NCBI RefSeq assembly: GCF_000337735.1 | Contig: NZ_AOHX01000046.1 | Location: 4,124-68,123 of the forward strand | Length of the DNA: 64,000 nucleotides | Reading direction: 5' to 3' | From: Natronorubrum sulfidifaciens JCM 14089 | GTDB lineage: Archaea > Halobacteriota > Halobacteria > Halobacteriales > Natrialbaceae | In this document: positions 1 through 64,000 of the stretch, piece by piece | Layout: every line of letters starts with the position of its first letter | Position numbering within the stretch: position 1 is the stretch's first letter | Notes under the pieces: generated by a model | Databases searched by the model: none | What the model saw: only the letters and a program-made list of their open reading frames with translations | What the model was told of the DNA's origin: nothing | Program-made: the position numbers and the translations under genes

Positions 1-336
1 GGATCCTCATTTCCTTCGGATCTACTTCTAAGCCGTCGGGAGTACATAACCCCTTCGAACTCGAGTGATCCGAGATGACGGCGCGGATTGAACGCGCCGT
101 CGATCACGCTTCTTTGCATTCACATCCGAATCGCCTTGTACACTTAAGGGCGTCGAATTTGAACGTCACCGGAAGTCGCATCCGGCGAAGCGTTCTTCGT
201 ACTATACCGAAGGAGACAAGAACATATAAGGCCGTCGTCTCGAGCGGCGTCTGGCTCGTGTTGAACAGTCTCGAGAAACGGTGTGTCAGGGGGAGATAAC
301 CGATACGATTTAGCGAGTACAGGTGAACAGTGAGAT
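1..336. other. non-coding leader region
   Basis: I see no convincing gene here. Short reading frames exist on both strands, but none has haloarchaeal composition or a recognisable fold. An AT-rich, TATA-like stretch lies near 220-229 (catataag). It is about 110 bases upstream of the next small gene, so a long leader or an unrelated promoter is possible. Confidence 0.4.
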
Positions 337-558
337 ATGGATCGAGAGGGGTTCGTCAAACTCGCGGTGGTCGGACTCGGGCTCGTCGTGCTGAGCTTTT
401 TCGTTCGTGGATTCAGCCAGCTCGTCTTCGGGCGAGGTGTCGCGGATGTCTTGCAAGCACCGTTTGCGACCATCGGGTTCGTGATCGTGGGCTACCTCTT
501 CATCAGAGCGACACTGGATATGGTGGGTGTCTGGAACATCGAGAACAGCGAAACGTAG
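337..558 (+). CDS. small two-helix membrane protein
   Basis: A 73-residue protein of unknown function. Two hydrophobic segments (about residues 8-24 and 40-62) are separated by a short polar loop containing FGRG, and the ends are polar, so it is probably an integral membrane protein. It lies 58 bases upstream of hisD on the same strand and may be co-transcribed with it. I do not recognise a family. The clean hydrophobic pattern and acidic C-terminus make it look real despite its length. Confidence 0.6.
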   Translation: MDREGFVKLAVVGLGLVVLSFFVRGFSQLVFGRGVADVLQAPFATIGFVIVGYLFIRATLDMVGVWNIENSET

Positions 559-616
559 CAAGCAGGACCGTCAGTGGAAGGAAACCGTTTTTCGCGTCCC
601 ACTCGAACGAGCCGAT

Positions 617-1915
617 ATGACAGTAGCTGTGCGAGAGCTGGCTGATCTCGGCCCGGACGAGCGTGTTGCTTTCTTCGACCGAGATGCTGGCATCGAGGCG
701 GTGAGGGGAGACGTACGCGGGATCGTCGACCGAGTTCGAGAAGAAGGCGACGTCGCCGTCCGAGAGTTCACGAGCAAGTTCGATGACGTTGAACTCGGAA
801 ATATTACGATTACGGACGAGTGCGAGCGCGCGTATGACGAGCTCGATGCGGACCTGCTGGAGGCGATCGAGACCGCAGTCGCAAACGTCAGGGAGTTCCA
901 CGAAGCGCAACTGCCGGCGGATTGGCGCGAGGAGTTCAGTCAGGGACGAGAACTTGGCCGACGGTTTCGCCCGCTCGATCGTGTCGGTGTCTACGTTCCC
1001 GGCGGCTCGGCTGCCTACCCATCGAGTGCGATTATGGGGGTCGTGCCGGCTGTCGTCGCCGGTGTCGAGCACGTTACGGTCGTGACGCCGCCGGCTGACG
1101 AACTCAACCCTGTTACGTTGGCGGCCATTCACGCTGCCGGCGCGGATGCCGTCTACAGTGTTGGTGGTGCACAGGCAATCGCCGGACTCGCCTACGGCAC
1201 CGAAACGGTCACGCGCGTGCAGAAGATCGTCGGACCGGGGAACAAGTGGGTGACGGCAGCCAAAGCCGAGGTTCGAGGGGACGTCGAAATCGACTTCCTT
1301 GCGGGGCCGAGCGAGGTCGTTGTCATCGCAGACGAGACGGCGAACCCGGAGTACGTCGCAACGGAACTGATCGCTCAGGCCGAACACGATCCGAACACGT
1401 CGGTCGTCGCCGTCACGGACGACGAGGAGACCGCGGAAGCGATCACCACGGCCATCGACGAACAGGTCGCGTCGCGCGAGCGCGAAGACATAATTCGGGC
1501 CGGACTCGACAACGAGGCAAGCGGTGTCTTGCTGGCGCGATCGATGAGCGAGGCGATCCTCTTTACTGAATCGTACGCGCCGGAGCACCTCTCGATCATC
1601 GCCGAGGACGACGAATCGCTCCTCGAGCGGATCGACAGCGCGGGGAGTGTCTTCCTCGGCCCGAACACGCCCGTTGCGGCCGGCGATTACGCAAGCGGGA
1701 CCAACCACGTGCTCCCGACCAACGGCAGTGCACACGTGACCGGTGGGCTCTCGGTCGAAACGTTCCTCCGATCGACGACTGTCCAGCGGCTCTCAGCGGA
1801 CGGCCTCTCGGAGATCGGCGAGACGATCACGACGCTCGCGGACGCCGAGGGACTCGAGGCACACGCGGCAAGCGTTCGCCGTCGACTCGAGGATATCGAC
1901 GATGAGCAGGCCTAA
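617..1915 (+). CDS. hisD: histidinol dehydrogenase
   Basis: This 432-residue enzyme catalyses the last two steps of histidine synthesis (L-histidinol to L-histidine, NAD-dependent, zinc enzyme). Full family length is present. Visible signatures are the VGVYVPGG stretch, [12 protein letters not shown], the zinc-ligand segment QAEHDPNTS near residue 253, the catalytic Glu-His pair in YAPEHLSI near residue 323, and a later His in TNHVLPT. An upstream in-frame ATG at 527 exists. The start at 617 is preferred because it gives the usual N-terminus and avoids overlapping the preceding gene. It is not in a his operon here; haloarchaeal his genes are usually scattered. Confidence 0.96.
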
Positions 1916-2071
1916 CACGGGAGCACGGTTCGGACGGGCCGTGGTCCTGCTCTCCCCATGGGCCCGCACGCGTCGCGGGTGGATCGAACACTGATCGGCG
2001 GGAGCCGTGTCAGCCAGCCCAGCACACGACGACCTAGTTTTACGGTAGTGGGTCCCGGAGTAGCAGGTGAG

Positions 2072-2320
2072 ATGTCACGGCATGAGCACGAACGTGACCG
2101 CGAGTCGGTCGTCGACCCGACAGAGGGGCGTGTACTCGAGCGAAACTACGATTACGCACAGAAAAACGTCCGGCTGCTCTCGATGTGGTATGAGTGTGAG
2201 CCACGGCGGATGCTCGAGTTACTGGCGGAACACGATATCGAACTCTCCCGAAACGACGAACGGCAGTTCGGAGCGTACTACCAGACGGTACAGCGACACG
2301 TGACCACGTACGGCAAGTGA
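2072..2320 (+). CDS. conserved haloarchaeal hypothetical protein
   Basis: An 82-residue soluble protein without cysteines apart from one in WYECEPRR. It is charged and predicted mostly helical, with the segment NYDYAQKNVRLLSMWYEC followed by a helix that has Met-Leu-Glu repeats. No catalytic motif is visible and I cannot assign a function. The start at 2072 is chosen over the upstream in-frame ATG at 1958 because the intervening residues look like translated intergenic DNA. It stands alone between hisD and an Fe-S carrier gene on the same strand. Confidence 0.6.
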   Translation: MSRHEHERDRESVVDPTEGRVLERNYDYAQKNVRLLSMWYECEPRRMLELLAEHDIELSRNDERQFGAYYQTVQRHVTTYGK

Positions 2321-2527
2321 TGTGGGCGAGGCGGGATGTCGACGTGGATGCGCATGTCCGGGTTGTGCAGTCCAAACTGGGTGGCTGCGGTCCCGAGCAC
2401 GGGTGGTGAGCGTCGGGCAGTGACCAGCAGACCGTATGAGCCGTCCCCGGTGCGGCGAGCAGAACGGAGCACGAAGGCGGGCCCACGGGCGTCACAGTTA
2501 ACATCGTCGCGACAGTACTGAATACAC

Positions 2528-2902
2528 ATGAGCACGGACAGCATGGACGGCGGGAACGCAGAGACGCGTCCCGAAATCGAAGTGACCGAAACGGCAGCCG
2601 AGCAAGCGCTCGCGTTGCTCGAGGGCGAAGGGCTCGACGCGGGCGAGGCAGGTCTCCGGCTGTTCGTCCAGCAGGGCGGCTGTGCGGGACTGTCATACGG
2701 GATGCGATTCGACGATGCACCTGATGACGACGACACGATCTACAATCACCACGAGCTCCGTGTTTTCGTCGACCCGGCAAGCCTGAAATACATCGAGGGC
2801 AGTGTCCTCGATTACGAAAGCGGGCTGCAGGCCGAAGGGTTCCACGTGGAAAACCCGAACGTCGTCAGCGAGTGCGGCTGTGGCGAATCGTTCCGGACGT
2901 AG
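2528..2902 (+). CDS. HesB/IscA-type iron-sulfur cluster carrier
   Basis: A 124-residue A-type carrier that probably receives and delivers Fe-S clusters to apo-proteins. The three conserved cysteines are visible: one in GGCAGLSYGM (mid-protein) and two in the C-terminal ECGCGESF. The first 20 residues are a polar extension; the core then begins at about EVTETAAEQAL, as in IscA/ErpA/SufA. The gene is monocistronic and convergent with dodecin, with a short T-rich stretch (gtttttctg, near 2909) between them that may terminate it. I cannot tell the ErpA-like from the IscA-like subtype, so no symbol is given. Confidence 0.9.
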   Translation: MSTDSMDGGNAETRPEIEVTETAAEQALALLEGEGLDAGEAGLRLFVQQGGCAGLSYGMRFDDAPDDDDTIYNHHELRVFVDPASLKYIEGSVLDYESGLQAEGFHVENPNVVSECGCGESFRT

Positions 2903-2927
2903 CGACTCGTTTTTCTGCCAGACAGTA

Positions 2928-3128
2928 TTACTCCTCGAGTTTGAAGGCGACGGTGACTTCCGCCTGGTACTGTCGGTCGTCGGCGCTTGCGACTTCGACC
3001 CCGAGTTCGTCGACTTCGATCCAGTGAACGTTCTCGAGGGTTTCTTCGGCCCGGTCGATGGCGTCGTCGGCCGCCGCATCGAAGCTGTCTGGACTCGTTC
3101 CGATCAGTGTGATCTTTTTGAATACCAT
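2928..3128 (-). CDS. dodecin, flavin-binding protein
   Basis: This 66-residue dodecin is known from Halobacterium to form a hollow dodecamer that stores riboflavin/lumichrome between stacked tryptophans. The start [16 protein letters not shown] matches the family. Trp36 (in VHWIEV) and Gln55 (in RQYQAEV) fall at the positions used for flavin binding in the Halobacterium protein. An upstream in-frame ATG would add a 20-residue non-homologous tail, so the shorter start is preferred. Confidence 0.95.
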
Positions 3129-3338
3129 TGCCCGTAGACGTACACCGTGGTTCGTCTTCAATGTATGGCTAGTGATAGCAATAATCACTGTTTTTGAGAC
3201 GAGTCATGCTCGAACGAACGGATGAGACGGTGTCGGGCTGACAGCAACGGGTATCGAACGGCGGCTACGAACCGATTGGACTCGGTTCGTCCACAGTAAT
3301 GCGTGAACGTTTTTGAGGTGCCGCTCTCACTGGAACCC

Positions 3339-4544
3339 ATGACTGGTGCTGACAAGACGATCGATGTGGCAGAGATCGGTGAACTGACGCCGCCGGATCG
3401 AACACTGATGGGGCCGGGGCCGAGCGACGTCAATCCACGCGTCCTGCGGGCGATGAGCACCCCGCTCGTGGGCCATCTCGATCCCTCGTTCGTCGAGATC
3501 ATGGACGAAGTGCAGGAACTGCTGCGGTATACGTTCCGAACGGACAACCAGTGGACGATTCCGGTCTCGGGGACCGGCTCCGCTGCCATGGAGGCCGCGA
3601 TCGGGAACGTCGTCGAGCCGGGCGATACGATGCTCGTCCCGACGAACGGTTACTTCGGTGGCCGGATGACCTCGATGGCTCGCCGGGCCGGCGGCGAGGT
3701 CGTCGAAGTCGACGCCCCGTGGGGCGAGCCACTCGAGCCCGACGATGTGGCCGACGCGCTTGCCGAACACGACCCCGACGTCTTCGGCTTCGTCCACGCC
3801 GAGACGAGTACGGGCGTCCTTCAGCCGAACGTCTCCGAACTGACCGCCGCTGCACACGACCACGATGCACTCGTGATCGCGGACACCGTCACCTCACTCG
3901 GCGGGGTCGAACTCCGCGTCGACGACTGGGGGATCGACGTTGCCTACTCGGGCCCACAGAAGTGTCTCTCCTGTCCGCCCGGTGCGAGCCCACTGACGCT
4001 TTCGGACGCGGCGATGGAGAAGGTCCTCACACGTGAGGAGGAGTCCCGGTCGTGGTATCTCGATCTCTCCTTGCTCGAGGGCTACTGGGGCGACGAACGC
4101 GCCTACCACCACACGGCACCGATCACGAACGTCTATGCGATCCGTGAGGCGCTGCGGCTGGTCGCCGAGGAAGGCATCGAGCAACGGTGGGCACGCCACG
4201 AACGGGTTGCCGGCGCGTTGAAAGCCGGCGTCGAAGCGATGGGCCTCGAGATGAACGCACCCGATGAGTACTGGCTCCCAAGTCTCAACGCCGTCCGTGT
4301 TCCTGCGGGAATCGACGACGGCGACGTCTGTGCCGAACTGCTCGAGCGCTATGACCTCGAGATCGCGGGCGGACTCGGCGATTTGGCGGGCGAGATCTTC
4401 CGGATCGGCTGTATGGGTCACTCCGCACGCCCGAAGAACGTGATCTACGTGGTGGCGGCGCTCGGTGACGTCTTGGAGTCGATGGGGGCAGACGTCGATC
4501 CGGGAGTCGGCGTCTCGGCGGCACGGAACGCGCTCGAAAAATAG
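3339..4544 (+). CDS. class V aminotransferase (alanine-glyoxylate / serine-pyruvate type)
   Basis: A PLP enzyme of 401 residues. It begins with the family hallmark LMGPGPSDVNPRVL and the segment SGTGSAAMEAAI. The PLP lysine lies in AYSGPQKCLSCPPG, preceded by the conserved Asp of DALVIADTVTSLGG. The C-terminal RIGCMGHSA element is also present. Family members transaminate alanine, serine or glyoxylate; the exact donor/acceptor pair cannot be read from sequence. The ATG at 3339 is preferred over 3303 because it precedes a normal polar N-terminus. It is monocistronic. Confidence 0.9.
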   Translation: MTGADKTIDVAEIGELTPPDRTLMGPGPSDVNPRVLRAMSTPLVGHLDPSFVEIMDEVQELLRYTFRTDNQWTIPVSGTGSAAMEAAIGNVVEPGDTMLVPTNGYFGGRMTSMARRAGGEVVEVDAPWGEPLEPDDVADALAEHDPDVFGFVHAETSTGVLQPNVSELTAAAHDHDALVIADTVTSLGGVELRVDDWGIDVAYSGPQKCLSCPPGASPLTLSDAAMEKVLTREEESRSWYLDLSLLEGYWGDERAYHHTAPITNVYAIREALRLVAEEGIEQRWARHERVAGALKAGVEAMGLEMNAPDEYWLPSLNAVRVPAGIDDGDVCAELLERYDLEIAGGLGDLAGEIFRIGCMGHSARPKNVIYVVAALGDVLESMGADVDPGVGVSAARNALEK

Positions 4545-4571
4545 CGGAAAGCGGGGGTCGGTTGTGAACTG

Positions 4572-4892
4572 TTAGGCGGAGATTCGCGGTCCTGGCGGGG
4601 CACGTTCGACCTGATAGTCGTCCCCGTCGACGACGATAATCGCCCACTCATAGGCAGGGTTGACGCTCTGGAGTGTCTTCTCGAGATCATCTGCATCGTC
4701 TGGCTGAGCGACGAAACAGTGGAACTGTCCGGAACCGGTCGGCAGCTCTCCGGTCTCGAGGACGGTACTCACGTGGACGACTTTCCAGTCACGTTCGGCA
4801 CGGAACTTCGGGCCGTTTCCTTCAACGGTGTACCCAAGCTCTGCGAAGATCGACCTGGCCTGCTCGACGAGTCGCATGTTAACAGGACCCAT
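4572..4892 (-). CDS. small conserved haloarchaeal protein (DUF7116-like)
   Basis: A 106-residue protein starting MGPVNMRLVEQARSIFAELGY. An alternative start at 4877 is equally plausible. Alternating beta/alpha character is visible (WKVVHVSTVLE, WAIIVVDGDDYQVERAP), with no cysteine pairs or catalytic signature. It resembles a family widespread in haloarchaea without a known role. It converges on the aminotransferase gene. Confidence 0.65.
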   Translation of the reverse strand: MGPVNMRLVEQARSIFAELGYTVEGNGPKFRAERDWKVVHVSTVLETGELPTGSGQFHCFVAQPDDADDLEKTLQSVNPAYEWAIIVVDGDDYQVERAPPGPRISA

Positions 4893-5094
4893 TCGATGTA
4901 AACGTACGCGACCGCCCATAATAAATGTTGGCACGTAACAAGAGATTGCCACCCTGTGCAAACGAGTTGGCACTCAGGCGGGAACATAGCGTACAACTCC
5001 GAACGAGACACACGATCTGACTGTCAATCGTCAACCGGCACTCGGTGCAGGCGACCGCCGTCCGACGGACGCTGTCGGACGGCCCGTCGATCGC

Positions 5095-5331
5095 TCACTC
5101 GTGGGCCGCGTCCCACTCGGTGGGTTTTCGAAAGTTCCCACACTGGTTGCACTTGATCCGACCCATCGAGTCCATCGCGTTATCGAAACTCTCACAGTTC
5201 GTACAGAACCAGCCGTACCGCTCGTCCGCGTCTTTCGATTCGTATGCGACGAGAAACGGACCCTTGGATCCCTTGTCGCCGTCTCGCTGTGACACGTAGA
5301 CGGTCCCATCGTCAGTGGGCCATGGTTGCAT
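5095..5331 (-). CDS. DUF5816-like zinc-ribbon protein
   Basis: A 78-residue protein with two Cys-x2-Cys knuckles, FCTNCESF and IKCNQCGNF, separated by about 20 residues, so it probably binds one zinc. The N-terminal half (MQPWPTDDGTVYVSQRDGD) is beta-rich. The pattern fits the small haloarchaeal DUF5816 family; function unknown. The long upstream in-frame extension lacks haloarchaeal character, so the start at 5331 is used. Confidence 0.75.
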   Translation of the reverse strand: MQPWPTDDGTVYVSQRDGDKGSKGPFLVAYESKDADERYGWFCTNCESFDNAMDSMGRIKCNQCGNFRKPTEWDAAHE

Positions 5332-5486
5332 GGTCTCGTCTAGCCACGCTCGCGGTAAATGATTGTCTGTCCGATGTCGGCCCGAACCGCCGTCGGCGAT
5401 CGCCCGAGTATACCCATGGTAATTACTCACACTCGAGACTATCCTAACTGAAAGGTTTACCCGGCAGGGTACCGTTCGATTGGGTA

Positions 5487-5897
5487 ATGTCGTTGGTCGT
5501 GGTTCCCGTTCGATATCCTTTGTCAAAGCATTCGCGACGAACGCTCGAGCGGGCAATCGAGGTCGCTCGTGAGCGAGATGCAGCACTGACGGTGTTGCAC
5601 GTCGATCTCTATCAGAACGGGAAGAAAGTGACTCGAATCGATCTGAAAAACGCCGTCGAGAGCACGTTCGGTCGACTCGAGAACACGCGGTATGTCGTCC
5701 GGACCGGGTTTCTCGTCGAGGAGAGTATTCTCGACGAAGTGGCAGCGGAGGGTGCCGACGCTGTCGTCATCGGGAGCAAACAGGCGAGTCGACTCCGGCG
5801 GATCTTCCAGCGGTTTACCGATAACCCGAACATCGATCGGTATCTGCGGACGCATCTCGATTGTGAGGTTATTACGGTCGAAAGCACACGGGCCTAA
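5487..5897 (+). CDS. UspA-family universal stress protein, degenerate ATP loop
   Basis: A 136-residue single Usp domain. It has the N-terminal strand MSLVVVPVRYP, the second strand ALTVLHVDL and the strand ADAVVIGSKQASRLRR. The typical ATP-binding loop (G-x2-G-x9-G-S/T) is not intact: after VIGS the sequence continues with a long basic helix and no Gly-Ser/Thr. It is therefore probably a non-ATP-binding Usp. It is divergent in type from the second Usp just downstream on the other strand. Confidence 0.8.
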   Translation: MSLVVVPVRYPLSKHSRRTLERAIEVARERDAALTVLHVDLYQNGKKVTRIDLKNAVESTFGRLENTRYVVRTGFLVEESILDEVAAEGADAVVIGSKQASRLRRIFQRFTDNPNIDRYLRTHLDCEVITVESTRA

Positions 5898-5972
5898 CGG
5901 TGTCGGACGACAGTCGAAGTCGGTGCGCGTGCAGTCGGACACAGCCAGTGACCGCACCGACGTAAGCGCTGA

Positions 5973-6419
5973 TTACTTTCCGTCCGTGCCGGCGTCGCGA
6001 ACGACGAAGACCGGAATAGAGGCGTTGTCGACCACTCGCTCCGAGACGCTGCCGAGTGACGTGACCTTCTCCCGCGGACTCTTCCCGCGTGTTCCGATGA
6101 CGATCAGGTCGATATCGTGTTCGTCGGCGTACTCGAGGATCGTCTTCGCCGGCGTTCCCTTCTGGATGTCGGTGACGGTGTCGAGGCCGCGCTGTTCGGC
6201 CTCCTGTTCGATGGCGTCGACGGCATCTCGCCCATCCGCCTCGAGTGCTCGCTCGAGGTCGGTGCTGGTGTCGCCACTGGCTGCAGCGGTCATTCGGCTA
6301 TCGACGACGTACAGCGAGTGGACCGTCGCCTCGTTGGTTTCGGCGATCGGCAGGCCGTGAGTCAGCGTTTCGGCGACCGTCTCGCTCCCGTCTGTCGGAA
6401 TGAGGATATTGTCGTACAT
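5973..6419 (-). CDS. UspA-family universal stress protein, ATP-binding type
   Basis: A 148-residue Usp domain starting MYDNILIPTDGSETV. The intact nucleotide loop GTRGKSPREKVTSLGSVSE matches G-x2-G-x9-G-S. Asp11 of PTDGS is the usual adenine contact. A longer upstream start would add a non-homologous tail. It lies 92 bases downstream of the MscS channel gene on the same strand, so the two may be co-expressed under osmotic or other stress (inference). Confidence 0.9.
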   Translation of the reverse strand: MYDNILIPTDGSETVAETLTHGLPIAETNEATVHSLYVVDSRMTAAASGDTSTDLERALEADGRDAVDAIEQEAEQRGLDTVTDIQKGTPAKTILEYADEHDIDLIVIGTRGKSPREKVTSLGSVSERVVDNASIPVFVVRDAGTDGK

Positions 6420-6511
6420 CTGTGAGCTATCGCATGACTTGGTGTGGTGATCGTATAAAACACCACCACAATCCCACCGTGACGGGAGTGGCGTTGGGAC
6501 CGGCGGCGTCG

Positions 6512-7522
6512 TCACCGATCCGGCTGGCGTCCGGACTCGGTCGTGTGTTGTGGAGTGGTATCCGGCTCCGTGTCCCAGTCGTCGTTGCGTCGGGCCGCGT
6601 CGGGACCGTCGACGGCCAGTCGGGCAACGCCGCTGGTCTCATCGAAAACGTGGTGGCGACGTGGGTAGGCGAACTCGACATCGATGTCGGCAAACCGGTT
6701 GCGGATCGCCGACTGAACGTCCGACCGGGCGACGGCCTGCTTGTAGGGGTGTTTGATCCAGAAGTAGATCTCGAGCGCGATGCCGTTATCGCCGTACTCG
6801 TCGATGTTACAGACCGGTGCAGCGGCGTAACGGGCGCTGCCGATCCGGATATCCGGACCGCCGGAGATAACGGTGTCGACGGTTCTGGCGGCTCGTTCGG
6901 CCTGTTTTCGCGCGGTCTCGAGGTCGCTGTCGTAGGTAACTTCGAACGTCACGGAGATACGAGTGCGTTCGTCTTCGGCAGAGTAGTTGATCACGTCCCG
7001 TTCGTGGATGTCGGCGTTCGGGATGACGATGAATGTGTTCTGGAGGGTGAAGATCTTCGTATAGCGGATCGTGATGTCCTCGACGAATCCCGTATGGCCC
7101 TCGTCAGTGACCTCGATCATGTCGCCGATTTCGTATGGCCGATCGGTGAGGATGAAAAAGCCGTTGATCAGACTCCCGACGAGTGGTGCGAGAACGACTG
7201 CGATCACGGCCGAGATGACGGTCACCGAGAGCAGGATCTCCGTGTTCCCGAGTCCGAGGATCCACGCCGCACTGATCACTGACAGCAACAGGACGGAGAT
7301 CCGGACGCCGCGCAGAACGGTCCGTGTGACGCTGGGGCGTTCGATCCGGCGAGCAACCGTCCGACCGGCGATCCGAACGACGAGTTTCGAGAGATACCAG
7401 CCGATGACGACCACGAGAACCGCGAGTGCGAGATCGACGGTGAGCTGGGAGACGTCGAACGGAAGCACGTCCCGGACCCCTTCGGTCGCCTCGCTCTCGT
7501 CTGCTTGCAACACCCCGCGCAT
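6512..7522 (-). CDS. MscS-family mechanosensitive ion channel
   Basis: A 336-residue small-conductance mechanosensitive channel. Predicted membrane helices lie at about residues 20-40, 65-85 and 95-125. The pore-lining helix leads into the MscS signature region PLVGSLINGFFILTDRPYEIGDMIEV. A beta domain (FVEDITIRYTKI, VIPNADI) and a cytoplasmic alpha/beta domain follow. It releases osmolytes on hypo-osmotic shock in known members. The start at 7522 removes a 30-residue upstream stretch that looks untranslated. It is followed by an ATP-type Usp gene. Confidence 0.9.
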   Translation of the reverse strand: MRGVLQADESEATEGVRDVLPFDVSQLTVDLALAVLVVVIGWYLSKLVVRIAGRTVARRIERPSVTRTVLRGVRISVLLLSVISAAWILGLGNTEILLSVTVISAVIAVVLAPLVGSLINGFFILTDRPYEIGDMIEVTDEGHTGFVEDITIRYTKIFTLQNTFIVIPNADIHERDVINYSAEDERTRISVTFEVTYDSDLETARKQAERAARTVDTVISGGPDIRIGSARYAAAPVCNIDEYGDNGIALEIYFWIKHPYKQAVARSDVQSAIRNRFADIDVEFAYPRRHHVFDETSGVARLAVDGPDAARRNDDWDTEPDTTPQHTTESGRQPDR

Positions 7523-7646
7523 ACCCGGACACTCTTTCCCACAGTGGTTAAGCGTTCTGACCCCACCGTTTACGATGGCCAGTCGGCCACACGAGTCGTG
7601 AAACGAAAACAACCCAATTTCGAAAACAGGTGCTACTCAGTGCATA

Positions 7647-7660
7647 ATAAATCATTTATC
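7647..7660. promoter_or_regulatory. palindrome overlapping trmB-like promoter
   Basis: The perfect 6-1-6 inverted repeat ATAAAT-c-ATTTAT sits about 27 bases upstream of the regulator ATG at 7683, where the TATA box of a leaderless haloarchaeal transcript is expected. CATTTATC (7653-7660) recurs at 9064-9071 in front of the sugar-binding-protein gene. This suggests a shared operator and autoregulation (inference). Confidence 0.45.
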
Positions 7661-7682
7661 CGTCGGGAGCATACGGTCCTGT

Positions 7683-8750
7683 ATGGCACCAGACGAACTT
7701 CGCTCGACCGTCGAGCAGGTCGGGGAGCGATTTAATCTCGGCGAGTACGAGATTGACGCGTATCTGACCGTCTTAGAGCAGGGACAGCTCACGGCGAGCG
7801 AAATCGCTGATCGAACGGATATCCCACAGCCGCGCGTCTACGACACGGTGCGCAGTTTGAGCGACCGCGGGCTTGTCGAACTCCGTGAATCCCGACCGAT
7901 GAAAGTCGTCGCGATCAATCCGGAGGAGGCGTTCGAAAACGTCCAGACCTCGCTCGCGGAGATGATCAACGAACTCGAGAGCCGGTACACCGCGCCGGCG
8001 CGAGACACCGAGGCTGTCTCGTTGGTCAAATCCCGCTCGACGATTCTGCGCTACCTCGAGGAAGTCATCGACGACGCCGACTACGAACTGTCGCTGTCGC
8101 TGACACCGGACCTGTTGACCCGGTTCGAAGACGACCTGAAAGCGACCGTCGATGCGGGTGTCAGCGTTGATCTGATCGTGACGCCGGCGGAGGAGGCTCC
8201 CGAGCCGGACGAGTTCGACTATCGTGAGGTTGCGACGACGGCCCGCGCCCGACGGGGGATCACGACGCCGGTCATCGCCGTCGCCGACGGGAACTACTCG
8301 ATGTATGCGACACAGGACGCATTGCGTGACGATCAGGACCGCTACGGCGTCATCTTCAACCGCTCGGCGCTTGGGTTCCTCGTCTCCGGATTCTTCGGAA
8401 CCGTGCTTTGGACGACCGCAGAGCGGACCCTCGGCGAGGACGGCAGTGCCCGGAGCTATCCCCGGAAGTACGCCTCGATCCGCCGCTGTGTCAAAGACAT
8501 CATGGAAGAAGGTGGCGAGTTCTATGCGACGATCGAGGGTCGAGACGTCGAAGTCGGTGGCCCGCGTATCGTCCGCGGACGCATCCTCGACGTCTCGTTC
8601 GAAGTGAGCGAGGAAGTCGCGTCGCTCACGCTGATCAACGAAGACGATGAGGAGGTCACCGTCGGTGGCCGCGTCGCCGCCTTAGAAGACGTCGAGGCTC
8701 ACGAGATCCACATCGGCCGCAACGAACCGCCGGTCCTCGAGACCGAGTAA
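7683..8750 (+). CDS. TrmB-family transcriptional regulator of sugar transport
   Basis: A 355-residue protein with an N-terminal winged helix (residues about 15-75: [24 protein letters not shown]) followed by a TrmB effector domain with a sugar-binding C-terminal part. TrmB proteins sense sugars and repress or activate ABC sugar importers and glycolytic genes. Its place immediately upstream of a sugar ABC operon on the same strand supports a local role. The stop codon lies inside the first copy of a 59-bp tandem repeat (8735-8863). The effector sugar cannot be deduced. Confidence 0.9.
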
Positions 8751-8863
8751 TCGACACCTCGAGCGAGTGAGTCGACGGTCTCGCTCCCACCAGCCTCGAG
8801 ACCGAGTAATCGACACCTCGAGCGAGTGAGTCGACGGTCTCGCTCCCACCAGCCTCGAGACCG
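8735..8863. repeat. 59-bp tandem duplication across the trmB-like stop codon
   Basis: Two identical 59-bp units start at 8735 and 8794, followed by an 11-base partial third copy at 8853. The first copy encodes the last codons and stop of the regulator. Each unit holds GAGACCG and CGGTCTC in inverted orientation, so the transcript tail can fold into hairpins, possibly serving as tandem terminators. Confidence 0.9.
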
Positions 8864-9111
8864 TCCGTCTCGTTGCCCCACGTTTCGTCTTGCTGCCAGC
8901 TAATTGTTCGTCTGCAGGCACTTGCCGGCCGCCCCTCACAGGTGGATATCGGCCCGAATGCAGTCGCACTCGGGAGTTCGGATCGGTTTCCAGCGGTGGT
9001 TCGAATCCCCGAGCAGGGTGGTCGTAACGCAATCGATATACTGACAGTTTCAGTTTATTACACCATTTATCGCCAACATATATGTCCCATGGTGTGGACG
9101 GATCACTGGTC
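8864..9111. promoter_or_regulatory. promoter region of the sugar ABC operon
   Basis: This non-coding stretch runs between the tandem repeat and the binding-protein gene. Two AT-rich elements are candidates for the TATA box: TTTATTA at about 9054-9060 and ATATAT at about 9078-9083. They would give leaderless starts at 9082 or 9112 respectively. CATTTATC at 9064-9071 matches the palindrome arm in front of the trmB-like gene. Confidence 0.45.
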
Positions 9112-10584
9112 ATGGGACGTGATATCGTTGGGCAGCAAAGTCGTCCTCGCGTCGGACGGCGGTCGTTTCTACGGACCGCATCAGTCGCAACCGCGGTTGG
9201 GACGGTCGCCGTGGCCGGCTGTCTCGGCGGGACCCGTGACCCGGGAACCGTCGTGATGACCGCTGCAACGGACGTCGAGGGCATCATGTACAGCGACGGT
9301 GACGAGCCCTCGATTCAGCAGGCGCTCTGGGACGCCGGACTCGACGAGGACATTCACGTCGAGATCCAGACCGTCGTCAGCGACTCGGTACAACGGATGC
9401 AAGAGGCTCAATCGGCGCTTCAGGCTGGTCGCGCTCCACCCGACATCCACATGATGGACAGCGGCTGGACGATTCCGTTTATTCTGCGAGAGCAGACGAC
9501 CAACCTGAGCGAGCAACTCTCGGATGAGACCCTCGAGATGGTCGAAACCGAGTATCTCGAGGCGGCACTCGAGACGGCCCGGCATCCGGAGACGGACGAC
9601 CTCCACGCGCTGCCGATGTTCCCCGACCTCGGGTTCATGCTGTATCGACAGGATCTCCTCGAGGACGCGGGACACGACACCGGCGGCTGGGCCGAGGAAC
9701 CGCCCTCGTGGGAGGAGTTCTCGACGGCCGTCAGCGACGCCATGACCGACAGCGACGTTGCGTACGGCTTTACGACACAGGCAGACGCCTACGAGGGGCT
9801 GTCCTGTTGTTCGTTCAACGAAGTGATGACGTCTTGGGGCGGGGCGTACTTCGGCGGGACGGACACGCTGTTCGCCGCCGGCGACCGCCCCATCACGGTC
9901 GACGAGGAGCACGTCGTCGACGCGATTCGGATGCTGCGTACGTTCATCGACGCGGACGACCCGAACGCACTCGAGGAGTACGCGGAGATCTGTCCGTCGG
10001 CGATCGTCCAGTGGTCCGAACAGGAGTCACTCGGCCCGTTCGCGGACGGCAACGCGGTTGCACACCGAAACTGGTCGTTCGCGATGGCCGAAACCGGGTC
10101 GGACGAGGCGTTCGGCGAGGATCTCGGCGTGACGACGATGCCGTATGCGGTCTCGGAAGCCGACGCCGCGTACGAGGGCGTCGGCGGCACGACCTCCGCA
10201 CTCGGCGGCTGGCATCTCGTCGTCAGCCCGTACACGGACCGCCGCGAGGAAGCCCTGCAGGTGCTCGAGGCGTTTGCAAGCGAGGAGGTTATGCTCACGA
10301 TCTTCGAACTCCAGGGCTTTCTGCCGCCGATCATCGAGCTGGTAACGGAGGCTGACGAAGCGGAAATCGGCCCGATCGCTCGCTATACGGACCAGGTCCA
10401 GCGGGCCAGCGAAACCGCGATCCCTCGGCCGGTGACCGACGTCTGGCCCGAGCAGTCGGCGCTGATTTATCAGGAAGTGAACGCGGCGTTACGCGGGGCG
10501 AAAGCACCCGACGAGGCGATGGCCGATCTGTCAGAGCGCCTCGAGGGAAGCGAGACGGAGGTGGCAGGACAAGATGGCGACTGA
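9112..10584 (+). CDS. sugar ABC transporter substrate-binding lipoprotein
   Basis: A 490-residue extracellular binding protein (family 1 type). The N-terminus has a twin-arginine signal (GRRSFLRTASVATAVGTV) ending in the lipobox AVAGC, so it is exported folded and anchored by lipid. The mature domain begins with DPGTVVMTAATDVEG and continues with typical extracellular sugar-binding features. An in-frame ATG at 9082 would add 10 residues; I favour 9112 because it gives a conventional n-region. It is the first gene of a tightly packed operon, overlapping the next permease by 11 bases. The ligand is unknown. Confidence 0.9.
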   Translation: MGRDIVGQQSRPRVGRRSFLRTASVATAVGTVAVAGCLGGTRDPGTVVMTAATDVEGIMYSDGDEPSIQQALWDAGLDEDIHVEIQTVVSDSVQRMQEAQSALQAGRAPPDIHMMDSGWTIPFILREQTTNLSEQLSDETLEMVETEYLEAALETARHPETDDLHALPMFPDLGFMLYRQDLLEDAGHDTGGWAEEPPSWEEFSTAVSDAMTDSDVAYGFTTQADAYEGLSCCSFNEVMTSWGGAYFGGTDTLFAAGDRPITVDEEHVVDAIRMLRTFIDADDPNALEEYAEICPSAIVQWSEQESLGPFADGNAVAHRNWSFAMAETGSDEAFGEDLGVTTMPYAVSEADAAYEGVGGTTSALGGWHLVVSPYTDRREEALQVLEAFASEEVMLTIFELQGFLPPIIELVTEADEAEIGPIARYTDQVQRASETAIPRPVTDVWPEQSALIYQEVNAALRGAKAPDEAMADLSERLEGSETEVAGQDGD

Positions 10585-11605
10585 TACGGACACCCTCACT
10601 GGTGGAGACGCGACGCCCGACCGGGACCGGACCGGGAACGCGGTCATCAACCGGATGGAGAACTTGAGCGAGGCGACCTACGCGTACCTGCTCTTGTTGC
10701 CGGCGTTTGCACTGTTGACGCTGATCGCGTTCTATCCGCTCATCTCGACGTTTATCACGTCGCTTCGGGAGGATCAGACGCGAGGAGCGGAGCCACTGGG
10801 TGGTTTCGTCGGTGTCGACAACTACGTCGACATTCTCACCGGGAACGCGCGACTCGCCCGGCAGTTTCTCGATGTCACGGTGTCGGCGTCGTTTCCCTTC
10901 GTCGACCTCGGGACGCCGTTTCTCCAGCAGGCGCTGTTCGTCACGCTCGCGTTTGCGGTCATCAGCGTCGTCTTCGAGACGGTCATCGGCTTCGGACAGG
11001 CGTACGTGTTAGATCAGGAGTTCCGCGGTCGGCGCTGGGTTCGGGTGGCGATTATCCTGCCCTGGGCCGTCCCGATCGTCATCCAGGGGATGATTTTCTT
11101 TCTCATGTTCCAACCCGAGGTCGGCTTCGGCAGCGACCTCATGCAGTGGCTCGGAATCTTCGGCCCCAACCCACTGGCCGACAGTCAGGACGCGTTCATC
11201 ATCATCCTCGTCGCCGACATCTGGAAATCGTCGGCGTTCATGGCGTTGCTCATCCTCGCTGGACTCCAGAGCGTCGACCGGAGCCTCTACGACGTCGCCC
11301 GTGTCGCCGGAGCCTCACCGTGGCAGCGATTCAAACTGATCACGCTCCCGCTCGTGATGCCGGCCCTGTTGGTCGCGATGCTGTTCAGAACGATGGATGC
11401 GATGCGCGTCTACGGGCTGATCGAGTCGACCGCCGGCTGTACGACCGTGCCGTCGCTGACCTGTCTCGTCGTCGAGGCGATGTTCGGCGGCACCCGTATC
11501 TACGCCACTGCAGCCGCCGTCGCCTTCGCGACCGCACTGGTTATCGGCCTGATCATCTCGGTGTACGTCGTGTTCTTCCGCGACACCGAGGGAGGACTGT
11601 ACTGA
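10574..11605 (+). CDS. sugar ABC transporter permease (MalF/UgpA type)
   Basis: A 343-residue inner-membrane permease with about six hydrophobic helices, the first near residues 35-55 (YLLLLPAFALLTLIAFYPL). The cytoplasmic EAA loop that docks the ATPase is visible as YDVARVAGASPWQRFKLITLPL. An unusual large loop after the first helix carries EDQTRGAEPLGGFVGVDNY. It overlaps the binding-protein gene and shares its TGA/ATG junction with the second permease, so the products are translationally linked. Confidence 0.92.
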   Translation: MATDTDTLTGGDATPDRDRTGNAVINRMENLSEATYAYLLLLPAFALLTLIAFYPLISTFITSLREDQTRGAEPLGGFVGVDNYVDILTGNARLARQFLDVTVSASFPFVDLGTPFLQQALFVTLAFAVISVVFETVIGFGQAYVLDQEFRGRRWVRVAIILPWAVPIVIQGMIFFLMFQPEVGFGSDLMQWLGIFGPNPLADSQDAFIIILVADIWKSSAFMALLILAGLQSVDRSLYDVARVAGASPWQRFKLITLPLVMPALLVAMLFRTMDAMRVYGLIESTAGCTTVPSLTCLVVEAMFGGTRIYATAAAVAFATALVIGLIISVYVVFFRDTEGGLY

Positions 11606-12579
11606 TGACGGATACTCAATCCCGAACCGAAACCGATGACACAGCCGTCTTCGACGACGCACAGAACGCCGAACTCGACCGTGGTCCGTTCCAGCAGTGG
11701 GCCGCAGACTCGATCGAAAACCCCGAACGGGTCTACCGCGCGATGTTCTACGTTGCGGCGATCTTCTTTCTCTTTACGACGCTGTTTCCGTTTTACTGGC
11801 TGCTCATGGTCGCACTGACGCCGGAAGGACAACTTCAGGACATCGTCTTCACCCCGAACGGGTTCAATCCGGGCGCGTTCGTCGAAGTCTTCCAGACCAT
11901 CCCGTTCCACTGGTATATGTTCAACAGCTTCGTCATCGCGCTGGCCTCGACGGTCCTCGTCCTGATCATCGGGAGCCTCGCCGGCTACGCCTTCGGACGA
12001 CTCGAGTTCCCCGGGAAAGTCCCGCTCATGTTGCTCGTGCTCGTCATCTCGTTTTTCCCGCCAGCCGCGTTTTTCATCCCGCTGAACGACCTGTTCAACA
12101 CCAGCTTCTTCCTCCTCGAGCCGATCACGGGCGACGGCACCCTCTACAATACGCCGGGGGCGATGGTGTTGCCGCTGTCGGCGATCTTCATGCCGCTGGC
12201 GATCTTTATTCTGACGACGTTCTACGCACAGATCCCGGACGGCCTCGAGGACGCCGCCCGCGTCGAGGGGACGACCCGACTCGGCGCGCTGTTCCGAGTC
12301 ATCATCCCGCTGTCGGCACCCGGCGTGGCGACCGCGGGCGTGTTGACCTTTATCGCCGTCTACAACGAGTTCTTTTTCTCGTTTCTGATGACCGACGGCC
12401 AGCCCGAAAACTGGGCCCCGATCCTCGAGGGCATTCTCGCCTATCAGGGCCAGTACGAAGTGTTGTACCACCTCATGGCCGCCGCGAGCATCATCGGGGT
12501 CATTCCCGTCGCGATTCTCGTGGTCATCGCCCAGGAAAAGATCGTGAGCGGACTGACTGCAGGCGCACTCAAAGAGTAA
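11605..12579 (+). CDS. sugar ABC transporter permease (MalG/UgpE type)
   Basis: A 324-residue permease with about six membrane helices, starting near residue 52 (YVAAIFFLFTTLFPFYWLL). The EAA loop EDAARVEGTTRLGALFRVIIPL is intact and ends are typical (QEKIVSGLTAGALKE). The ATG overlaps the stop of the preceding permease by one base. A much longer in-frame extension exists upstream but lies inside that gene in another frame and is rejected. It forms the second half of the translocation channel. Confidence 0.92.
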   Translation: MTDTQSRTETDDTAVFDDAQNAELDRGPFQQWAADSIENPERVYRAMFYVAAIFFLFTTLFPFYWLLMVALTPEGQLQDIVFTPNGFNPGAFVEVFQTIPFHWYMFNSFVIALASTVLVLIIGSLAGYAFGRLEFPGKVPLMLLVLVISFFPPAAFFIPLNDLFNTSFFLLEPITGDGTLYNTPGAMVLPLSAIFMPLAIFILTTFYAQIPDGLEDAARVEGTTRLGALFRVIIPLSAPGVATAGVLTFIAVYNEFFFSFLMTDGQPENWAPILEGILAYQGQYEVLYHLMAAASIIGVIPVAILVVIAQEKIVSGLTAGALKE

Positions 12580-12583
12580 CACA

Positions 12584-13771
12584 ATGGCACGAGTACGACT
12601 CGAGAACATCACGAAACGGTACGGAGAGGAAACGGCGGTCGACGGCATCAGCCTCGAGGTCGAAGACGGCGAGTTCGTCACCTTCGTCGGCCCGTCGGGC
12701 TGTGGGAAGTCGACGACGATGGAGACGGTCGCGGGGTTGACACGGCCGACCGAGGGCCGCGTGTACATCGGTGACGACGACGTCACCGACCTCGCCCCGA
12801 AAGACCGCGGGGTCGCGATGGTCTTTCAGAACATCGCGCTGTTCCCCCACATGGACGTCTACGAGAACATCTCCTTCGGGCTTCGACTTCGGAAGTACGA
12901 CGACGAGGAAGTTCGCAGACGCGTCGAGCAAGCCGCCGACATCGTCCAACTCGAGGACATGTTAGAGCGGATGCCGGCGGAGATGTCCGGTGGCCAACAG
13001 CAGCGCGTCGGCATCGCTCGAGCGATCGTTCGCAATCCGGACGTGTTCTTGATGGACGAACCGCTGGCGAACTTGGACGCGAAGCTGCGGGTCCACATGC
13101 GCACGGAACTCCAGCGTCTCCATCGGGAACTGGATGCGACGGTCATCTACGTCACCCACGATCAGGCCGAAGCGATGACGATGTCCAACCGGATCGCCGT
13201 CTTGAACGATGGCACACTCCAGCAGATCGCCCCGCCGCTGGTCTGTTATAACGAACCCACGAACCTGTTCGTGGCGGGCTTTATCGGCTCACCGTCGATG
13301 AACTTCGCCGACGGGACGCTCACCGAGGACGGCCTCGAGACGAACAACTTCACCGTGGCTCTCGATGCGACCCAGGTTCCGGGCGTCACCGTCGGTGATG
13401 ACGTCACGCTCGGCATCAGGCCGGAAGACGTCTACCTGACCAGAGACGCCGACTCACTCGCCGCGCCGACGGCCACGATCACCGCCCGAAGCGACGTCCT
13501 CGAGCCGATGGGTGATGAGATGTTCGTCTATCTCCTGTTGTCCGAGCGTGCCGATAGCTCGATGGAACAAGATCCGTCGACGTCATCGGATCAGTTGCTG
13601 ATGAGCGTCAGCCCCGATACGGCTATCGAGGCAGGTCAGGAACTCGAGCTCGTCCTCGACCGCTCGAAGATCCATCTGTTCGAGACGGAGACGTCGGATG
13701 CGCTGGTCCACGGCGTGACCGACCTCTCACAGCGAGAGTCGGGCACGACCCCGACGGAGGCAGATAGCTGA
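12584..13771 (+). CDS. sugar ABC transporter ATP-binding protein (MalK/UgpC type)
   Basis: A 395-residue ATPase that powers the importer. Walker A GPSGCGKST is near residue 38, the signature MSGGQQQRVGIARA near 135, Walker B VFLMDEPLANLDAKL near 155, and the switch His in YVTHDQAEAM. A C-terminal OB-fold regulatory domain of the MalK type follows (RPEDVYL near residue 285), with an Asp/Ser-rich insert. It starts four bases after the second permease, closing the transporter operon. Confidence 0.95.
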   Translation: MARVRLENITKRYGEETAVDGISLEVEDGEFVTFVGPSGCGKSTTMETVAGLTRPTEGRVYIGDDDVTDLAPKDRGVAMVFQNIALFPHMDVYENISFGLRLRKYDDEEVRRRVEQAADIVQLEDMLERMPAEMSGGQQQRVGIARAIVRNPDVFLMDEPLANLDAKLRVHMRTELQRLHRELDATVIYVTHDQAEAMTMSNRIAVLNDGTLQQIAPPLVCYNEPTNLFVAGFIGSPSMNFADGTLTEDGLETNNFTVALDATQVPGVTVGDDVTLGIRPEDVYLTRDADSLAAPTATITARSDVLEPMGDEMFVYLLLSERADSSMEQDPSTSSDQLLMSVSPDTAIEAGQELELVLDRSKIHLFETETSDALVHGVTDLSQRESGTTPTEADS

Positions 13772-13916
13772 CCCAATCGCGTGTGCGCTTTCGAACGACT
13801 GGCCCGCCGGCCGACAGCCGTTTGGCAACGGACGGAAGACCCTCCACCCCGACGATTTAGTATCGCAGTATTGGATTTACGAGTGCGACACCGACCACAG
13901 TACACCACCCAAAACA

Positions 13917-14978
13917 ATGGATCGAAGCGACATCAAAACAGGGATCGTTGGTCTGGGAAACATCGGCCAGTATCACGCGGAGCGACTCGTCGAACTCGGC
14001 GTCCCGCTCGTGGGGGGGATGGACGTCTCAAGCGATGCTCGGTCGCGGTTCGCCCACCGATATGAGGTCGAAGTCTACGAAGACCACCACGAACTGTACG
14101 ACAGCGTCAACGCCATCATCATCACCACGCCGAACAAGTATCACGAACTATACGCCGTCGACGCGTTCGAACGCGACCTCCACGTCCTCTTAGAGAAGCC
14201 ACTGGCACACTCGATCGAGAGCGCGACCCGAATCGCCGAGGCGGCGGCCGAATCGGACGGTCACGCGATGGTCGGCTTCAACAATCGGTTTGCAAACACG
14301 GTCCGGATCGTCCGCAACCGAATCGACCGTGGTGAGTTCGGCGACGTGACCCACATCGAAGCCAACTACGTCCGCCGACGAGGCATTCCGGGCCGTGGCT
14401 CGTGGTTCACCAGCCGGCAGATCGCTGGCGGCGGTGCCCTCATCGACCTCGGGGTACACGCGATCGATCTCGCGCTCTTTTTGCTCGGGTATCCGGGCGT
14501 CACCGAGGTCAGCGGCGTGACACGCAGTGAGTTCGGCTCGAGCGAGGAGTACGCGTACCTCGAGATGTGGGGCGAAGACGCCGGCCCGGCCGGCTTCGAC
14601 GTCGACGACTCCGCCAGCGCCTTCATCCGCTGTGTGGACGATCGAACGGTCTCGCTGGAAGTGGCGTGGGCGACGAACCGACCGGCGACTCACGAGTTCG
14701 TCATCCGCGGAACGAAAGCGGCCGCCCGCTTCGACCTGCTCGAGGGAGGGCTGACCATCCATTCGGCGAGCAACATCGGCCCGGACCACCTCGAGAACAC
14801 GGCCATCGAGACGCGACAGAACGATACACACGCGGACGAACAGCAGGCGTTTTTCGACCGGATCAGTCGAGACGACGTGGACGACGACAGTGTCCAACAA
14901 GCGATCACCGTCCAGCGCGTGATCGACGCGATCTATCGCTCGAGCGACGACGGTCACACCATCGTCGTCGACGAGTGA
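13917..14978 (+). CDS. Gfo/Idh/MocA-family sugar oxidoreductase
   Basis: A 353-residue NAD(P)-dependent dehydrogenase. The N-terminal Rossmann motif GLGNIGQYHAERL is followed by the cofactor-adjacent LLEKPLAHS and a catalytic-type DLGVHAIDLALFLLG. Family members oxidise or reduce sugars, inositols or sugar adducts. It lies 145 bases after the transporter operon on the same strand. With the sugar isomerase further on, it probably processes the imported sugar, possibly by C3 oxidation as in trehalose- or inositol-utilisation loci (inference). Confidence 0.92.
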   Translation: MDRSDIKTGIVGLGNIGQYHAERLVELGVPLVGGMDVSSDARSRFAHRYEVEVYEDHHELYDSVNAIIITTPNKYHELYAVDAFERDLHVLLEKPLAHSIESATRIAEAAAESDGHAMVGFNNRFANTVRIVRNRIDRGEFGDVTHIEANYVRRRGIPGRGSWFTSRQIAGGGALIDLGVHAIDLALFLLGYPGVTEVSGVTRSEFGSSEEYAYLEMWGEDAGPAGFDVDDSASAFIRCVDDRTVSLEVAWATNRPATHEFVIRGTKAAARFDLLEGGLTIHSASNIGPDHLENTAIETRQNDTHADEQQAFFDRISRDDVDDDSVQQAITVQRVIDAIYRSSDDGHTIVVDE

Positions 14979-15038
14979 GCGCCGGCTGCGAGAATGCGCA
15001 GGGCGATGCTTTTCCCCATCGGCGTGGGAACAACCGAC

Positions 15039-15347
15039 ATGCAAGTCGAACGGCCACTCGTCCTCGAGCTCAGTGGTCACGAGGTGACCGTTGGACGCCC
15101 GATCGCCATCCGCGTTCGAGATCGTGGTGGCCACCCGATCGACGGCGCACTCGTCGAGGCTGGTTCGAAACGCACGCGAACAGACGAGCGCGGGCGATGT
15201 GAGCTGACGCTGCAGTCGCCCGGGTTCTGGAAGATCATCGTGACCAAATCGCCGACCGAACGCGTCGCATACACCCCGGATGCAACGCTCGTGCGGGCGC
15301 TGCCACGATCAACGATAGCCAGAACTGGACGGCGGATTGGGCCGTGA
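15039..15347 (+). CDS. small Ig-like (carboxypeptidase regulatory-type) domain protein
   Basis: A 102-residue protein, predicted all beta. The central stretch VTVGRPIAIRVRDRGGHPIDGA, with VEAGSKRTRTDERGRCELTL following, resembles carboxypeptidase-regulatory/Ig-like repeats in which a conserved Gly-hairpin alternates with strands. There is no signal peptide or catalytic residue. The start at 15039 is preferred over 14994 because the extra 15 residues are unlike the rest. Function unknown; its role in the sugar locus is unproven. Confidence 0.65.
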   Translation: MQVERPLVLELSGHEVTVGRPIAIRVRDRGGHPIDGALVEAGSKRTRTDERGRCELTLQSPGFWKIIVTKSPTERVAYTPDATLVRALPRSTIARTGRRIGP

Positions 15348-15396
15348 ACGAGGGAGGGCAGATCGGTTCGCGGGCGTGCCACAGCGCACGGACAGT

Positions 15397-15909
15397 CTAC
15401 TCGGATCGAATTTCGATCGAGCCAACCATATCGTCGCTGTGTACTTCACAGAGATACAGCTCCATCTCATCGGTTGCCTCAACCGTGAACTCGACCGTCT
15501 CGTCTTCGTCGCCGACGAAGCTGGACGAGACAATCGGGCCAGCATCATCCCAGATGGCAAGGTTGTGGCCGTCACCGTCCATGTTCGTCCAGATGAACTC
15601 GTACTCAGTGCCCTCATAGAGGGCGATATCAGGGTTCTCATCGCCCTCGATCGCGTCCGGTCGCCGCCCCACCCACCCATCTTCGGCGTCGGCTTCGAGT
15701 TCGATTGTCTCGACGGCCTCCCAGTCGTCGTCCTGCCCTGTTTCCGGCGGGTCGGCATCGTCGGCCTCTTCCTCGAGGTCGTCATCAGTTTCGGGATCGT
15801 CTTCGACCTCTCCACCACCGTCGGTACACCCTGCAATGAGGCCGGCAGCGACCGTTCCGCCACCGAAACGCAGCACTGACCGCCGTGAGAGTTGCTTGTC
15901 TCGGGCCAT
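15397..15909 (-). CDS. halocyanin-like cupredoxin lipoprotein
   Basis: A 170-residue secreted protein. A twin-arginine signal (LSRRSVLRFGGGTVAAGL) ends with lipobox IAGC, followed by an Asp/Glu-rich linker (about residues 30-62) and a plastocyanin-like domain. Candidate type-1 copper ligands are His in DGHNLAIWD and Cys, His and Met in YLCEVHSDDMVGSI. Such proteins carry electrons at the outer face of the membrane. It is antisense to its sugar-locus neighbours and probably independent. Confidence 0.85.
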   Translation of the reverse strand: MARDKQLSRRSVLRFGGGTVAAGLIAGCTDGGGEVEDDPETDDDLEEEADDADPPETGQDDDWEAVETIELEADAEDGWVGRRPDAIEGDENPDIALYEGTEYEFIWTNMDGDGHNLAIWDDAGPIVSSSFVGDEDETVEFTVEATDEMELYLCEVHSDDMVGSIEIRSE

Positions 15910-16072
15910 TGCCTAGGATAGTCGTGTCGGAAAGATAAGTCACTGGCAGACACTTGCGTGGGACGTCGCGGTCGCTTCCTGCTGACGTTCGCTGGCCCGT
16001 CGAGTGAGACGCGCCGGCTCACGTCTCTCTGCCAGCCCCCGTTTTATTTTGCCGCTCGTTGTCCGGGCCTGT

Positions 16073-17041
16073 ATGGAAATCGGCGTTCACACCCCGCCGC
16101 TGGCGGACGAATCGCTCGAGGGCGTCTTGTCGTATCTCTCCGACCTCGGCGTCGGCGCGATCGAACCGGGCGTCGGCGGCCACCCCGGGCAGGCCCACTT
16201 GCCGCGAGCGGAGTTCCTCGACGACGACAGCGCCCAACAGGAGGTCAAGAATCTGCTCGAGGAGTACGACATGCAGATCAGCGCGCTGGCGACGCACAAC
16301 AACCCGCTGCATCCGAACGACGAGCGAGCCGAACAGGCGGATACGGAACTTCGGGAGGCGATCCAGCTTGCGAGTCAACTCGAGGTCGGCGTCGTCACCT
16401 GTTTCTCAGGGCTGCCCGCGGGCGGGCCGACCGACGAGGTCCCGAACTGGATCACCGCGCCGTGGCCGCCGGAACACGCCGACGCGCTCGAGTATCAGTG
16501 GGAGGTCGCAGTCGACTACTGGGCCGACCTCGAGTCGTACGCCGACGACCACGACGTCGAAATCGCCATCGAGATGCATCCGAACATGCTGGTCTACGAG
16601 CCACACGGAATGGCGCGCCTCCGCGAGAAAACCGGCGAGCGGATCGGCGCGAACTTCGATCCCTCGCATCTGTACTGGCAGGGCATCACGATCACCGACG
16701 CGATCCGGTATCTCAGCGACCGTGACGCGATCCACCATTTCCACGCCAAAGACACCAAAATCTACGAGTCACAGGCGCGTGAAAAAGGCGTTCTCGATAC
16801 GACGGCCTACGACGACGAGCCAAATCGCTCGTGGCTCTTTCGCTCGGTGGGCTACGGCCACGGTGAATCCCACTGGAAGGACCTCGTCTCGACGCTGCGG
16901 ATGGTTGGCTACGACGGCGCGTTGAGCATCGAACACGAGGATTCGCTGACCAGTTCGCGCGAGGGGTTAACGAAAGCGATCGGTCTGCTCGAGCGAGCGA
17001 TCTTCGAGACGGAGCCGGGCGAAGCCTACTGGGCCGAGTGA
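16073..17041 (+). CDS. sugar phosphate isomerase/epimerase, TIM barrel
   Basis: A 322-residue xylose-isomerase-like TIM barrel (AP endonuclease 2 superfamily). Probable metal ligands are visible in order: Glu of IAIEMHPN, Asp/His of GANFDPSHLYW, His of HFHAKDTK and Glu of LSIEHEDS. Family members isomerise or epimerise sugars or keto-inositols. Upstream in-frame codons from 16004 precede an AT-rich promoter-like gttttatttt and are excluded. With the TrmB regulator, ABC importer and Gfo-type dehydrogenase it completes a plausible sugar-catabolic locus. Confidence 0.88.
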   Translation: MEIGVHTPPLADESLEGVLSYLSDLGVGAIEPGVGGHPGQAHLPRAEFLDDDSAQQEVKNLLEEYDMQISALATHNNPLHPNDERAEQADTELREAIQLASQLEVGVVTCFSGLPAGGPTDEVPNWITAPWPPEHADALEYQWEVAVDYWADLESYADDHDVEIAIEMHPNMLVYEPHGMARLREKTGERIGANFDPSHLYWQGITITDAIRYLSDRDAIHHFHAKDTKIYESQAREKGVLDTTAYDDEPNRSWLFRSVGYGHGESHWKDLVSTLRMVGYDGALSIEHEDSLTSSREGLTKAIGLLERAIFETEPGEAYWAE

Positions 17042-17069
17042 GCGGGCCGTTCGTCGACTGGGCGGCGGC

Positions 17070-18473
17070 TCACTCCCCACGAGCCTGTTCGAACGCCGCG
17101 ATGGCACGCTCTCGGCGCTCTCCGTGGTCGACGATCGGGGCCGGATACGACGGTGCAAGCTGTGCCCGTCGCTCGGACTCGAGGTCGTGCCAGTCGTGGA
17201 TCGCGTCGGCCGCCACGGCCTCGAGTTCGGGGACGTACTCGCGGATGTACGCGGCGTCCGGATCGTACTCACGGCCCTGTTTCATCGGATTAAACACTCG
17301 GAAATACGGCTGGGCGTCGGTCCCAGTCGAGCCGGCCCACTGCCAGCCGCCGACGTCGTTTGCCGTCTCGTGGTCGGCCAGTTTCCGGCGGAACCAGTCG
17401 TACCCTTCGCGCCAGTCGATCAGGAGGTCTTTCGTCAGGAAGGAGGCGACGAGCATGCGGACGCGGTTGTGCATCCAGCCCTCGGCTTGGAGCTGGCGCA
17501 TCCCCGCGTCGACGATCGGATACCCCGTTTCGCCGGCTTTCCAGGCCTCGAGTTCGTCGGGATCGTTACGCCACGGAATGTCGTGTTCGTACCCGCTGAA
17601 GTTCTCGGTGACCGTTTCGGGGTTGAACGCGAGGACGTGGGCGTAGAACTCCCGCCACGCAAGTTGGCGCTGGAACGCGACGACGCTCTCGCGGTCGTCG
17701 TCCGTCGCGGCTCGCTCGGCCGCCCGCTCGGTTGCCTCGTATACCGCTCGAATCCCGATGGTGCCCCATTTGAGGTGGGCCGACAGTCGCGACGTGCCGT
17801 CGACAGCTGGCTTCTCGCGGGCGTCGGCGTATCGGTAGATCGGCCCCGAGCAGAACTCAGTGACACACTCACGGGCCGCCGTCTGCGTCACCGACTGGGG
17901 CGTCGCGGTCGGCTCGTCGAAGCCCAGTTCCGAGGCCGATGGCAACGGCTCCCCAGTGACAGCCGCGAGTGCGTCCGCGGCCGGCGGCTCGAGCGGCTCC
18001 AGTTTCTCACGATCACGCCACTTCTTCCAGAAGTACGAAAACACCGAGTAGTGGTCGCCCTCGTTGGGCGTGATCGACCCCGGCTCGTGGTGGATCGCGT
18101 CGTGGACGGGATCGCAGGCGACGCCGTCGTCCTCGAGTGCTGCCGTCACGGCCCGGTCGCGCTCGCGTGCGAGGCCGCTGTAGTCCTCCGCCCAGACGAC
18201 GGCGTCAATGTCGTGCTCGGCAGCGAGTCGCGGAAGCACGTCGCTGGCCTCGCCACGGGCGACGAGCAGGTCGCTGCCGCGCTCGCGATACCACGCGCGC
18301 AGCCCCTCAAGGGCCTCGAGGAGACAGGCGACCCGAACGGCAGAGGCGTGCTCGAGGACGGTCGGATCGAAGACGAAGACGGGAATCACCGGCTCCGCCG
18401 AGCGCGAGACGGCACGGACGAGTCCCCGGTTGTCGGTGCCACGGAGATCACGGCGGTGCCAATACAGGTTCAT
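17070..18473 (-). CDS. phr: deoxyribodipyrimidine photolyase
   Basis: A 467-residue class I photolyase that repairs UV-induced cyclobutane dimers using blue light and FADH. The N-terminal Rossmann antenna domain begins MNLYWHRRDLRGTDN. The FAD-binding C-terminal domain shows WREFYAHVL, WMHNRVRMLVASFLTKDLLIDWR, the DVGGWQWAGSTGTDAQPYF core and RVFNPMKQG. The start at 18473 gives the standard N-terminus; 30 upstream codons are rejected. It is separate from, but same-strand with, the PAP2 gene upstream. Confidence 0.95.
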   Translation of the reverse strand: MNLYWHRRDLRGTDNRGLVRAVSRSAEPVIPVFVFDPTVLEHASAVRVACLLEALEGLRAWYRERGSDLLVARGEASDVLPRLAAEHDIDAVVWAEDYSGLARERDRAVTAALEDDGVACDPVHDAIHHEPGSITPNEGDHYSVFSYFWKKWRDREKLEPLEPPAADALAAVTGEPLPSASELGFDEPTATPQSVTQTAARECVTEFCSGPIYRYADAREKPAVDGTSRLSAHLKWGTIGIRAVYEATERAAERAATDDDRESVVAFQRQLAWREFYAHVLAFNPETVTENFSGYEHDIPWRNDPDELEAWKAGETGYPIVDAGMRQLQAEGWMHNRVRMLVASFLTKDLLIDWREGYDWFRRKLADHETANDVGGWQWAGSTGTDAQPYFRVFNPMKQGREYDPDAAYIREYVPELEAVAADAIHDWHDLESERRAQLAPSYPAPIVDHGERRERAIAAFEQARGE

Positions 18474-18589
18474 ACCCGAACTGACGACTCGAGCATCGAA
18501 AAAATCGGGGTAGCGGCGAGGTGCGTCGGTGGTGGCCAGCCGTTCGTCGACGTGCCGTGTCACGGCGACGAGCGCCCGGTCGCCGTGGG

Positions 18590-19462
18590 CTACTCACCCT
18601 CGACGTCCGATGGCCTGAACTTCGCCTCGAAAAAGCGCCGGACCGACTCGATCATCCCCTCGATCGTGTAGTTGACGCCGATGTAGACGCTGACGAGGGC
18701 AAGCAGGGTGCCGGCGACGACGTCGGAAAACCAGTGGATGCCAAGATACATCGTCGAGAGCCCGACGCTGATCGCGATAAACCCGGCGACGGGAAGCCAC
18801 AGGGGGTACTTCTCCCGCGTGACCCACGCGAGGACGAACACGGTCATCGACAGCGAGGTATGCAGCGAGGGAAAGACGTTCGTGTTCTGATTGACTGTAT
18901 TCGTGAGCGTCCGTGACTGGGGGAACGCATCATACAGCAACCCCTCGAACAGCAGTGGGTCGACGTTTCGCGGCCCGAAAGCGATAAACAGGGTATAACA
19001 GACCAATCCGATGGCGTAGTTCGCCGTGAACGCGACCACGAGCGTCGACAGGTCGTCCATCTCATCGAGTGCGAAGTACGCAATAAACGGAAAGATCAGC
19101 AAAAACGCGTAGCCATAGATGTAGATGAAGACGAAAAACGACGTCAGGAACTCGGTCTGGAACGACTGGAGCACGGCGACCGGGTCCGTTCCGAACAGCG
19201 CCTGATCGAGTTCGAACAGATACGGCGTGATATTGTTCCGCAGCACGCGCCGCTCGAGGCGCTGGACGATGTCCCGTGTCGACACCCGAAGCAAAAGGAC
19301 GACGACGAGCGCAGCAAACGGCAGTAGACACGCCTCGAGACGCCATCGAAAGTCCAGTACCGCGGCTGCGATGGTCCGCGGGCCGACGATAACGAGCGTC
19401 GCAGTGGCGAGCATCGCCGACACGATGAGGACGAGTTCGAGGAGTACTTCGGCAAGTGCCAT
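18590..19462 (-). CDS. PAP2-superfamily membrane phosphatase
   Basis: A 290-residue integral membrane protein with about six helices. PAP2-type catalytic elements are visible as VFPSLHTSLSMTVFV (the central Ser/His motif) and GIHWFSDVVAG (the final His motif). The spacing and the N-terminal membrane region resemble Aur1/inositol-phosphotransferase-like members. The substrate is probably a lipid phosphate or phosphodiester at the membrane, but it cannot be specified. Confidence 0.85.
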   Translation of the reverse strand: MALAEVLLELVLIVSAMLATATLVIVGPRTIAAAVLDFRWRLEACLLPFAALVVVLLLRVSTRDIVQRLERRVLRNNITPYLFELDQALFGTDPVAVLQSFQTEFLTSFFVFIYIYGYAFLLIFPFIAYFALDEMDDLSTLVVAFTANYAIGLVCYTLFIAFGPRNVDPLLFEGLLYDAFPQSRTLTNTVNQNTNVFPSLHTSLSMTVFVLAWVTREKYPLWLPVAGFIAISVGLSTMYLGIHWFSDVVAGTLLALVSVYIGVNYTIEGMIESVRRFFEAKFRPSDVEGE

Positions 19463-19530
19463 ACAATCGGGGTACTACTGCTACAGCCTACGAGCCATTA
19501 ACTCTTTCAAACCGACGCATCCGGTTCGAG

Positions 19531-21279
19531 CTACTCGAGCAGCATGTCGTCGTCGTAGCTGTACCCGATCTCGTTGAACAACGATCGCACGCGAGACGTG
19601 TTGATCTCTCCGTCAGTGCCGGGGAACGAAAGGTCCGGCATCTCATCACCGTCCTCGAGGTCGGCGTCGAACGCTCTGTTGTGGAAGCCAACGAGTTCGT
19701 GGGGCGTCGTCGCCGCCTGTGCAAACCCTTCGAAGAACTCGGAGACGGCGTGTTCGCGGTCGATCAGTCGCGAGCAGATCCGCCGGAAGTTAGGGTTGCC
19801 GAGATCGTTCTGGCGGTTGTTGTAGCCGATCATGTAGAAGGCATCGGTTGTGCCAGTCACCGTCGAGACGGTGTCAGCGTTGCGAACGCTGCGAGCGATT
19901 TCAGGTGGCAGTTCGCTCACCGTGACGTCGATCTCACCGTCGACGAGCAGATCACTCATCGCGCCGGGGTTCGGCGAAATTCGAAACGTGATCCCCTCGA
20001 ACTGCGAAAAATTCTCGAAGAGGTCGGGTCGATCCTGTGAGTCCCGAAAGACGTGTGCGTCGAACGGTTCGAGTTCGAACCCAGTAGCTGCCTCGGCCTC
20101 CGTGACGGCGAACAGTCCAGAGCCGACGGGGTCCTCGTTGGGGTGCGTGATCGCCCGTGTCTGGCGGTCAGCGACGACCGCTGACCGCTCGGTCCAGATA
20201 TGTTCCGGCAACACGGGAACCGTCAGCAGTCGGCGGGCAACGGACCGACTCGTCTCGGTGAAATAGCAGTCGATCGTTCGCGGGCCGGTCACGTCCGTTC
20301 GATCGAGCAGCGTCTGCTTGCCCCGGTATCGAGGCGCGGGGACACCGTCGTCGACGGCCCCCATCGACGTGTCCTCGAGAAAGTCCAGTGTGAACGCCAC
20401 GTCATCGGCATCGAGGGATTCGCCATCGTGCCACTCGAGACCCTCCCTGAGCGTTACGGTCGCCCGCGTTCGGCCCTGTTCGGACCACTCGACGGTTTCG
20501 GCCAGCCACGGCACGTACTCGCCGTCGATCCATCTGGCCAGCGGATCGTACACCAGATCCAACAGCCCATCGATCCGGTTTCGGTCGACCATCAGTGGGT
20601 TGAGCTGGTCGGTGAGCTGTTCGCCGAAGACACCCACCTCGAGCGGGCCGTCTCGAGGCCCGTTCTCCGGATGTGACATCACGTCGAGATACTGGTGGAG
20701 ACGACGCGGCGGGACAGGGAGTTGCAGCGGTTCGGAGACACCGCTGACCGTGTAGGGGAACGCGACGGTGGTGTACGGAGTCGTCTGCAGCAGATGGTCG
20801 ATCAGGTCTGCAAGGACGGCCGGTCGATCGTCTTCGTCTGCCGCCCGCTGGGCCTCGAGTTGGGAATCGGCCGTCACATCCGAGAACTGAAACGGGTTTT
20901 GCCACCCGCGTTCGCTGTAAAACTCGGAGTGCAACAGCCCGTAGAGGGCGTCGTACTCGTCGAGTCCGGGGTGTCTCGCGACGAAGACGTCGTACTCTCC
21001 CTCGAGGAGGATATCGCGGTACAACTCTGCTTCGGAGACTGGTTCGTGTGTCGCATTGATCCCGGCTGCAGTGTAGTTTTCACGGAGTCGACTGGCGATC
21101 GTTGCAGCGATCCGGTCGTCGTCTGCCGGGACGGTCTTGATGATTAGCGAGACCTGCTCCGATCCGGGGGTCTCCGCTTGTGACCAGAGTCGCTCCGAAC
21201 ACCCGGCGAGAGCACTGGCTCCAACACCCAGTGTGGCCAGCAGCCCTCGGCGAGTCGTCGACGGAGCGCCATCGTTCAT
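19531..21279 (-). CDS. peptide/nickel-type ABC substrate-binding lipoprotein (orphan)
   Basis: A 582-residue family 5 extracellular binding protein. The twin-arginine signal TTRRGLLATLGVGASALAGC ends at a lipobox. The SBP_bac_5 region shows LNPLMVDRNRIDGLLDLVYDPLARW and TVTLREGLEWHDGESLDADDVAFTL, as in oligopeptide- and dipeptide-binding proteins. No permease or ATPase of that family lies nearby, so it may work with a transporter elsewhere or act as a sensor. It is somewhat longer than typical members. Confidence 0.88.
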   Translation of the reverse strand: MNDGAPSTTRRGLLATLGVGASALAGCSERLWSQAETPGSEQVSLIIKTVPADDDRIAATIASRLRENYTAAGINATHEPVSEAELYRDILLEGEYDVFVARHPGLDEYDALYGLLHSEFYSERGWQNPFQFSDVTADSQLEAQRAADEDDRPAVLADLIDHLLQTTPYTTVAFPYTVSGVSEPLQLPVPPRRLHQYLDVMSHPENGPRDGPLEVGVFGEQLTDQLNPLMVDRNRIDGLLDLVYDPLARWIDGEYVPWLAETVEWSEQGRTRATVTLREGLEWHDGESLDADDVAFTLDFLEDTSMGAVDDGVPAPRYRGKQTLLDRTDVTGPRTIDCYFTETSRSVARRLLTVPVLPEHIWTERSAVVADRQTRAITHPNEDPVGSGLFAVTEAEAATGFELEPFDAHVFRDSQDRPDLFENFSQFEGITFRISPNPGAMSDLLVDGEIDVTVSELPPEIARSVRNADTVSTVTGTTDAFYMIGYNNRQNDLGNPNFRRICSRLIDREHAVSEFFEGFAQAATTPHELVGFHNRAFDADLEDGDEMPDLSFPGTDGEINTSRVRSLFNEIGYSYDDDMLLE

Positions 21280-21572
21280 GTGCCACCGGCTATGCCACCA
21301 CGGGGTATATGACTTACTCTCGAAACGATAGTTCTGCGGGACAACACCACGTCACTGGCACGGTCACGGAGAGTTGGGTCAAGAGGGTTGTACAGGCGTG
21401 TGTAATATAGATCTCGAAGACAGTAATGGATTTCTGACTGTCTTTGTGAGCAGCATATGGATGCCATAACAATACAGTGAGGTGGGGTCTCACCGCATGT
21501 GGAGTCTCTCCGATCCCGGCCACTCGTTCCTCGAGCGGCCGTGTGCACGGAGAACGGCCACGAGAGCTAGCT

Positions 21573-22742
21573 ATGAAACTTGCACTCATCGGCTTCGGTC
21601 AGGCTGGCGGGAAAGTAGTCGATCAGTTTTTGACGTACGACGACGCGATCGATGGCGGCTTCGTCGAGAGCGCGGTCGCAGTCAACACTGCGACCACGGA
21701 TCTCCGGGGACTCGAGTCCGTCCCACAGAAAAATCGCGTTCTCATCGGACAGGCACGTGTCAACGGTCACGGCGTGGGCGCTGACAACGAACTCGGGGGC
21801 GAGGTCACCGAGGCGGACATCGACGAGATCCAACACGCGATCGACCGGGTCCCCACCCACGAGATTGACGCGTTCCTCGTCGTCGCCGGCATGGGCGGTG
21901 GCACCGGCTCCGGCGGCGCACCCGTCCTCGCGAGACACCTGCGGCGGATCTACACCCAGCCCGTCTACGGGCTCGGGGTCCTCCCGGCGACGGACGAAGG
22001 CGGCATCTACACGCTCAACGCGGCCCGGTCGTTCCGGACGTTCGTCCGCGAGGTGGACAACCTGCTCGTCTTCGACAACGACGCGTGGCGCAGCGCCGGC
22101 GAGTCGGTCGGCGGCGGCTACGACCGAATCAATCGCGAGATCGTCGAACGATTCGGCCTGCTGTTTGCCGCCGGCGAGGTCGGCCACGACGACCATGTTG
22201 CCGAAAGCGTCGTCGACTCCTCCGAGATCATCAACACGCTCTCGGGCGGCGGCGTCTCGACGGTCGGCTACGCCAGCGAGACCGTCGAGACCGACAGCGG
22301 CGGCCTCCTCGACTCGCTCACCGGCTCCGCCGACAGCGGTCTCGAGGACGGTGCGGCGACCAATCGGCTGACGAGTCTCGTTCGCAAGGCAACGCTGGGC
22401 CGACTCACGTTACCGTGTGATGCTGGCAGCGCCGATCGCGGCCTCGTCGTCGCCACGGGCCAACCGACACAGTTGAGCCGCAAGGGCGTCGAACGCGGGC
22501 GACAGTGGCTCGAGGACGAAACGGGAAGTATGGAGATCCGTGGCGGCGATTACCCACGCACCAGCGCTGACGAGGTCGGCGCAGTCGTCCTCCTGTCGGG
22601 TGTCACCGACGTTCCACGGATCGACCAGCTCCAGCAGGTCGCCCTCGAGGCCCAGGAGACGACCGAGCAGGTACAGGCGACCGCACAGGACGAGTTCGCA
22701 TCGCTCGTCGACACGGGTGGCGAACTCGACGCGCTCTTTTAG
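21573..22742 (+). CDS. CetZ-family tubulin-like GTPase
   Basis: A 389-residue protein of the haloarchaeal CetZ branch of the tubulin/FtsZ superfamily, known to control cell shape and motility. It begins MKLALIGFGQAGGKVVDQF. The tubulin signature GMGGGTGSGGAP near residue 108 binds GTP phosphates. A long, Gly/Ser- and Asp-rich stretch follows around residues 220-265, and the C-terminus ends in an acidic tail. Which CetZ paralogue it is cannot be settled without alignment. The ATG at 21573 is the conserved start; a 32-codon upstream extension is excluded. Confidence 0.92.
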   Translation: MKLALIGFGQAGGKVVDQFLTYDDAIDGGFVESAVAVNTATTDLRGLESVPQKNRVLIGQARVNGHGVGADNELGGEVTEADIDEIQHAIDRVPTHEIDAFLVVAGMGGGTGSGGAPVLARHLRRIYTQPVYGLGVLPATDEGGIYTLNAARSFRTFVREVDNLLVFDNDAWRSAGESVGGGYDRINREIVERFGLLFAAGEVGHDDHVAESVVDSSEIINTLSGGGVSTVGYASETVETDSGGLLDSLTGSADSGLEDGAATNRLTSLVRKATLGRLTLPCDAGSADRGLVVATGQPTQLSRKGVERGRQWLEDETGSMEIRGGDYPRTSADEVGAVVLLSGVTDVPRIDQLQQVALEAQETTEQVQATAQDEFASLVDTGGELDALF

Positions 22743-22902
22743 CTCATGCGATGCAGGCCGTACTGAACGCGTCGCTGGGCCGCGGTAAATCGGTCCATTA
22801 CGGCTCGTCCGACGGTCGACGAGCAGTCTCGCTTGTTTCAGTGCTCGTGAGAGTCATGGTATCCATACAATAACAAACCGTGATAGTCGTGGAACAGGAG
22901 AC

Positions 22903-23097
22903 ATGCGACGCCACCACCGATCGGCCCGTGAATCGACGGGGTCACGACTGCGAACGGCACTGTCTGCGGTATTCGTTCGAGACGACGGCCAGACGACCAT
23001 CGTCGAATGTCGCCGCTGTGGGACGACACTCGAGGCGACGGACACGACCTGCCAGGCCTGCGGCTGTGAGGAGATCGCTCGCTATCGACTCGAGTGA
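22903..23097 (+). CDS. small zinc-ribbon protein
   Basis: A 64-residue basic protein with two Cys-x2-Cys pairs (ECRRCGTTL and TCQACGCEE) 16 residues apart, forming a probable rubredoxin-like zinc ribbon. The N-terminal 30 residues are Arg/Ser-rich. Such mini-proteins are common in haloarchaea and mostly uncharacterised. It stands alone between cetZ-like and mptE. Confidence 0.6.
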   Translation: MRRHHRSARESTGSRLRTALSAVFVRDDGQTTIVECRRCGTTLEATDTTCQACGCEEIARYRLE

Positions 23098-23148
23098 ACT
23101 CGAGCCCGTAGTGTGAGTGAGTCGGAATCGCCCGGCTACAGCAACGCC

Positions 23149-23847
23149 TTACTCGAGCGGCAGCGAACGCGTCTCGATTCGATCCCGGCGACCGTCTAGA
23201 ATCGCAAAGCGCTCGTCACGACGCGTCTCGAGCCAGTACAGCAGCCGTTCGGCCCACTCGAGTTTCCGGGCCTTCTCGGGGCCGACCGACGGGTCGTCGA
23301 TGTCCCAGCCGACGAAAACGAGCTGTGCGGCCCCGAGCTGGTCTGCGAGAAATGCCGTCCGATCGCCGTCGGTGAACCCACCGACGTTCCGGACCGGCCC
23401 GCGCGGTTCGGCCTGCGTCGTCGCCAGCACGGCTTCGGTCGCACAGTCGGGCACGACTGATCGGAGCGCTGGGACGTTGTCGCCGTGAGCGTGGATCGCG
23501 ACCGGCACGCCCTCGTGAGTCAACCGACGAACCGTCTCGGGGTTCTTGTCGAGATCCGTCACCATACAGTCGACGTCGATGCCGTGGTCGGCGAGCGTGT
23601 CGACGGCCGTCGAGGCCGCAAAGACGAGGTCTGCGTCTCGAGCCTGCTCGAGCGCCGAGTCGTCTGCGAGCGAAGGACCCGCCCCGGCAATCGCGACCGT
23701 GGCGTCGCGAACACTCGAGAGACGTTCGAGGTCGAACGCAGCAGTCAGCGAGGCCAACACGTCGCGGGCTCGCTCGTCACCGGCACGGTCGTAGCCGAAG
23801 TCATCCAGAATCGCCTCGTAGATGGGCTCCCACTCGTCGAACTCCAT
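23149..23847 (-). CDS. mptE: 6-hydroxymethyl-7,8-dihydropterin pyrophosphokinase (DUF115)
   Basis: A 232-residue enzyme that activates 6-hydroxymethyl-dihydropterin by pyrophosphate transfer from ATP, feeding tetrahydrofolate or methanopterin synthesis. DUF115 motifs are seen as TVAIAGAGPSLADD, VDCMVTDLDKNPETV and VPVAIHAHGDN. The start at 23847 gives MEFDEWEPIYEAI, the usual N-terminus. The next gene upstream on the same strand is folP, the following step of the pathway, across a 209-base gap with a strong hairpin. Confidence 0.92.
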   Translation of the reverse strand: MEFDEWEPIYEAILDDFGYDRAGDERARDVLASLTAAFDLERLSSVRDATVAIAGAGPSLADDSALEQARDADLVFAASTAVDTLADHGIDVDCMVTDLDKNPETVRRLTHEGVPVAIHAHGDNVPALRSVVPDCATEAVLATTQAEPRGPVRNVGGFTDGDRTAFLADQLGAAQLVFVGWDIDDPSVGPEKARKLEWAERLLYWLETRRDERFAILDGRRDRIETRSLPLE

Positions 23848-23969
23848 ACACGATGTCTGGCGCGGAGTCGTATCTGTGTTCGGGCTCGAAGACACGCCCG
23901 AACCGAGGGCTCGCTGCTCGAGTCGAGTTGTCACTCACCGAGTTGGTGCCACAATAATTCGTGATATGG

Positions 23970-24015
23970 GCCGGGGGTCGCCTCCAAAGTACCCCTACCC
24001 GGGAGGCCGCCCGGC
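23970..24015. ncRNA. candidate structured RNA or attenuator hairpin
   Basis: GCCGGG (23970-23975) pairs with CCCGGC (24010-24015) and CCTCC (23981-23985) with GGAGG (24002-24006), around a 16-nt loop. Reading +, an AT-rich element (acaataattc) lies about 20 bases upstream and a pyrimidine/T-rich stretch (cctatttt) follows. The hairpin is equally stable on the minus strand, where it would be the folP-mptE spacer. It could be a small RNA, a terminator or an operon attenuator. Confidence 0.35.
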
Positions 24016-24056
24016 GTCCACCTTCCTATTTTGAATCCTCCGGCATAAGCTTTCTC

Positions 24057-25244
24057 TTACTCAATTATTTCTGCGAACGATTCTGCGAGGGCCGCTGTAC
24101 TGCCGGTTTCTCCCCGAAGGCGGTCTGCAACAGCCGAAATGTCAGTTCTTGATCCAACGAGCAGTGGCTGTCCTGTGTTCACATATATCGCTGTCGTCGA
24201 CTCGGCGGCGGACGACAGCCGCACTCGAGTGGCGTCGTCGAGCCCACTGATCTCGAGTGCGACCGTCGACCAGTCGTCGACGGCGGCCGGATCGACGCCG
24301 CGTTCGTCGAGGTGGGCACGGAGCTCTCGACTCGAGCAGCCGTCAAGTCGGGAGACCGAGAGTCCGTCCGTGACCGTGCGTGTACGCTCGGTAAACGCCT
24401 TGCCGATCAGGGCCGCATCGCGAGTCTCGGCGACGTCGTGGGTTCGGATCACGTGGGCACCGCGTTCGACGGCCATCGATGTGGCCGCGAGACTGACCGG
24501 CAGTCGCTCGTCGGTGTCACGGCCGGCGATTTCGCCCAAGAAGTTTTTCCGGTTGATCGAGACCAGCATGGGCTGGCCGAGCGCGCGGAACTCCCGAAGT
24601 CGGCGGAACGTCTCCCGATCGTCTGCAAGCGTCTGAGCCTCGCTCCAGCCGCCGAAAGCCGGGTCGATGATCGTCTTCTCGGTCAGGCCGTGTTGTTTCA
24701 GCGCTTCGTACACTTGGTCGACGTAGCCCGCCTGTTCGGCCCACGCCGGCGATTTCCGTTCGGACCACGGGGTCTCCTCGACGGCACCCGGGCGCTCGAG
24801 GTCGGGCGGACTCGCCATCTTCGCGACGGCCACGTCGTGGTCTGCACAGACGACGGGCATCTCCGGATCGGCGAAGCCAGCGATGTCGTTGACCATGTCG
24901 AACCCCTGTTCGAGTGCTTCCTCAGCGACCGACGCATAGCGCGTCTCGATCGAAAAGATCGCCTCGCCCGACACGTGGTCGATCGTCTCGAGTGCGATGT
25001 GCAGTCGCTCGAGTTCGTCTTCGGCAGAGAGCACGTCGAAGCGTTTGTTCGCCGACTCGAGGCCGATATCGACGATATCGGCACCGGGGTCGATCAGCTC
25101 CTCGTCGACGTACTGGGCAGCCTCCTCGGGGTCGTCGTAGACGCTCGGATCGTACGGCGACTCCTCGCTGACGTTCAGAACCCCCATGATTCGAGGCGGG
25201 TACTCGTCGCCGATTCCCAATCCCGCCGCGTCGACACTGTTCAT
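24057..25244 (-). CDS. folP: dihydropteroate synthase with C-terminal extension
   Basis: A 395-residue protein that joins a hydroxymethyl-dihydropterin pyrophosphate to p-aminobenzoate or an analogue. The TIM barrel occupies about residues 15-275: PRIMGVLNVSEESPYDP, VDIGLESANKRFD (in place of the bacterial DIGGESTRPG), FDMVNDIAGF, IIDPAFGG, LVSINRKNF and HVIRTHDVAET. About 115 further residues form a separate alpha/beta domain of unknown role. It lies upstream of mptE on the same strand, so two consecutive pathway steps are linked. Confidence 0.92.
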   Translation of the reverse strand: MNSVDAAGLGIGDEYPPRIMGVLNVSEESPYDPSVYDDPEEAAQYVDEELIDPGADIVDIGLESANKRFDVLSAEDELERLHIALETIDHVSGEAIFSIETRYASVAEEALEQGFDMVNDIAGFADPEMPVVCADHDVAVAKMASPPDLERPGAVEETPWSERKSPAWAEQAGYVDQVYEALKQHGLTEKTIIDPAFGGWSEAQTLADDRETFRRLREFRALGQPMLVSINRKNFLGEIAGRDTDERLPVSLAATSMAVERGAHVIRTHDVAETRDAALIGKAFTERTRTVTDGLSVSRLDGCSSRELRAHLDERGVDPAAVDDWSTVALEISGLDDATRVRLSSAAESTTAIYVNTGQPLLVGSRTDISAVADRLRGETGSTAALAESFAEIIE

Positions 25245-25317
25245 ACGCCCTCTGTGGAGAGCAGCCTGAAATGTACCGCGGTTGCGGAGAACCGCACATC
25301 ACCCGCGCGGCGACACG

Positions 25318-26466
25318 CTATGGCCGAGTCGGGACGGCGTCAGCGGTGACACCCGTTCGAATCCACCGTGACCCATCGAGTCGTTCGGTTCGCTCGTCGG
25401 TCAGCGCCGGCCGGTCGACGTAGCCGTCCATCGCCGCCGGCGTGTCGACCGCGAGTTCGGCACCGTCCTCGAGAACGCGGTGCTCGACCGTCGGCAGCGT
25501 CTCGCCGTGTCTCGAGCGTGGCGAGTCGTCGGCGGTCGGCGTCCGAACGTGCGTCAGCCCCGTTTCCGGACGGCCACAGAGACGCGTGACGGCTCCGTCC
25601 GACTCCTCGAGGCCCGCCATCGGTGTCGGTTCGATGACGGCGACAGTCTCAGCGAGATCCGTCTCGAGCGCCGCGAGCGCCTCGAACTGTGACGGAGAGA
25701 CGAACGTCCGGTCGACCCGGTCGGTGTAGCACAGCGACCGAACCGTCTCGGGGTCCCAGTGGTGCTGTGGCAGGTATGTACCACCGCCGAGTATCGTGGC
25801 CGTCGCGCCGTAGCGCAGTTCGAGCGGGTTCGACAGTGGAAGGCTTCCGAGATGTCGCATCGTGCCGTCGGTCTCGAGGAGTGGATGCTCGACGCTGGCG
25901 GCGGCCGTGAGTGCAGCATGCGTATAGCGCACACCGAGTGGGGCCCCGTCTTCGTGGCCGACGTAGGCGATCAGGCCGTGGTCGCCGTCCGACTGGCGAA
26001 CGACGTCGATACCGGTCCGCGAACCGGCGCTGTTCATCCCATCGTTGTCGAGAAACGCCGACAGCGTGATTCCCATTCGCGCGTCGCAGTCGACCGTGAT
26101 CGCGACGCGTGTTTCGTCGGCACCGTTTAGAACCGAGAGAAACGGCGTCTCATCGGTGACGAACGCCTTGCACTCGGTTTCGTTCAGCGCGGACACGATG
26201 TCGTCTGTTCGGTAGTCCGCCGGCATCGTCACCGGAACACAGCCGTTTCTGAGCGTCCCGAAAAAGGCGATGAGAAACGCCCTCGGATTCGAGAGATGGA
26301 TCGCGACGGCGTCGCCGGCAGTGATCGCACGCTGTTGGAGGCCGCCAGCGAAGCCGTCCGTCAACGACCAGAGTGCCGAAAACGTCAGCGGGTCGTCGCC
26401 GCCGATCGCCGTCGCCGTCTGGTGGTCCATCGTAACCGTCTGCAGCGTTTGGATGATCGTCGCCAT
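25318..26466 (-). CDS. truncated adenylate-forming (acyl-CoA synthetase-like) protein
   Basis: A 382-residue protein corresponding to only the N-terminal domain of the AMP-binding superfamily. The segment FGTLRNGCVPVTMPADYRTDDI and the late DGSRWIRTG are recognisable. The P-loop-like A3 motif, normally T/S-S-G-T-T-G-x-P-K-G, is degenerate (AYVGHEDGAPLGVRYTH), and the C-terminal domain with the catalytic Lys is absent. It is probably catalytically dead or repurposed. It lies 73 bases upstream of folP on the same strand, so co-transcription is likely. The open frame argues against a recent pseudogene. Confidence 0.75.
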   Translation of the reverse strand: MATIIQTLQTVTMDHQTATAIGGDDPLTFSALWSLTDGFAGGLQQRAITAGDAVAIHLSNPRAFLIAFFGTLRNGCVPVTMPADYRTDDIVSALNETECKAFVTDETPFLSVLNGADETRVAITVDCDARMGITLSAFLDNDGMNSAGSRTGIDVVRQSDGDHGLIAYVGHEDGAPLGVRYTHAALTAAASVEHPLLETDGTMRHLGSLPLSNPLELRYGATATILGGGTYLPQHHWDPETVRSLCYTDRVDRTFVSPSQFEALAALETDLAETVAVIEPTPMAGLEESDGAVTRLCGRPETGLTHVRTPTADDSPRSRHGETLPTVEHRVLEDGAELAVDTPAAMDGYVDRPALTDERTERLDGSRWIRTGVTADAVPTRP

Positions 26467-26564
26467 GATCGGCGACTTTTGACCACGGTCTGTTGAACGT
26501 TTGCTCAATACAGTACCGCAGTCTGGTCAACAGACCAAGGGATCAATATCCGTTAAAAGATCCG

Positions 26565-27803
26565 TCATTCGGACGATGCGCCGTCCTCGAGGACGGCCAA
26601 TCGAGAGTCACGCAGGAGGACTTTCTTGACAATCGATGGATTCTCGAGCAGGCGGTGTTTGGCGTGGGCACCGCGGCCACGTCCGCGGCCCTCGCGTTCG
26701 GACTGGATCACGTTGAGGAAGTTCTGTTCCTGAAGGATCTCTTGGACACGACGCTCCGAGAGGACATCGAAGTCGAGTCGACGGGCGACTTCCTTGTACT
26801 GGTTGTAGATGATCTTCGTCGGGAACTCCTTTTCCGTGCTGTTCTCGGTCAGTAGCGTCAGCGAGTAGAGGATCGCTTTCGCCTGCTGGGGAGAACCCTC
26901 AATCAACTCGTTGAACCGGTCGGCCTCGGTCTTCTCTTTGGCGTCGCGGACGTGGTCGGCGGTGACCTGCGTGTCGTTTCGTTTCTTCGCGATACGACCC
27001 GCGTTTCGAAGGATGTCGATCGCCTTGCGCGCGTCGCCGTGTTCTTGTGCGGCAAGCGCAGCGGTCAATGGAATCACGTCATCGGAGAGGACGTCGGTGT
27101 GGAACGCATCTCGTCGTTTCTCCAAGATTTCGACGAGTTGGTTGGCGTCGTACGGCGAGAAGACGAGTTCGTCCCGCGAGAGACTCGATTTGACCCGTTC
27201 GGAGAGGTGGTCCGGGAAATCGATCTTGTTCGAGATGCCGATGATGCCGATACTCGAGTCCGAGATCCGTCGGTTCTCGCCGGCACGGGAGAGCTTTCGG
27301 AGGACTTCGTCGTCCTCGAGCATATCGATCTCGTCTAAGATGACGATGGTGACGTCGGTGCAGTGGTCGACGGCCTGCCAGAGGCGTTTGTAGTAGTCGC
27401 CGGTGCCAAGCCCGCGGTCGGGCACGGTCACGCCGCTTTTCTCGGAGTCGTTGACGAGCTGGGCGATCGTCTTCACGATCGACGCTTCGGTGTTCTGTTC
27501 GCCACAGTCGATGAAGGCGTATTTGACGGTGACGTCGTCGCGTCGGGCTTCCGAGATCACTCGCTGGGTGACCGACCGGGAGATGAGCGATTTGCCGGTG
27601 CCAGTCTTGCCGAAGATGAACAGGTGGTTGGGTTCGCTCCCGAAAATCGCGGGGTTCAGCGCATCCGCCACCCGTTGCATTTGCTCGTCGCGCCCGACGA
27701 TCCGGTCCGGACCGGGGAGATGTGTGATCTCGAGCAAGCGCTCGTCGGCAAAGACCGGATCGTCGTACCGAAAGAGTGGATCACGATCGTCGTTGGCGGA
27801 CAT
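26565..27803 (-). CDS. orc1: Orc1/Cdc6-family replication initiator
   Basis: A 412-residue AAA+ initiator that binds ORB repeats and loads MCM. Walker A FGKTGTGKSLISRSV is near residue 60, Walker B VTIVILDEIDML near 160, and sensor 1 IIGISNKIDFPDHL follows. A C-terminal winged helix lies after about residue 320 (YNQYKEVARRLDFDVLSERRVQEIL). The start at 27803 is preferred; 41 upstream codons are AT-rich leader. It faces away from the adjacent candidate origin (27804-28974), the usual arrangement. Numbering among haloarchaeal paralogues is uncertain. Confidence 0.95.
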   Translation of the reverse strand: MSANDDRDPLFRYDDPVFADERLLEITHLPGPDRIVGRDEQMQRVADALNPAIFGSEPNHLFIFGKTGTGKSLISRSVTQRVISEARRDDVTVKYAFIDCGEQNTEASIVKTIAQLVNDSEKSGVTVPDRGLGTGDYYKRLWQAVDHCTDVTIVILDEIDMLEDDEVLRKLSRAGENRRISDSSIGIIGISNKIDFPDHLSERVKSSLSRDELVFSPYDANQLVEILEKRRDAFHTDVLSDDVIPLTAALAAQEHGDARKAIDILRNAGRIAKKRNDTQVTADHVRDAKEKTEADRFNELIEGSPQQAKAILYSLTLLTENSTEKEFPTKIIYNQYKEVARRLDFDVLSERRVQEILQEQNFLNVIQSEREGRGRGRGAHAKHRLLENPSIVKKVLLRDSRLAVLEDGASSE

Positions 27804-28084
27804 TGCGTTACCCCGTGGCTTCCAACTGAATTGAAATAAAGGTATGGAGATCGATCGCGGATGTAAACATCGCGTGATAGGCGACGATGAACCTGATTTT
27901 ACCAGATGCGCAATGAAACCACTCAACGGCGGTCTCGCGTTTCTAACGATCGGCCCGCCGACTGACTCCTGACACGGGTTCCGGACAGTGCCACGATGAA
28001 TTTCGATCGGGTCCCCCAGCGTGGATTTCGATCGGGTACCGACTCGAGTGACGAGTGGTTACTCCCTCGAGTGTGTGAACCACC

Positions 28085-28107
28085 GACACCCCCGTCGCGG
28101 ATGTAAC
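28085..28107 (-). repeat. ORB-like origin recognition element 1
   Basis: On the minus strand this reads GTTACATCCGCGACGGGGG followed by TGTC. It has the core plus G-run layout of haloarchaeal ORBs. It lies on the orc1 side of the AT-rich stretch. Confidence 0.7.
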
Positions 28108-28167
28108 GCGAGGGGAACCTGCCAGCGAGCGGTCGGCAGCGAGTCGATACTGACCGACGATGTGTGC

Positions 28168-28196
28168 TGGGAATTAGTGTCATATTTAATAGGTTT
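28168..28196. other. candidate duplex-unwinding element
   Basis: A short AT-rich stretch (gggaattagtgtcatattta and following) sits between ORB-like elements 1 and 2, in a region otherwise rich in GC. It is the most easily melted part of the ORB-bearing interval. Confidence 0.45.
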
Positions 28197-28290
28197 CCAG
28201 AGACGGCTCGAAGAGTTTTCGGGGAAGGACCTCCGGAGACGCTCGATTTGCCGGGGACTCGAGGTCGGGGGCAGTCGTTGGAGGGGGGAC

Positions 28291-28312
28291 ACACCCCCCT
28301 CGCGTTTGTAAC
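28291..28312 (-). repeat. ORB-like origin recognition element 2
   Basis: Minus strand reads GTTACAAACGCGAGGGGGGT then GT. It differs by only one base in the core from element 4 (28435-28458), and the two are inverted relative to each other. Confidence 0.75.
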
Positions 28313-28381
28313 GGCAAATGGGTGGGGTGGGTGTTCGGTTATTCCCGAATTCGTGTCGAATCAGGGCTCAAAAGCGAGATT

Positions 28382-28403
28382 TTACATCCGCGGATGAGGT
28401 GTG
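28382..28403 (+). repeat. degenerate ORB-like element 3
   Basis: Reads TTACATCCGCGGATGAGGTG then TG on the plus strand. It has the TTACATCCGCG core of element 1 but an interrupted G-run, so binding may be weaker. Confidence 0.45.
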
Positions 28404-28434
28404 TTCCACGTAGAGACCCCCCCACTGTTGTGGC

Positions 28435-28458
28435 GTTACAAACGCGAAGGGGGTGTGT
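28435..28458 (+). repeat. ORB-like origin recognition element 4
   Basis: Reads GTTACAAACGCGAAGGGGGT then GTGT. With element 2 it forms a divergent inverted pair about 120 bases apart. Confidence 0.75.
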
Positions 28459-28622
28459 GTCCCCTTCGACAGCGATCGACGGGAACTCGACAGGGTTTCG
28501 ACAGCATTCAAAGCGGAAGATCCCAGTGCCGAAAACGGAGGACTCGCCTCGAGACCGTCGAAAACCGAACGCTCAGCAGCATCACAGTTGATCGAATCCC
28601 CACCGAAACGCCACGGTTTCTC

Positions 28623-28749
28623 CTAGAATGTCTCCAAAGACGACCCGTTCTAGGTTCAGTACTAGAACTAGTTCTATCTACTACTAGCTAGTACTAGGCT
28701 AGTAAGTGTATAGCTAGTAACTTTCTATCTAGTGGTAGAGAACAGCTAG
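28623..28749. repeat. CTAG cluster next to the origin
   Basis: Eleven CTAG tetranucleotides begin at 28623, 28650, 28662, 28668, 28684, 28688, 28694, 28699, 28714, 28729 and 28746. The block includes perfect palindromes TAGAACTAGTTCTA (28663-28676), ACTAGCTAGT (28683-28692) and CTAGTACTAG (28688-28697). Local AT content is high. CTAG is otherwise scarce in this window. Confidence 0.9.
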
Positions 28750-28974
28750 CGAACACTCACCACGGTCTGGACGATCCCGTCGGACAACGAACCGGGGACA
28801 GTTCGTTCCGGTGCCCATCTGTGCCGAACACGTCCCTTTTGACGACCCACTTCCTACTGCCGGTATGATCGCGACGACCTCCATGCTGTCGGTCGATCGG
28901 GCCGCTTCGATAGCCCAAGTGGACGGCCCCGAACCGAGTCCAACCACTCTCGAGGCAGGACCGCTCGCCGACCA

Positions 28975-29748
28975 ATGACTCCCAACTCTCCCACATCCAA
29001 CCGTTCGACGGATCTGTCACGGACACCGCCGTCGGTCGCCATCGTCGACGCTCAGACGCCGGGCAACGTCGGCACGATCGCCCGGGCGATGAAGAACTTC
29101 GGATTCGACGACCTCCTGTTGGTCGACCCACCAGCACTCGATCCCGACGGTGATGCCTACGGCTTTGCCGGGCATGCTCGAGATGATATCCTCCCGAACG
29201 CAACGGAACTCTCGTTCGACCAGCTCGTCGAGAACTATCACACGGTCGGCTGTACGGCGGTGACCAACGAAGACGACCACAGTCACGTTCGGTTTCCGTA
29301 CTCGACGCCGGCCGAACTGGTCGATCGGTTGGCGACCGTCGAGGCACCCACGGCACTCGTCTTCGGCCGCGAACGCATCGGGCTCACCAACGAAGAACTC
29401 GCTCGAATCGACGAGATTTGTTCGATTCCGGCCGCTGCAGAGTACCCCGTCCTCAACCTCGGACAGGCTGCGACGATTACCCTTTATGAACTGCAGTCGC
29501 TCACCCTCACAGCTGACGAGACCCAACTGCCGGACATCGAGCGCGTTCGAGCCCCTGAACCGACCATCGACCGCGTCTACGACCAGTGGGCCGACCTGCT
29601 CGAGGAACTCAACCATCCCGAGGAGAAACGCGCGAAGACGATGCGCATGCTCCGGCGTGTCTACGGGCGGGCGGATCTGACGACGGGCGAGGCGAACACA
29701 CTGTTGGGACTCCTGCGTCGGGCGACGGAACGGCCGGCAGAGGACTGA
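28975..29748 (+). CDS. trmJ: tRNA 2'-O-methyltransferase, TrmJ type (SPOUT)
   Basis: A 257-residue SPOUT-class methyltransferase, probably methylating ribose at tRNA position 32. SPOUT motifs are present in order: VDAQTPGNVGTIARAMKNFG near residue 22, ALVFGRERIGLTNEE near 125, and the knot-forming IPAAAEYPVLNLGQAATI near 150. A C-terminal helical extension (about residues 180-257) is typical of TrmJ dimers. It starts on the far side of the origin region and is transcribed away from it. Confidence 0.9.
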   Translation: MTPNSPTSNRSTDLSRTPPSVAIVDAQTPGNVGTIARAMKNFGFDDLLLVDPPALDPDGDAYGFAGHARDDILPNATELSFDQLVENYHTVGCTAVTNEDDHSHVRFPYSTPAELVDRLATVEAPTALVFGRERIGLTNEELARIDEICSIPAAAEYPVLNLGQAATITLYELQSLTLTADETQLPDIERVRAPEPTIDRVYDQWADLLEELNHPEEKRAKTMRMLRRVYGRADLTTGEANTLLGLLRRATERPAED

Positions 29749-29836
29749 TACGAGGGCCATCCCTCAAGACGGCGCGCTCGAGACGACCACAACGAGGCCA
29801 GCACACTGATGTAGGCGGCGTTATCACCAGTAGAAA

Positions 29837-30868
29837 ATGACTGTGCTGCACCGACGGAACGCACTCGGGCTGTTGGGCGCGGGGATGGCGCTGCTGGCCG
29901 GCTGTTCGGAAACGGCTGACGACGGTGGGAACTCCGCCGCCGACGATGGAGGGGGTCCCGAAGCCGACGCGGGTGACGGCGACCTTCCGTCGTACGCCTC
30001 GATACTCCCGACGACCGAGGAGTCGACGTTCTTCTACGGTGCGATCGACGTCGAGACGATGGCAACGCTGCTCAACGATGCAGGGGCCAAAGCGGGCGAG
30101 GAGCCGACCGACCCGCTCGTCAGTAACCCAGTCGTCGTCGCCCTGCTGTGTTCGTTCGGCCTCGAGTTACTCGGTCGTTCGGCCGGATTCGAGGCGTACG
30201 TTTCGAACAACGAGACGCCCGATGGCGACGAACAGTTCGTCTACGCCGAGGGCGTCTACGCGTTCGTCGGCGCGTACGACCACGACGGCCTCGCCGCCGA
30301 CCTCGAGCGCGCAGGCTACGCCCTCGAGACCGAGACGGACGCCTACGCGGTCTACGCCGCAACCGGGAGCGACGAAATCGTTGGCGTCTCGGACGAGGTC
30401 TACGCCTACTCCTATCCCAACGGCGGCGACGAGTTCGATCCGGTCGCCGCCGTCGAACGAACGGTCGCGACGGCCGCCGGCGAGCGCGATCCGAAACACG
30501 AATCCAGCGAGGCGTTCGAACGGTTGCTTCGCACTGGCGACACTCGCGGCATCAGCTGCTGTCTCTACACCGACGCCGATGCGTTCGATTCGGCGACCCT
30601 CTCGGACGATCAAGCAGGCGACAGCGACAGTCTAGAATTCGCCTTCGACGCCTTCGAAGGCGCATACGGTGCCCATCAGGGACTTCGTGTTGCCGGCGAT
30701 GCGGCCGCGACTGCACGGGCAACCGTCGTCTACAGTCGCGACGACCGCGTTGACATGGACCTCTTCGAGTCGGTGCTCGGAACGGAGGCCGAAACGGTCG
30801 AACACGAGCGGGCGGACACGACGGTCACGATTGACGCCGAGTACGGCGGGGAGTTTGCCCGCGAGTAG
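29837..30868 (+). CDS. haloarchaeal lipoprotein of unknown function
   Basis: A 343-residue protein with an N-terminal signal (RRNALGLLGAGMALLAGC) ending in a lipobox, a short Gly/Asp/Ala-rich linker, then a mixed alpha/beta ectodomain from about residue 50 (LPSYASILPTTEESTFFYGA). No enzymatic motif is visible. It is probably anchored outside the cell. It is convergent with the DMT transporter, seven bases apart. Confidence 0.7.
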   Translation: MTVLHRRNALGLLGAGMALLAGCSETADDGGNSAADDGGGPEADAGDGDLPSYASILPTTEESTFFYGAIDVETMATLLNDAGAKAGEEPTDPLVSNPVVVALLCSFGLELLGRSAGFEAYVSNNETPDGDEQFVYAEGVYAFVGAYDHDGLAADLERAGYALETETDAYAVYAATGSDEIVGVSDEVYAYSYPNGGDEFDPVAAVERTVATAAGERDPKHESSEAFERLLRTGDTRGISCCLYTDADAFDSATLSDDQAGDSDSLEFAFDAFEGAYGAHQGLRVAGDAAATARATVVYSRDDRVDMDLFESVLGTEAETVEHERADTTVTIDAEYGGEFARE

Positions 30869-30875
30869 TCGCGTG

Positions 30876-31943
30876 CTATCGTTTTTTTCGAGTTGCGACC
30901 GACCGATCCCCGTCGGCCGACTCACGCACCTCGGTGTCGGCTTCGATCGGTGTCCCGCCGTCGGTCCGGGCGTCGGGATGCCCACCCGCGGTCTGCTGGT
31001 GGTCGAACGCCGTCGGCTCGAGACGCGAGCGCACCAGCGAGCGAATTGCGCGCCGCTTGATCACGACGAAGCCGACGAGGATCGTTAGCAGACCGACGAT
31101 CGTCAGCGAGTCGACGACCGAGCCGAGGACGAGCCAACTCACGCCGATCGCGACTGCCGGCTCAGCGTAGCCGACGAGGTTGACCTGTGTCGGCCCGTTT
31201 TCCTCGAGCAACTCGAAGTAGAGCAAGAACGCGAAGACGCCGGAGACGAACGTCAGGTAGGCGTACGAAAGCAGCGCTGTCGTCGTCAACTCGATCGCGG
31301 CGACCGACTCGCCGCGCAAGCCAGCCCAGCCGAACAGTACGCCAGCACCGAGCAACATCGCCCAGGCCTGGAGCGTCTCGATCGGCAGATTCGACTCAAT
31401 CGGGCGGACGAGCACGCTGCCGAGTGCAAACGCAACGGCAGAGGCGAAGACGATCGCCGCGCCAACGATCATGTCGCCGCCGAGCGCGGCTGGCGACGGC
31501 TGAACGACGAGGACCACGCCGAGCAGCCCGAGGACGAATCCAACGACGCCAACAGGGCCGAGTCGCTGATTCGGAAGCACCGCGCTGGCGAACACGACCG
31601 TCAGGATCGGTGCGGTGCTGACGACCGTGGCAGCGACGGCACCGGAGACGTACAGTTCGCCGATGTACAACAGGCCGTGATAGAGTGCGATGACGAACAC
31701 GCCGGCGATGGTGACGACGAGCCACTCCGCGCGTCCGACGGGACGGACACGGTCGGTGACGACGGCCGCGTAGCCGAGGACGATCACGCCAGCCAACGCA
31801 TACCGCGAGCCGGCGAACAGGATCGGCGGCACGTACTCGAGGCCGACTTCGATCGCGACGAACGAACTCCCCCAGCAGAGTGCAAGCATCGAAAAGAGCA
31901 CCGATTGACGGTACTCGGATGGAATCGAATCGAGAATCTTCAT
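30876..31943 (-). CDS. DMT-superfamily (EamA) transporter
   Basis: A 355-residue membrane protein with ten predicted helices arranged as two EamA halves (first half starting VLFSMLALCWGSSFVAIEVGL, second near residue 160). The C-terminal tail of about 55 residues is hydrophilic with many basic and acidic residues. EamA members export amino acids or metabolites. It is divergent from an Lrp/AsnC-type regulator with shared palindromic elements between, which suggests amino-acid export under Lrp control (inference). Confidence 0.88.
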   Translation of the reverse strand: MKILDSIPSEYRQSVLFSMLALCWGSSFVAIEVGLEYVPPILFAGSRYALAGVIVLGYAAVVTDRVRPVGRAEWLVVTIAGVFVIALYHGLLYIGELYVSGAVAATVVSTAPILTVVFASAVLPNQRLGPVGVVGFVLGLLGVVLVVQPSPAALGGDMIVGAAIVFASAVAFALGSVLVRPIESNLPIETLQAWAMLLGAGVLFGWAGLRGESVAAIELTTTALLSYAYLTFVSGVFAFLLYFELLEENGPTQVNLVGYAEPAVAIGVSWLVLGSVVDSLTIVGLLTILVGFVVIKRRAIRSLVRSRLEPTAFDHQQTAGGHPDARTDGGTPIEADTEVRESADGDRSVATRKKR

Positions 31944-31989
31944 ATCCGATTCGAAACTTGCGGTTGTATTTAGACCCTTCTACAACCCA

Positions 31990-32003
31990 TCCGAAAATTC
32001 GGA
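31990..32003. promoter_or_regulatory. candidate Lrp operator between divergent genes
   Basis: Perfect 6-2-6 inverted repeat TCCGAA-aa-TTCGGA. Related half-sites occur at 31945 (TCCGATTCGA, at the transporter start codon) and 32029 (TCCGAAG). The group fits a multi-site operator bound by the divergently encoded Lrp-type regulator. Confidence 0.45.
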
Positions 32004-32124
32004 ATCAAAAACCACACATATGGATCTGATCCGAAGATCCTTCCACATCGAACGTCGGTCTTGTAGATATCTCCAATATACTCAGCCGAAGGACATATGT
32101 TTCGGCCACGCCGAGCACTCGCGT

Positions 32125-32607
32125 ATGGACGACCGCGACGTGCGCCTGCTGAAAGCCATCTCGGAACTCGAGACCGGGAGCCCCGAACGACTCCACGACG
32201 CGACCGGCATTCCGGTGTCGACGATCCACTACCGACTCTCGAGTCTCCGCGAGGAGGGGATCATCACGAACGACCGCTACGACGTCGACCTCGAGGCACT
32301 CGGCCTCGGCGTGACCGTCCTCGTCGAGATCCACGCCGACTATCAGGGCTCCTACGAGGAGTTTTCGGATCGCCTGCTGACCGTCGAAGGCGTCACGAAC
32401 GTCTACTTTACGATGGGTGAGACCGATTTCATCGTCGTCGCCCGCCTGAGCGGCAGCGAGATGGTCGAGCGCCTGATCGCCGAGTTCGAACAACTCGAGG
32501 GCGTCGACCGAACCGACTCGACGTTCGTCATCTCGGCGATCGAAGAACGCGACGCCTTGCAGAGTTACAGCCTCGAGACGTTACTCGAGGAGTTGGTCGA
32601 CGAATAG
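32125..32607 (+). CDS. Lrp/AsnC-family transcriptional regulator
   Basis: A 160-residue feast/famine regulator. The N-terminal winged helix (ERLHDATGIPVSTIHYRLSSLREEGII) is followed by the RAM/ligand-binding domain (VTVLVEIHADYQGSYEEFSD, GVTNVYFTMGETDFIVVARL). The N-terminal in-frame extension from 32020 covers the operator region and is rejected. Its divergent partner is an EamA transporter, the likely target. Confidence 0.92.
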   Translation: MDDRDVRLLKAISELETGSPERLHDATGIPVSTIHYRLSSLREEGIITNDRYDVDLEALGLGVTVLVEIHADYQGSYEEFSDRLLTVEGVTNVYFTMGETDFIVVARLSGSEMVERLIAEFEQLEGVDRTDSTFVISAIEERDALQSYSLETLLEELVDE

Positions 32608-32752
32608 ATTTCATAGACAATTCACAGAGTATATTCCACACTGTATCTATCCGAATACACCAGTAACTCCAGGTGCAAACTGACCGAGTGAGGGTGAACA
32701 AGTGATTTTAGTCTGAGTGACGCTTATAGTGGTAGTACACAATCACTTCACT

Positions 32753-33262
32753 ATGAACCGGCGAAAGTTCCTTGCTCTTGTGACTGCAGGGGTTGGACTG
32801 GGAGGAGGGGGCTATCTTGGCTGGAACTGGTATAACTCTCCGACAATACCCTCTGGTATGAACATAGAAACACTACATGTTGAACGGGATGTTTCGGCAA
32901 ATAACTTCTCACGAGAGGGGGAGTCCTTAGCTTGGAAAGAGGAGTACCACACTGTTATAGAAGACGTAGACACAGCGGATAGAGAACTTGAAGATATTGG
33001 TTCTGTGACGAAATTCATTGATGAAACCAATTTCAACGACTCATATATGGTGATTGTACAGAATGGGGTGCAATCAGAACCAGACCTCGTGTTAGATACG
33101 ATTAAACGTATTGAGAATGGGCTAAAGATTGAAATATCTATAGATTATCCGTGGTTTGGTGTTAATGACGACCTTATAACTCACTCACTGCTTATCAGAA
33201 TAACTGATTCAAAAGACGGAGTCCCAGAGACGGTCACTGTTGATATTGAGGGCTACGTTTGA
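32753..33262 (+). CDS. exported hypothetical protein, low GC
   Basis: A 169-residue protein beginning MNRRKFLALVTAGVGLGGGG, which resembles a twin-arginine or simple signal anchor, followed by a soluble domain with no cysteines. It contains unusually many Asn, Ile and Lys for this genome, and its codons are clearly AT-richer than its neighbours', suggesting recent acquisition. I do not recognise a family. It sits at the edge of the accessory patch with the tnpB relic. Confidence 0.65.
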   Translation: MNRRKFLALVTAGVGLGGGGYLGWNWYNSPTIPSGMNIETLHVERDVSANNFSREGESLAWKEEYHTVIEDVDTADRELEDIGSVTKFIDETNFNDSYMVIVQNGVQSEPDLVLDTIKRIENGLKIEISIDYPWFGVNDDLITHSLLIRITDSKDGVPETVTVDIEGYV

Positions 33263-33755
33263 GCAATATATCCCCTGTACTGATCGAATCAGGACACGTT
33301 CATAGTAGGTTTGTGAACCGTTCTATGACACTACTATACTGGCAACACTGATTGCCACGTCCTCCCCAACCGATTCGCTCGTTCACGAGTTCACTCGCTC
33401 ATCCCTCGCGCAGCTTCGAATCGTGGTTCGCGCATCGCTCACCACGATTCAGCGCGCGCCATCGCATTGATCGCGGATACCGTGATCTAACAGTCTCTCT
33501 CAGGAGGTCGATGAGTGAATGTCGCACCTGCCTGAGCAGCGTGGACATCTCGTTTCTAGCATGCGGACCTTCGTTGGATCGTGTCCAGTATGAGAATCAG
33601 AGATACCATTTGAATCGTCAGAACTTGAGACGTGCTGTTCGGTGATCCAAACGCACACGTATCACTGTGAACGAGGTGAGCAACCCCTTCTGGAGTTCGC
33701 GTCGTAAACCGCAATACGCATCCAAATTAAGTCAATACAGCCGATTTATACCCAT
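33263..33755. other. non-coding accessory stretch, possible IS relic
   Basis: Nothing intact is visible. The stretch 33355-33480, rich in cgctcgttcac/ctcgctcatc words, has the look of the non-coding DNA seen next to decayed haloarchaeal insertion sequences. No terminal repeats or transposase domain could be found. The last 30 bases carry an AT-rich promoter-like stretch for the next small gene. Confidence 0.35.
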
Positions 33756-33959
33756 ATGGATGAAGACCGACAAAAGCTCGTTTCGATGTATGTCGGACTG
33801 ATCGTGGGCTGTGCCGCGCTCCTGGTAATCGGGTCTGTCACTGGACTCGCCCCGATCGGACTGAACAGGAGTGTCGTTATCGCGTTTGTCGGCGTCACGA
33901 CCCTGCTATACGCGGTGATGTTTGTAACGTATATTGTGGCGAATACGCACACTCCTTAG
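33756..33959 (+). CDS. small two-helix membrane protein
   Basis: A 67-residue protein with two hydrophobic helices (about residues 11-30 and 37-62) and a charged N-terminus MDEDRQKLVSMY. Function unknown. It lies in the accessory patch, between the possible IS relic and the hairpin repeat. An AT-rich element (ccaaattaag) about 30 bases upstream could serve as a promoter. Confidence 0.5.
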   Translation: MDEDRQKLVSMYVGLIVGCAALLVIGSVTGLAPIGLNRSVVIAFVGVTTLLYAVMFVTYIVANTHTP

Positions 33960-34016
33960 TAGTTGGACCTGAATTTCAACGCGTCGTTGAACGTTCTTTC
34001 TCGCGGTCTCGCCAAG

Positions 34017-34102
34017 CTATAGTAACAACTGAACCGATGGACACACGGATCGCAGAGCCGTCATGCGAGCTGGTGTGCAGTGATGGTCAGTGGCTACGAT
34101 AG
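34017..34102 (+). repeat. palindromic MITE-like repeat, copy A (short form)
   Basis: An 86-bp element beginning CTATAGTAACAACTGAAC and ending GGTCAGTGGCTACGATAG. The ends are inverted repeats and the inner part (acacacggatcgc.../...gcgagctggtgtgc) also pairs, so the element folds into one long hairpin. Same family as copies B, C and D. It abuts a tnpB tail remnant. Confidence 0.8.
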
Positions 34103-34262
34103 GAGTGAACTACTCCGAAAACACGCCTGTGGAGACTGCGACCACTGTGGACATGATTACTGTGTCTGCAAGTCGCGTTTGTCGAGGTTCCCTCGACAGT
34201 CTGACAACGTCGTCGAATCAGGAAGCCTCTGTCTCAAGGAGCCCGCGCTATCGGGCAAGTAG
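34103..34262 (+). pseudogene. tnpB (IS200/IS605-type) C-terminal remnant
   Basis: The frame starting near 34108 reads SENTPVETATTVDMITVSAS. After a frameshift the next frame reads VVESGSLCLKEPALSGK and stop. Together these match the typical C-terminal tail of haloarchaeal TnpB proteins (PVET...VDT...VSAKRVVE.GSP.LKEP). The remainder of the gene is missing; hairpin copy A lies immediately upstream. In active elements this 3-prime segment overlaps the guide RNA, so this is at best a relic of one. Confidence 0.6.
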
Positions 34263-34273
34263 GCAGGGGTCGT

Positions 34274-36142
34274 TCACGCTCGCTTTTGAATCTCCTCGCG
34301 GAGCAACTGACTCACGAGGTCACCGTCGGCCTTGCCACGGAGTGCGCCCATACACTCGCCCATGAGGCCCGAAAACGCCTGCATGCCTTCTTCTTCGACC
34401 TGCGTCTCGTTCCGTTCGACGACCTCGGCGATGGCCTCGCGGACTTCGTCCTCGTCCGCGCCACCGAGTCCCGCGTCGTCGGCTGCTTCCTCGGCCGACT
34501 GATCCGGCTCCTCAGAAAGTACCTCGAGCAGATCCGTAACGCCCTCGTTCGGCAGGTCGCCGTCGTCGACCATCTCGAGGACGGCCTCGATGTGGGTTTC
34601 GGTGAGCGCCTCGACGGGCACGTCGTCACGCCGGAGTTCGGTCAGCGTCGACTCGAGCGTCGTCGCGGCCAGCGTCGGGTCGATGCCGTCGGCGACGACG
34701 GACTCGAACAGCGGCATGTGTGTGCCGTAGGCGACCTGTTCGGCCAGCCCGGCCCCGAGGTCGAACTCGTCTTGATAGCGGTCGACCTTTGCGGTCAGTA
34801 GCTCCGGCTCGGGCACCTCGCTCGGGTCCGGTTCGACGGGCGGGACGTCCGTTTCGGGGTACATCCGTGCCGCGCCGGGTAGGGGACGGAGATAGCGTGT
34901 CGCGCCGTCCTCGAGTGCGTCGCGAGTTTCTTCGGGGACGCCCTCGAGTGCAGTGCCAGCGCGCTCGGCGACGGCCTCGATCGACGCCTCGGCGATGTCG
35001 GTGTCGGCGGCGACGATCGCCACGGCATCCTCGGAGCCGGCACCCACAGCGTCCCGAAGGGCTTCGACTTCGTCCTCGGTAACGCCGTAAGCCGGCAGTT
35101 CGTCGGTGTGGAAGATCCCGCCCGCGCCGTGGCGTTTGGCGTGGTCGGAGAACTCGGTGCCCAGCCGGCGATCCGGAGCGATCTCTCGGCCCACCAGCCC
35201 GTCGAAGCCGTACAGCGGGACGGCCATCACGGAGCCGCCCGAGCTGAGTGCGCCGCCGATAACGCCGCTGTCGGTGCCCTCGAAGACGTCGGTAACGTCC
35301 TGCGTCTCACCGACAGCGGCTTCGCGGGCCTCGAGTTCGTCCCGGATCTCGACGAGTTCGACCTGCCGTGCGGCCTCGTTGCGCACGATGTCGTCGATGT
35401 CGTCGAGGCTCTGGACGCCTTTGATCTCGACGCGTGCGCCGTCGGCGATGGAGACGTTGACGTCCTGTCGAATCGTCCCTAGTCCGCGTTTGACTTTCCC
35501 GGTCGAGCGAAGCAGCATCCCGATCCGTTCGGCGGCCTCGAGGGCCTGCTCCGGCGTCGAGATGTCCGGTTTCGTCCCGATTTCGACGAGCGGGATGCCC
35601 AGCCGATCCAGACTGAAGCGCACGCCGTCGTCGGTTTCTTCGACGCGCTGGGCGCTTTCTTCCTCGAGCAGGAGGTCTTCGATCCCCACCGCACCCTCGC
35701 TGGTCTCGATCGCGCCCCCGGTGGCGATCAGCGACGAGCGCTGGAAGCCCGTGGTGTTCGAGCCGTCGACGACGATCTTGCGCATGACGTGGGCCTGATC
35801 GACCGGATTCATGTCCATCAGCTGGGCGACCTCGAGGGTCGTCTCGAGGGCCTCGTCGTCGAGCGTGGCTGGCGGCTCGTCGTCTTCTTCGACCAGACAG
35901 GTCGTCTCGTACGCGAGGTATTCGAACTCGCGGTCGACGCGGCTCTCCTCGAGGGCGGCCTGGTCGATCTCGCCCAGTTCGCTCCGCGTGGGATGGAGAT
36001 AGCGCGTAAATCGCCGCGTCGACGCCTCGGGCTCGCGACGCTCGGTTGGACACTGACAGAACAGCTTCGTCGCCGTATCGAGTTGCTGGTGGATCTCCAG
36101 CCCGGCGACGAGTCCGAGTTCGTCGTAATCGTACTCGCTCAT
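34274..36142 (-). CDS. gatE: glutamyl-tRNA(Gln) amidotransferase subunit E
   Basis: A 622-residue archaeal GatE that, with GatD, converts Glu-tRNA(Gln) to Gln-tRNA(Gln). It begins MSEYDYDELGLVAGLEIHQQLD, the cradle-domain signature. It continues with GTIRQDVNVSI and the GAD-like insert (about residues 270-410), and ends with the YqeY-like tail (GLMGECMGALRGKADG.LVSQLLREEI). The start at 36142 is clear; the upstream open frame overlaps btuD antisense sequence. gatD is not in the window. Confidence 0.96.
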   Translation of the reverse strand: MSEYDYDELGLVAGLEIHQQLDTATKLFCQCPTERREPEASTRRFTRYLHPTRSELGEIDQAALEESRVDREFEYLAYETTCLVEEDDEPPATLDDEALETTLEVAQLMDMNPVDQAHVMRKIVVDGSNTTGFQRSSLIATGGAIETSEGAVGIEDLLLEEESAQRVEETDDGVRFSLDRLGIPLVEIGTKPDISTPEQALEAAERIGMLLRSTGKVKRGLGTIRQDVNVSIADGARVEIKGVQSLDDIDDIVRNEAARQVELVEIRDELEAREAAVGETQDVTDVFEGTDSGVIGGALSSGGSVMAVPLYGFDGLVGREIAPDRRLGTEFSDHAKRHGAGGIFHTDELPAYGVTEDEVEALRDAVGAGSEDAVAIVAADTDIAEASIEAVAERAGTALEGVPEETRDALEDGATRYLRPLPGAARMYPETDVPPVEPDPSEVPEPELLTAKVDRYQDEFDLGAGLAEQVAYGTHMPLFESVVADGIDPTLAATTLESTLTELRRDDVPVEALTETHIEAVLEMVDDGDLPNEGVTDLLEVLSEEPDQSAEEAADDAGLGGADEDEVREAIAEVVERNETQVEEEGMQAFSGLMGECMGALRGKADGDLVSQLLREEIQKRA

Positions 36143-36188
36143 TGGCCGCCACTCGGAGGCGGAGGGGTAAAAAACCGTCCAGTTGCGG

Positions 36189-37619
36189 TCAGTCGGACGA
36201 GGACTCGGCTGCCAGTCCCATCCCCGGCTTCCGATCCGAGGAGGCCGCCTCGGTGGCCGACTCGTCCGACACCAGTTGGCGCTCGAGGGCAGCCGCAATC
36301 GTCTCGAGAACCGTCTCCGTCGTCGCCTCGAGGACACGCCTCCGGTCGCCGTCGACCACGGTCGCTCTGCCAGCCGTCGTCGCGCCGCCGGAGTCGGCCG
36401 CCGACTCACGCTCGACGAGCACGAGTGTGTCCGCCACGGCCGCAAGCACCTCGAGCAGACGCTCCGTCCCAGTGCCGCCGGCCTCGAGAGCAGACGCCGT
36501 GACCACCGTCACGTCGGCGTCCGCGACGTGGTTCTCGAATGCGACCAGCGTCGATTCCGAGAGCGACTCGAACGGAGGGACCTCGAGACAGTCGATCTCG
36601 AGCGTTCGTGCGGTCTCGGCCGCTGTGTCCCCGCTCGTGACGGGGCCAAGAGAGAGCGCCGTCTCGGCCTGTGTGCTCTCGAGTTGGGCGAGCACGCACG
36701 CCGCCGTCGTTCCGGTGCCGAGGACGTGAATCCGGGCGTCTCTGAGCTGCGTCTCCTCGTCTGTCTCGTCGCCGTCGGTCCGGTGGCCCGGCAGCGCCGT
36801 CACCGTCTCCGTCCCCGTAATCGGATTCGGCGTCACCGTCGCGGTCGCATCGAAGACATCGGCGAGTGACTCGCCAGTCAACACGTCTGCCGGTGGCCCG
36901 CTCCGGTAGACGCCGCCGTCGGCGAGCATCACGAGCCGATCGCAGTAGCGGGCGGCCAGATCCAGATCGTGGATCGCCGCACAGACGGTCCGGCCGTCAT
37001 CGACGAGTTCCCGAACTAACTCGAGGGTCTCGAGTTGGTGATTGATATCGAGACTCGCGGTCGGCTCGTCGAGCAACATCGCGGGGGTTCCCTGTGCAAT
37101 CGCGCGTGCGAGGACGACCCGCTGGCGCTGTCCGCCACTGATCGCGTCGATTGGCCGGTCGGCGAGGTCGGTCGTCCGCGTTCGCTCGAGGGCCTGCTCG
37201 ACTGCTTCGTGGTCCGCCTGCGTCGGCGAGGAAAACCGCGAGCGATGCGGATGACGCCCCATCTCGACGACGTCGCGGACGGGAAACGAAAACGAGAGCG
37301 TCGTATCTTGTGGGACGACCGAGACGAGTTGACTCGAGCGCTTCGAGGAAACGCTGTGAATGTCGACGCCGTCGATCGACACCGTCCCGGAGTCGGGCTC
37401 GAGTGCGCCGCTGATCGCCCGCAACAGCGTTGTCTTCCCCGCGCCGTTTGGACCCACGAAGCCGACGAATTCGCCGGGTTCGATGGTTACGGAGACGTCC
37501 TCGAGCACCGAGAGTTCGCCGAACGACAGCGAGCAGTTCTCGACGGTGATCGCCGCCGGCTCGATCTCCGTCGGCTGTGCAGCGTTCGTCTCGTCTGGTG
37601 TTCTGTTGAACGGGGTCAT
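36189..37619 (-). CDS. btuD: cobalamin-type ABC transporter ATPase with C-terminal extension
   Basis: A 476-residue protein. Residues about 20-270 are a FecE/BtuD-type ATPase: Walker A GPNGAGKTTLL, signature ISGGQRQRVVLARA, Walker B AMLLDEPTASLD and switch AAIHDLD. About 200 extra residues follow, beginning with a Rossmann-like strand-turn IHVLGTGTTAACVLAQL. This extended layout is seen in the Halobacterium BtuD. It overlaps btuC by four bases. B12 specificity rests on the family and btuF-like neighbour; iron-siderophore uptake is the alternative. Confidence 0.82.
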   Translation of the reverse strand: MTPFNRTPDETNAAQPTEIEPAAITVENCSLSFGELSVLEDVSVTIEPGEFVGFVGPNGAGKTTLLRAISGALEPDSGTVSIDGVDIHSVSSKRSSQLVSVVPQDTTLSFSFPVRDVVEMGRHPHRSRFSSPTQADHEAVEQALERTRTTDLADRPIDAISGGQRQRVVLARAIAQGTPAMLLDEPTASLDINHQLETLELVRELVDDGRTVCAAIHDLDLAARYCDRLVMLADGGVYRSGPPADVLTGESLADVFDATATVTPNPITGTETVTALPGHRTDGDETDEETQLRDARIHVLGTGTTAACVLAQLESTQAETALSLGPVTSGDTAAETARTLEIDCLEVPPFESLSESTLVAFENHVADADVTVVTASALEAGGTGTERLLEVLAAVADTLVLVERESAADSGGATTAGRATVVDGDRRRVLEATTETVLETIAAALERQLVSDESATEAASSDRKPGMGLAAESSSD

Positions 37620-38713
37620 ACTGAGGTCACCTCCCGGCGGACGAGCAAAAAGAGGAAAAACGGCGCGCCGACGAACGCCGTGATGATGCCGACCGGCACT
37701 TCCGCGGGGCCGGCTCGAGCGATGGTGTCCGTAATCACGAGAAACGAGGCACCCGCGAGGGCGCTGGTCGGCAGCAAGATTCGGTGATCCGGGCCGACGA
37801 TCAGCCGCATGATGTGGGGGACGACGAGGCCGACGAAGCCGATGACGCCGGCGACGGCGACACCTGCGGCGGTGATGATGCTCGCGACCGCGAGCAGGAG
37901 GAACTTCGTCCGTTCGACTTCGGTGCCGAGGTGGTGGGCGTCTTCCTCGCCGAGCAACAAGACGTTCAGGTCTCGCGTGTAGCTGCCAAGGACGAGGACG
38001 CCCAGCACTGCCACCGGGAGGGCAAAGCCGACGTCGCTCCACGTGCTGTTGCTGAGATGGCCCATCATCCAGACGACGGCCTGTCGGAGGCTGTCGCCGC
38101 TGTGGACGAGCATATATGAGATGAGTGCGCCGAGAAACGCCTGCATGGCGACGCCCGCGAGCAACAGCGTGGCGACGGGCGTGCGGCCACCCTCCGTCGC
38201 GATCGAGTAGACCAGAAACGCCGTCAGGAGTGCGCCGGCAAACGCCGCCAGATGCAGACTCCCGAACGGCACGAGCATGGGGAACGCGATGGCGGCGACA
38301 GCACCGGCAGCGGCCCCGGTCGAGACGCCGATGATCGATGGATCGGCGAGCGGATTCCGGAAAAACCCCTGCATTACGGTCCCGGCCGCGGCGAGTGCGA
38401 ACCCGACCGTTGCCGCGAGCGCGATCCGGGGCAGGCGGATATCCGCGACGATGATCTGGTGGGTGTTCGGCACGTCGAACGCGAACACCGACGTGTACTC
38501 GAGACTCGGAACCGGCACGCCGACGCCGACGATTGGAATCGTGAGACTTCCGGCCGTGACACTCGAGGGGACGACGATGGCGTTCAAAATCGCCAGCGCA
38601 ACCGTCGACGGGTCGACTCTAACTGGCCCGAGCGCGGCACTGGCGACGACGACGGCGACCAGCAGCGCTGTCAACCCCGCCGACCACGAGAGGGTTCGGG
38701 CCGAGTGCGTCAT
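37616..38713 (-). CDS. btuC: FecCD/BtuC-family permease
   Basis: A 365-residue integral membrane permease with about ten helices. Family features include RLPRIALAATVGFALAAAG and GFFRNPLADPSIIGVSTGAA near the N-terminal third, and the docking loop (GTEVERTKFLLLAV) later, followed by GFVGLVVPHIMRLIVGPDHR. It forms the channel for B12 or siderophore import with the adjoining ATPase, which it overlaps. The divergent gene encodes the cognate binding protein. Confidence 0.88.
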   Translation of the reverse strand: MTHSARTLSWSAGLTALLVAVVVASAALGPVRVDPSTVALAILNAIVVPSSVTAGSLTIPIVGVGVPVPSLEYTSVFAFDVPNTHQIIVADIRLPRIALAATVGFALAAAGTVMQGFFRNPLADPSIIGVSTGAAAGAVAAIAFPMLVPFGSLHLAAFAGALLTAFLVYSIATEGGRTPVATLLLAGVAMQAFLGALISYMLVHSGDSLRQAVVWMMGHLSNSTWSDVGFALPVAVLGVLVLGSYTRDLNVLLLGEEDAHHLGTEVERTKFLLLAVASIITAAGVAVAGVIGFVGLVVPHIMRLIVGPDHRILLPTSALAGASFLVITDTIARAGPAEVPVGIITAFVGAPFFLFLLVRREVTSV

Positions 38714-38737
38714 ACACTACAACCTCGATTGGGTTAG

Positions 38738-38749
38738 ACAAATATTTGT
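38738..38749. promoter_or_regulatory. palindrome in the btuC-btuF divergent promoter
   Basis: Perfect 12-base palindrome ACAAATATTTGT midway between the two divergent start codons (25 bases from either gene). It could be a shared operator that overlaps TATA elements. Regulator unknown. Confidence 0.4.
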
Positions 38750-38773
38750 TGAAGAGTCGCTACCTAGCGGACG

Positions 38774-39832
38774 ATGCGACAGAAACTCGTACTGTTACTC
38801 ACTGCCTTGCTCACGCTCTCGTTGGTTGCCCCGATCGCTGCAGCCAGCAGCGCGTCGGCAACGCCCGACGAGACTGCTGACTGTGCGTACCCGATCGAAC
38901 TGACTGACGCCACTGGTGAAGATATCACACTCGAGGAAGCACCCGACTCCGTCGTCGCCTTGCAGCCAAGCGATGCACAGACGGTCTTCGAGATCGGTGC
39001 CGAAGACAGACTCGTCGGCATGGCCGACGAGGACGCAACGAGCGACCTCGAGATGGGCGACCGTGTGGACGTGACCGACAACTACGAGATCGTCCACGAG
39101 CGCGTGATCGATCTCGACCCGGATGTCGTTCTGGCCGCGAACATCACGCCTGAAGAAGACGTCGAGACCCTTCGCGAGGCTGGGCTGACCGTCTACCACT
39201 TCGACAACGCAGCGTCAATCGATGACGTCCGTGACAACGTGCTCCGGACCGGCGAACTGACCGGCGAGTGTGACGGTGCCACCGAAACCGTCGACTGGAT
39301 GGACGAGCGTCTCGAGGTCGTCGAAACGGCCCTCGAGAACACAGACCGCCCGCTCGCGTACTACGCGATGGGTGAGGACGGGACGACCGCTGGAAGCGAC
39401 ACGTTCATCCACGAAGTGCTGACGACCGGTGGTGTCGAGAACCTGGCTGAACGGGCCGGTATCGACTTCTACCAGCCACTCAGTAGCGAAATGATCGTCG
39501 ACGAAGACCCCGAGTGGATCATCTACTCCGATGACCGATCGGACGTGCCGATCCCCGAAGCGGCCGAGGCCACGACTGCCTACCAGAACGATAACGTCTT
39601 TTCGGTCAACGCGAACCAACTCAACCAGCCTGCCCCACAGGTGATCTACGCTGTCGTCGATATCGTCGAGACGGTCCACCCTGACGCCTACGAGCAAGCG
39701 GTTGACGGACTCGAGGACACGGACGAATCCGACGAGAACGGCGACGACAGCGAGGATTCGATCCCTGGCTTCGGCGTGCCAGCAGCCGTCGCTGCACTGC
39801 TTGCCGTCGCGTTCCTCGCGCACCGCCGATAA
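38774..39832 (+). CDS. btuF: cobalamin/iron-type substrate-binding protein with PGF-CTERM anchor
   Basis: A 352-residue extracellular protein. A Sec signal peptide (residues 1-24) precedes a helical-backbone binding fold (PIELTDATGEDITLEEAPDSVVAL, VDLDPDVVLAANI). The Asp/Glu/Ser linker and terminal IPGFGVPAAVAALLAVAFLAHRR-type tail form a PGF-CTERM sorting signal for archaeosortase processing and lipid anchoring. Divergent from btuC, with which it makes a full importer. Confidence 0.85.
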   Translation: MRQKLVLLLTALLTLSLVAPIAAASSASATPDETADCAYPIELTDATGEDITLEEAPDSVVALQPSDAQTVFEIGAEDRLVGMADEDATSDLEMGDRVDVTDNYEIVHERVIDLDPDVVLAANITPEEDVETLREAGLTVYHFDNAASIDDVRDNVLRTGELTGECDGATETVDWMDERLEVVETALENTDRPLAYYAMGEDGTTAGSDTFIHEVLTTGGVENLAERAGIDFYQPLSSEMIVDEDPEWIIYSDDRSDVPIPEAAEATTAYQNDNVFSVNANQLNQPAPQVIYAVVDIVETVHPDAYEQAVDGLEDTDESDENGDDSEDSIPGFGVPAAVAALLAVAFLAHRR

Positions 39833-39891
39833 CCACCACGCAGCCACGGCTTTTGAAAAGCGTTTACCCGTCGGCCCGTTGAGATGGCTGT

Positions 39892-40173
39892 ATGGTCGAG
39901 AACGTCATCTGGCCCGCCTATCTCGATGCGGCCCTGTCGCGATCCGAGGGGCGGCGCGTGTCACAGGAGCTCGCGGTCGAAGAACCGACGGTCGACGAAA
40001 TCGCCAAGGCGGTCCAGCAGATCGGGTACGACGCCACGATCGAACGGGACAAAGCCTACTCCCGGGAGCACTGGGCTGACCGCGGTCGCGTCGTCGTCCG
40101 TGGGGCCGACGACTCGACGAAAAATGACCTCGTCCAAGCCGTCGCGGCCTACGTCGTCGCGATGCGCGAGTAA
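39892..40173 (+). CDS. srp19: signal recognition particle protein SRP19
   Basis: A 93-residue SRP19 that binds 7S RNA helices 6 and 8 and primes SRP54 binding. Recognisable from [19 protein letters not shown] at the N-terminus, the conserved [17 protein letters not shown] and [20 protein letters not shown] with the final basic RGRVVV. The gene is followed after two bases by gar1, a linkage found in other haloarchaea. Confidence 0.95.
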
Positions 40174-40174
40174 C

Positions 40175-40429
40175 ATGCGCCGCGTTGGCTCAGTCGTCCG
40201 CACCGCACAGGGACTGGCCGTCTTGCGGGCGGACGAACGCGACGACGGACCCGGCTCGAGCGATCCGTTTCGCGACGAAATCGGGACGATGGTCCTCGAC
40301 GACTCCCTCGAGGAAGTCGGCCGTGTCGTCGACGTCTTCGGCCCGGTCGAACGGCCATATCTTGCGGTGACGCCCGACGCCGGCGTCCACCTGCCGTCGC
40401 TCGTCGGCTCGACGCTGTACGCCCGCTAG
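40175..40429 (+). CDS. gar1: H/ACA RNP component Gar1
   Basis: An 84-residue beta-barrel protein that regulates pseudouridylation by Cbf5. The Gar1 core is evident as VGSVVRTAQGLAVLRAD, EIGTMVLDDSLEEVGRVVDVFGPVERPYLAV. It begins one base after the srp19 stop and is surely co-transcribed. The length is typical for archaeal Gar1 without the eukaryotic RGG tails. Confidence 0.92.
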   Translation: MRRVGSVVRTAQGLAVLRADERDDGPGSSDPFRDEIGTMVLDDSLEEVGRVVDVFGPVERPYLAVTPDAGVHLPSLVGSTLYAR

Positions 40430-40511
40430 CGTGCTCGCGTACAGTTGAGACGTCGATACGCCTCGAGTGAAGACGAAAACACCCATACGAACGGGGGACA
40501 AACCCCGCGCT

Positions 40512-41558
40512 ATGAACCATCGGACACGGGTCCTGCTCGCCGTCGGCGTGACCGTGGTGCTCTTTCTCGGCGTCCAGTTCGGTGCGCTGGCGCTGATCGA
40601 GCCTTTCCACGAGTCGGAGCGCCAGGCCGTCGAGAACCCTGACGACCCGACGAACAGCGTGGTCTACTTCGCGATTATCCTCGTCGCGACCGCGTTCATG
40701 CTCGTGACGTTCAAATACGACGTCGAATGGCTGATCAAGGCCCTGATCATCGGCGTCAGCGTGATGCTCGCGTGGTTCGTCTTCGCCGAGCTCGTCCCAC
40801 CCGTCGCGACCGTCGGCTCGGTGAATGTCATCGCCGCGCTCGGGGCCATCGCCGTCGGCGCGGGGCTGTTGTTCTATCCGGAGTGGTACGTCATCGACAG
40901 CACGGGGGTGATCATGGGTGCTGGCGCTGCGGCCCTGTTCGGGATCAGTTTCGGCCTGCTGCCCGCAATCCTGTTGCTCGCCGTCCTCGCCATCTACGAC
41001 GCCATCAGCGTCTACCGAACCGAGCACATGCTCGACCTCGCCGAAGGCGTCATGGATCTCAAAATCCCCGTCGTTCTCGTCATCCCGACGTCGCTTTCGT
41101 TTTCCTACCTCGAGTCGGGAAGCACCGACGACGTCCTCGACGACACGACGGCCTCGAGCGACGGCGACGAACCGGTCCCGTCAACCGACCCTGACAGTGT
41201 CGCCGCCGATGCCGACGGTTCGGATGACAGTCCCGACGAGTCGGCTGCTGAGGCGGATGCACTCGAGCGAGACGCCCTGTTTATCGGGCTTGGTGACGCC
41301 GTGATTCCGACGATTCTCGTCGCGAGCGCGGCGTACTTCCTCGATGTCGGCACGATTTCGGTCCCGGGAATCGCGCTGAACCTCCCCGCACTCGGTGCGA
41401 TCATCGGGACGATCGCCGGCCTGCTCGTGCTCATGCATATGGTTCTCAAAGGAAAGCCACACGCGGGACTGCCGCTGTTAAACGGCGGGGCGATCGGTGG
41501 CTACCTGCTCGGTGCGATCGCCAGTGGGCTGTCGCTTGCGACGGCGCTTGGCTTCTGA
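40512..41558 (+). CDS. presenilin-family intramembrane aspartyl protease (PSH)
   Basis: A 348-residue multi-pass protein with about nine helices. The three hallmark motifs are visible: YD in LAIYDAISVY, GxGD in FIGLGDAV, and PAL-like GLPLLNGG near the C-terminus. The catalytic Asp pair is therefore intact. The hydrophilic acidic loop (about residues 205-255) between them is long and Asp/Ser-rich. The start at 40512 drops a 15-residue polar stretch. Substrates are unknown. It follows srp19-gar1, as in other haloarchaea. Confidence 0.9.
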   Translation: MNHRTRVLLAVGVTVVLFLGVQFGALALIEPFHESERQAVENPDDPTNSVVYFAIILVATAFMLVTFKYDVEWLIKALIIGVSVMLAWFVFAELVPPVATVGSVNVIAALGAIAVGAGLLFYPEWYVIDSTGVIMGAGAAALFGISFGLLPAILLLAVLAIYDAISVYRTEHMLDLAEGVMDLKIPVVLVIPTSLSFSYLESGSTDDVLDDTTASSDGDEPVPSTDPDSVAADADGSDDSPDESAAEADALERDALFIGLGDAVIPTILVASAAYFLDVGTISVPGIALNLPALGAIIGTIAGLLVLMHMVLKGKPHAGLPLLNGGAIGGYLLGAIASGLSLATALGF

Positions 41559-41597
41559 ACGGCTCGAGCACGGTCACCCGTCCCATAGACGCTCGAG

Positions 41598-42311
41598 TTA
41601 CTCGTTGTCGCCGTCACCGCTGTCGTCGCTCGCTTCGATGCGGTCGATGCTGACGGTGTCACCGTGCTCGAGGCCGGTAGCCATCGTGTTGACCCGTGCA
41701 CGTTCGTCCTCGAAAACCGTGTCGGCGGCGGGATAGATCGCGGCGACGACGAGATACTCGTAGTCGTGCTCGGGCAGGGCGATGTCGAAGAAGACATCGA
41801 GTTCGGTCCCGCCGTCGAGTGTCGCCGTCGCCTCGTACGTATCGAATGAGACCATCGTGTTGGGGCCGTCCGGTTCGATCGCTCGGCCACCGATGTTGGC
41901 ACCGAGTTCGAGGTCGTCGTACTGGGCTTGCATCCGCTCGGCCAACTCCGCCGTCGTGAGCTCGCCGATGGGGTTGAACGTCTCGTCTGCAACGCGGATC
42001 TGTGGCGTCGAGGTGAGCGAGAACACCCCCGCGTCCGTCTCGCCGTCGACGTCCTCGAGCGGGAGTTCGATCGAGCGGCTGTACTCGCTGTGATAGCTCG
42101 TCAGGCCGACGCTCTCACCGCCGAACTCGCGTTCTTCGGTCCGCTCTCTCGTACCCTGATACTCGTAGCCGGCCTCCGTTTCCGCCGCCGTCGAGACACG
42201 AATCGGTGACGCGTCGAACGTCAGCTCCTCGTTGAGAACGTCGCTGAGACACCCCGCCGACGTACCCACAGCGCCGGCTGCAACGGTTCCAACGAACTGT
42301 CGTCGGTTCAT
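41598..42311 (-). CDS. DUF6517-like lipoprotein
   Basis: A 237-residue secreted protein with a twin-arginine signal (MNRRQFVGTVAAGAVGTSAGC) ending in a lipobox. The rest is beta-rich (VGLTSYHSEYSRSIELPLE, VFSLTSTPQIRVADETFNPIG) with an acidic C-terminal tail. It looks like the haloarchaeal DUF6517 family; function unknown. It is convergent with the presenilin-like gene. Confidence 0.75.
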   Translation of the reverse strand: MNRRQFVGTVAAGAVGTSAGCLSDVLNEELTFDASPIRVSTAAETEAGYEYQGTRERTEEREFGGESVGLTSYHSEYSRSIELPLEDVDGETDAGVFSLTSTPQIRVADETFNPIGELTTAELAERMQAQYDDLELGANIGGRAIEPDGPNTMVSFDTYEATATLDGGTELDVFFDIALPEHDYEYLVVAAIYPAADTVFEDERARVNTMATGLEHGDTVSIDRIEASDDSGDGDNE

Positions 42312-42407
42312 CTACTCTGGTCGACTGTACTCTCGCGCATAACGTTCGCGGTGATCTTCACACCCTGCAATCGGTCGGCTCGCTCGAGACCACACGACGC
42401 GCTGGGG

Positions 42408-43526
42408 TCACCGACTCGAGCCGTCGGTCGACTTCGTCTCGGAAGCCACCGCCGTCCGGATCTCGAACCGAGCACCGCCGTCGTCGCCAGCCGCTACCGT
42501 AATCGACCAGCCGTGTGCGTCGACGACGCGTTTGACGATCGCCAATCCATACCCGGTACCGGCCGTTTCGGTCGTGTAGCCGGCGTCGAAGATCCGGCTT
42601 CGGTCTGCCGATGGCACACCGGGGCCGTTGTCCGCGACGTAAAACCCACTGACCGCTGTCGCCGCTTCGGCGGTCGGTTCGAGCACACCGACCTCGATCG
42701 ACGGCTGCCCATCGCCGTCTTGTTGTCGACCGCTCGTCGAGCCGTGTTCGACGGCGTTCCGAAACAGGTTCTCGAGAAGCGTTGCAAGCAGGGACGGGTC
42801 CGCCCGGATCGTGGCCGACTCCGAAACCGAGACTGCCGCGCCATCCGTTGTGACGTGTTCCCATGCCCGTTCGACGGCCGTCTCGAGGTCGATTGCCTCG
42901 GGCTCGTCGACGCTGTCGGTCGTCGCGAGCACGAGCGCGTCGTCGATGATCGTCTCCATGCGCTCGAGCGACGAGCGAATCGCGGACACGGACTCGTCTG
43001 CCGTGTCCGGCACAGACCCAGCACTGCCGTCCTCGAGCGACTGTGCTGTCGCGAGGCCGACCGAGAGTGGGTTCCGAAGATCGTGTGACAGCAGCGTGGC
43101 GAACGTTTCCATCCGATCGGCCTGCTCGCGGGCTTGCCGCTCGAGGCGTCGTCGGTCGGTAATCTCGACGTGCATGACGAGGACGTACCGATCGCCGTCG
43201 TGGTGGTACGCCGTGGCGTCCATCGTAAACCAGTGCTTTTCGGTGGGCGTATGGCACGGATACTCGAGGGAGAACGTCTCGCGTTCGCCGGCGATGATCG
43301 CTCGGAGACCGCACGCGGTGTCGGCTGCATCAGCCCCCGAACTGGTGTCACAGACCTCGAGATAGTTGACTCCGACAGCGGCCGCTCCGTCCGCCAGTCC
43401 CTGCTCGTCGCCGAACGCGGTCCACGAGCGGTTCGTGTAGACGATTACACCGTCGTCGTCGAGGATCGCAACGTGGGCCGGAAGCGCGTCGAACCCAGCA
43501 CCGACGACCGAGTCGGAGGTGTCCAT
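42408..43526 (-). CDS. PAS-domain sensor histidine kinase
   Basis: A 372-residue cytoplasmic kinase. A PAS domain (residues about 15-125: VAILDDDGVIVYTNRSWTAFG) is followed by a HisKA domain with the phospho-acceptor His in LLSHDLRNPLSV and an ATPase domain (N box NLFRNAVEHG, G1 VADNGPGVP, G2 GTGYGLAIVKRV). No membrane segment or receiver is seen, and no response regulator is nearby. Single PAS-kinases of this kind are abundant in haloarchaea; signal unknown. Confidence 0.92.
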   Translation of the reverse strand: MDTSDSVVGAGFDALPAHVAILDDDGVIVYTNRSWTAFGDEQGLADGAAAVGVNYLEVCDTSSGADAADTACGLRAIIAGERETFSLEYPCHTPTEKHWFTMDATAYHHDGDRYVLVMHVEITDRRRLERQAREQADRMETFATLLSHDLRNPLSVGLATAQSLEDGSAGSVPDTADESVSAIRSSLERMETIIDDALVLATTDSVDEPEAIDLETAVERAWEHVTTDGAAVSVSESATIRADPSLLATLLENLFRNAVEHGSTSGRQQDGDGQPSIEVGVLEPTAEAATAVSGFYVADNGPGVPSADRSRIFDAGYTTETAGTGYGLAIVKRVVDAHGWSITVAAGDDGGARFEIRTAVASETKSTDGSSR

Positions 43527-43610
43527 CAGTGGATACTGGGTGCTCGTGCTACTTGAACGATTTCGCTACCAGACCTGATGAACCGATCCGCGAGTGCAGC
43601 CGCTCGATGC

Positions 43611-45104
43611 TCACTCGCCGGACGGCAACCGGTACGTCGCGCCGTCGTCGGTGTCCTGCACTTCGATCCCCAGTGTCTCGAGTTCATCGCGTAACTCGTC
43701 GGCGCGCTCGTAGTTGCCCGCCTCGCGTTCCTGTTCGCGCACGTCGAGGACGAGTTCGACCACGTCACCCGCCAGCTCCGCGGTGCCCGTCGTCTCGCCG
43801 CCGAAGGCGAGGCCGAGAACCGCCCCGAACTCCTCGAGCGTCTCGACGGCCTGTCGGAGCCCACGGTAGTCGTACGCCTCGCGGTCGTCGACATGGGAGT
43901 TGATCGCCGTTGCAATCGACAGCAGTGCCGACTGCGCTTCGCGCGTGTTGAAGTCGTCGTTCATTGCGTCGACGAACGATGTTCGGGCCGCATCGACCTC
44001 GGCACGGAACGATTCGGCTTCGACTTTCGTCCGAGCGTCGGGTGAGTCAACTGCCTCGACAGCCGTCTCGTACGCGCGCTCGAGTCGATCCCAGCGCTCC
44101 TCGGCTTCGGTAATCGTCTCGTCGGCGTAGAGTTGTTGGCTATTATACGAGCCCGCAGTGAGGAACGTTCGCAAGACGTTCGTCCCCCACTTGTCGACGG
44201 CCTCGTCGACGGTGACGAAGTTCCCGAGACTCGAGGACATCTTCTCTTCGCCCATCTGGAACAGCTCACAGTGGAGCCAGTAGTTGGCAAAACGCTGGCC
44301 CGTCGCAGCCTCAGATTGGGCGATTTCGTTTTCGTGGTGGGGAAAGACGAGGTCTCGGCCGCCAACGTGGATGTCGAGCGTCTCGCCGAGATGGGTCATG
44401 CTCATCGCCGAGCACTCGATGTGCCAGCCGGGGCGGCCCTCGCCCCACGGCGACTCCCACGTCTGTCCCGTCGGCGTCGCACAGCCGTGGTCGACGCCCT
44501 CGTGGCGGTGTTCGGAAACGGCGTCTTCGTCGACGCCGCCGGCTTTCCAGAGCGCGAAGTCGGCTGGATTGCGCTTTTCGGACCGTTCGTCCGGCTCGCC
44601 CTGAGACTCGATCTCCTCGAGTTCCTGATTCGAGAGCTTTCCGTACTCCTCGAAGCTGGCCACGTCGAAGTAGACCGAGCCGTTGGATTCGTAGGCGTAG
44701 CCGTTCTCGATTAGGGTCTCGACGAGGTCGATGATCTCGGGGACGTGTTCGGAGACGCGCGGGTACACCTCCGCGCGCAGGAGGTTGAGCGCGCGCATGT
44801 CGGCGAGCGTCTGTCCGATGTACGTCTCTGCGACGCTGGCTTCGTCCTCGCCTAACTCGGCCTCGCCCACGCGGGCGACGATCTTCTCGTTGATGTCGGT
44901 GAAGTTCTCGACGTGGCGGACATCGTAGCCGAGGTACTCGAGCCAGCGGTGCATGACGTCGACGTGGACCCACGAGCGGGCGTGGCCCAGATGCGGCGGA
45001 TCAGAAACCGTCAGGCCACAGTAGTAGAGGAGAACGTTCTCGGGGTCCTGTGGCTCGAACGGCTCTTTCTCGCCCGTCAACGTGTTCGTCACGTGTAGGG
45101 TCAT
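43611..45104 (-). CDS. cysS: cysteinyl-tRNA synthetase
   Basis: A 497-residue class I synthetase. The HIGH-type motif is [16 protein letters not shown] near residue 36 and the KMSKS-type motif KMSSSLGN near 286. Zinc ligands include Cys in [10 protein letters not shown] and Cys/His in WHIECSAM. The anticodon-binding C-terminal domain is helical and acidic. It is monocistronic, antiparallel to its upstream neighbour. Confidence 0.97.
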
Positions 45105-45210
45105 TACGAACGTGTACCTCCGGCCCGTAGTTAAACACTGTTAATAGCCGGGTCGGACTCGAGCGCTGATAGTAGCGAGAGCTATACGATGTGCCATCTA
45201 TCGATCAACT

Positions 45211-45462
45211 GTGACTCACGACCGCATCCACGCTCGCAAACCGACACACCATACAGAGCGGTGGTCGGTCGGCACGATCCAGCGACTCGAGACGCGAGAC
45301 GGCCACTGTGTCGTCGCCGTCGACACCGAGGCCGGTGAGACGGTCGAACTCATCGTCACCCTCGCCATCAGAGACCTGTTCTTGGGCCGACTCCCGATCG
45401 ACAGCGACGAGTCGCCGGTCGGCCAGCGAGTCTGGTACCGCCAACACGGCGGCCAGCCCTGA
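45211..45462 (+). CDS. small conserved haloarchaeal protein
   Basis: An 83-residue protein read from a GTG at 45211. Beta-rich (WSVGTIQRLETRDGHCVVAVDTE, VELIVTLAIRDLFLGR), acidic and without metal-binding motifs. The middle looks like a small SH3- or OB-like barrel. Function unknown. It converges on the patatin gene, 16 bases apart. Confidence 0.6.
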   Translation: MTHDRIHARKPTHHTERWSVGTIQRLETRDGHCVVAVDTEAGETVELIVTLAIRDLFLGRLPIDSDESPVGQRVWYRQHGGQP

Positions 45463-45478
45463 CAACTCGACCCCGCAT

Positions 45479-46492
45479 TCAGTTCCGGGCGGGATACTCC
45501 ACGTCGTCCTCGAGGTCGAGCCCCTCGAGAAATGCCACGCCCTGCGTGTGGCCCTGCTCGATCAGTTCCGCGAGGAACTCGGGGTCGCGGTCGAGTTTGC
45601 TCGAGTGGTGATACCCCCGCAACTGGAGTCGGCGGATCGTCGTTGTCGTGTACTCGGGGTGGTCGAAGTGGCCGTTCTCGATCCACTCGTTGATCCGTTC
45701 GATGGTCCGTAGCTCCTGGTTCAGCGAGATGTTGCCCGCGAGCTCGTTTCGTCGGTCGGTGATCTCGGCGAGTCCGGTCGGCACCGTCTCCCGCTCCTGT
45801 GGATTGATCTGGATGACCCACAGCTCCTCGGGCGTTCGCTCGCCGGACACCGACATGAGGTCTTTTACTGGCGGGTTCTGTGAGAAGAGCCCATCCCAGT
45901 GGGCTTCGCCGTTGATCTCGACCGCTTCGAACAGCGTCGGGATCGCCGCGGAGGCGAGCACCGCATCGACGGTGACGTCCTCGTTCGTAAACGTCTCGAA
46001 GGCTCCATCGGAGACGTTGACCGTGCCGACGACGAGTTCCGGCTCCTCGTACGCACAGAGGGCCGGCAGCGCGTCGAAGTCGATGTGGCGCTCGAGAACG
46101 TCCCTGATCCGCTGTTGGCCCCAGTCGGACCCCGGCGAGTAGTACGGACTGACCTGTGGCACGCCGACGCCCTCGCTCTGGAATCGGGAGACGAGCGAGA
46201 CCCACTGGTTGAGCACGCTATCGGCGTAATCATTCGCCGCCATGTCGGCCCAGATCGCCTCGAGTAACTCCACTGCGGCCGATTCGTCAGCGGTGACGAG
46301 CCCGTACCACGCCGCGAGCGCGCTGAACGCGCCGCCGGACGTGCCGCTGATCCCGACCAGTTCGAACTCGTCGTCCCAGTCTGCCTCCGAGAGCAGCGCC
46401 CGGAGCACACCGGCTGTGAACGCGGTGTGGCTGCCGCCGCCCTGACACGCGATCGCAACCTGTGTCGGCTCGTCGGTCTTCGATTCACTCAT
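45479..46492 (-). CDS. patatin-like phospholipase, PHA depolymerase-like
   Basis: A 337-residue patatin-family hydrolase. The oxyanion-hole loop ACQGGGSHTAFTAGVLRALL, the nucleophile Ser in GISGTSGGAFSA and the Asp in AHWDGLFSQNPP make the Ser-Asp dyad. In Haloferax mediterranei a patatin-like protein, PhaZh1, degrades native PHA granules and is encoded beside a 3-hydroxybutyrate dehydrogenase. The overlapping SDR gene here matches that layout, so the same role is likely, though membrane-lipid hydrolysis remains possible. Confidence 0.85.
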   Translation of the reverse strand: MSESKTDEPTQVAIACQGGGSHTAFTAGVLRALLSEADWDDEFELVGISGTSGGAFSALAAWYGLVTADESAAVELLEAIWADMAANDYADSVLNQWVSLVSRFQSEGVGVPQVSPYYSPGSDWGQQRIRDVLERHIDFDALPALCAYEEPELVVGTVNVSDGAFETFTNEDVTVDAVLASAAIPTLFEAVEINGEAHWDGLFSQNPPVKDLMSVSGERTPEELWVIQINPQERETVPTGLAEITDRRNELAGNISLNQELRTIERINEWIENGHFDHPEYTTTTIRRLQLRGYHHSSKLDRDPEFLAELIEQGHTQGVAFLEGLDLEDDVEYPARN

Positions 46493-47345
46493 ACGTGGTC
46501 GTGTAGCCGCCGTCGAACAGCAGATCGCCGCCGTTGAGATGGGTTGCGTGCCTCGAGAAGCCGAAGACGAAGAGGTTCGCGACTTCCGCGGGCGTCATCA
46601 TCGTCTTGGTGCGTGCGGGCCCGAGCATCACATCCTCGACGACTTCCGTCTCAGAGAGCCCGCGACTGGCTGCCGTGTCGGCGATCTGGTCGGCCATCAG
46701 CGGCGTCAGCACGTAGCCGACGCTGACACTGAAGCCGCGAACGTCGCCGCCGCCTTCCGCGGCGATCGACTTCGTTAGCCCGTTGAGCGCGTGTTTGGCC
46801 GTGATGTAGGGTGCCTTGTCCTGTGTCGCGTAATGGCCGTGGACCGAGGACATGTTCGCGATGGCTCCCGTGCCGGCACCGCTTGCCTCGATGTGGGGCA
46901 TGGCGTACTTCGAGAGCAAAAACGGCGCTCTGATCATCACCGACTGGAGCAGATCGTACTGCTCGACCGGGAACTCGGCGATCGATTCGATGTGTTGCAT
47001 CCCGGCGATGTTGGCGACAAAAGAGAGGTCGCCCTCCTCGGCGGCCGCATCGACCATCGCCTCGACGTCGCCGTCGTCGGTCAGATCCGTCGGCACCGAG
47101 AGGAATCGGCCCTCGGGATCGAACGATTTGATCGTCGCGGTCGTCTCCTCGAGTCCTGTCTCGTCGATGTCGGCACCGACGACAGTTAAGCCGTTGACGG
47201 CGAGTGCAACCGCAAGCGCCTCGCCGATTCCCGACGCCGCCCCGGTGACGATCGCGACGGTATCGGGAGTGAACGCTGGGTCCTCGAGTACGAGCAGGTC
47301 ATCCGCAGTCAGCTCCGGCGGTTCGAGTTCGGGGGTCGATGACAT
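46485..47345 (-). CDS. short-chain dehydrogenase, 3-hydroxybutyrate dehydrogenase-like
   Basis: A 286-residue SDR. The cofactor motif TGAASGIGEALAV follows an N-terminal extension of about 27 residues. The NAG-type NIAGMQHI segment, the catalytic Ser of ANMSSVHGH and Tyr-x3-Lys of YITAKHALNG are present. Sequence and placement fit BdhA, which oxidises (R)-3-hydroxybutyrate from PHA breakdown to acetoacetate. It overlaps the downstream patatin gene by eight bases, so translation is coupled. Confidence 0.88.
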   Translation of the reverse strand: MSSTPELEPPELTADDLLVLEDPAFTPDTVAIVTGAASGIGEALAVALAVNGLTVVGADIDETGLEETTATIKSFDPEGRFLSVPTDLTDDGDVEAMVDAAAEEGDLSFVANIAGMQHIESIAEFPVEQYDLLQSVMIRAPFLLSKYAMPHIEASGAGTGAIANMSSVHGHYATQDKAPYITAKHALNGLTKSIAAEGGGDVRGFSVSVGYVLTPLMADQIADTAASRGLSETEVVEDVMLGPARTKTMMTPAEVANLFVFGFSRHATHLNGGDLLFDGGYTTTYE

Positions 47346-47423
47346 CTCTACGGCAACACTGTCAGCGACGCTATAAATAGCTTCAGCGTGCACGTGACAT
47401 TGGAAGTCGAAAGCGCCACTCAG

Positions 47424-47918
47424 CTACGTCGTCCGAGGGACGTTCTCGAGGGCATCTTCGACCGCCCGGAGCGCGTTGGCTCCCTCGAGGCGCTCGACGA
47501 TGACGAGCAACGAGCCATCGCCAACGGCGGCTGCGAGTGGTGTGATCTCCTCGAGTGCGAGACGCTGTACGATGTTGGCGAGTGCGGCCGCGTCGACATC
47601 GCCGGTCACGAGGATGCCCGTCCGATCACCACCGCCGGGGCCGAACGCCGTCCCACCAAGCGAGAGCAGCGCGTCGTCCGTTCCGGGCTCGACCGCCCCA
47701 ATCTCGCTTTTCATCGTCACTCGAACGTCCCGCGACTCGGTTTCGTACGCCGGTGACGCCTCGGCGTAGCGACGCAGCGCTGTCGCGACCGCGTCGGTCT
47801 CGCCATCGACCTCGAGAAACCGGGCAGCGGCGGTGTAGTTGACGACGCCCGCTCGCAGCGCCGCGACGAGAAACGGATGCGACTCGGCGACACGACGGGT
47901 TTCGGCTGCCAGTGACAT
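47424..47918 (-). CDS. conserved haloarchaeal protein (DUF7523-like)
   Basis: A 164-residue protein. Residues 1-60 form a helical, possibly winged-helix-like region (HPFLVAALRAGVVNYTAAARFL). The C-terminal half, VTMKSEIGAVEPG to the end, looks like an ACT-type alpha/beta domain (GILVTGDVDAAALANIVQRL, LLVIVERLEGANALRAVEDAL). It could be a small-molecule-sensing regulator, but I know no characterised member. An upstream in-frame extension is excluded. Confidence 0.7.
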   Translation of the reverse strand: MSLAAETRRVAESHPFLVAALRAGVVNYTAAARFLEVDGETDAVATALRRYAEASPAYETESRDVRVTMKSEIGAVEPGTDDALLSLGGTAFGPGGGDRTGILVTGDVDAAALANIVQRLALEEITPLAAAVGDGSLLVIVERLEGANALRAVEDALENVPRTT

Positions 47919-48042
47919 ACTCCAGAGCGCGACCTGTGTCGGCATAAATTCGACGACCAGCGGCTTCCGAACGTCGGCTGGTCGGGACGGCGCTCCGTAC
48001 CGGGACCGCGGCGTTTTTGCCGTGAGCGCCCAACGCTTGGGC

Positions 48043-48291
48043 ATGGACCTTTCCGACATCGAAGCGCTCATCGAAGCGGAACTCGAGGACGCCGACGCGA
48101 CGGTCACGCACGCACGCGACAAACACGACGACGACCATCTCGCAGCAACAGTCGTCGCTCCCGAGTTCGAGGGTATGCCGCTGGTTCAGCAACATCAGGC
48201 GGTGTACGACGCCCTTGGCGATCACATGACGACGGATATCCACGCCCTCGAGCTCTCGACGTACACGCCCGAGGAGTACGACGAGGCCTGA
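48043..48291 (+). CDS. BolA-family protein
   Basis: An 82-residue class II KH-like fold. The family pattern is visible as MDLSDIEALIEAELEDADATVTHARDKHDDDHLAATVVAPEFEGMPLVQQHQAVYDALGD in shorter pieces: an N-terminal helix, the beta strand with HDDDHL, and the helix LVQQHQAVYDAL ending HALEL. BolA proteins work with monothiol glutaredoxins in Fe-S handling in other organisms; the archaeal role is unclear. Confidence 0.85.
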   Translation: MDLSDIEALIEAELEDADATVTHARDKHDDDHLAATVVAPEFEGMPLVQQHQAVYDALGDHMTTDIHALELSTYTPEEYDEA

Positions 48292-48434
48292 GACGGGTTG
48301 CTGTCCCGAGCACGGACGTCGGGATCGTGATCAGCAAGCCGTGCCGACAGCAGTCCGTCTCAGCGTTACTCGTTGGAAGACACACTGCCTACCGGAACCG
48401 CAGCTTTATCCTTCGCTCCTGATAGGACATTCAT

Positions 48435-48896
48435 ATGGAAGCGCTTCATCCCCGCATCAGGCTGCTCTGGATCGCCAGCTGGGCGATCGGTGCGCTCGTT
48501 CTCGCTGTCGGCCTCGCCGCCGTCGATCAGTGGTTCGTCGACGTTCCGACGGCTGTCATCGTCGGGGTCGTCGCCGTCGCGTTCGTCATCGGGATCGCCT
48601 ACGCCGTCCGACGCTATCAGGTCTGGAAATTCGAACTCCAGCCGGACGCGCTCTACCTCGAGCGCGGCGTCGTCACGTTCGTCGAGACCGCAGTCCCGTT
48701 CGTCCGCGTCCAGCACGTCGACACGCAGTTCGGCCCCATCGAGCGGGTGCTTGGCCTCTCGAGTGTGGTTGTCTACACGGCCGGAACGCGCAATGCCGAC
48801 GTTCGGATTCCGGGACTGACGCCCGCCCGCGCCCGTGATCTGCAGGACACGCTTCGCGAACTCGCCGTCGAGAGTGAAGCCGACGACGCTGTGTAA
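48435..48896 (+). CDS. bPH2-domain membrane protein (YdbS type)
   Basis: A 153-residue protein with two N-terminal helices (residues about 10-30 and 35-57) and a bacterial PH-like domain (LYLERGVVTFVETAVPFVRVQ, GLSSVVVYTAG). YdbS/YdbT-type pairs are membrane proteins linked in bacteria to cell-envelope integrity. The larger partner begins five bases downstream, confirming a two-gene operon. Confidence 0.85.
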   Translation: MEALHPRIRLLWIASWAIGALVLAVGLAAVDQWFVDVPTAVIVGVVAVAFVIGIAYAVRRYQVWKFELQPDALYLERGVVTFVETAVPFVRVQHVDTQFGPIERVLGLSSVVVYTAGTRNADVRIPGLTPARARDLQDTLRELAVESEADDAV

Positions 48897-48901
48897 CTGA
48901 A

Positions 48902-50587
48902 ATGAATCGACTCCACCCACTTAGCGCGGTCACCTACGCCATCCAGTACGGATTCATGTGGCTGTGGGTTCCGATCGTGCTCGTCTTGGTTCTCGGCGGC
49001 ATCGTCGGCCCGGTCAGTCCGGCATGGGCCCCCATCGCGGCACCAGTCGGCTTTCTCGCCGGGGCAGCCTACGGAATCGTCTACTACTACCGATTCGGGT
49101 ACCGTATCACGCCCGATACGTTCGATGTCTCGTCCGGCGTGATCGCCCGTCGCTCTCGAGAGATTCCCTACGGTCGGATCCAGAACGTCGACGTCAGACA
49201 GGGCGTTTTGCAGCGACTGCTCGGTCTCGCGATCGTTTCCATCGAGACCGCCGGCGGCGGCTCCACCGAGGCGTCGCTCAACTTCGTCAGCGAGTCGGAA
49301 GCGAACCGGCTTCAGGAACAGATCCGCCGACGAACCGCCGAGGTGAAAGACCGCCGACGCAACCGAAATCGCGCGGCGACGCCGTCTGACCGACCGGATG
49401 TCGATGCGGTCAGTTCGGGCGATGGCGAAGATAGTGCCGTCGAGGCCGGGACCGCTGGTGACGAGCACGTTTCAGACCCCACTGCGCGCAACGACCGCGA
49501 GACGGGGCCGACATCCGAAGACCGCGTTGTCGAACCGCGCCGCCGTCGTCGGACGCGCCTGTTCGACCTCGAAGCGCGAGAACTCCTGTTGTACTCGTTT
49601 ACGTCGTTTCGACCGGCGGCAATCGCAGCCGCCATGTTCGTCTTCTTCCTTGCGACCGACACAGTCCTCGATCTGTTCGTCATGACGGCACAACCCCTCG
49701 GTGGCCCGTCGGCGATCGGCGAGGGATCGCCAACCAGTTACGGCGTCCTGACGGTGGTGTCGGCGATCAACGCCATCCTCATTACGTATCTGCTGAGCGT
49801 CGCGTACACGTTCGCCACCTACTACGACTTCCAGCTCGGTCGCGTTGATGAGGACTTCGTCTATGAACGGGGACTGCTCCAGCGCTACAGCGGGTCGATC
49901 CCCGTCGAGAAGGTTCAGTCGGTGACGGTGACCGAGAACCCGCTGCAGCGACTGATCGGCTACGCCGGGCTGTGGGTCGAAACCGCGGGCTACGGACCCG
50001 AAAGCAGCGGTGGCAGTCAGTCGGCCGTCCCGCTTGCTCGTCGCCGCCACATTCATCGGTTCACCGAAAACCTCACCGGCGTCGAGACGCCACAGTTCCG
50101 GAGTCCACCACCGCTTGCTCGACGGCGCTATCTGGTCCGCTACTCGCTGGTCGCCGGCCTGCTCGTCGCAGCCGTGTTTGCCATCACGCAGTTCACCGCG
50201 CTCGAGCGCTGGTATCTCGCCGCGGTCGTCTTCGCGGCTGTTCCGCCAGCCGCACACCTCAAATACGTTCATTTGGGCTACTACGTCGGTGACGACCATC
50301 TGGTCATCCGGCGTGGCTTCTGGAGTCGGCGAACGACCGTGATCCCCTACTACCGAATCCAGACGGTCTCGACGCGGCGGTCGATCTTCCAGCGCCGCCT
50401 CGGACTGGCCTCGCTGGTCGTCGACACCGCGAGTTCGCAGACGTTCGTCTGGACGACACCGACGATCTACGACGTCGATCTCGAGGACGCTCGTGACGTG
50501 AACATGACCAGCCGAAAACGCCTCCAGTCGGCGCTCCGTGAGCGTGCACGCGACGACGACCTCGGGATGTCGGCTGATTTCACCTGA
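48902..50587 (+). CDS. multi-bPH2-domain membrane protein (YdbT type)
   Basis: A 561-residue protein with three PH-like domains separated by paired membrane helices. First bPH2 at about residues 65-140 (SSGVIARRSREIPYGRIQNVDV), second at about 310-385 (ERGLLQRYSGSIPVEKVQSVTV), third near 460-540 (RRGFWSRRTTVIPYYRIQTVST). An acidic, disordered insert lies at about residues 150-215. The repeated I/V-P-Y/V-x-R/K-I/V-Q motif marks each domain. Likely complexed with the upstream protein; biochemical role unknown. Confidence 0.88.
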   Translation: MNRLHPLSAVTYAIQYGFMWLWVPIVLVLVLGGIVGPVSPAWAPIAAPVGFLAGAAYGIVYYYRFGYRITPDTFDVSSGVIARRSREIPYGRIQNVDVRQGVLQRLLGLAIVSIETAGGGSTEASLNFVSESEANRLQEQIRRRTAEVKDRRRNRNRAATPSDRPDVDAVSSGDGEDSAVEAGTAGDEHVSDPTARNDRETGPTSEDRVVEPRRRRRTRLFDLEARELLLYSFTSFRPAAIAAAMFVFFLATDTVLDLFVMTAQPLGGPSAIGEGSPTSYGVLTVVSAINAILITYLLSVAYTFATYYDFQLGRVDEDFVYERGLLQRYSGSIPVEKVQSVTVTENPLQRLIGYAGLWVETAGYGPESSGGSQSAVPLARRRHIHRFTENLTGVETPQFRSPPPLARRRYLVRYSLVAGLLVAAVFAITQFTALERWYLAAVVFAAVPPAAHLKYVHLGYYVGDDHLVIRRGFWSRRTTVIPYYRIQTVSTRRSIFQRRLGLASLVVDTASSQTFVWTTPTIYDVDLEDARDVNMTSRKRLQSALRERARDDDLGMSADFT

Positions 50588-50721
50588 TACGGTTTCCTGT
50601 CGTCACTGACCGCCGATCACCGACCCGTGCTGGCGATCGGCAGGATATCGGGACAGCAATCCGGATGACTCCGTCGCCGGTTTTTCGGTGGGTTTTACCT
50701 GACACGCCCCAACGTCCAGCT

Positions 50722-52140
50722 ATGGGTGACGAAGACACGGATTACCGTATCGAGGAGGACAGTCTCGGCGAGATGCAGGTTCCAACGGACGCCTACTGGG
50801 GCGCACAGACCCAGCGTGCGATCCAGAACTTCCCGATCTCGGGCATCTCGTTCAGTCGCCGCTTCGTCCGCGCACTCGGTGTCGTCAAGAAGGCCGCCGC
50901 GCAGGCAAACCGTGACCTTGGACTGGTCGACGACGACGTCGCGGAAGCCATCATCGAGGCTGCCGACGAAGTCATCGCCGGCGAACACGACGACCAGTTC
51001 CCGGTCGATGTTTTCCAGACCGGCTCCGGCACGTCCTCGAACATGAACGCCAACGAGGTCATCGCCAACCGCGCCGCCGAACTCATGGGTGCCGAAATCG
51101 GCGACCGCGTCGTCCACCCCAACGACCACGTCAACTACGGCCAGTCGAGCAACGACGTGATCCCGACGGCGATGCATGTCGCCGCCCTCGAGGCCGTCGA
51201 GAAAGACGTCATCCCCGCCCTCGACACGCTTCGTGAAGCACTCGAGGCGAAAGAAGATGAGTTCGACGACGTCGTCAAAACCGGCCGCACGCACCTGCAG
51301 GACGCGACGCCCGTCACGCTCGGTCAGGAGTTCGGCGGCTACCGCACGCAGGTCGAGAAAGGGCTCGGCCGCGTCGACAACGTCCGTGAGAATCTCTCCG
51401 AACTCGCCCTCGGTGGCACCGCAACCGGAACGGGACTCAACACCCACGAGGAGTTCCCCGGCCGCGCCGCCGAGTACATCACCAAAGAGACCGGCGTCCA
51501 GTTCCGCGAGGCTGACAACCACTTCGAGGCACAGGCCGCCCACGACGCCATGTCCGAGGCCCACGGCGCGCTCCGCGTCGTCGCCGGCTCGCTGAACAAG
51601 ATTGCCAACGACCTGCGCCTGCTCGCCTCCGGCCCGCGAAACGGTCTTGGCGAGATCGAACAGCCCGAAAACCAGCCCGGTTCGTCGATCATGCCCGGCA
51701 AGATCAACCCCGTGATCGCCGAAGCCGTCAACCAGGTCCACAAGCAGGTCGTCGGCAACGACGCCGCCGTCGCCGCCGGCGCTGCCGAGGGCCAGATCGA
51801 CCTCAACCTCTACAAGCCCGTGCTGGCCCACAACTTCCTCGAGTCCGCCGAACTCATCTCGAACTCGAGTCAGGTCTTCGCCGAGCGCTTCGTCGCGCCG
51901 CTCGAGGCCAACGCCGACTACTGCGCCGACCAGGTCGAACAGTCGATGGCGATGGCAACCTCCTTGAACGTCCACATCGGCTACGACAAGGCCAGCGAGG
52001 TCGCAAAGACCGCACTCAAAGAGGACAAAACGGTCCGCGAAGTCGTCCTCGAGAAGGGTTACCTCTCCGAAGACGAAGCCGACGAGGTGCTCGACCCCCG
52101 CAAGATGGCCCAGCGCGGTATCCTCGGGCAGGACGACTGA
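50722..52140 (+). CDS. fumC: fumarate hydratase, class II
   Basis: A 472-residue tetrameric enzyme interconverting fumarate and L-malate in the citric acid cycle. Signatures are PTDAYWGAQTQRAIQNF, TGSGTSSNMNANEV, GRTHLQDATPVTLGQEF and the lyase-family catalytic loop SSIMPGKINPV. The start at 50722 is preferred over 50665 because translation then begins MGDEDTDYRIEED. It stands alone at the edge of the accessory island. Confidence 0.96.
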   Translation: MGDEDTDYRIEEDSLGEMQVPTDAYWGAQTQRAIQNFPISGISFSRRFVRALGVVKKAAAQANRDLGLVDDDVAEAIIEAADEVIAGEHDDQFPVDVFQTGSGTSSNMNANEVIANRAAELMGAEIGDRVVHPNDHVNYGQSSNDVIPTAMHVAALEAVEKDVIPALDTLREALEAKEDEFDDVVKTGRTHLQDATPVTLGQEFGGYRTQVEKGLGRVDNVRENLSELALGGTATGTGLNTHEEFPGRAAEYITKETGVQFREADNHFEAQAAHDAMSEAHGALRVVAGSLNKIANDLRLLASGPRNGLGEIEQPENQPGSSIMPGKINPVIAEAVNQVHKQVVGNDAAVAAGAAEGQIDLNLYKPVLAHNFLESAELISNSSQVFAERFVAPLEANADYCADQVEQSMAMATSLNVHIGYDKASEVAKTALKEDKTVREVVLEKGYLSEDEADEVLDPRKMAQRGILGQDD

Positions 52141-52481
52141 CGCTCGAGGCTGCTGTAGACTGCGTTTCCGGTCCGACCACGAGGCAGTGTCCAAATCGGA
52201 TGAACTGCCATTCATCACTCCATCTACGGTAGACGCTGCGCACTCGTGTACCCTTACTTATCAGGATTCGTATGCAAATCCGAGTGGCCAACGCGGTCGT
52301 TCTCGTGGTCATCGGAGATGACGGCTCACGATGAATACGGTTGTGAGTAACTAGCGTAATTAACCCTTCTTTCTTCCCTGACCGTCGCCGCTAAATCGGC
52401 ACAGTGAACCCGAATCAGGCACGGTTTCGACGCAATAAAAGAACCCAAGCAGTTTTGATGGATGCTCGCGTCAGATGAAAT
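52141..52481. other. intergenic, promoter region of zinc-finger gene
   Basis: No gene is seen. AT-rich elements at 52370-52385 and 52434-52441 (caataaaag) are possible promoters for the next gene, whose ATG is at 52482. A 20-codon frame at 52271, with an AT-rich stretch 20 bases upstream, is too short to call. Confidence 0.35.
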
Positions 52482-52715
52482 ATGCACACCTGTCGCAACT
52501 GCAACCAGTCTTTCCAGACGGAGCTCGCCCTCGAGTTACACCGAGACACGTGTACGAAAGGACAACTATTTTGTCAAGTCTGTGGCGACCGCTTTTCGGA
52601 GGGCGACGCAACGCAGGACGGCTGGCATTACGAGTGTCCGTCCGAGGACTGCGAGGGGGATGGTCTCCAAGAAGACCTGTATCGTGTCGACGACGTACGC
52701 ACCGCAACGCACTGA
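52482..52715 (+). CDS. small C2H2/zinc-ribbon protein
   Basis: A 77-residue protein with a C2H2-type finger at the N-terminus (CRNCNQSFQTELALELHRDTC) and a second Cys cluster (CQVCGDRF, WHYECPSEDCEGD), so probably two zinc sites. Such small zinc-finger proteins are plentiful in haloarchaea and generally unstudied. It opens the accessory island downstream of fumC. Confidence 0.65.
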   Translation: MHTCRNCNQSFQTELALELHRDTCTKGQLFCQVCGDRFSEGDATQDGWHYECPSEDCEGDGLQEDLYRVDDVRTATH

Positions 52716-53543
52716 ACCAACTGACGACCTCAATCTCTGCTTTCTGGTTGCCCACTGCCACGGACTGCTGTCGTCAGCGGCCGCCCGTACCGGGACAACA
52801 GCCCGTATGAGCAGTCCACGCTCGACTTCAACGGTTACCGACTGCCACCACAACAGCCATATGACAGAAGTGAACTGTTGGGTCGAACACGGCGACTTTC
52901 GATATAGCAACATAGAATATACGTGTTCAGTCTCGTCCGAACCAGCGGTCGATCGCTGGCTGCCGAACGGTTCGACACGCTGCCAACGGACTCAGTTTCG
53001 AGCTACGCACTGAGTTCGGCTCGTGACCAGTTGTGACGACTTTCAGGCTTCGATGGAGTTGTCCGATCAGTGACCGCCGGATTCTCAGAGACACGGTCAG
53101 CGACGAGTCCGTGCCAGCGCCACTGGCGGCGTTCGATCATCTGAGCCGGTCTACTATCTCGCTCACGGGCGACAGGATCGGTGACGACAGTAGTCGGCCA
53201 TGGTCTACGGACGGCGATGCGGCGCTCCAGTTGGCGCGGATAAGTGCTCGAGCCACGGATCAGCGAACCGACGGACCACGCCCGTCAGCGGTTCGGACAG
53301 TGGAGTCGGGGCCCTGTGACACACCCTTCGATGAGACGTGACTTGACGACCGACGACGTCGCCGCCGTTTCACGCATCCACTTTCGGTAGCTGGCCCCAT
53401 CGCTGCCCGATTACGGCGACGACCCGTGAGTTCCTCGAGAACAGTGCCACCCTCGAGCAGCGATCGCTGGGCGTACTCCGTCTGGCTCAAGCCGGCCGCC
53501 CTGTGAGTGGCCTGCCGGAGCTATCGGTTCGCCCTCGTGGCTG
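52716..53543. other. gene-poor accessory stretch
   Basis: No recognisable gene is seen. A 50-codon frame at 52861-53013 with several Cys/Asn residues and a 76-codon minus frame at 53260-53490 (starting MSQTEYAQRSLLEGG) are open but match no family I know. They may be remnants. Composition is slightly lower in GC than the core. Confidence 0.35.
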
Positions 53544-53770
53544 GTGTCGTCCCAACTGAACCAATGTACACACCCATCACACAGCGAACGGGGAACGACG
53601 TGACCCGTTCGCCAGTTCGCGGTTCTCGCTCGAGTCCTCGCTCACGGGTCGTTCCTCCCCGTTCGCGTGTCCGCGGGTCTCACTCACGTCGTTCGCTCCG
53701 ACCCGCGCCGCTCCGACCCGCGCTTCCGTCGTGCGAGCAGGTGCGTAGTGACGGTCAGTGGCTACTCGAG
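53544..53770 (+). repeat. palindromic MITE-like repeat, copy B (long form)
   Basis: About 227 bp. The left end is degenerate (cgtcccaactgaaccaatgt) and the right end reads GACGGTCAGTGGCTACTCGA. Between the two hairpin arms lies an insert of about 145 bp containing gaacgacgtgacccgttcgc and ccgacccgcgccgctccgac, shared with copy D. Confidence 0.75.
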
Positions 53771-54330
53771 TCGGCGGTCATCGTCAGTCGACCTACTGAC
53801 TCGAGCGCTGGTTGCCGCTCGTTGAGTCACAGTGACTCGAGTTAGTAGTTGTCGGATTGGTGGGGTGAAGGCCACGTTAGATGTCTCCAATACACATGGT
53901 AAAGACTCGCCGATAATGTCCGGAAGCGTATATTTTCTCGGCCGCTGTGGTGATCTGTAGAGCCCTGTTTTCGGGACGCAACCCCTAGGGTCTCTCCCTC
54001 CAGATGGTGGTTCAAATATTGCCGCATTTTGGGCGTTGATCGGTGCAATTCGGTTGGCCACACTTGGCCAGTGTGGGGTCGGGTTGCAAACCAGAGACTG
54101 ATCGGAGACACATCAGTTTGACTGGCAGTGTTTCTTTGTCAACCGCTGCCGATCTCGATTCCGGCCTACTCTTTAGGTTCAAATCTAGCACTACAATTCG
54201 ATATCTTGTGTGCCCATGCAGCAGCATAATCCGCTATTGCCGGCCGGATTGGGGTACTACAGATCGAAATAAATGCCCTTATTTGTGAATGTAGGATAGA
54301 TTGAAGTGTCTTCGCTGAGAGCACCAGCGT
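53771..54330. other. intergenic, with promoter-proximal inverted repeat
   Basis: No gene is seen. AAATAA (54267-54272) and TTATTT (54279-54284) form an AT-rich inverted repeat about 50 bases upstream of the DUF5805-like gene. It may be an operator or promoter for the recombinase module. The rest carries low-GC stretches without structure I can name. Confidence 0.4.
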
Positions 54331-54720
54331 ATGGCCGACGACGATCGTGTTGCCGTGAAGACGTACGTCCCACGGTACCAGAAAGAGCGCTGGCAGGCAC
54401 AGGCCGACGCCCTCGAGATGAGTCAAAGCGAGTTCGTCAGAACGATGGTCCAAGCAGGACGCCAGGAGTTCGAGATCCCATCCGACCAGTCGAAGACTGG
54501 CCCATCAGCCGGCACCGAGTCCGCAACTGACGACGAGTTCGCAGACCGAATTCTCGAGGTGCTCGACCGAAAGGGCGTCCTTGGCTGGGATGACCTCGTC
54601 GAGGCACTGGTCGATGACGTCGAAGCCGATCTCGACGCGGAACTACAGCGCTTGCAGGACGAAAACACGATCCGATACAGCGGCCGTGACGGCGGCTACG
54701 TACTCACCACCGATGACTGA
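54331..54720 (+). CDS. DUF5805-like protein, likely DNA-binding partner of the recombinase
   Basis: A 129-residue protein. The N-terminal stretch VAVKTYVPRYQKERWQAQADALEMSQSEFVRTMVQ has the strand-helix-helix pattern of ribbon-helix-helix DNA-binding proteins. The C-terminal part (ADRILEVLDRKGVLGWDDLVEALVDD) looks like a small winged helix. Its stop overlaps the start of the integrase by eight bases, so translation is coupled. It may direct or regulate recombination. Confidence 0.75.
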   Translation: MADDDRVAVKTYVPRYQKERWQAQADALEMSQSEFVRTMVQAGRQEFEIPSDQSKTGPSAGTESATDDEFADRILEVLDRKGVLGWDDLVEALVDDVEADLDAELQRLQDENTIRYSGRDGGYVLTTDD

Positions 54721-55747
54721 GAGCCAACAGCAGCCGACGACGGTCGAGTACTTCCTCCAAGACATCGAACACCACGGCCGCAACGAACGGACCGCAACAG
54801 CCTACGAGCGCGTGCTCTCGGCGTATGAGCAGTTCCTCGACGATCGCTTCGACAAGACGCCACCAGCAGCCAGCTACCGGGACTGCATGGCGTGGGTACA
54901 CGAGCTTCGAACCACACACTCAGCGAGCACCGTCGCGACGTATGCGTCGTATCTCAACCGCTTTTACAGCTATCTCGAGCGGGTCGGTCACGTCGAGGAA
55001 AACCCCATGACGGTCGTCTTAGAGGAGATGTCCGAATCGATCGAATCGAATCCGACCCGGCGTGACGTGACGTTGCCCGAGATGCGCTCGTTCGTGACGG
55101 CCGTTCGCCATCCGCTCCACCGGGCGCTCGTGACCACGCTGTTGAAAACCGGGATTCGAGCCGGCGAACTCTGTAACCTCGATCTGATCGATCTCCACCT
55201 CACACACGACGCTCAGACGTGGCAGCCTCGAGCCCACATTGCGGGCCGTCCGGACTCACTGTTTATCGCCACCGAGCATACCTACGGCCGCGAGTCTGGC
55301 GGTGAACGGCGGACCGCTTCGAACAAGCGCAAACGCGAGACCGTCATCCCCATCGACGAGGAACTGAAAACGGCGCTCGTGCGGTGGCTCGCAGTGCGAC
55401 CGGATACGCCGTCACGAACGACGGGGGCAGCGACGGAGCCGCTGTTCGTGTCGACAGCCGACAACTGGGGACAGCGCCTGACGCCAAACGTCATCCACCA
55501 CGTCGTCGAGCGGTATGCACGGGAACGAGGCTGGTACCGAACTGGCGGTGGGGCTGCCGAAAACGTCACCCCACACTATTTCAGACACTTCTTTACGACG
55601 CACCTACGGGACCGAACCGGCGACCGCGGTATCGTCCAGTACCTCCGAGGCGATGTCGCCAGCGACGTGATCGATACCTACACCCACAACTGGGGTGATC
55701 GAGTCCGGGAAACGTACCTCGAGCACATCTATTCGCTCTCCGTGTAG
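54713..55747 (+). CDS. tyrosine recombinase/integrase (XerC/D-like)
   Basis: A 344-residue recombinase with an N-terminal SAM-like core-binding domain (residues about 10-95) and a catalytic domain. Catalytic features are the first Arg in KTGIRAGELCNLDL, His-x2-Arg in PHYFRHFFTTHLRD, and the nucleophile Tyr in VIDTYTH near the C-terminus. It begins in the ATG overlapping the upstream DUF5805-like gene. Hairpin copy C starts seven bases after its stop codon. No tRNA gene or att duplication is seen nearby. Confidence 0.92.
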   Translation: MTESQQQPTTVEYFLQDIEHHGRNERTATAYERVLSAYEQFLDDRFDKTPPAASYRDCMAWVHELRTTHSASTVATYASYLNRFYSYLERVGHVEENPMTVVLEEMSESIESNPTRRDVTLPEMRSFVTAVRHPLHRALVTTLLKTGIRAGELCNLDLIDLHLTHDAQTWQPRAHIAGRPDSLFIATEHTYGRESGGERRTASNKRKRETVIPIDEELKTALVRWLAVRPDTPSRTTGAATEPLFVSTADNWGQRLTPNVIHHVVERYARERGWYRTGGGAAENVTPHYFRHFFTTHLRDRTGDRGIVQYLRGDVASDVIDTYTHNWGDRVRETYLEHIYSLSV

Positions 55748-55753
55748 CGGGTG

Positions 55754-55838
55754 TTGTCGGAACAACTGAAACTGTTGCACACCGATCGCACAGCTGTCGT
55801 GCGACCGGGTGTACACTGACGGTCAGTGACTATTCTAC
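55754..55838 (+). repeat. palindromic MITE-like repeat, copy C (short form)
   Basis: About 85 bp. It reads GGAACAACTGAAACTG near the left end and GACGGTCAGTGACTATTC at the right. The centre acaccgatcgcacagc / tgtcgtgcgaccgggtgt pairs almost perfectly. Begins seven bases downstream of the integrase stop. Confidence 0.78.
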
Positions 55839-56015
55839 GTTCGCCGTGTTACCGTTTTGCTATTCAGACAATACTCGTTTTGTACACAACGCGTTCGTCT
55901 CTCCTCGATCGGACAAATCCCATACCGCTATATCAAAACCAGATGGATTCCGTCCGTTCGAGACGCTACATTCGCGGGCGATCGGCCGGTTCAGCGTGGC
56001 TCGCAAGCGTTTTGA

Positions 56016-56257
56016 CTATAGTAGCCACTGACCGTCACTGCGCACCTGCTCGCACGACGGGAGCGCGGGTCGGAGCGGCGCGGGTCGGAGCGGCGCGGGT
56101 CGGAGCGAACGACGTGAGTGAGACCCGCGGACACGCGAACGGGGAGGAACGACCCGTGAGCAAGGACTCGAGCGAGAACCGTGAACGAGCGAGCGGGGAA
56201 CGACGTGATCCGTTCGCTGTGCGATTAGTGTGTCAATCGTTGCAGTTGTTACTATAG
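56016..56257 (-). repeat. palindromic MITE-like repeat, copy D (long form)
   Basis: A 242-bp inverted copy with intact ends: CTATAGTAGCCACTGACCGT at the left and GTTGCAGTTGTTACTATAG at the right. The insert is shared with copy B and includes a triplicated gcgggtcggagcg-type unit (56070-56106). Its orientation is opposite to copies A-C. Confidence 0.8.
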
Positions 56258-56339
56258 GCACGCGGTCTCTGCGTGTGATCGAAAACGGACTCGAGTCGTC
56301 ACTCTCCGGCGATGGGGTCTCAAAACTTCGAAAACGCCG

Positions 56340-57278
56340 TTACTGCTCGACCGTCAGCTCCGTCTCGAGGTCGGCACCGTTCAGTAGCGAGCGAACGGCT
56401 GCCATCGTCTCGGTCGGCTCCGGTGTGCTCTCTAACAGCACGGTCTCGCTCGGGAACAGTTGCTCGCCGAGCAAGAGACCGTGGTCTCGAGCCGTCGATC
56501 CTGTGACGGTTAGGTAGACGCCGAGTCCGGTGTCGGCGATCGCGGCTTCCTCTTCGTGGCCGGCCTCGGGGTACGCAAAGTGGATTCCGTCGAGTGTCCG
56601 CGTTCCGAGGACGGCCTGCACGAGTCGTTCGTACCGGGGTTCGATACACAGCGGCCCCTCATAGCTCTCGAGGAACGTTCGATCGAGCGAGCCGGCGGCT
56701 GGGGCGACCTCAGGGGTCGCCATCAGTGTGTGGTAGACAGTATCACCAAGACCCGTGATCACGCGGACGTCGGTATCGGAGGGGTTGATTCGGGCGTTGA
56801 TGTCTTCGATGCTGTCGAGTGGCTCCGGTCGGAGTTCGACGACCTCTTCCAAGATGAGATCCGCGCTGTCGAATCCGAGCCCAAACTCGTGGGTTCGAAG
56901 CGCTCGAAACGGCTCCTCGCGGCCGATTAACTGGATGGCTGCGCCATCAGCGGCGTCCTCGAGACCATCGAGCGGGATCGTGACGCTGTCGAAGACGATC
57001 CGCCGGGGTTTACCGGCTCGGTCATCTCGCAAAAGCGTGTACTCGGGTTTGGTCGGGTCGTCGATAGAGCTGTACGTGGCGAGACGATGGTAGACGTCGT
57101 TTGCAGCCGTATCGTCCTCGGGGTCGATCGTTCCCTTGGTGATCGCCTTCTCGTGACGGAGTGTCGACGAGATCTCGTCTGCGAGATCGGGAACATCGAG
57201 CCGCCGTGCGAGTCGGTCGAGTACCGACTCGAGCGGTCGACCTTTTCGTGGCACTGCGACCGGGATCGTCTCGCCCAT
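56340..57278 (-). CDS. HisG-like (ATP phosphoribosyltransferase-like) protein
   Basis: A 312-residue protein. The start IPVAVPRKGRPLESVLDRL resembles the HisG N-terminus (A-x-P-K-G-R-L). Near residue 265, YLTVTGSTARDHGLLLGEQL resembles the HisG PRPP loop (TETGRTLKENNLEIL). Internal beta-alpha segments fit a periplasmic-binding-protein fold. Two residues of the loop differ from canonical HisG and the protein is longer than the usual short form, so activity is uncertain. It lies 58 bases downstream of the coiled-coil gene on the same strand. Confidence 0.6.
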   Translation of the reverse strand: MGETIPVAVPRKGRPLESVLDRLARRLDVPDLADEISSTLRHEKAITKGTIDPEDDTAANDVYHRLATYSSIDDPTKPEYTLLRDDRAGKPRRIVFDSVTIPLDGLEDAADGAAIQLIGREEPFRALRTHEFGLGFDSADLILEEVVELRPEPLDSIEDINARINPSDTDVRVITGLGDTVYHTLMATPEVAPAAGSLDRTFLESYEGPLCIEPRYERLVQAVLGTRTLDGIHFAYPEAGHEEEAAIADTGLGVYLTVTGSTARDHGLLLGEQLFPSETVLLESTPEPTETMAAVRSLLNGADLETELTVEQ

Positions 57279-57336
57279 CGACCGATGTTCAATCGGCGAC
57301 GGATAAACGAGTTGCGTTTCGGGAACGAAACGCGGG

Positions 57337-58923
57337 TTAGTTCGAGAACATCGAGCCGAGCTGGTCGCGCCAGTCTTGAATGTCGGTGACGTCTGCTCGC
57401 ACGTCCTCTAGTTCGTCTTCGACGTCTTCGAGCCCGTCTTCGACGCGCTCGAGATCCGCTGAAACGTCGTCGACGTCGGCGTCGAGATCCTCGACGTCAT
57501 CCGTAAGGTCGCTCACGTCGTCCTCGAGTGTCTCCACATCGTCGTCGACGGCCTCGAGATCGTCCGCGACGTCATCGAGACGGTCTTCGGTGCCGCCAAC
57601 ACGGTCGTCCAGTGTGGCGAGGTCGGCGTCGATGGTCTCGAGATCCGCCTGCACGTCCTCGATCAGCTGTTTGCCGGTGCCGTTCTCCTCGAGGAACTGC
57701 TCGAGGGCGTCCGTGTAGGCAGCGACTTCTTCGACACGGGACTGGAGATGCTCGACTTTCGCGATGTCGGGGCCGGACGGCTCGAGGTCGAGTGCGGACC
57801 GAAGGAGGTCCCGCTCGTCTTCCTCGAGGTCGTCCGCACGAAGCTCCGTAACGAGCTGGTCGACGACGGACCCCTCGACCGTCGCCGCTGGTGGCTCGGC
57901 AGCCGACTCGTCGTCTCGTTCGCCGTCCTCCTCTGCGTCGTGGTCGGTCGGTGTGTCGTCTTCGGGCTCAGCTTCGATGTCGTCGGTGTCGGCTTCCGAG
58001 TCGGCTTCGTCTGTGCTCTCGAAATCGTCATCGGCTGTCGTTTCTGTCTCGTCGACATCCTCGTCCTCGAGATCACTCGCATCCGTTTCGTCGTCGAGTT
58101 CGGCGTCGACGGCGTCATCATCGGCGTCGACGGCATCCTCATCTTCAGTATCCTCGAGCGCCGATTCGTCCTCGGGTGTGTCGTCACCGAGGTCGATATC
58201 GAGATCGGTCGCCGTCTCGTCATCGTCGGCGTCGGCGGCGTCCGGAATGTCGTCCTCACCGAAGCCGAGATCGATATCCGGCGTGTCGTCGTCATCGTCG
58301 TCACGGTCGTCGTCGACCGGCTCGGGCTCGGTGTCGACGTCGCCGAGATCCAGATCGAGATCGAGCCCGCCGTCGTCCTCGGAATCGTCATCGTCGGCTG
58401 CTGTAGCATCGTCAGTCGACGCTTCGTCCTCGAGTCCGGGAACGGTATCGGACTCGCCGGAGATCATGTCTTTGACGGGCTGGTTGCGGTCGTTTTCGAC
58501 GATGTTCCCGATGACGTCATCGTCGAGTGCTTCGGCGTCGGAGCCGCCCTCGCCCTCGGAACTGACTTCGACGATCGTCGGCTCCGTCATGAACGGTTCG
58601 GCTTCGCTCTCGTCGTCGATCCGGATGCCGTACACTGTCAAGATTGACTCGTCCGGCTCGATGTGTCCGGTGAACTCGACGTGGTTGTCCTGAAACGCCG
58701 TCCAGTCGTCGCTGTGATAGTCGGGATGGAATCCGACTTTGTCCATCGGGAACGAATCGGGAATGTCTTCGGAGAGTCGAAACGCAACCTGCTCGTCGTG
58801 GTCCGATTCGATCTCGAATCGGATCGCGGGGACGGGAAACTCGTCCGCCGTGAACGTCTTCTGGACGGAGAGGCCATCAGCACTGACCTCGATCACGTCG
58901 TCCGTCTCTGCGGTGGTACTCAT
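57337..58923 (-). CDS. very acidic coiled-coil protein
   Basis: A 528-residue protein of three parts: an N-terminal beta-rich domain (residues about 5-125), a very acidic, Asp/Glu-dominated linker (about 140-355), and a long C-terminal coiled coil (about 400-520, with repeated Leu/Val-Asp-Asp-Val heptads such as ETLEDDVSDLTDDVEDLDAD). There is no signal or membrane segment. It probably oligomerises and may scaffold other proteins. It precedes the HisG-like gene on the same strand. Function unknown. Confidence 0.8.
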   Translation of the reverse strand: MSTTAETDDVIEVSADGLSVQKTFTADEFPVPAIRFEIESDHDEQVAFRLSEDIPDSFPMDKVGFHPDYHSDDWTAFQDNHVEFTGHIEPDESILTVYGIRIDDESEAEPFMTEPTIVEVSSEGEGGSDAEALDDDVIGNIVENDRNQPVKDMISGESDTVPGLEDEASTDDATAADDDDSEDDGGLDLDLDLGDVDTEPEPVDDDRDDDDDDTPDIDLGFGEDDIPDAADADDDETATDLDIDLGDDTPEDESALEDTEDEDAVDADDDAVDAELDDETDASDLEDEDVDETETTADDDFESTDEADSEADTDDIEAEPEDDTPTDHDAEEDGERDDESAAEPPAATVEGSVVDQLVTELRADDLEEDERDLLRSALDLEPSGPDIAKVEHLQSRVEEVAAYTDALEQFLEENGTGKQLIEDVQADLETIDADLATLDDRVGGTEDRLDDVADDLEAVDDDVETLEDDVSDLTDDVEDLDADVDDVSADLERVEDGLEDVEDELEDVRADVTDIQDWRDQLGSMFSN

Positions 58924-58993
58924 GGGGCCAACGTTACCACACCATTATTATAAATTGTACGGACAATCCCACGATTAAGTTATTCGTCGACGG

Positions 58994-59827
58994 CTATAGA
59001 TCGACCCGATCGCCGATCTCGACGAGTTCCAGCCGTCGTGGTGACTCGAAGCTCTTCGCGTGGTGGTGGAGCGCTTTCGGATCGGCGGTGAGTCCGCGCC
59101 ACATATCCCAGTGACTTGGCACCACCCGCTCGAGCGAGAGCGCCGAGGCGGCTTCGACGAGCTGGTTTTCGTCGTTGTACCAGCGGGTTCGTTTCGGCTC
59201 TCGGGTCTGCTTGTCAGGGATCTGGCCGACGGTTCCGAAGGCGAGCACGCCGAGGTCGATGTCGTACGTCTCGCCGACGCGCTCGAACTCGTCGGTCGGT
59301 TTCGTATCGCCGCCGTGGAAGAACGTGCCGGCGTCGTGTTCGAAGACGTAGCTCACCGGATGGGTCGCGTCGGGATCGTTCGCCACCTCGACGTGGACCG
59401 TGAACTCGCCGATGTCGACAGTGTCGCCCTCGCTGACTTCGGCGAACTGCTCATCAGAAACGTCCCATTCTCCCGTCCAATCTTCGTCCTCGCGGGCGAC
59501 GGTAAGACTGTCGTCGGGCGCGTAGAACGTCGCCCCCGTCGATTCGAGGATCGGGGCCTGACTCTCACCGTGGACGTGGTCGGTGTGTTCGTGGGTCGCG
59601 AGGACGGCGTCGGCCTCAGTGACGTCTTCGGGATCGAAGGGGACCGGGATCATCCGGACGGTTCGTGGTGGGTCGCCCAGTCCGAGGTAGGGGTCGATGT
59701 AGATCGTCGTTCCGTCGGAGCCTTTGAGAACGAAGCCGTTACAGCCGAGATACCAGACGGCTACCCCGTCGGGGTCGGCGTCTTCGATGTCTCGAACGAG
59801 CCAGTCTTCCCAGTCGCTTTCAACCAT
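58994..59827 (-). CDS. MBL-fold metal-dependent hydrolase (UlaG-like)
   Basis: A 277-residue metallo-beta-lactamase fold protein. The metal-binding motif THEHTDHVHG is near residue 80, and further His residues lie in FFHGGDTKPT and VPSHWDMW. The N-terminal WYLGCNGFVLKGSDGTTIYIDPYL marks the UlaG/lactonase-like branch. Substrate unknown. It lies 70 bases upstream of the coiled-coil gene on the same strand. Confidence 0.88.
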   Translation of the reverse strand: MVESDWEDWLVRDIEDADPDGVAVWYLGCNGFVLKGSDGTTIYIDPYLGLGDPPRTVRMIPVPFDPEDVTEADAVLATHEHTDHVHGESQAPILESTGATFYAPDDSLTVAREDEDWTGEWDVSDEQFAEVSEGDTVDIGEFTVHVEVANDPDATHPVSYVFEHDAGTFFHGGDTKPTDEFERVGETYDIDLGVLAFGTVGQIPDKQTREPKRTRWYNDENQLVEAASALSLERVVPSHWDMWRGLTADPKALHHHAKSFESPRRLELVEIGDRVDL

Positions 59828-59975
59828 ATGCGAGGGTGAGCGGACTGTGCGGGTAAGTGTTGTTGTCTCGATGGGCCCTCAGCGGGGGAGGAATCGAGGA
59901 AAACCGATCGACGACGACCGCGAACGCCGCCTCTGCCCGACCGAGAAGAGCGTCTGCAGGAGCGGACGGAACGGC

Positions 59976-60716
59976 TCACCGATTGCTGCCGGATCGAAGC
60001 ACGCCGGTGACGGCGTTCAGTGATCGGCCTCGAGCGTTCGCCTGTGACGGCTGCTCGTGTGTTCCCTCGAGCCAAGACTCGTGCAACACTGGGTGCCCTT
60101 CGTAGGAGACCAGACTCGACTCGGCGTCGTAGCCGACGAGGCCGGCGTCGTTCAGGACGGGCAGATGAACGTGTCTGAGCGTCGACCACACCTGTTCGAC
60201 CTCATCTCGCCGGATATCGCGGTCCATCTCGCTGGCCGCAACGGCTCGAGCGAGTGCCTCGGTCGAGTGTGGCTGGTGGCTCCCATCGAGGACGGACAGG
60301 ACCGTTCGACGCCGCGAGTCAGACAGCGCCTCGAACAGCACGTCGAGGTCGACCCGATGATCGGTCGTCTGATCGTCGAGGACGGCTCCGAGTCCGGCAT
60401 CGTCGAACGCCCAGTGAGCCGTCGTAACCAGACGGCCGTCGTCGGTCTTCTCGAGGAGACCCGCGTCGAACAGGGCGGGCAGCGTCCGGTGGTGGCAGTC
60501 GACGAGCAGCCGCTGTCGGTCGGCGTCGGTCACGGCAGTGGCGTCGCCAGCAGTCGTTCTGGCCGCGAGTTCGGCTGCAAGTTCGTGTTTCGTGACGCCA
60601 GTTGGCGATCGCTCGTTGACGATTCGAAGGGCTTCGCGCCGAGTCTCGACAGCGAACGCAGCGAAGGTCTCGTCTCGAGAGTGCCTCGATCGTCCGTAGC
60701 CATCGGGAGTACTCAT
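59976..60716 (-). CDS. two-domain winged-helix regulator (DUF7344-like)
   Basis: A 246-residue haloarchaeal protein with two winged-helix units. The first covers residues 15-110 (FAVETRREALRIVNERSPTGVTKHELAAELA), the second about 125-215 (LFEALSDSRRRTVLSVLDGSHQPHSTEALARAVA). The repeats of R-R-x-x-L/V-L-x-x-L mark the DUF7344 family of haloarchaeal regulators. It lies downstream of an inverted repeat that may be its operator. Confidence 0.8.
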   Translation of the reverse strand: MSTPDGYGRSRHSRDETFAAFAVETRREALRIVNERSPTGVTKHELAAELAARTTAGDATAVTDADRQRLLVDCHHRTLPALFDAGLLEKTDDGRLVTTAHWAFDDAGLGAVLDDQTTDHRVDLDVLFEALSDSRRRTVLSVLDGSHQPHSTEALARAVAASEMDRDIRRDEVEQVWSTLRHVHLPVLNDAGLVGYDAESSLVSYEGHPVLHESWLEGTHEQPSQANARGRSLNAVTGVLRSGSNR

Positions 60717-60782
60717 CGACTACTGGTCAGTGCCTCTCAGGGAAAAGAACTCGCCCAAATCAGTTTGGATTCAGCAGCGTAT

Positions 60783-60839
60783 TACCACTCTATTGCAGAT
60801 ATTCTGGTACAAATGGCTAAATAATCCGATAGAGTAGTA
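60783..60839. promoter_or_regulatory. inverted repeat upstream of the winged-helix gene
   Basis: TACCACTCTAT (60783-60793) and ATAGAGTAGTA (60829-60839) are inverted with 10 of 11 matches across a 35-base AT-rich spacer. It lies 67-123 bases upstream of the DUF7344-like start codon and could be an operator for autoregulation. Confidence 0.4.
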
Positions 60840-60987
60840 CCGTATTTCGATATCAAACACTGATATTCAACTCCGAACGGTTGTCGTTTGGACCGGACTG
60901 TCCAGACAGCGGGTTGCGTCATTGTACGTCGCTACCACGGACAATTCCGGCTCCAAGAGCAGCATTCCTCGAGACGGCTGTCGTCGA

Positions 60988-62037
60988 CTACCAGGTGCCG
61001 TGGAACGTGTCGAACGAGAGGCTGTCGAGGGGTTCGTCGCCGACGGCGATCCGGTACTCGCCGGGGGTGAGCATCGGCTTGTGGAACTGCGGGCCGTCGT
61101 CGGTCGTGATCCGTGGACAGCCAGTGTTGACGAAGGCGTCCATATCGAAGTTTCGGAGGCGGTCGGGCGTCACCTCGTCCATCGTGATGAGATAGGCGTT
61201 GTCGTTGTCGTTGATAATCTCCTGGGCCTGCTCCCAGCGGCCCTGTCCGATCTTGGTACAGAAGATGACGCCCCACTTCTCGGCGTCCATCGCGCGGTGG
61301 ACCGCGCCGTAGCGCTGTTTGAGGAACTTGTCCGTGTCCGCGACAGTGACGACGTTGTTGACCGGGTCGGCGATGACGACGTGTTTGTCTGGGTGTTCCA
61401 TCGCCAGCCCGAGCGGGTGGAACTTCCCGCCGCCGACGTAGAGCACCTGGTCTGCGGGCACGTCCGCGCTCGCGTAGTTACAGCCAAGTACCTGTCCCTC
61501 GTGGGTCAGTCGTTCGTCGCCGCGACGGCTGTGGACCTCGTAGCCGCGTTCTTCCAAGAACTCGGTCATCTCCTCGTAGCGGTTCATGTGCTGGGCGGTG
61601 GTGACGAGGCCGACGTCCTCGGTCTCCTCGGGTGACTCGAGCGTCTCGAGTGCCTCTTCCATGATCGGCTCGACCTCGACGTTCGAGAACAGCGGCACGT
61701 AGATGACCTTGTCCGTGTTCTTCATCGGCGAGTGACCGAAGTGGACGAAGACGTCGGTGCGTTTCATCAGATAGGTGTCAAGATCACAGGCCCCATAACA
61801 CGGCTGGCCCGAGAGCATGAACGTTACGTCGTCGTCGGCCAGTGCTCGCAGGTCGTCGGCGACGGCTGGACCCCGTCGTTTCAATCCTTCGGGGAACTGC
61901 AATCCGACCTTTTTGGCGTCTCGCTCCTCGATCGCCTCAACGATCTGCTCGAGTTCGTAATCCCATTCGCGATCGTGTTTGAGACGCATCCCGGTGTTCC
62001 GGAGGTCTCCCTCGGTGTACTCCGACTCCTGACTCAT
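60988..62037 (-). CDS. dph2: diphthamide synthase Dph2
   Basis: A 349-residue radical-SAM-like enzyme that transfers an aminocarboxypropyl group to a His of elongation factor 2. Three cysteines that hold the unusual 4Fe-4S cluster are visible: GQPCYGACDLDTYL, LGCNYASAD and NTGCPRI. The LQFPEGLKRRGPAVADDLR segment is also typical. It is monocistronic and divergent from the membrane protein gene upstream of salactin. Confidence 0.93.
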   Translation of the reverse strand: MSQESEYTEGDLRNTGMRLKHDREWDYELEQIVEAIEERDAKKVGLQFPEGLKRRGPAVADDLRALADDDVTFMLSGQPCYGACDLDTYLMKRTDVFVHFGHSPMKNTDKVIYVPLFSNVEVEPIMEEALETLESPEETEDVGLVTTAQHMNRYEEMTEFLEERGYEVHSRRGDERLTHEGQVLGCNYASADVPADQVLYVGGGKFHPLGLAMEHPDKHVVIADPVNNVVTVADTDKFLKQRYGAVHRAMDAEKWGVIFCTKIGQGRWEQAQEIINDNDNAYLITMDEVTPDRLRNFDMDAFVNTGCPRITTDDGPQFHKPMLTPGEYRIAVGDEPLDSLSFDTFHGTW

Positions 62038-62199
62038 TGACCGTCCTAACGGCCACGGACGTATAACGGCGGCGCTTCGGCAGTTTTGATTCTCATTATA
62101 AAACGGCGACTCGAGCGTGTTGGCGTTCGATCAGATCAGTTTCGTGGACAGTTACAATTGTCCCAACAGTCATAGTACTGGAGTGTAAATCAGGGGCTA

Positions 62200-63105
62200 A
62201 TGTCAGCGGAACAGCCTGCAGACGGGTATCTTTTCGACCTTTACCGTCGATACATCGGAGAACCGGAAGACCGGACCGACGTCTACGTCGGGTTCGGTCT
62301 GTTCCTCGGCGGGATCGGCCTCGCGATCGTCGCGCTGGTGCTCTTTCTCTGGAGTAGCACGTTCGAGGCCCGCAGCGTTGCCCACGTCACGTGGGCCGAG
62401 CCGGCGTACGCGATCGTCATGGTCGCGTTGCCGCTGTTGATGCTCGGGATCGTGGTCCTGTTGCCGTCGGAGCGTCGGGTGCTGTACGCCTCGATCGCTG
62501 GGGTTGCCATCACGTTCGCGGCCGTTGCCGGTTTCCTCTATGCCTACCCCGACGACTGGAACGGCTGGGGGAACGACTACACGGCGGAAGTCGTCGCCGT
62601 CTACGCCGTCGGACTCGCCGGAATCACCGCGTCGACGGGGGCGGCATTGATCGCACACTACCTCGAGATGGCGCGTGCCGTCACGCAGACCGACGCCGAC
62701 AGCGAAGACGACGAAGACGACGAGCCCGATTTCGACGTTCAACAGGATATCGACGACGCGATGGAAGACGTCGAACTCTCCTGGGGAGGTGTCGAGAAAA
62801 CTGAACACAAGCGACTGAGCTTCTCCGAAGACGAGTTCGACGAGGTGTCGGTCAACACCGACGGTGCGGCGAAGACGACTCGCTCGACCGGCGTCGACGC
62901 ACAGGTTGCCGGCCTCAAGGGACTGAAAGGCGGCGAGACCAAACAGACGACCTCCCAATCGACGGTCGACGACCAGACGGCGAAGCTCAAAGAACTTCGC
63001 GAACAGCAGCGTATCGATGAACTGGCGACAGAAGACGATAACGGCTCGTCGACGCCGATCTCGGGGCTACTCGAGCGGTTCCGTTCGCTCTTTCGGCGGG
63101 AGTAA
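62200..63105 (+). CDS. membrane protein with coiled-coil tail, DUF7139-like, upstream of salactin
   Basis: A 301-residue protein with four predicted helices (about residues 28-48, 65-85, 92-108 and 125-150) followed by an acidic, mainly hydrophilic cytoplasmic tail. The tail has a Lys/Gln/Ser patch (TTRSTGVDAQVAGLKGLKGG) and a short coiled coil (TAKLKELREQQRIDELA). It ends with a basic amphipathic FRSLFRRE. It lies 96 bases upstream of the actin homologue on the same strand. A role as membrane partner or anchor for that filament is inference. Confidence 0.78.
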   Translation: MSAEQPADGYLFDLYRRYIGEPEDRTDVYVGFGLFLGGIGLAIVALVLFLWSSTFEARSVAHVTWAEPAYAIVMVALPLLMLGIVVLLPSERRVLYASIAGVAITFAAVAGFLYAYPDDWNGWGNDYTAEVVAVYAVGLAGITASTGAALIAHYLEMARAVTQTDADSEDDEDDEPDFDVQQDIDDAMEDVELSWGGVEKTEHKRLSFSEDEFDEVSVNTDGAAKTTRSTGVDAQVAGLKGLKGGETKQTTSQSTVDDQTAKLKELREQQRIDELATEDDNGSSTPISGLLERFRSLFRRE

Positions 63106-63151
63106 TTCCCCACTGGAGGGGTTAAAATAGGGTTGTCGTTTCTTAGTTGAG

Positions 63152-63178
63152 ATGTGGATATTCCACATAGATTTATAA
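63152..63178 (+). promoter_or_regulatory. palindromic operator candidate and TATA box of the salactin gene
   Basis: ATGTGGA-tat-TCCACAT (63152-63168) is a perfect 7-3-7 inverted repeat. TTTATAA (63172-63178) lies 24-30 bases upstream of the ATG at 63202, exactly where a leaderless haloarchaeal promoter would be. The palindrome abuts the BRE/TATA and could be a repressor or activator site. Confidence 0.6.
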
Positions 63179-63201
63179 TCCATCGGTGGCCTTTCTCGAC
63201 T

Positions 63202-64000
63202 ATGGCAAAAGGCCTAGACGTTGGGACGATGAACATCCTGTCTGCCCAACAGGATGGCAACGACACGGTGTTCGTACAACAGCGAAACTCCTTCGTAGAG
63301 ATCGAGTACTCGGATATGGCCGAGCAGATGCTCTCGCGGAGTGAAGTGCTTCATATTCGGAAAGACGACAAGGTGTACGTCGTCGGCGACGACGCGCTGA
63401 ACTTTGCGAACATTTTCAATAAGGAAACCCGCCGACCGATGAAACACGGGATTCTCTCGAACGACGAGAAAAGCGCGATCCCGATGATGAAACTCATCAT
63501 CGAACAGGTCGTCGGCGAACCCGCTTATCCCGACGAGAAGCTGTATTTCTCGTCCCCTGCAGATCCGATCGACTCCGACCTCTCAACGCTGTATCACCAG
63601 AAAACGATCGAGTCGTTCCTCAACGACATGGGGTACGACTCCGAACCGATCAACGAAGGGATGTCCGTCATCTACAGCGAACTCGCGGATAACAACTTCA
63701 CTGGGCTCGGAATCAGCTTCGGTGCCGGCATGACGAACGTCTGTCTGTCCTACTACGCCGTGCCCGTCATGAAGTTCTCCGTCGCCCGTGGTGGCGACTG
63801 GGTCGACGAACAGGCCGCCCGCGCAACTGGCACGCCCGTCGACAAAGTCACCTCGATCAAAGAGGACGACTTCGAACTCGACTTCACGACCGACGTCGGC
63901 GGCGTCGAGGGTGCGCTCTCGATTTATTACGAGAACCTGCTGGACTACGTCATCGACAACATCGTCCAGGAAGTCGACGAGGAAGACGTCGAGGAAGGTC
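63202..64000 (+). CDS. salactin-like actin homologue (partial, runs off the end)
   Basis: The first 266 codons of an MreB/actin-superfamily protein. It begins [20 protein letters not shown], the phosphate-1 region, continues with [13 protein letters not shown], and has the phosphate-2-like [20 protein letters not shown]. The closest match I know of is the haloarchaeal salactin, which forms dynamic filaments in Halobacterium. The C-terminus lies outside the window. The promoter is leaderless with an adjoining palindrome. Confidence 0.82.

What the first reader, a model, noticed from the sequence alone, without database searches (positions are those of the whole stretch)
28623..28749. Eleven CTAG sites in about 130 bp beside the origin
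CTAG is strongly avoided in haloarchaeal chromosomes, and many haloarchaea carry a conserved orphan CTAG methyltransferase (Zim type). Eleven sites, several nested in perfect palindromes, next to an origin recall the GATC clusters of E. coli oriC. A methylation-dependent timing or sequestration signal for initiation is a testable idea. Alternatively the block is an unusual unwinding element.
Basis: partly seen in the sequence, partly recalled or inferred. Interest (0 to 1): 0.78.

Follow-up and report, generated by a model that had tools for sequence, protein, structure and literature searches.

The report
CTAG-packed replication origin element in haloarchaea
Next to a replication origin of a salt-loving archaeon (Natronorubrum) lies a short, easily melted stretch packed with the otherwise avoided DNA word CTAG, the target of a methylating enzyme in the same genome; relatives keep such stretches at several origins, so methylation may help decide when DNA copying starts, an idea already published in outline but never tested.

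Summary
Observation confirmed: 11 of the window's 27 CTAG sites lie in 127 bp (28623-28749), between an orc1/cdc6 gene with its origin recognition boxes (ORBs) and trmJ. It is neither chance nor local: in an independent collection, 41 of 44 origins with a close orc1 carry at least 3 CTAG per 130 bp there (background 0.26 per kb), nearly always in the easiest-melting segment. The sequence turns over fast; CTAG stays. The block follows orc1, not trmJ. The genome's only other CTAG triplet also precedes an orc gene. At the family's universal oriC1, CTAG sites sit between the inverted ORBs at five conserved, helically phased positions (0, 20, 42, 52, 83 bp), mostly as TTACTAGA. The genome encodes the conserved orphan CTAG methyltransferase. 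CTAG clusters at haloarchaeal orc1 genes were published in 2016 with the same hypothesis, so this is a member of a known kind, with new anatomical detail. A methylation-sensitive origin element is my best explanation, but unproven. Halorubrum, which mostly lacks the enzyme, has CTAG-poor oriC1, which fits; enzyme-bearing Halorubrum are equally CTAG-poor, and some enzyme-free ones keep a cluster at a secondary origin, which does not.

The parts
28623..28749 (.). CTAG block: 11 CTAG sites in 127 bp, 60% A+T, weakest-duplex 60-bp segment within 1.1 kb of orc1
26565..27803 (-). orc1/cdc6 origin initiator gene (412 aa, ATG at 27803)
   Evidence: TIGR02928 E=1e-122, Cdc6_lid, Cdc6_C
27857..27866 (+). 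ORB-type repeat core GCGGATGTAA
28086..28106 (+). ORB with G-string (ACACCCCCGTCGCGGATGTAA), arm of inverted pair I2
28277..28330 (+). ORB with G-string (CACACCCCCCTCGCGTTTGTAACG), left arm of 54-nt inverted pair I1
28331..28416 (.). stretch between the inner inverted ORBs (moderately A+T-rich), the position of the classical unwinding region
   Evidence: layout as in Haloarcula hispanica oriC1 (PMC3936714)
28382..28402 (-). ORB, right arm of inverted pair I2 (TTACATCCGCGGATGAGGTGT)
28417..28470 (-). ORB with G-string (CGTTACAAACGCGAAGGGGGTGTGTG), right arm of inverted pair I1
28975..29748 (+). trmJ/SpoU-type RNA methyltransferase gene flanking the block; not part of the element
   Evidence: TIGR00050 and PF00588; cluster stays with orc1 where trmJ is elsewhere

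Best explanation
The block is a conserved cis-element of an orc1/cdc6-adjacent replication origin: an easily melted segment flanking the ORB array into which CTAG sites have been selectively packed. SHOWN by comparison: conserved presence, position relative to orc1, low duplex stability, CTAG as the retained word, independence from trmJ, recurrence at other origins of the same genome, and five helically phased CTAG positions between the ORBs of the family's oriC1. INFERRED: (1) the sites are N4-methylated by the orphan methyltransferase encoded elsewhere in the genome; (2) replication makes them hemimethylated all at once; (3) the methylation state changes either binding of an origin protein to the CTAG boxes or the ease of opening the duplex, and so affects when the origin can fire again. 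It would work like GATC sites in the E. coli oriC unwinding region with Dam and SeqA, using a different word, a different chemical mark and an unknown reader.
For: Cluster at the orthologous place in every Natronorubrum checked and nearly all relatives with a close orc1; 41/44 loci in an independent collection, 39 coinciding with the weakest 60-mer. CTAG is the most enriched tetramer of all (131 seen, 42 expected; TTAA 3 seen, 18 expected). Cluster stays with orc1 when trmJ is elsewhere (G033). Own genome's only other triplet is upstream of another orc. In 20 fully listed relatives, 18 of 45 clusters (18 of 36 without IS-like copies) lie within 2 kb of an orc gene. Universal oriC1: 3-9 CTAG between the inverted ORBs in 27/27 family genomes with a recognised ORB pair, five phased columns each CTAG in 21-25 of 27. 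CTAG methyltransferase present: 50.3% identical over 327 aa to the pFZ1 enzyme next to an MjaI-family endonuclease, orthologues in nearly all relatives. CTAG m4C was measured in another family member, Natrinema pallidum (PMC12160562). Halorubrum oriC1 has equal A+T but almost no CTAG.
Against: No methylation or replication data for this organism. The nine methyltransferase-bearing Halorubrum genomes also have CTAG-poor oriC1, so the contrast amounts to one lineage. At least five methyltransferase-free Halorubrum genomes (G061, G063, G064, G073, G075) carry a CTAG cluster upstream of an orc, probably on secondary replicons. G022 keeps an A+T-rich, CTAG-free segment at the window-type origin although it has the enzyme. 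Deletion of the Haloferax enzyme gave no growth defect, though its origins are dispensable. In G021 and G025 the block lies beyond trmJ, 1.4-1.8 kb from orc1.
Confidence: 0.5

Rival explanations
1. The CTAG sites are the core of binding boxes (TTACTAGA-like at oriC1) for an origin protein such as Orc1/Cdc6 or another factor that helps open the duplex; methylation is incidental.
For: Directional TTACTAGA consensus and spacing in multiples of 10.4 bp at oriC1 (mean phase coherence 0.82 against 0.40 for random placement); CTAG clusters persist at a secondary orc in genomes without the methyltransferase.
Against: In the window-type block the flanks and spacings are loose (no 10-bp phase), so only CTAG itself is shared between the two origin types; Halorubrum has the same orc1 and ORBs with almost no CTAG. 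The phase test does not correct for shared ancestry.
Confidence: 0.32
2. The block is only an A+T-rich unwinding element; CTAG is a by-product of weak stacking.
For: It is the weakest 60-bp segment near orc1 in nearly all relatives; G022 has a TATA-rich, CTAG-free segment at the same place.
Against: CTAG is 3-fold above dinucleotide expectation while TTAA is depleted; Halorubrum oriC1 is as A+T-rich without CTAG; CTAG columns carry 1.66 bits against 0.73 for neighbours at oriC1. CTAG packing itself adds weak TA steps, so part of the coincidence is built in.
Confidence: 0.09
3. The block regulates transcription of trmJ or orc1.
For: CTAG is enriched upstream of transcription starts in a Haloferax strain (PMC11001535); another CTAG palindrome precedes isocitrate-lyase-like genes.
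Against: The cluster stays with the origin when trmJ is elsewhere or on the wrong side and lies 600-940 bp from orc1, beyond the ORBs.
Confidence: 0.06
4. The block is a local escape from CTAG avoidance, for instance foreign DNA or an insertion-sequence target, with no function.
For: CTAG is commoner on plasmids and is a target of some insertion sequences (remarks in PMC6471742).
Against: Orthologous position in dozens of species and several genera with turning-over sequence.
Confidence: 0.03

Closest known systems
CTAG clusters at haloarchaeal orc1/cdc6 genes with the orphan CTAG methyltransferase (Blow et al. 2016, PMC4752239 Fig. 6D; HG1 in PMC10609329; cHG U in PMC6471742)
   Same: CTAG cluster in non-coding DNA upstream of orc1/cdc6, conserved at orthologous places, in a genome with the orphan methyltransferase; role in replication proposed there.
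   Different: Those texts describe density near the genes; I did not find in them the placement in the weakest segment or between the inverted ORBs, the five phased TTACTAGA positions, or the turnover of the window-type block (figures were not available to me).
E. coli oriC GATC sites with Dam and SeqA
   Same: Dense short palindromic methylation targets in and beside the unwinding region of an origin; candidate once-per-cycle signal.
   Different: CTAG instead of GATC, N4-methylcytosine instead of N6-methyladenine, unrelated initiator, no reader protein known; CTAG is avoided elsewhere, whereas GATC is common.
TTAA (Arthrobacter) and CTCGAG (Nocardia) origin clusters with orphan methyltransferases (Blow et al. 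2016)
   Same: Same kind of motif cluster at an origin, paired with an orphan enzyme.
   Different: Bacterial dnaA origins, other motifs.
Haloarchaeal oriC1 with inverted ORBs and A+T-rich core (Haloarcula hispanica, PMC3936714)
   Same: Inverted G-string ORBs beside orc1/cdc6; at the universal oriC1 the CTAG boxes lie in the inter-ORB core.
   Different: At the window's origin the CTAG block is about 150 bp outside the outermost ORB rather than between ORBs.

Membership tests
Haloarchaeal orc1/cdc6-adjacent CTAG cluster with orphan CTAG methyltransferase | cluster of CTAG in non-coding DNA next to orc1/cdc6 | tested here: met
Haloarchaeal orc1/cdc6-adjacent CTAG cluster with orphan CTAG methyltransferase | conserved at the orthologous place in several organisms | tested here: met
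   41 of 44 named loci, plus Natronorubrum and family genomes
Haloarchaeal orc1/cdc6-adjacent CTAG cluster with orphan CTAG methyltransferase | genome encodes the orphan CTAG N4-cytosine methyltransferase | tested here: met
   358 aa N6_N4_Mtase at G000:C47:32099-33172, 50% identical to the pFZ1 CTAG enzyme; specificity by homology only
Haloarchaeal orc1/cdc6-adjacent CTAG cluster with orphan CTAG methyltransferase | clusters occur where the enzyme occurs | tested here: inconclusive
   Holds between the window's family and the Halorubrum-like genus, fails within that genus and at its secondary origins
Haloarchaeal orc1/cdc6-adjacent CTAG cluster with orphan CTAG methyltransferase | sites methylated in vivo | not testable with these tools
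   no methylome for this genome
Haloarchaeal ORB-type replication origin | inverted ORBs with G-strings beside orc1/cdc6 | tested here: met
   five ORB cores, 54-nt inverted pair
Haloarchaeal ORB-type replication origin | autonomous replication or marker-frequency peak | not testable with these tools
   needs experiment
Duplex unwinding element | lowest duplex stability of the origin region | tested here: met
   weakest 60-mer at about 28669-28728
Duplex unwinding element | lies between the inverted ORBs | tested here: not met
   outside the ORBs in the window; met for CTAG boxes at the universal oriC1. Hence not filed as a classical inter-ORB unwinding element
Dam/SeqA-type sequestration | GATC sites methylated by Dam at N6 of adenine | tested here: not met
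   sites are CTAG; GATC not enriched in the block region (41 seen, 39 expected)
Dam/SeqA-type sequestration | reader protein that binds hemimethylated sites | not tested
   no homology search for SeqA or another reader was made

The most novel reading that the evidence does not exclude
Haloarchaea use a methylation-read origin switch: CTAG boxes in the unwinding segments of several origins of one cell (helically phased TTACTAGA boxes at oriC1, dense irregular CTAG blocks at others) are marked by the orphan N4-cytosine methyltransferase and read by an unknown protein, an archaeal counterpart of Dam/SeqA with independent parts.
Probability: 0.35. Interest if true: 0.88.

Novelty: new member of a known kind. 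Interest (0 to 1): 0.6.

Why it matters
The role of the nearly universal CTAG methylation in haloarchaea is described as an open question in the literature (PMC6471742, PMC10609329). This work points to exact sites: a compact block in the window and five phased boxes at oriC1. Point mutations there, compared with methyltransferase deletion, would decide whether archaeal origin firing is controlled by DNA methylation, which to my knowledge has not been shown in any archaeon.

Tried and rejected
Chance: rejected by shuffles and by background density. Regulation of trmJ: rejected because the cluster stays with the origin when trmJ is elsewhere. RNA element: no Rfam match. Sigma-70-like promoter or terminator: none found, though the scan does not fit archaea. 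Cruciform: single-strand folding not better than shuffles (z -1.2). Helical phasing in the window-type block itself: none. A clean within-genus test of methyltransferase dependence: tried in the Halorubrum-like genus (9 with, 44 without the enzyme); inconclusive because both groups have CTAG-poor oriC1. NCBIfam has no specific model for this enzyme above cut-off.

Full report
OBSERVATION. The window holds 27 CTAG sites, 11 of them between 28623 and 28749. Dinucleotide shuffles of the window expect about 87 in all, so CTAG is strongly avoided outside the block. Shuffles of the block itself give 0.47 sites and never more than 4. In the whole genome (3.46 Mb, 63 contigs) three closely spaced CTAGs occur at two places only, this block and one other. 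The other place is about 260 bp upstream of a second orc1/cdc6 gene.

SURROUNDINGS. To the left lies an orc1/cdc6 gene (26565-27803, minus strand; TIGR02928 E=1e-122) and five ORB-type repeats with haloarchaeal G-strings, arranged as inverted pairs between 27857 and 28470. To the right lies trmJ (28975-29748). The block starts about 150 bp beyond the last inverted-repeat arm. It has 60% A+T in a 62% G+C window and is the segment with the weakest nearest-neighbour stacking within 1.1 kb of orc1.

WHICH ORGANISM. Named relatives show that the window is from Natronorubrum: same-genus genomes in the search share contig lengths with N. bangense, N. halalkaliphilum, N. texcoconense and N. thiooxidans.

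CONSERVATION. Anchored on the orc1 start, all ten Natronorubrum genomes checked and most family genomes with a close orc1 have a CTAG cluster, typically 600-940 bp upstream of orc1 and beyond the ORBs. In an independent, named collection (which overlaps in species with the first) 41 of 44 loci with an orc1 of at least 88% identity have 3 or more CTAG within 130 bp, median 5; background in the same loci is 0.26 per kb. The sequences around the CTAGs differ strongly between species; the CTAGs recur. Over 22 genomes CTAG is the most enriched tetramer of the region (131 against 42 expected), GATC is not enriched, and TTAA is depleted. When trmJ is elsewhere in the genome (G033) the cluster stays with orc1; in G030 extra DNA separates it from trmJ; in G020, G021 and G025 it lies 1.4-1.8 kb from orc1, in G021 and G025 on the far side of trmJ. 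So the element belongs to the origin, not to trmJ, and its distance from the ORBs is usually but not always kept.

OTHER ORIGINS. I fetched CTAG clusters found in relatives and looked for orc genes nearby. In 20 genomes with complete listings, 18 of 45 clusters, or 18 of 36 once insertion-sequence-like copies are set aside, lie within 2 kb of an orc gene (my tally); by area about 1% would be expected, given 10-20 such genes in 4 Mb (inference). At the universal oriC1, the origin of the long Orc1 found in all haloarchaea, CTAG sites lie precisely between the inverted ORBs CCCCCACCCCTTCGTTTC / GAAACGAAGGGGTGGGGG. All 27 family genomes in which the ORB pair was recognised have 3-9 CTAG there, the window's genome having 4. 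Aligned, five positions are CTAG in 21-25 of 27 genomes, or 16-19 of 21 taking one genome per genus. Their spacing is 0, 20, 42, 52 and 83 bp, multiples of about 10.4 bp; phase coherence is 0.82 against 0.40 for random placement, a test that does not correct for ancestry. Most boxes share a direction, TTACTAGA. CTAG columns carry 1.66 bits on average, other columns of the segment 0.73. The window-type block shows no such phasing. What the two origin types share is CTAG and A+T-rich flanks.

THE METHYLTRANSFERASE. The genome encodes a 358-aa N4/N6 methyltransferase (G000:C47:32099-33172) with SPPY before FWGTG, the subtype-beta order described for the CTAG enzyme of Haloferax (PMC5867850). It is 50.3% identical over 327 aa to the methyltransferase of plasmid pFZ1, which sits beside an MjaI-family endonuclease gene; that this is M.MthZI, a characterised CTAG enzyme, rests on PMC5867850 and my own knowledge of pFZ1. 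Orthologues occur in nearly all relatives. CTAG m4C has been measured in another family member, Natrinema pallidum (PMC12160562).

TEST OF METHYLATION DEPENDENCE. One genus (probably Halorubrum, judged from its patchy enzyme and PMC6471742) has the enzyme in 9 of 53 genomes. Its oriC1 keeps the ORBs and an equally A+T-rich core but has almost no CTAG: 0 in most, at most 2. This fits a link with the enzyme at the lineage level. But genomes of that genus with the enzyme are equally CTAG-poor, and several without any homologue (G061, G063, G064, G073, G075) carry CTAG clusters 280-690 bp upstream of an orc, apparently on secondary replicons. In the other direction, G022 has the enzyme but a TATA-rich, CTAG-free segment at the window-type origin. 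So the association is real at large scale but not strict.

HOW IT MOST LIKELY WORKS. The block is a melting-prone part of the origin loaded with sites for the methyltransferase. After a fork passes, all sites become hemimethylated together. A reader protein, or a change in duplex stability, could then delay or permit the next opening. None of these steps is shown. The main rival is that CTAG boxes are read by an origin protein regardless of methylation; the phased, directional boxes at oriC1 favour some protein contact, with or without methylation.

WHAT IS KNOWN. Blow et al. 2016 (PMC4752239) reported CTAG clusters at orc1/cdc6 starts in Haloarchaea that go with the orphan methyltransferase and proposed a role in replication (the text prints the motif as CATG, the figure legend as CTAG). 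A 2023 survey repeats this and calls the function unknown (PMC10609329). Ouellette et al. 2018 found high CTAG density only near oriC2 of Haloferax volcanii and no growth defect after deleting the enzyme (PMC5867850), in a species that can live without origins. The placement in the weakest segment, the phased boxes and the within-genus Halorubrum comparison are additions I did not find in the texts searched.

LIMITS. No methylation or replication data exist here for this organism. Genomes are related, so counts are not independent events. Weak stacking and CTAG density are partly the same measurement, since CTAG contains a TA step. No search for a reader protein was made.

Noticed in passing
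L172:3011-3035 (G025:C1:1314810-1314834) and L175:3014-3038 (G034:C1:3489313-3489337): A CTAG-bearing palindrome, CTAGAnTTGTACTAGnACAATCTAG, lies about 400 bp upstream of an isocitrate-lyase-like gene in two different genera; a possible conserved operator.
   Followed up: partly
G021 and G025, joined contig ends (L108+L097; L069+L098): trmJ lies between the ORB array and the CTAG block, which puts the block 1.4-1.8 kb from orc1, yet the block is kept.
   Followed up: partly
L121, L122, L125, L130, L137, L138 and L196-L199 (Halorubrum-like genomes): A short CTAG cluster (such as CTAGTTCTAGCTACTAGCTAG) 280-304 bp upstream of an orc gene, shared by genomes with and without the CTAG methyltransferase, apparently on secondary replicons.
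   Followed up: partly
G019 (six places, e.g. C1:583610-583631) and G023 (three places): Repeated near-identical CTAGTAAGTTCTAGGGTYCTAG copies scattered over two genomes, probably part of an insertion sequence.
   Followed up: no
window 27997-28040: Direct repeat TGAATTTCGATCGGGTCCC, two copies 25 bp apart, between the first two ORBs of the origin.
   Followed up: no
L294 (G000:C31), universal oriC1 of the window's genome: A second very A+T-rich segment about 90 bp beyond the right ORB, without CTAG, is the weakest segment of that origin region; the CTAG boxes are between the ORBs.
   Followed up: partly
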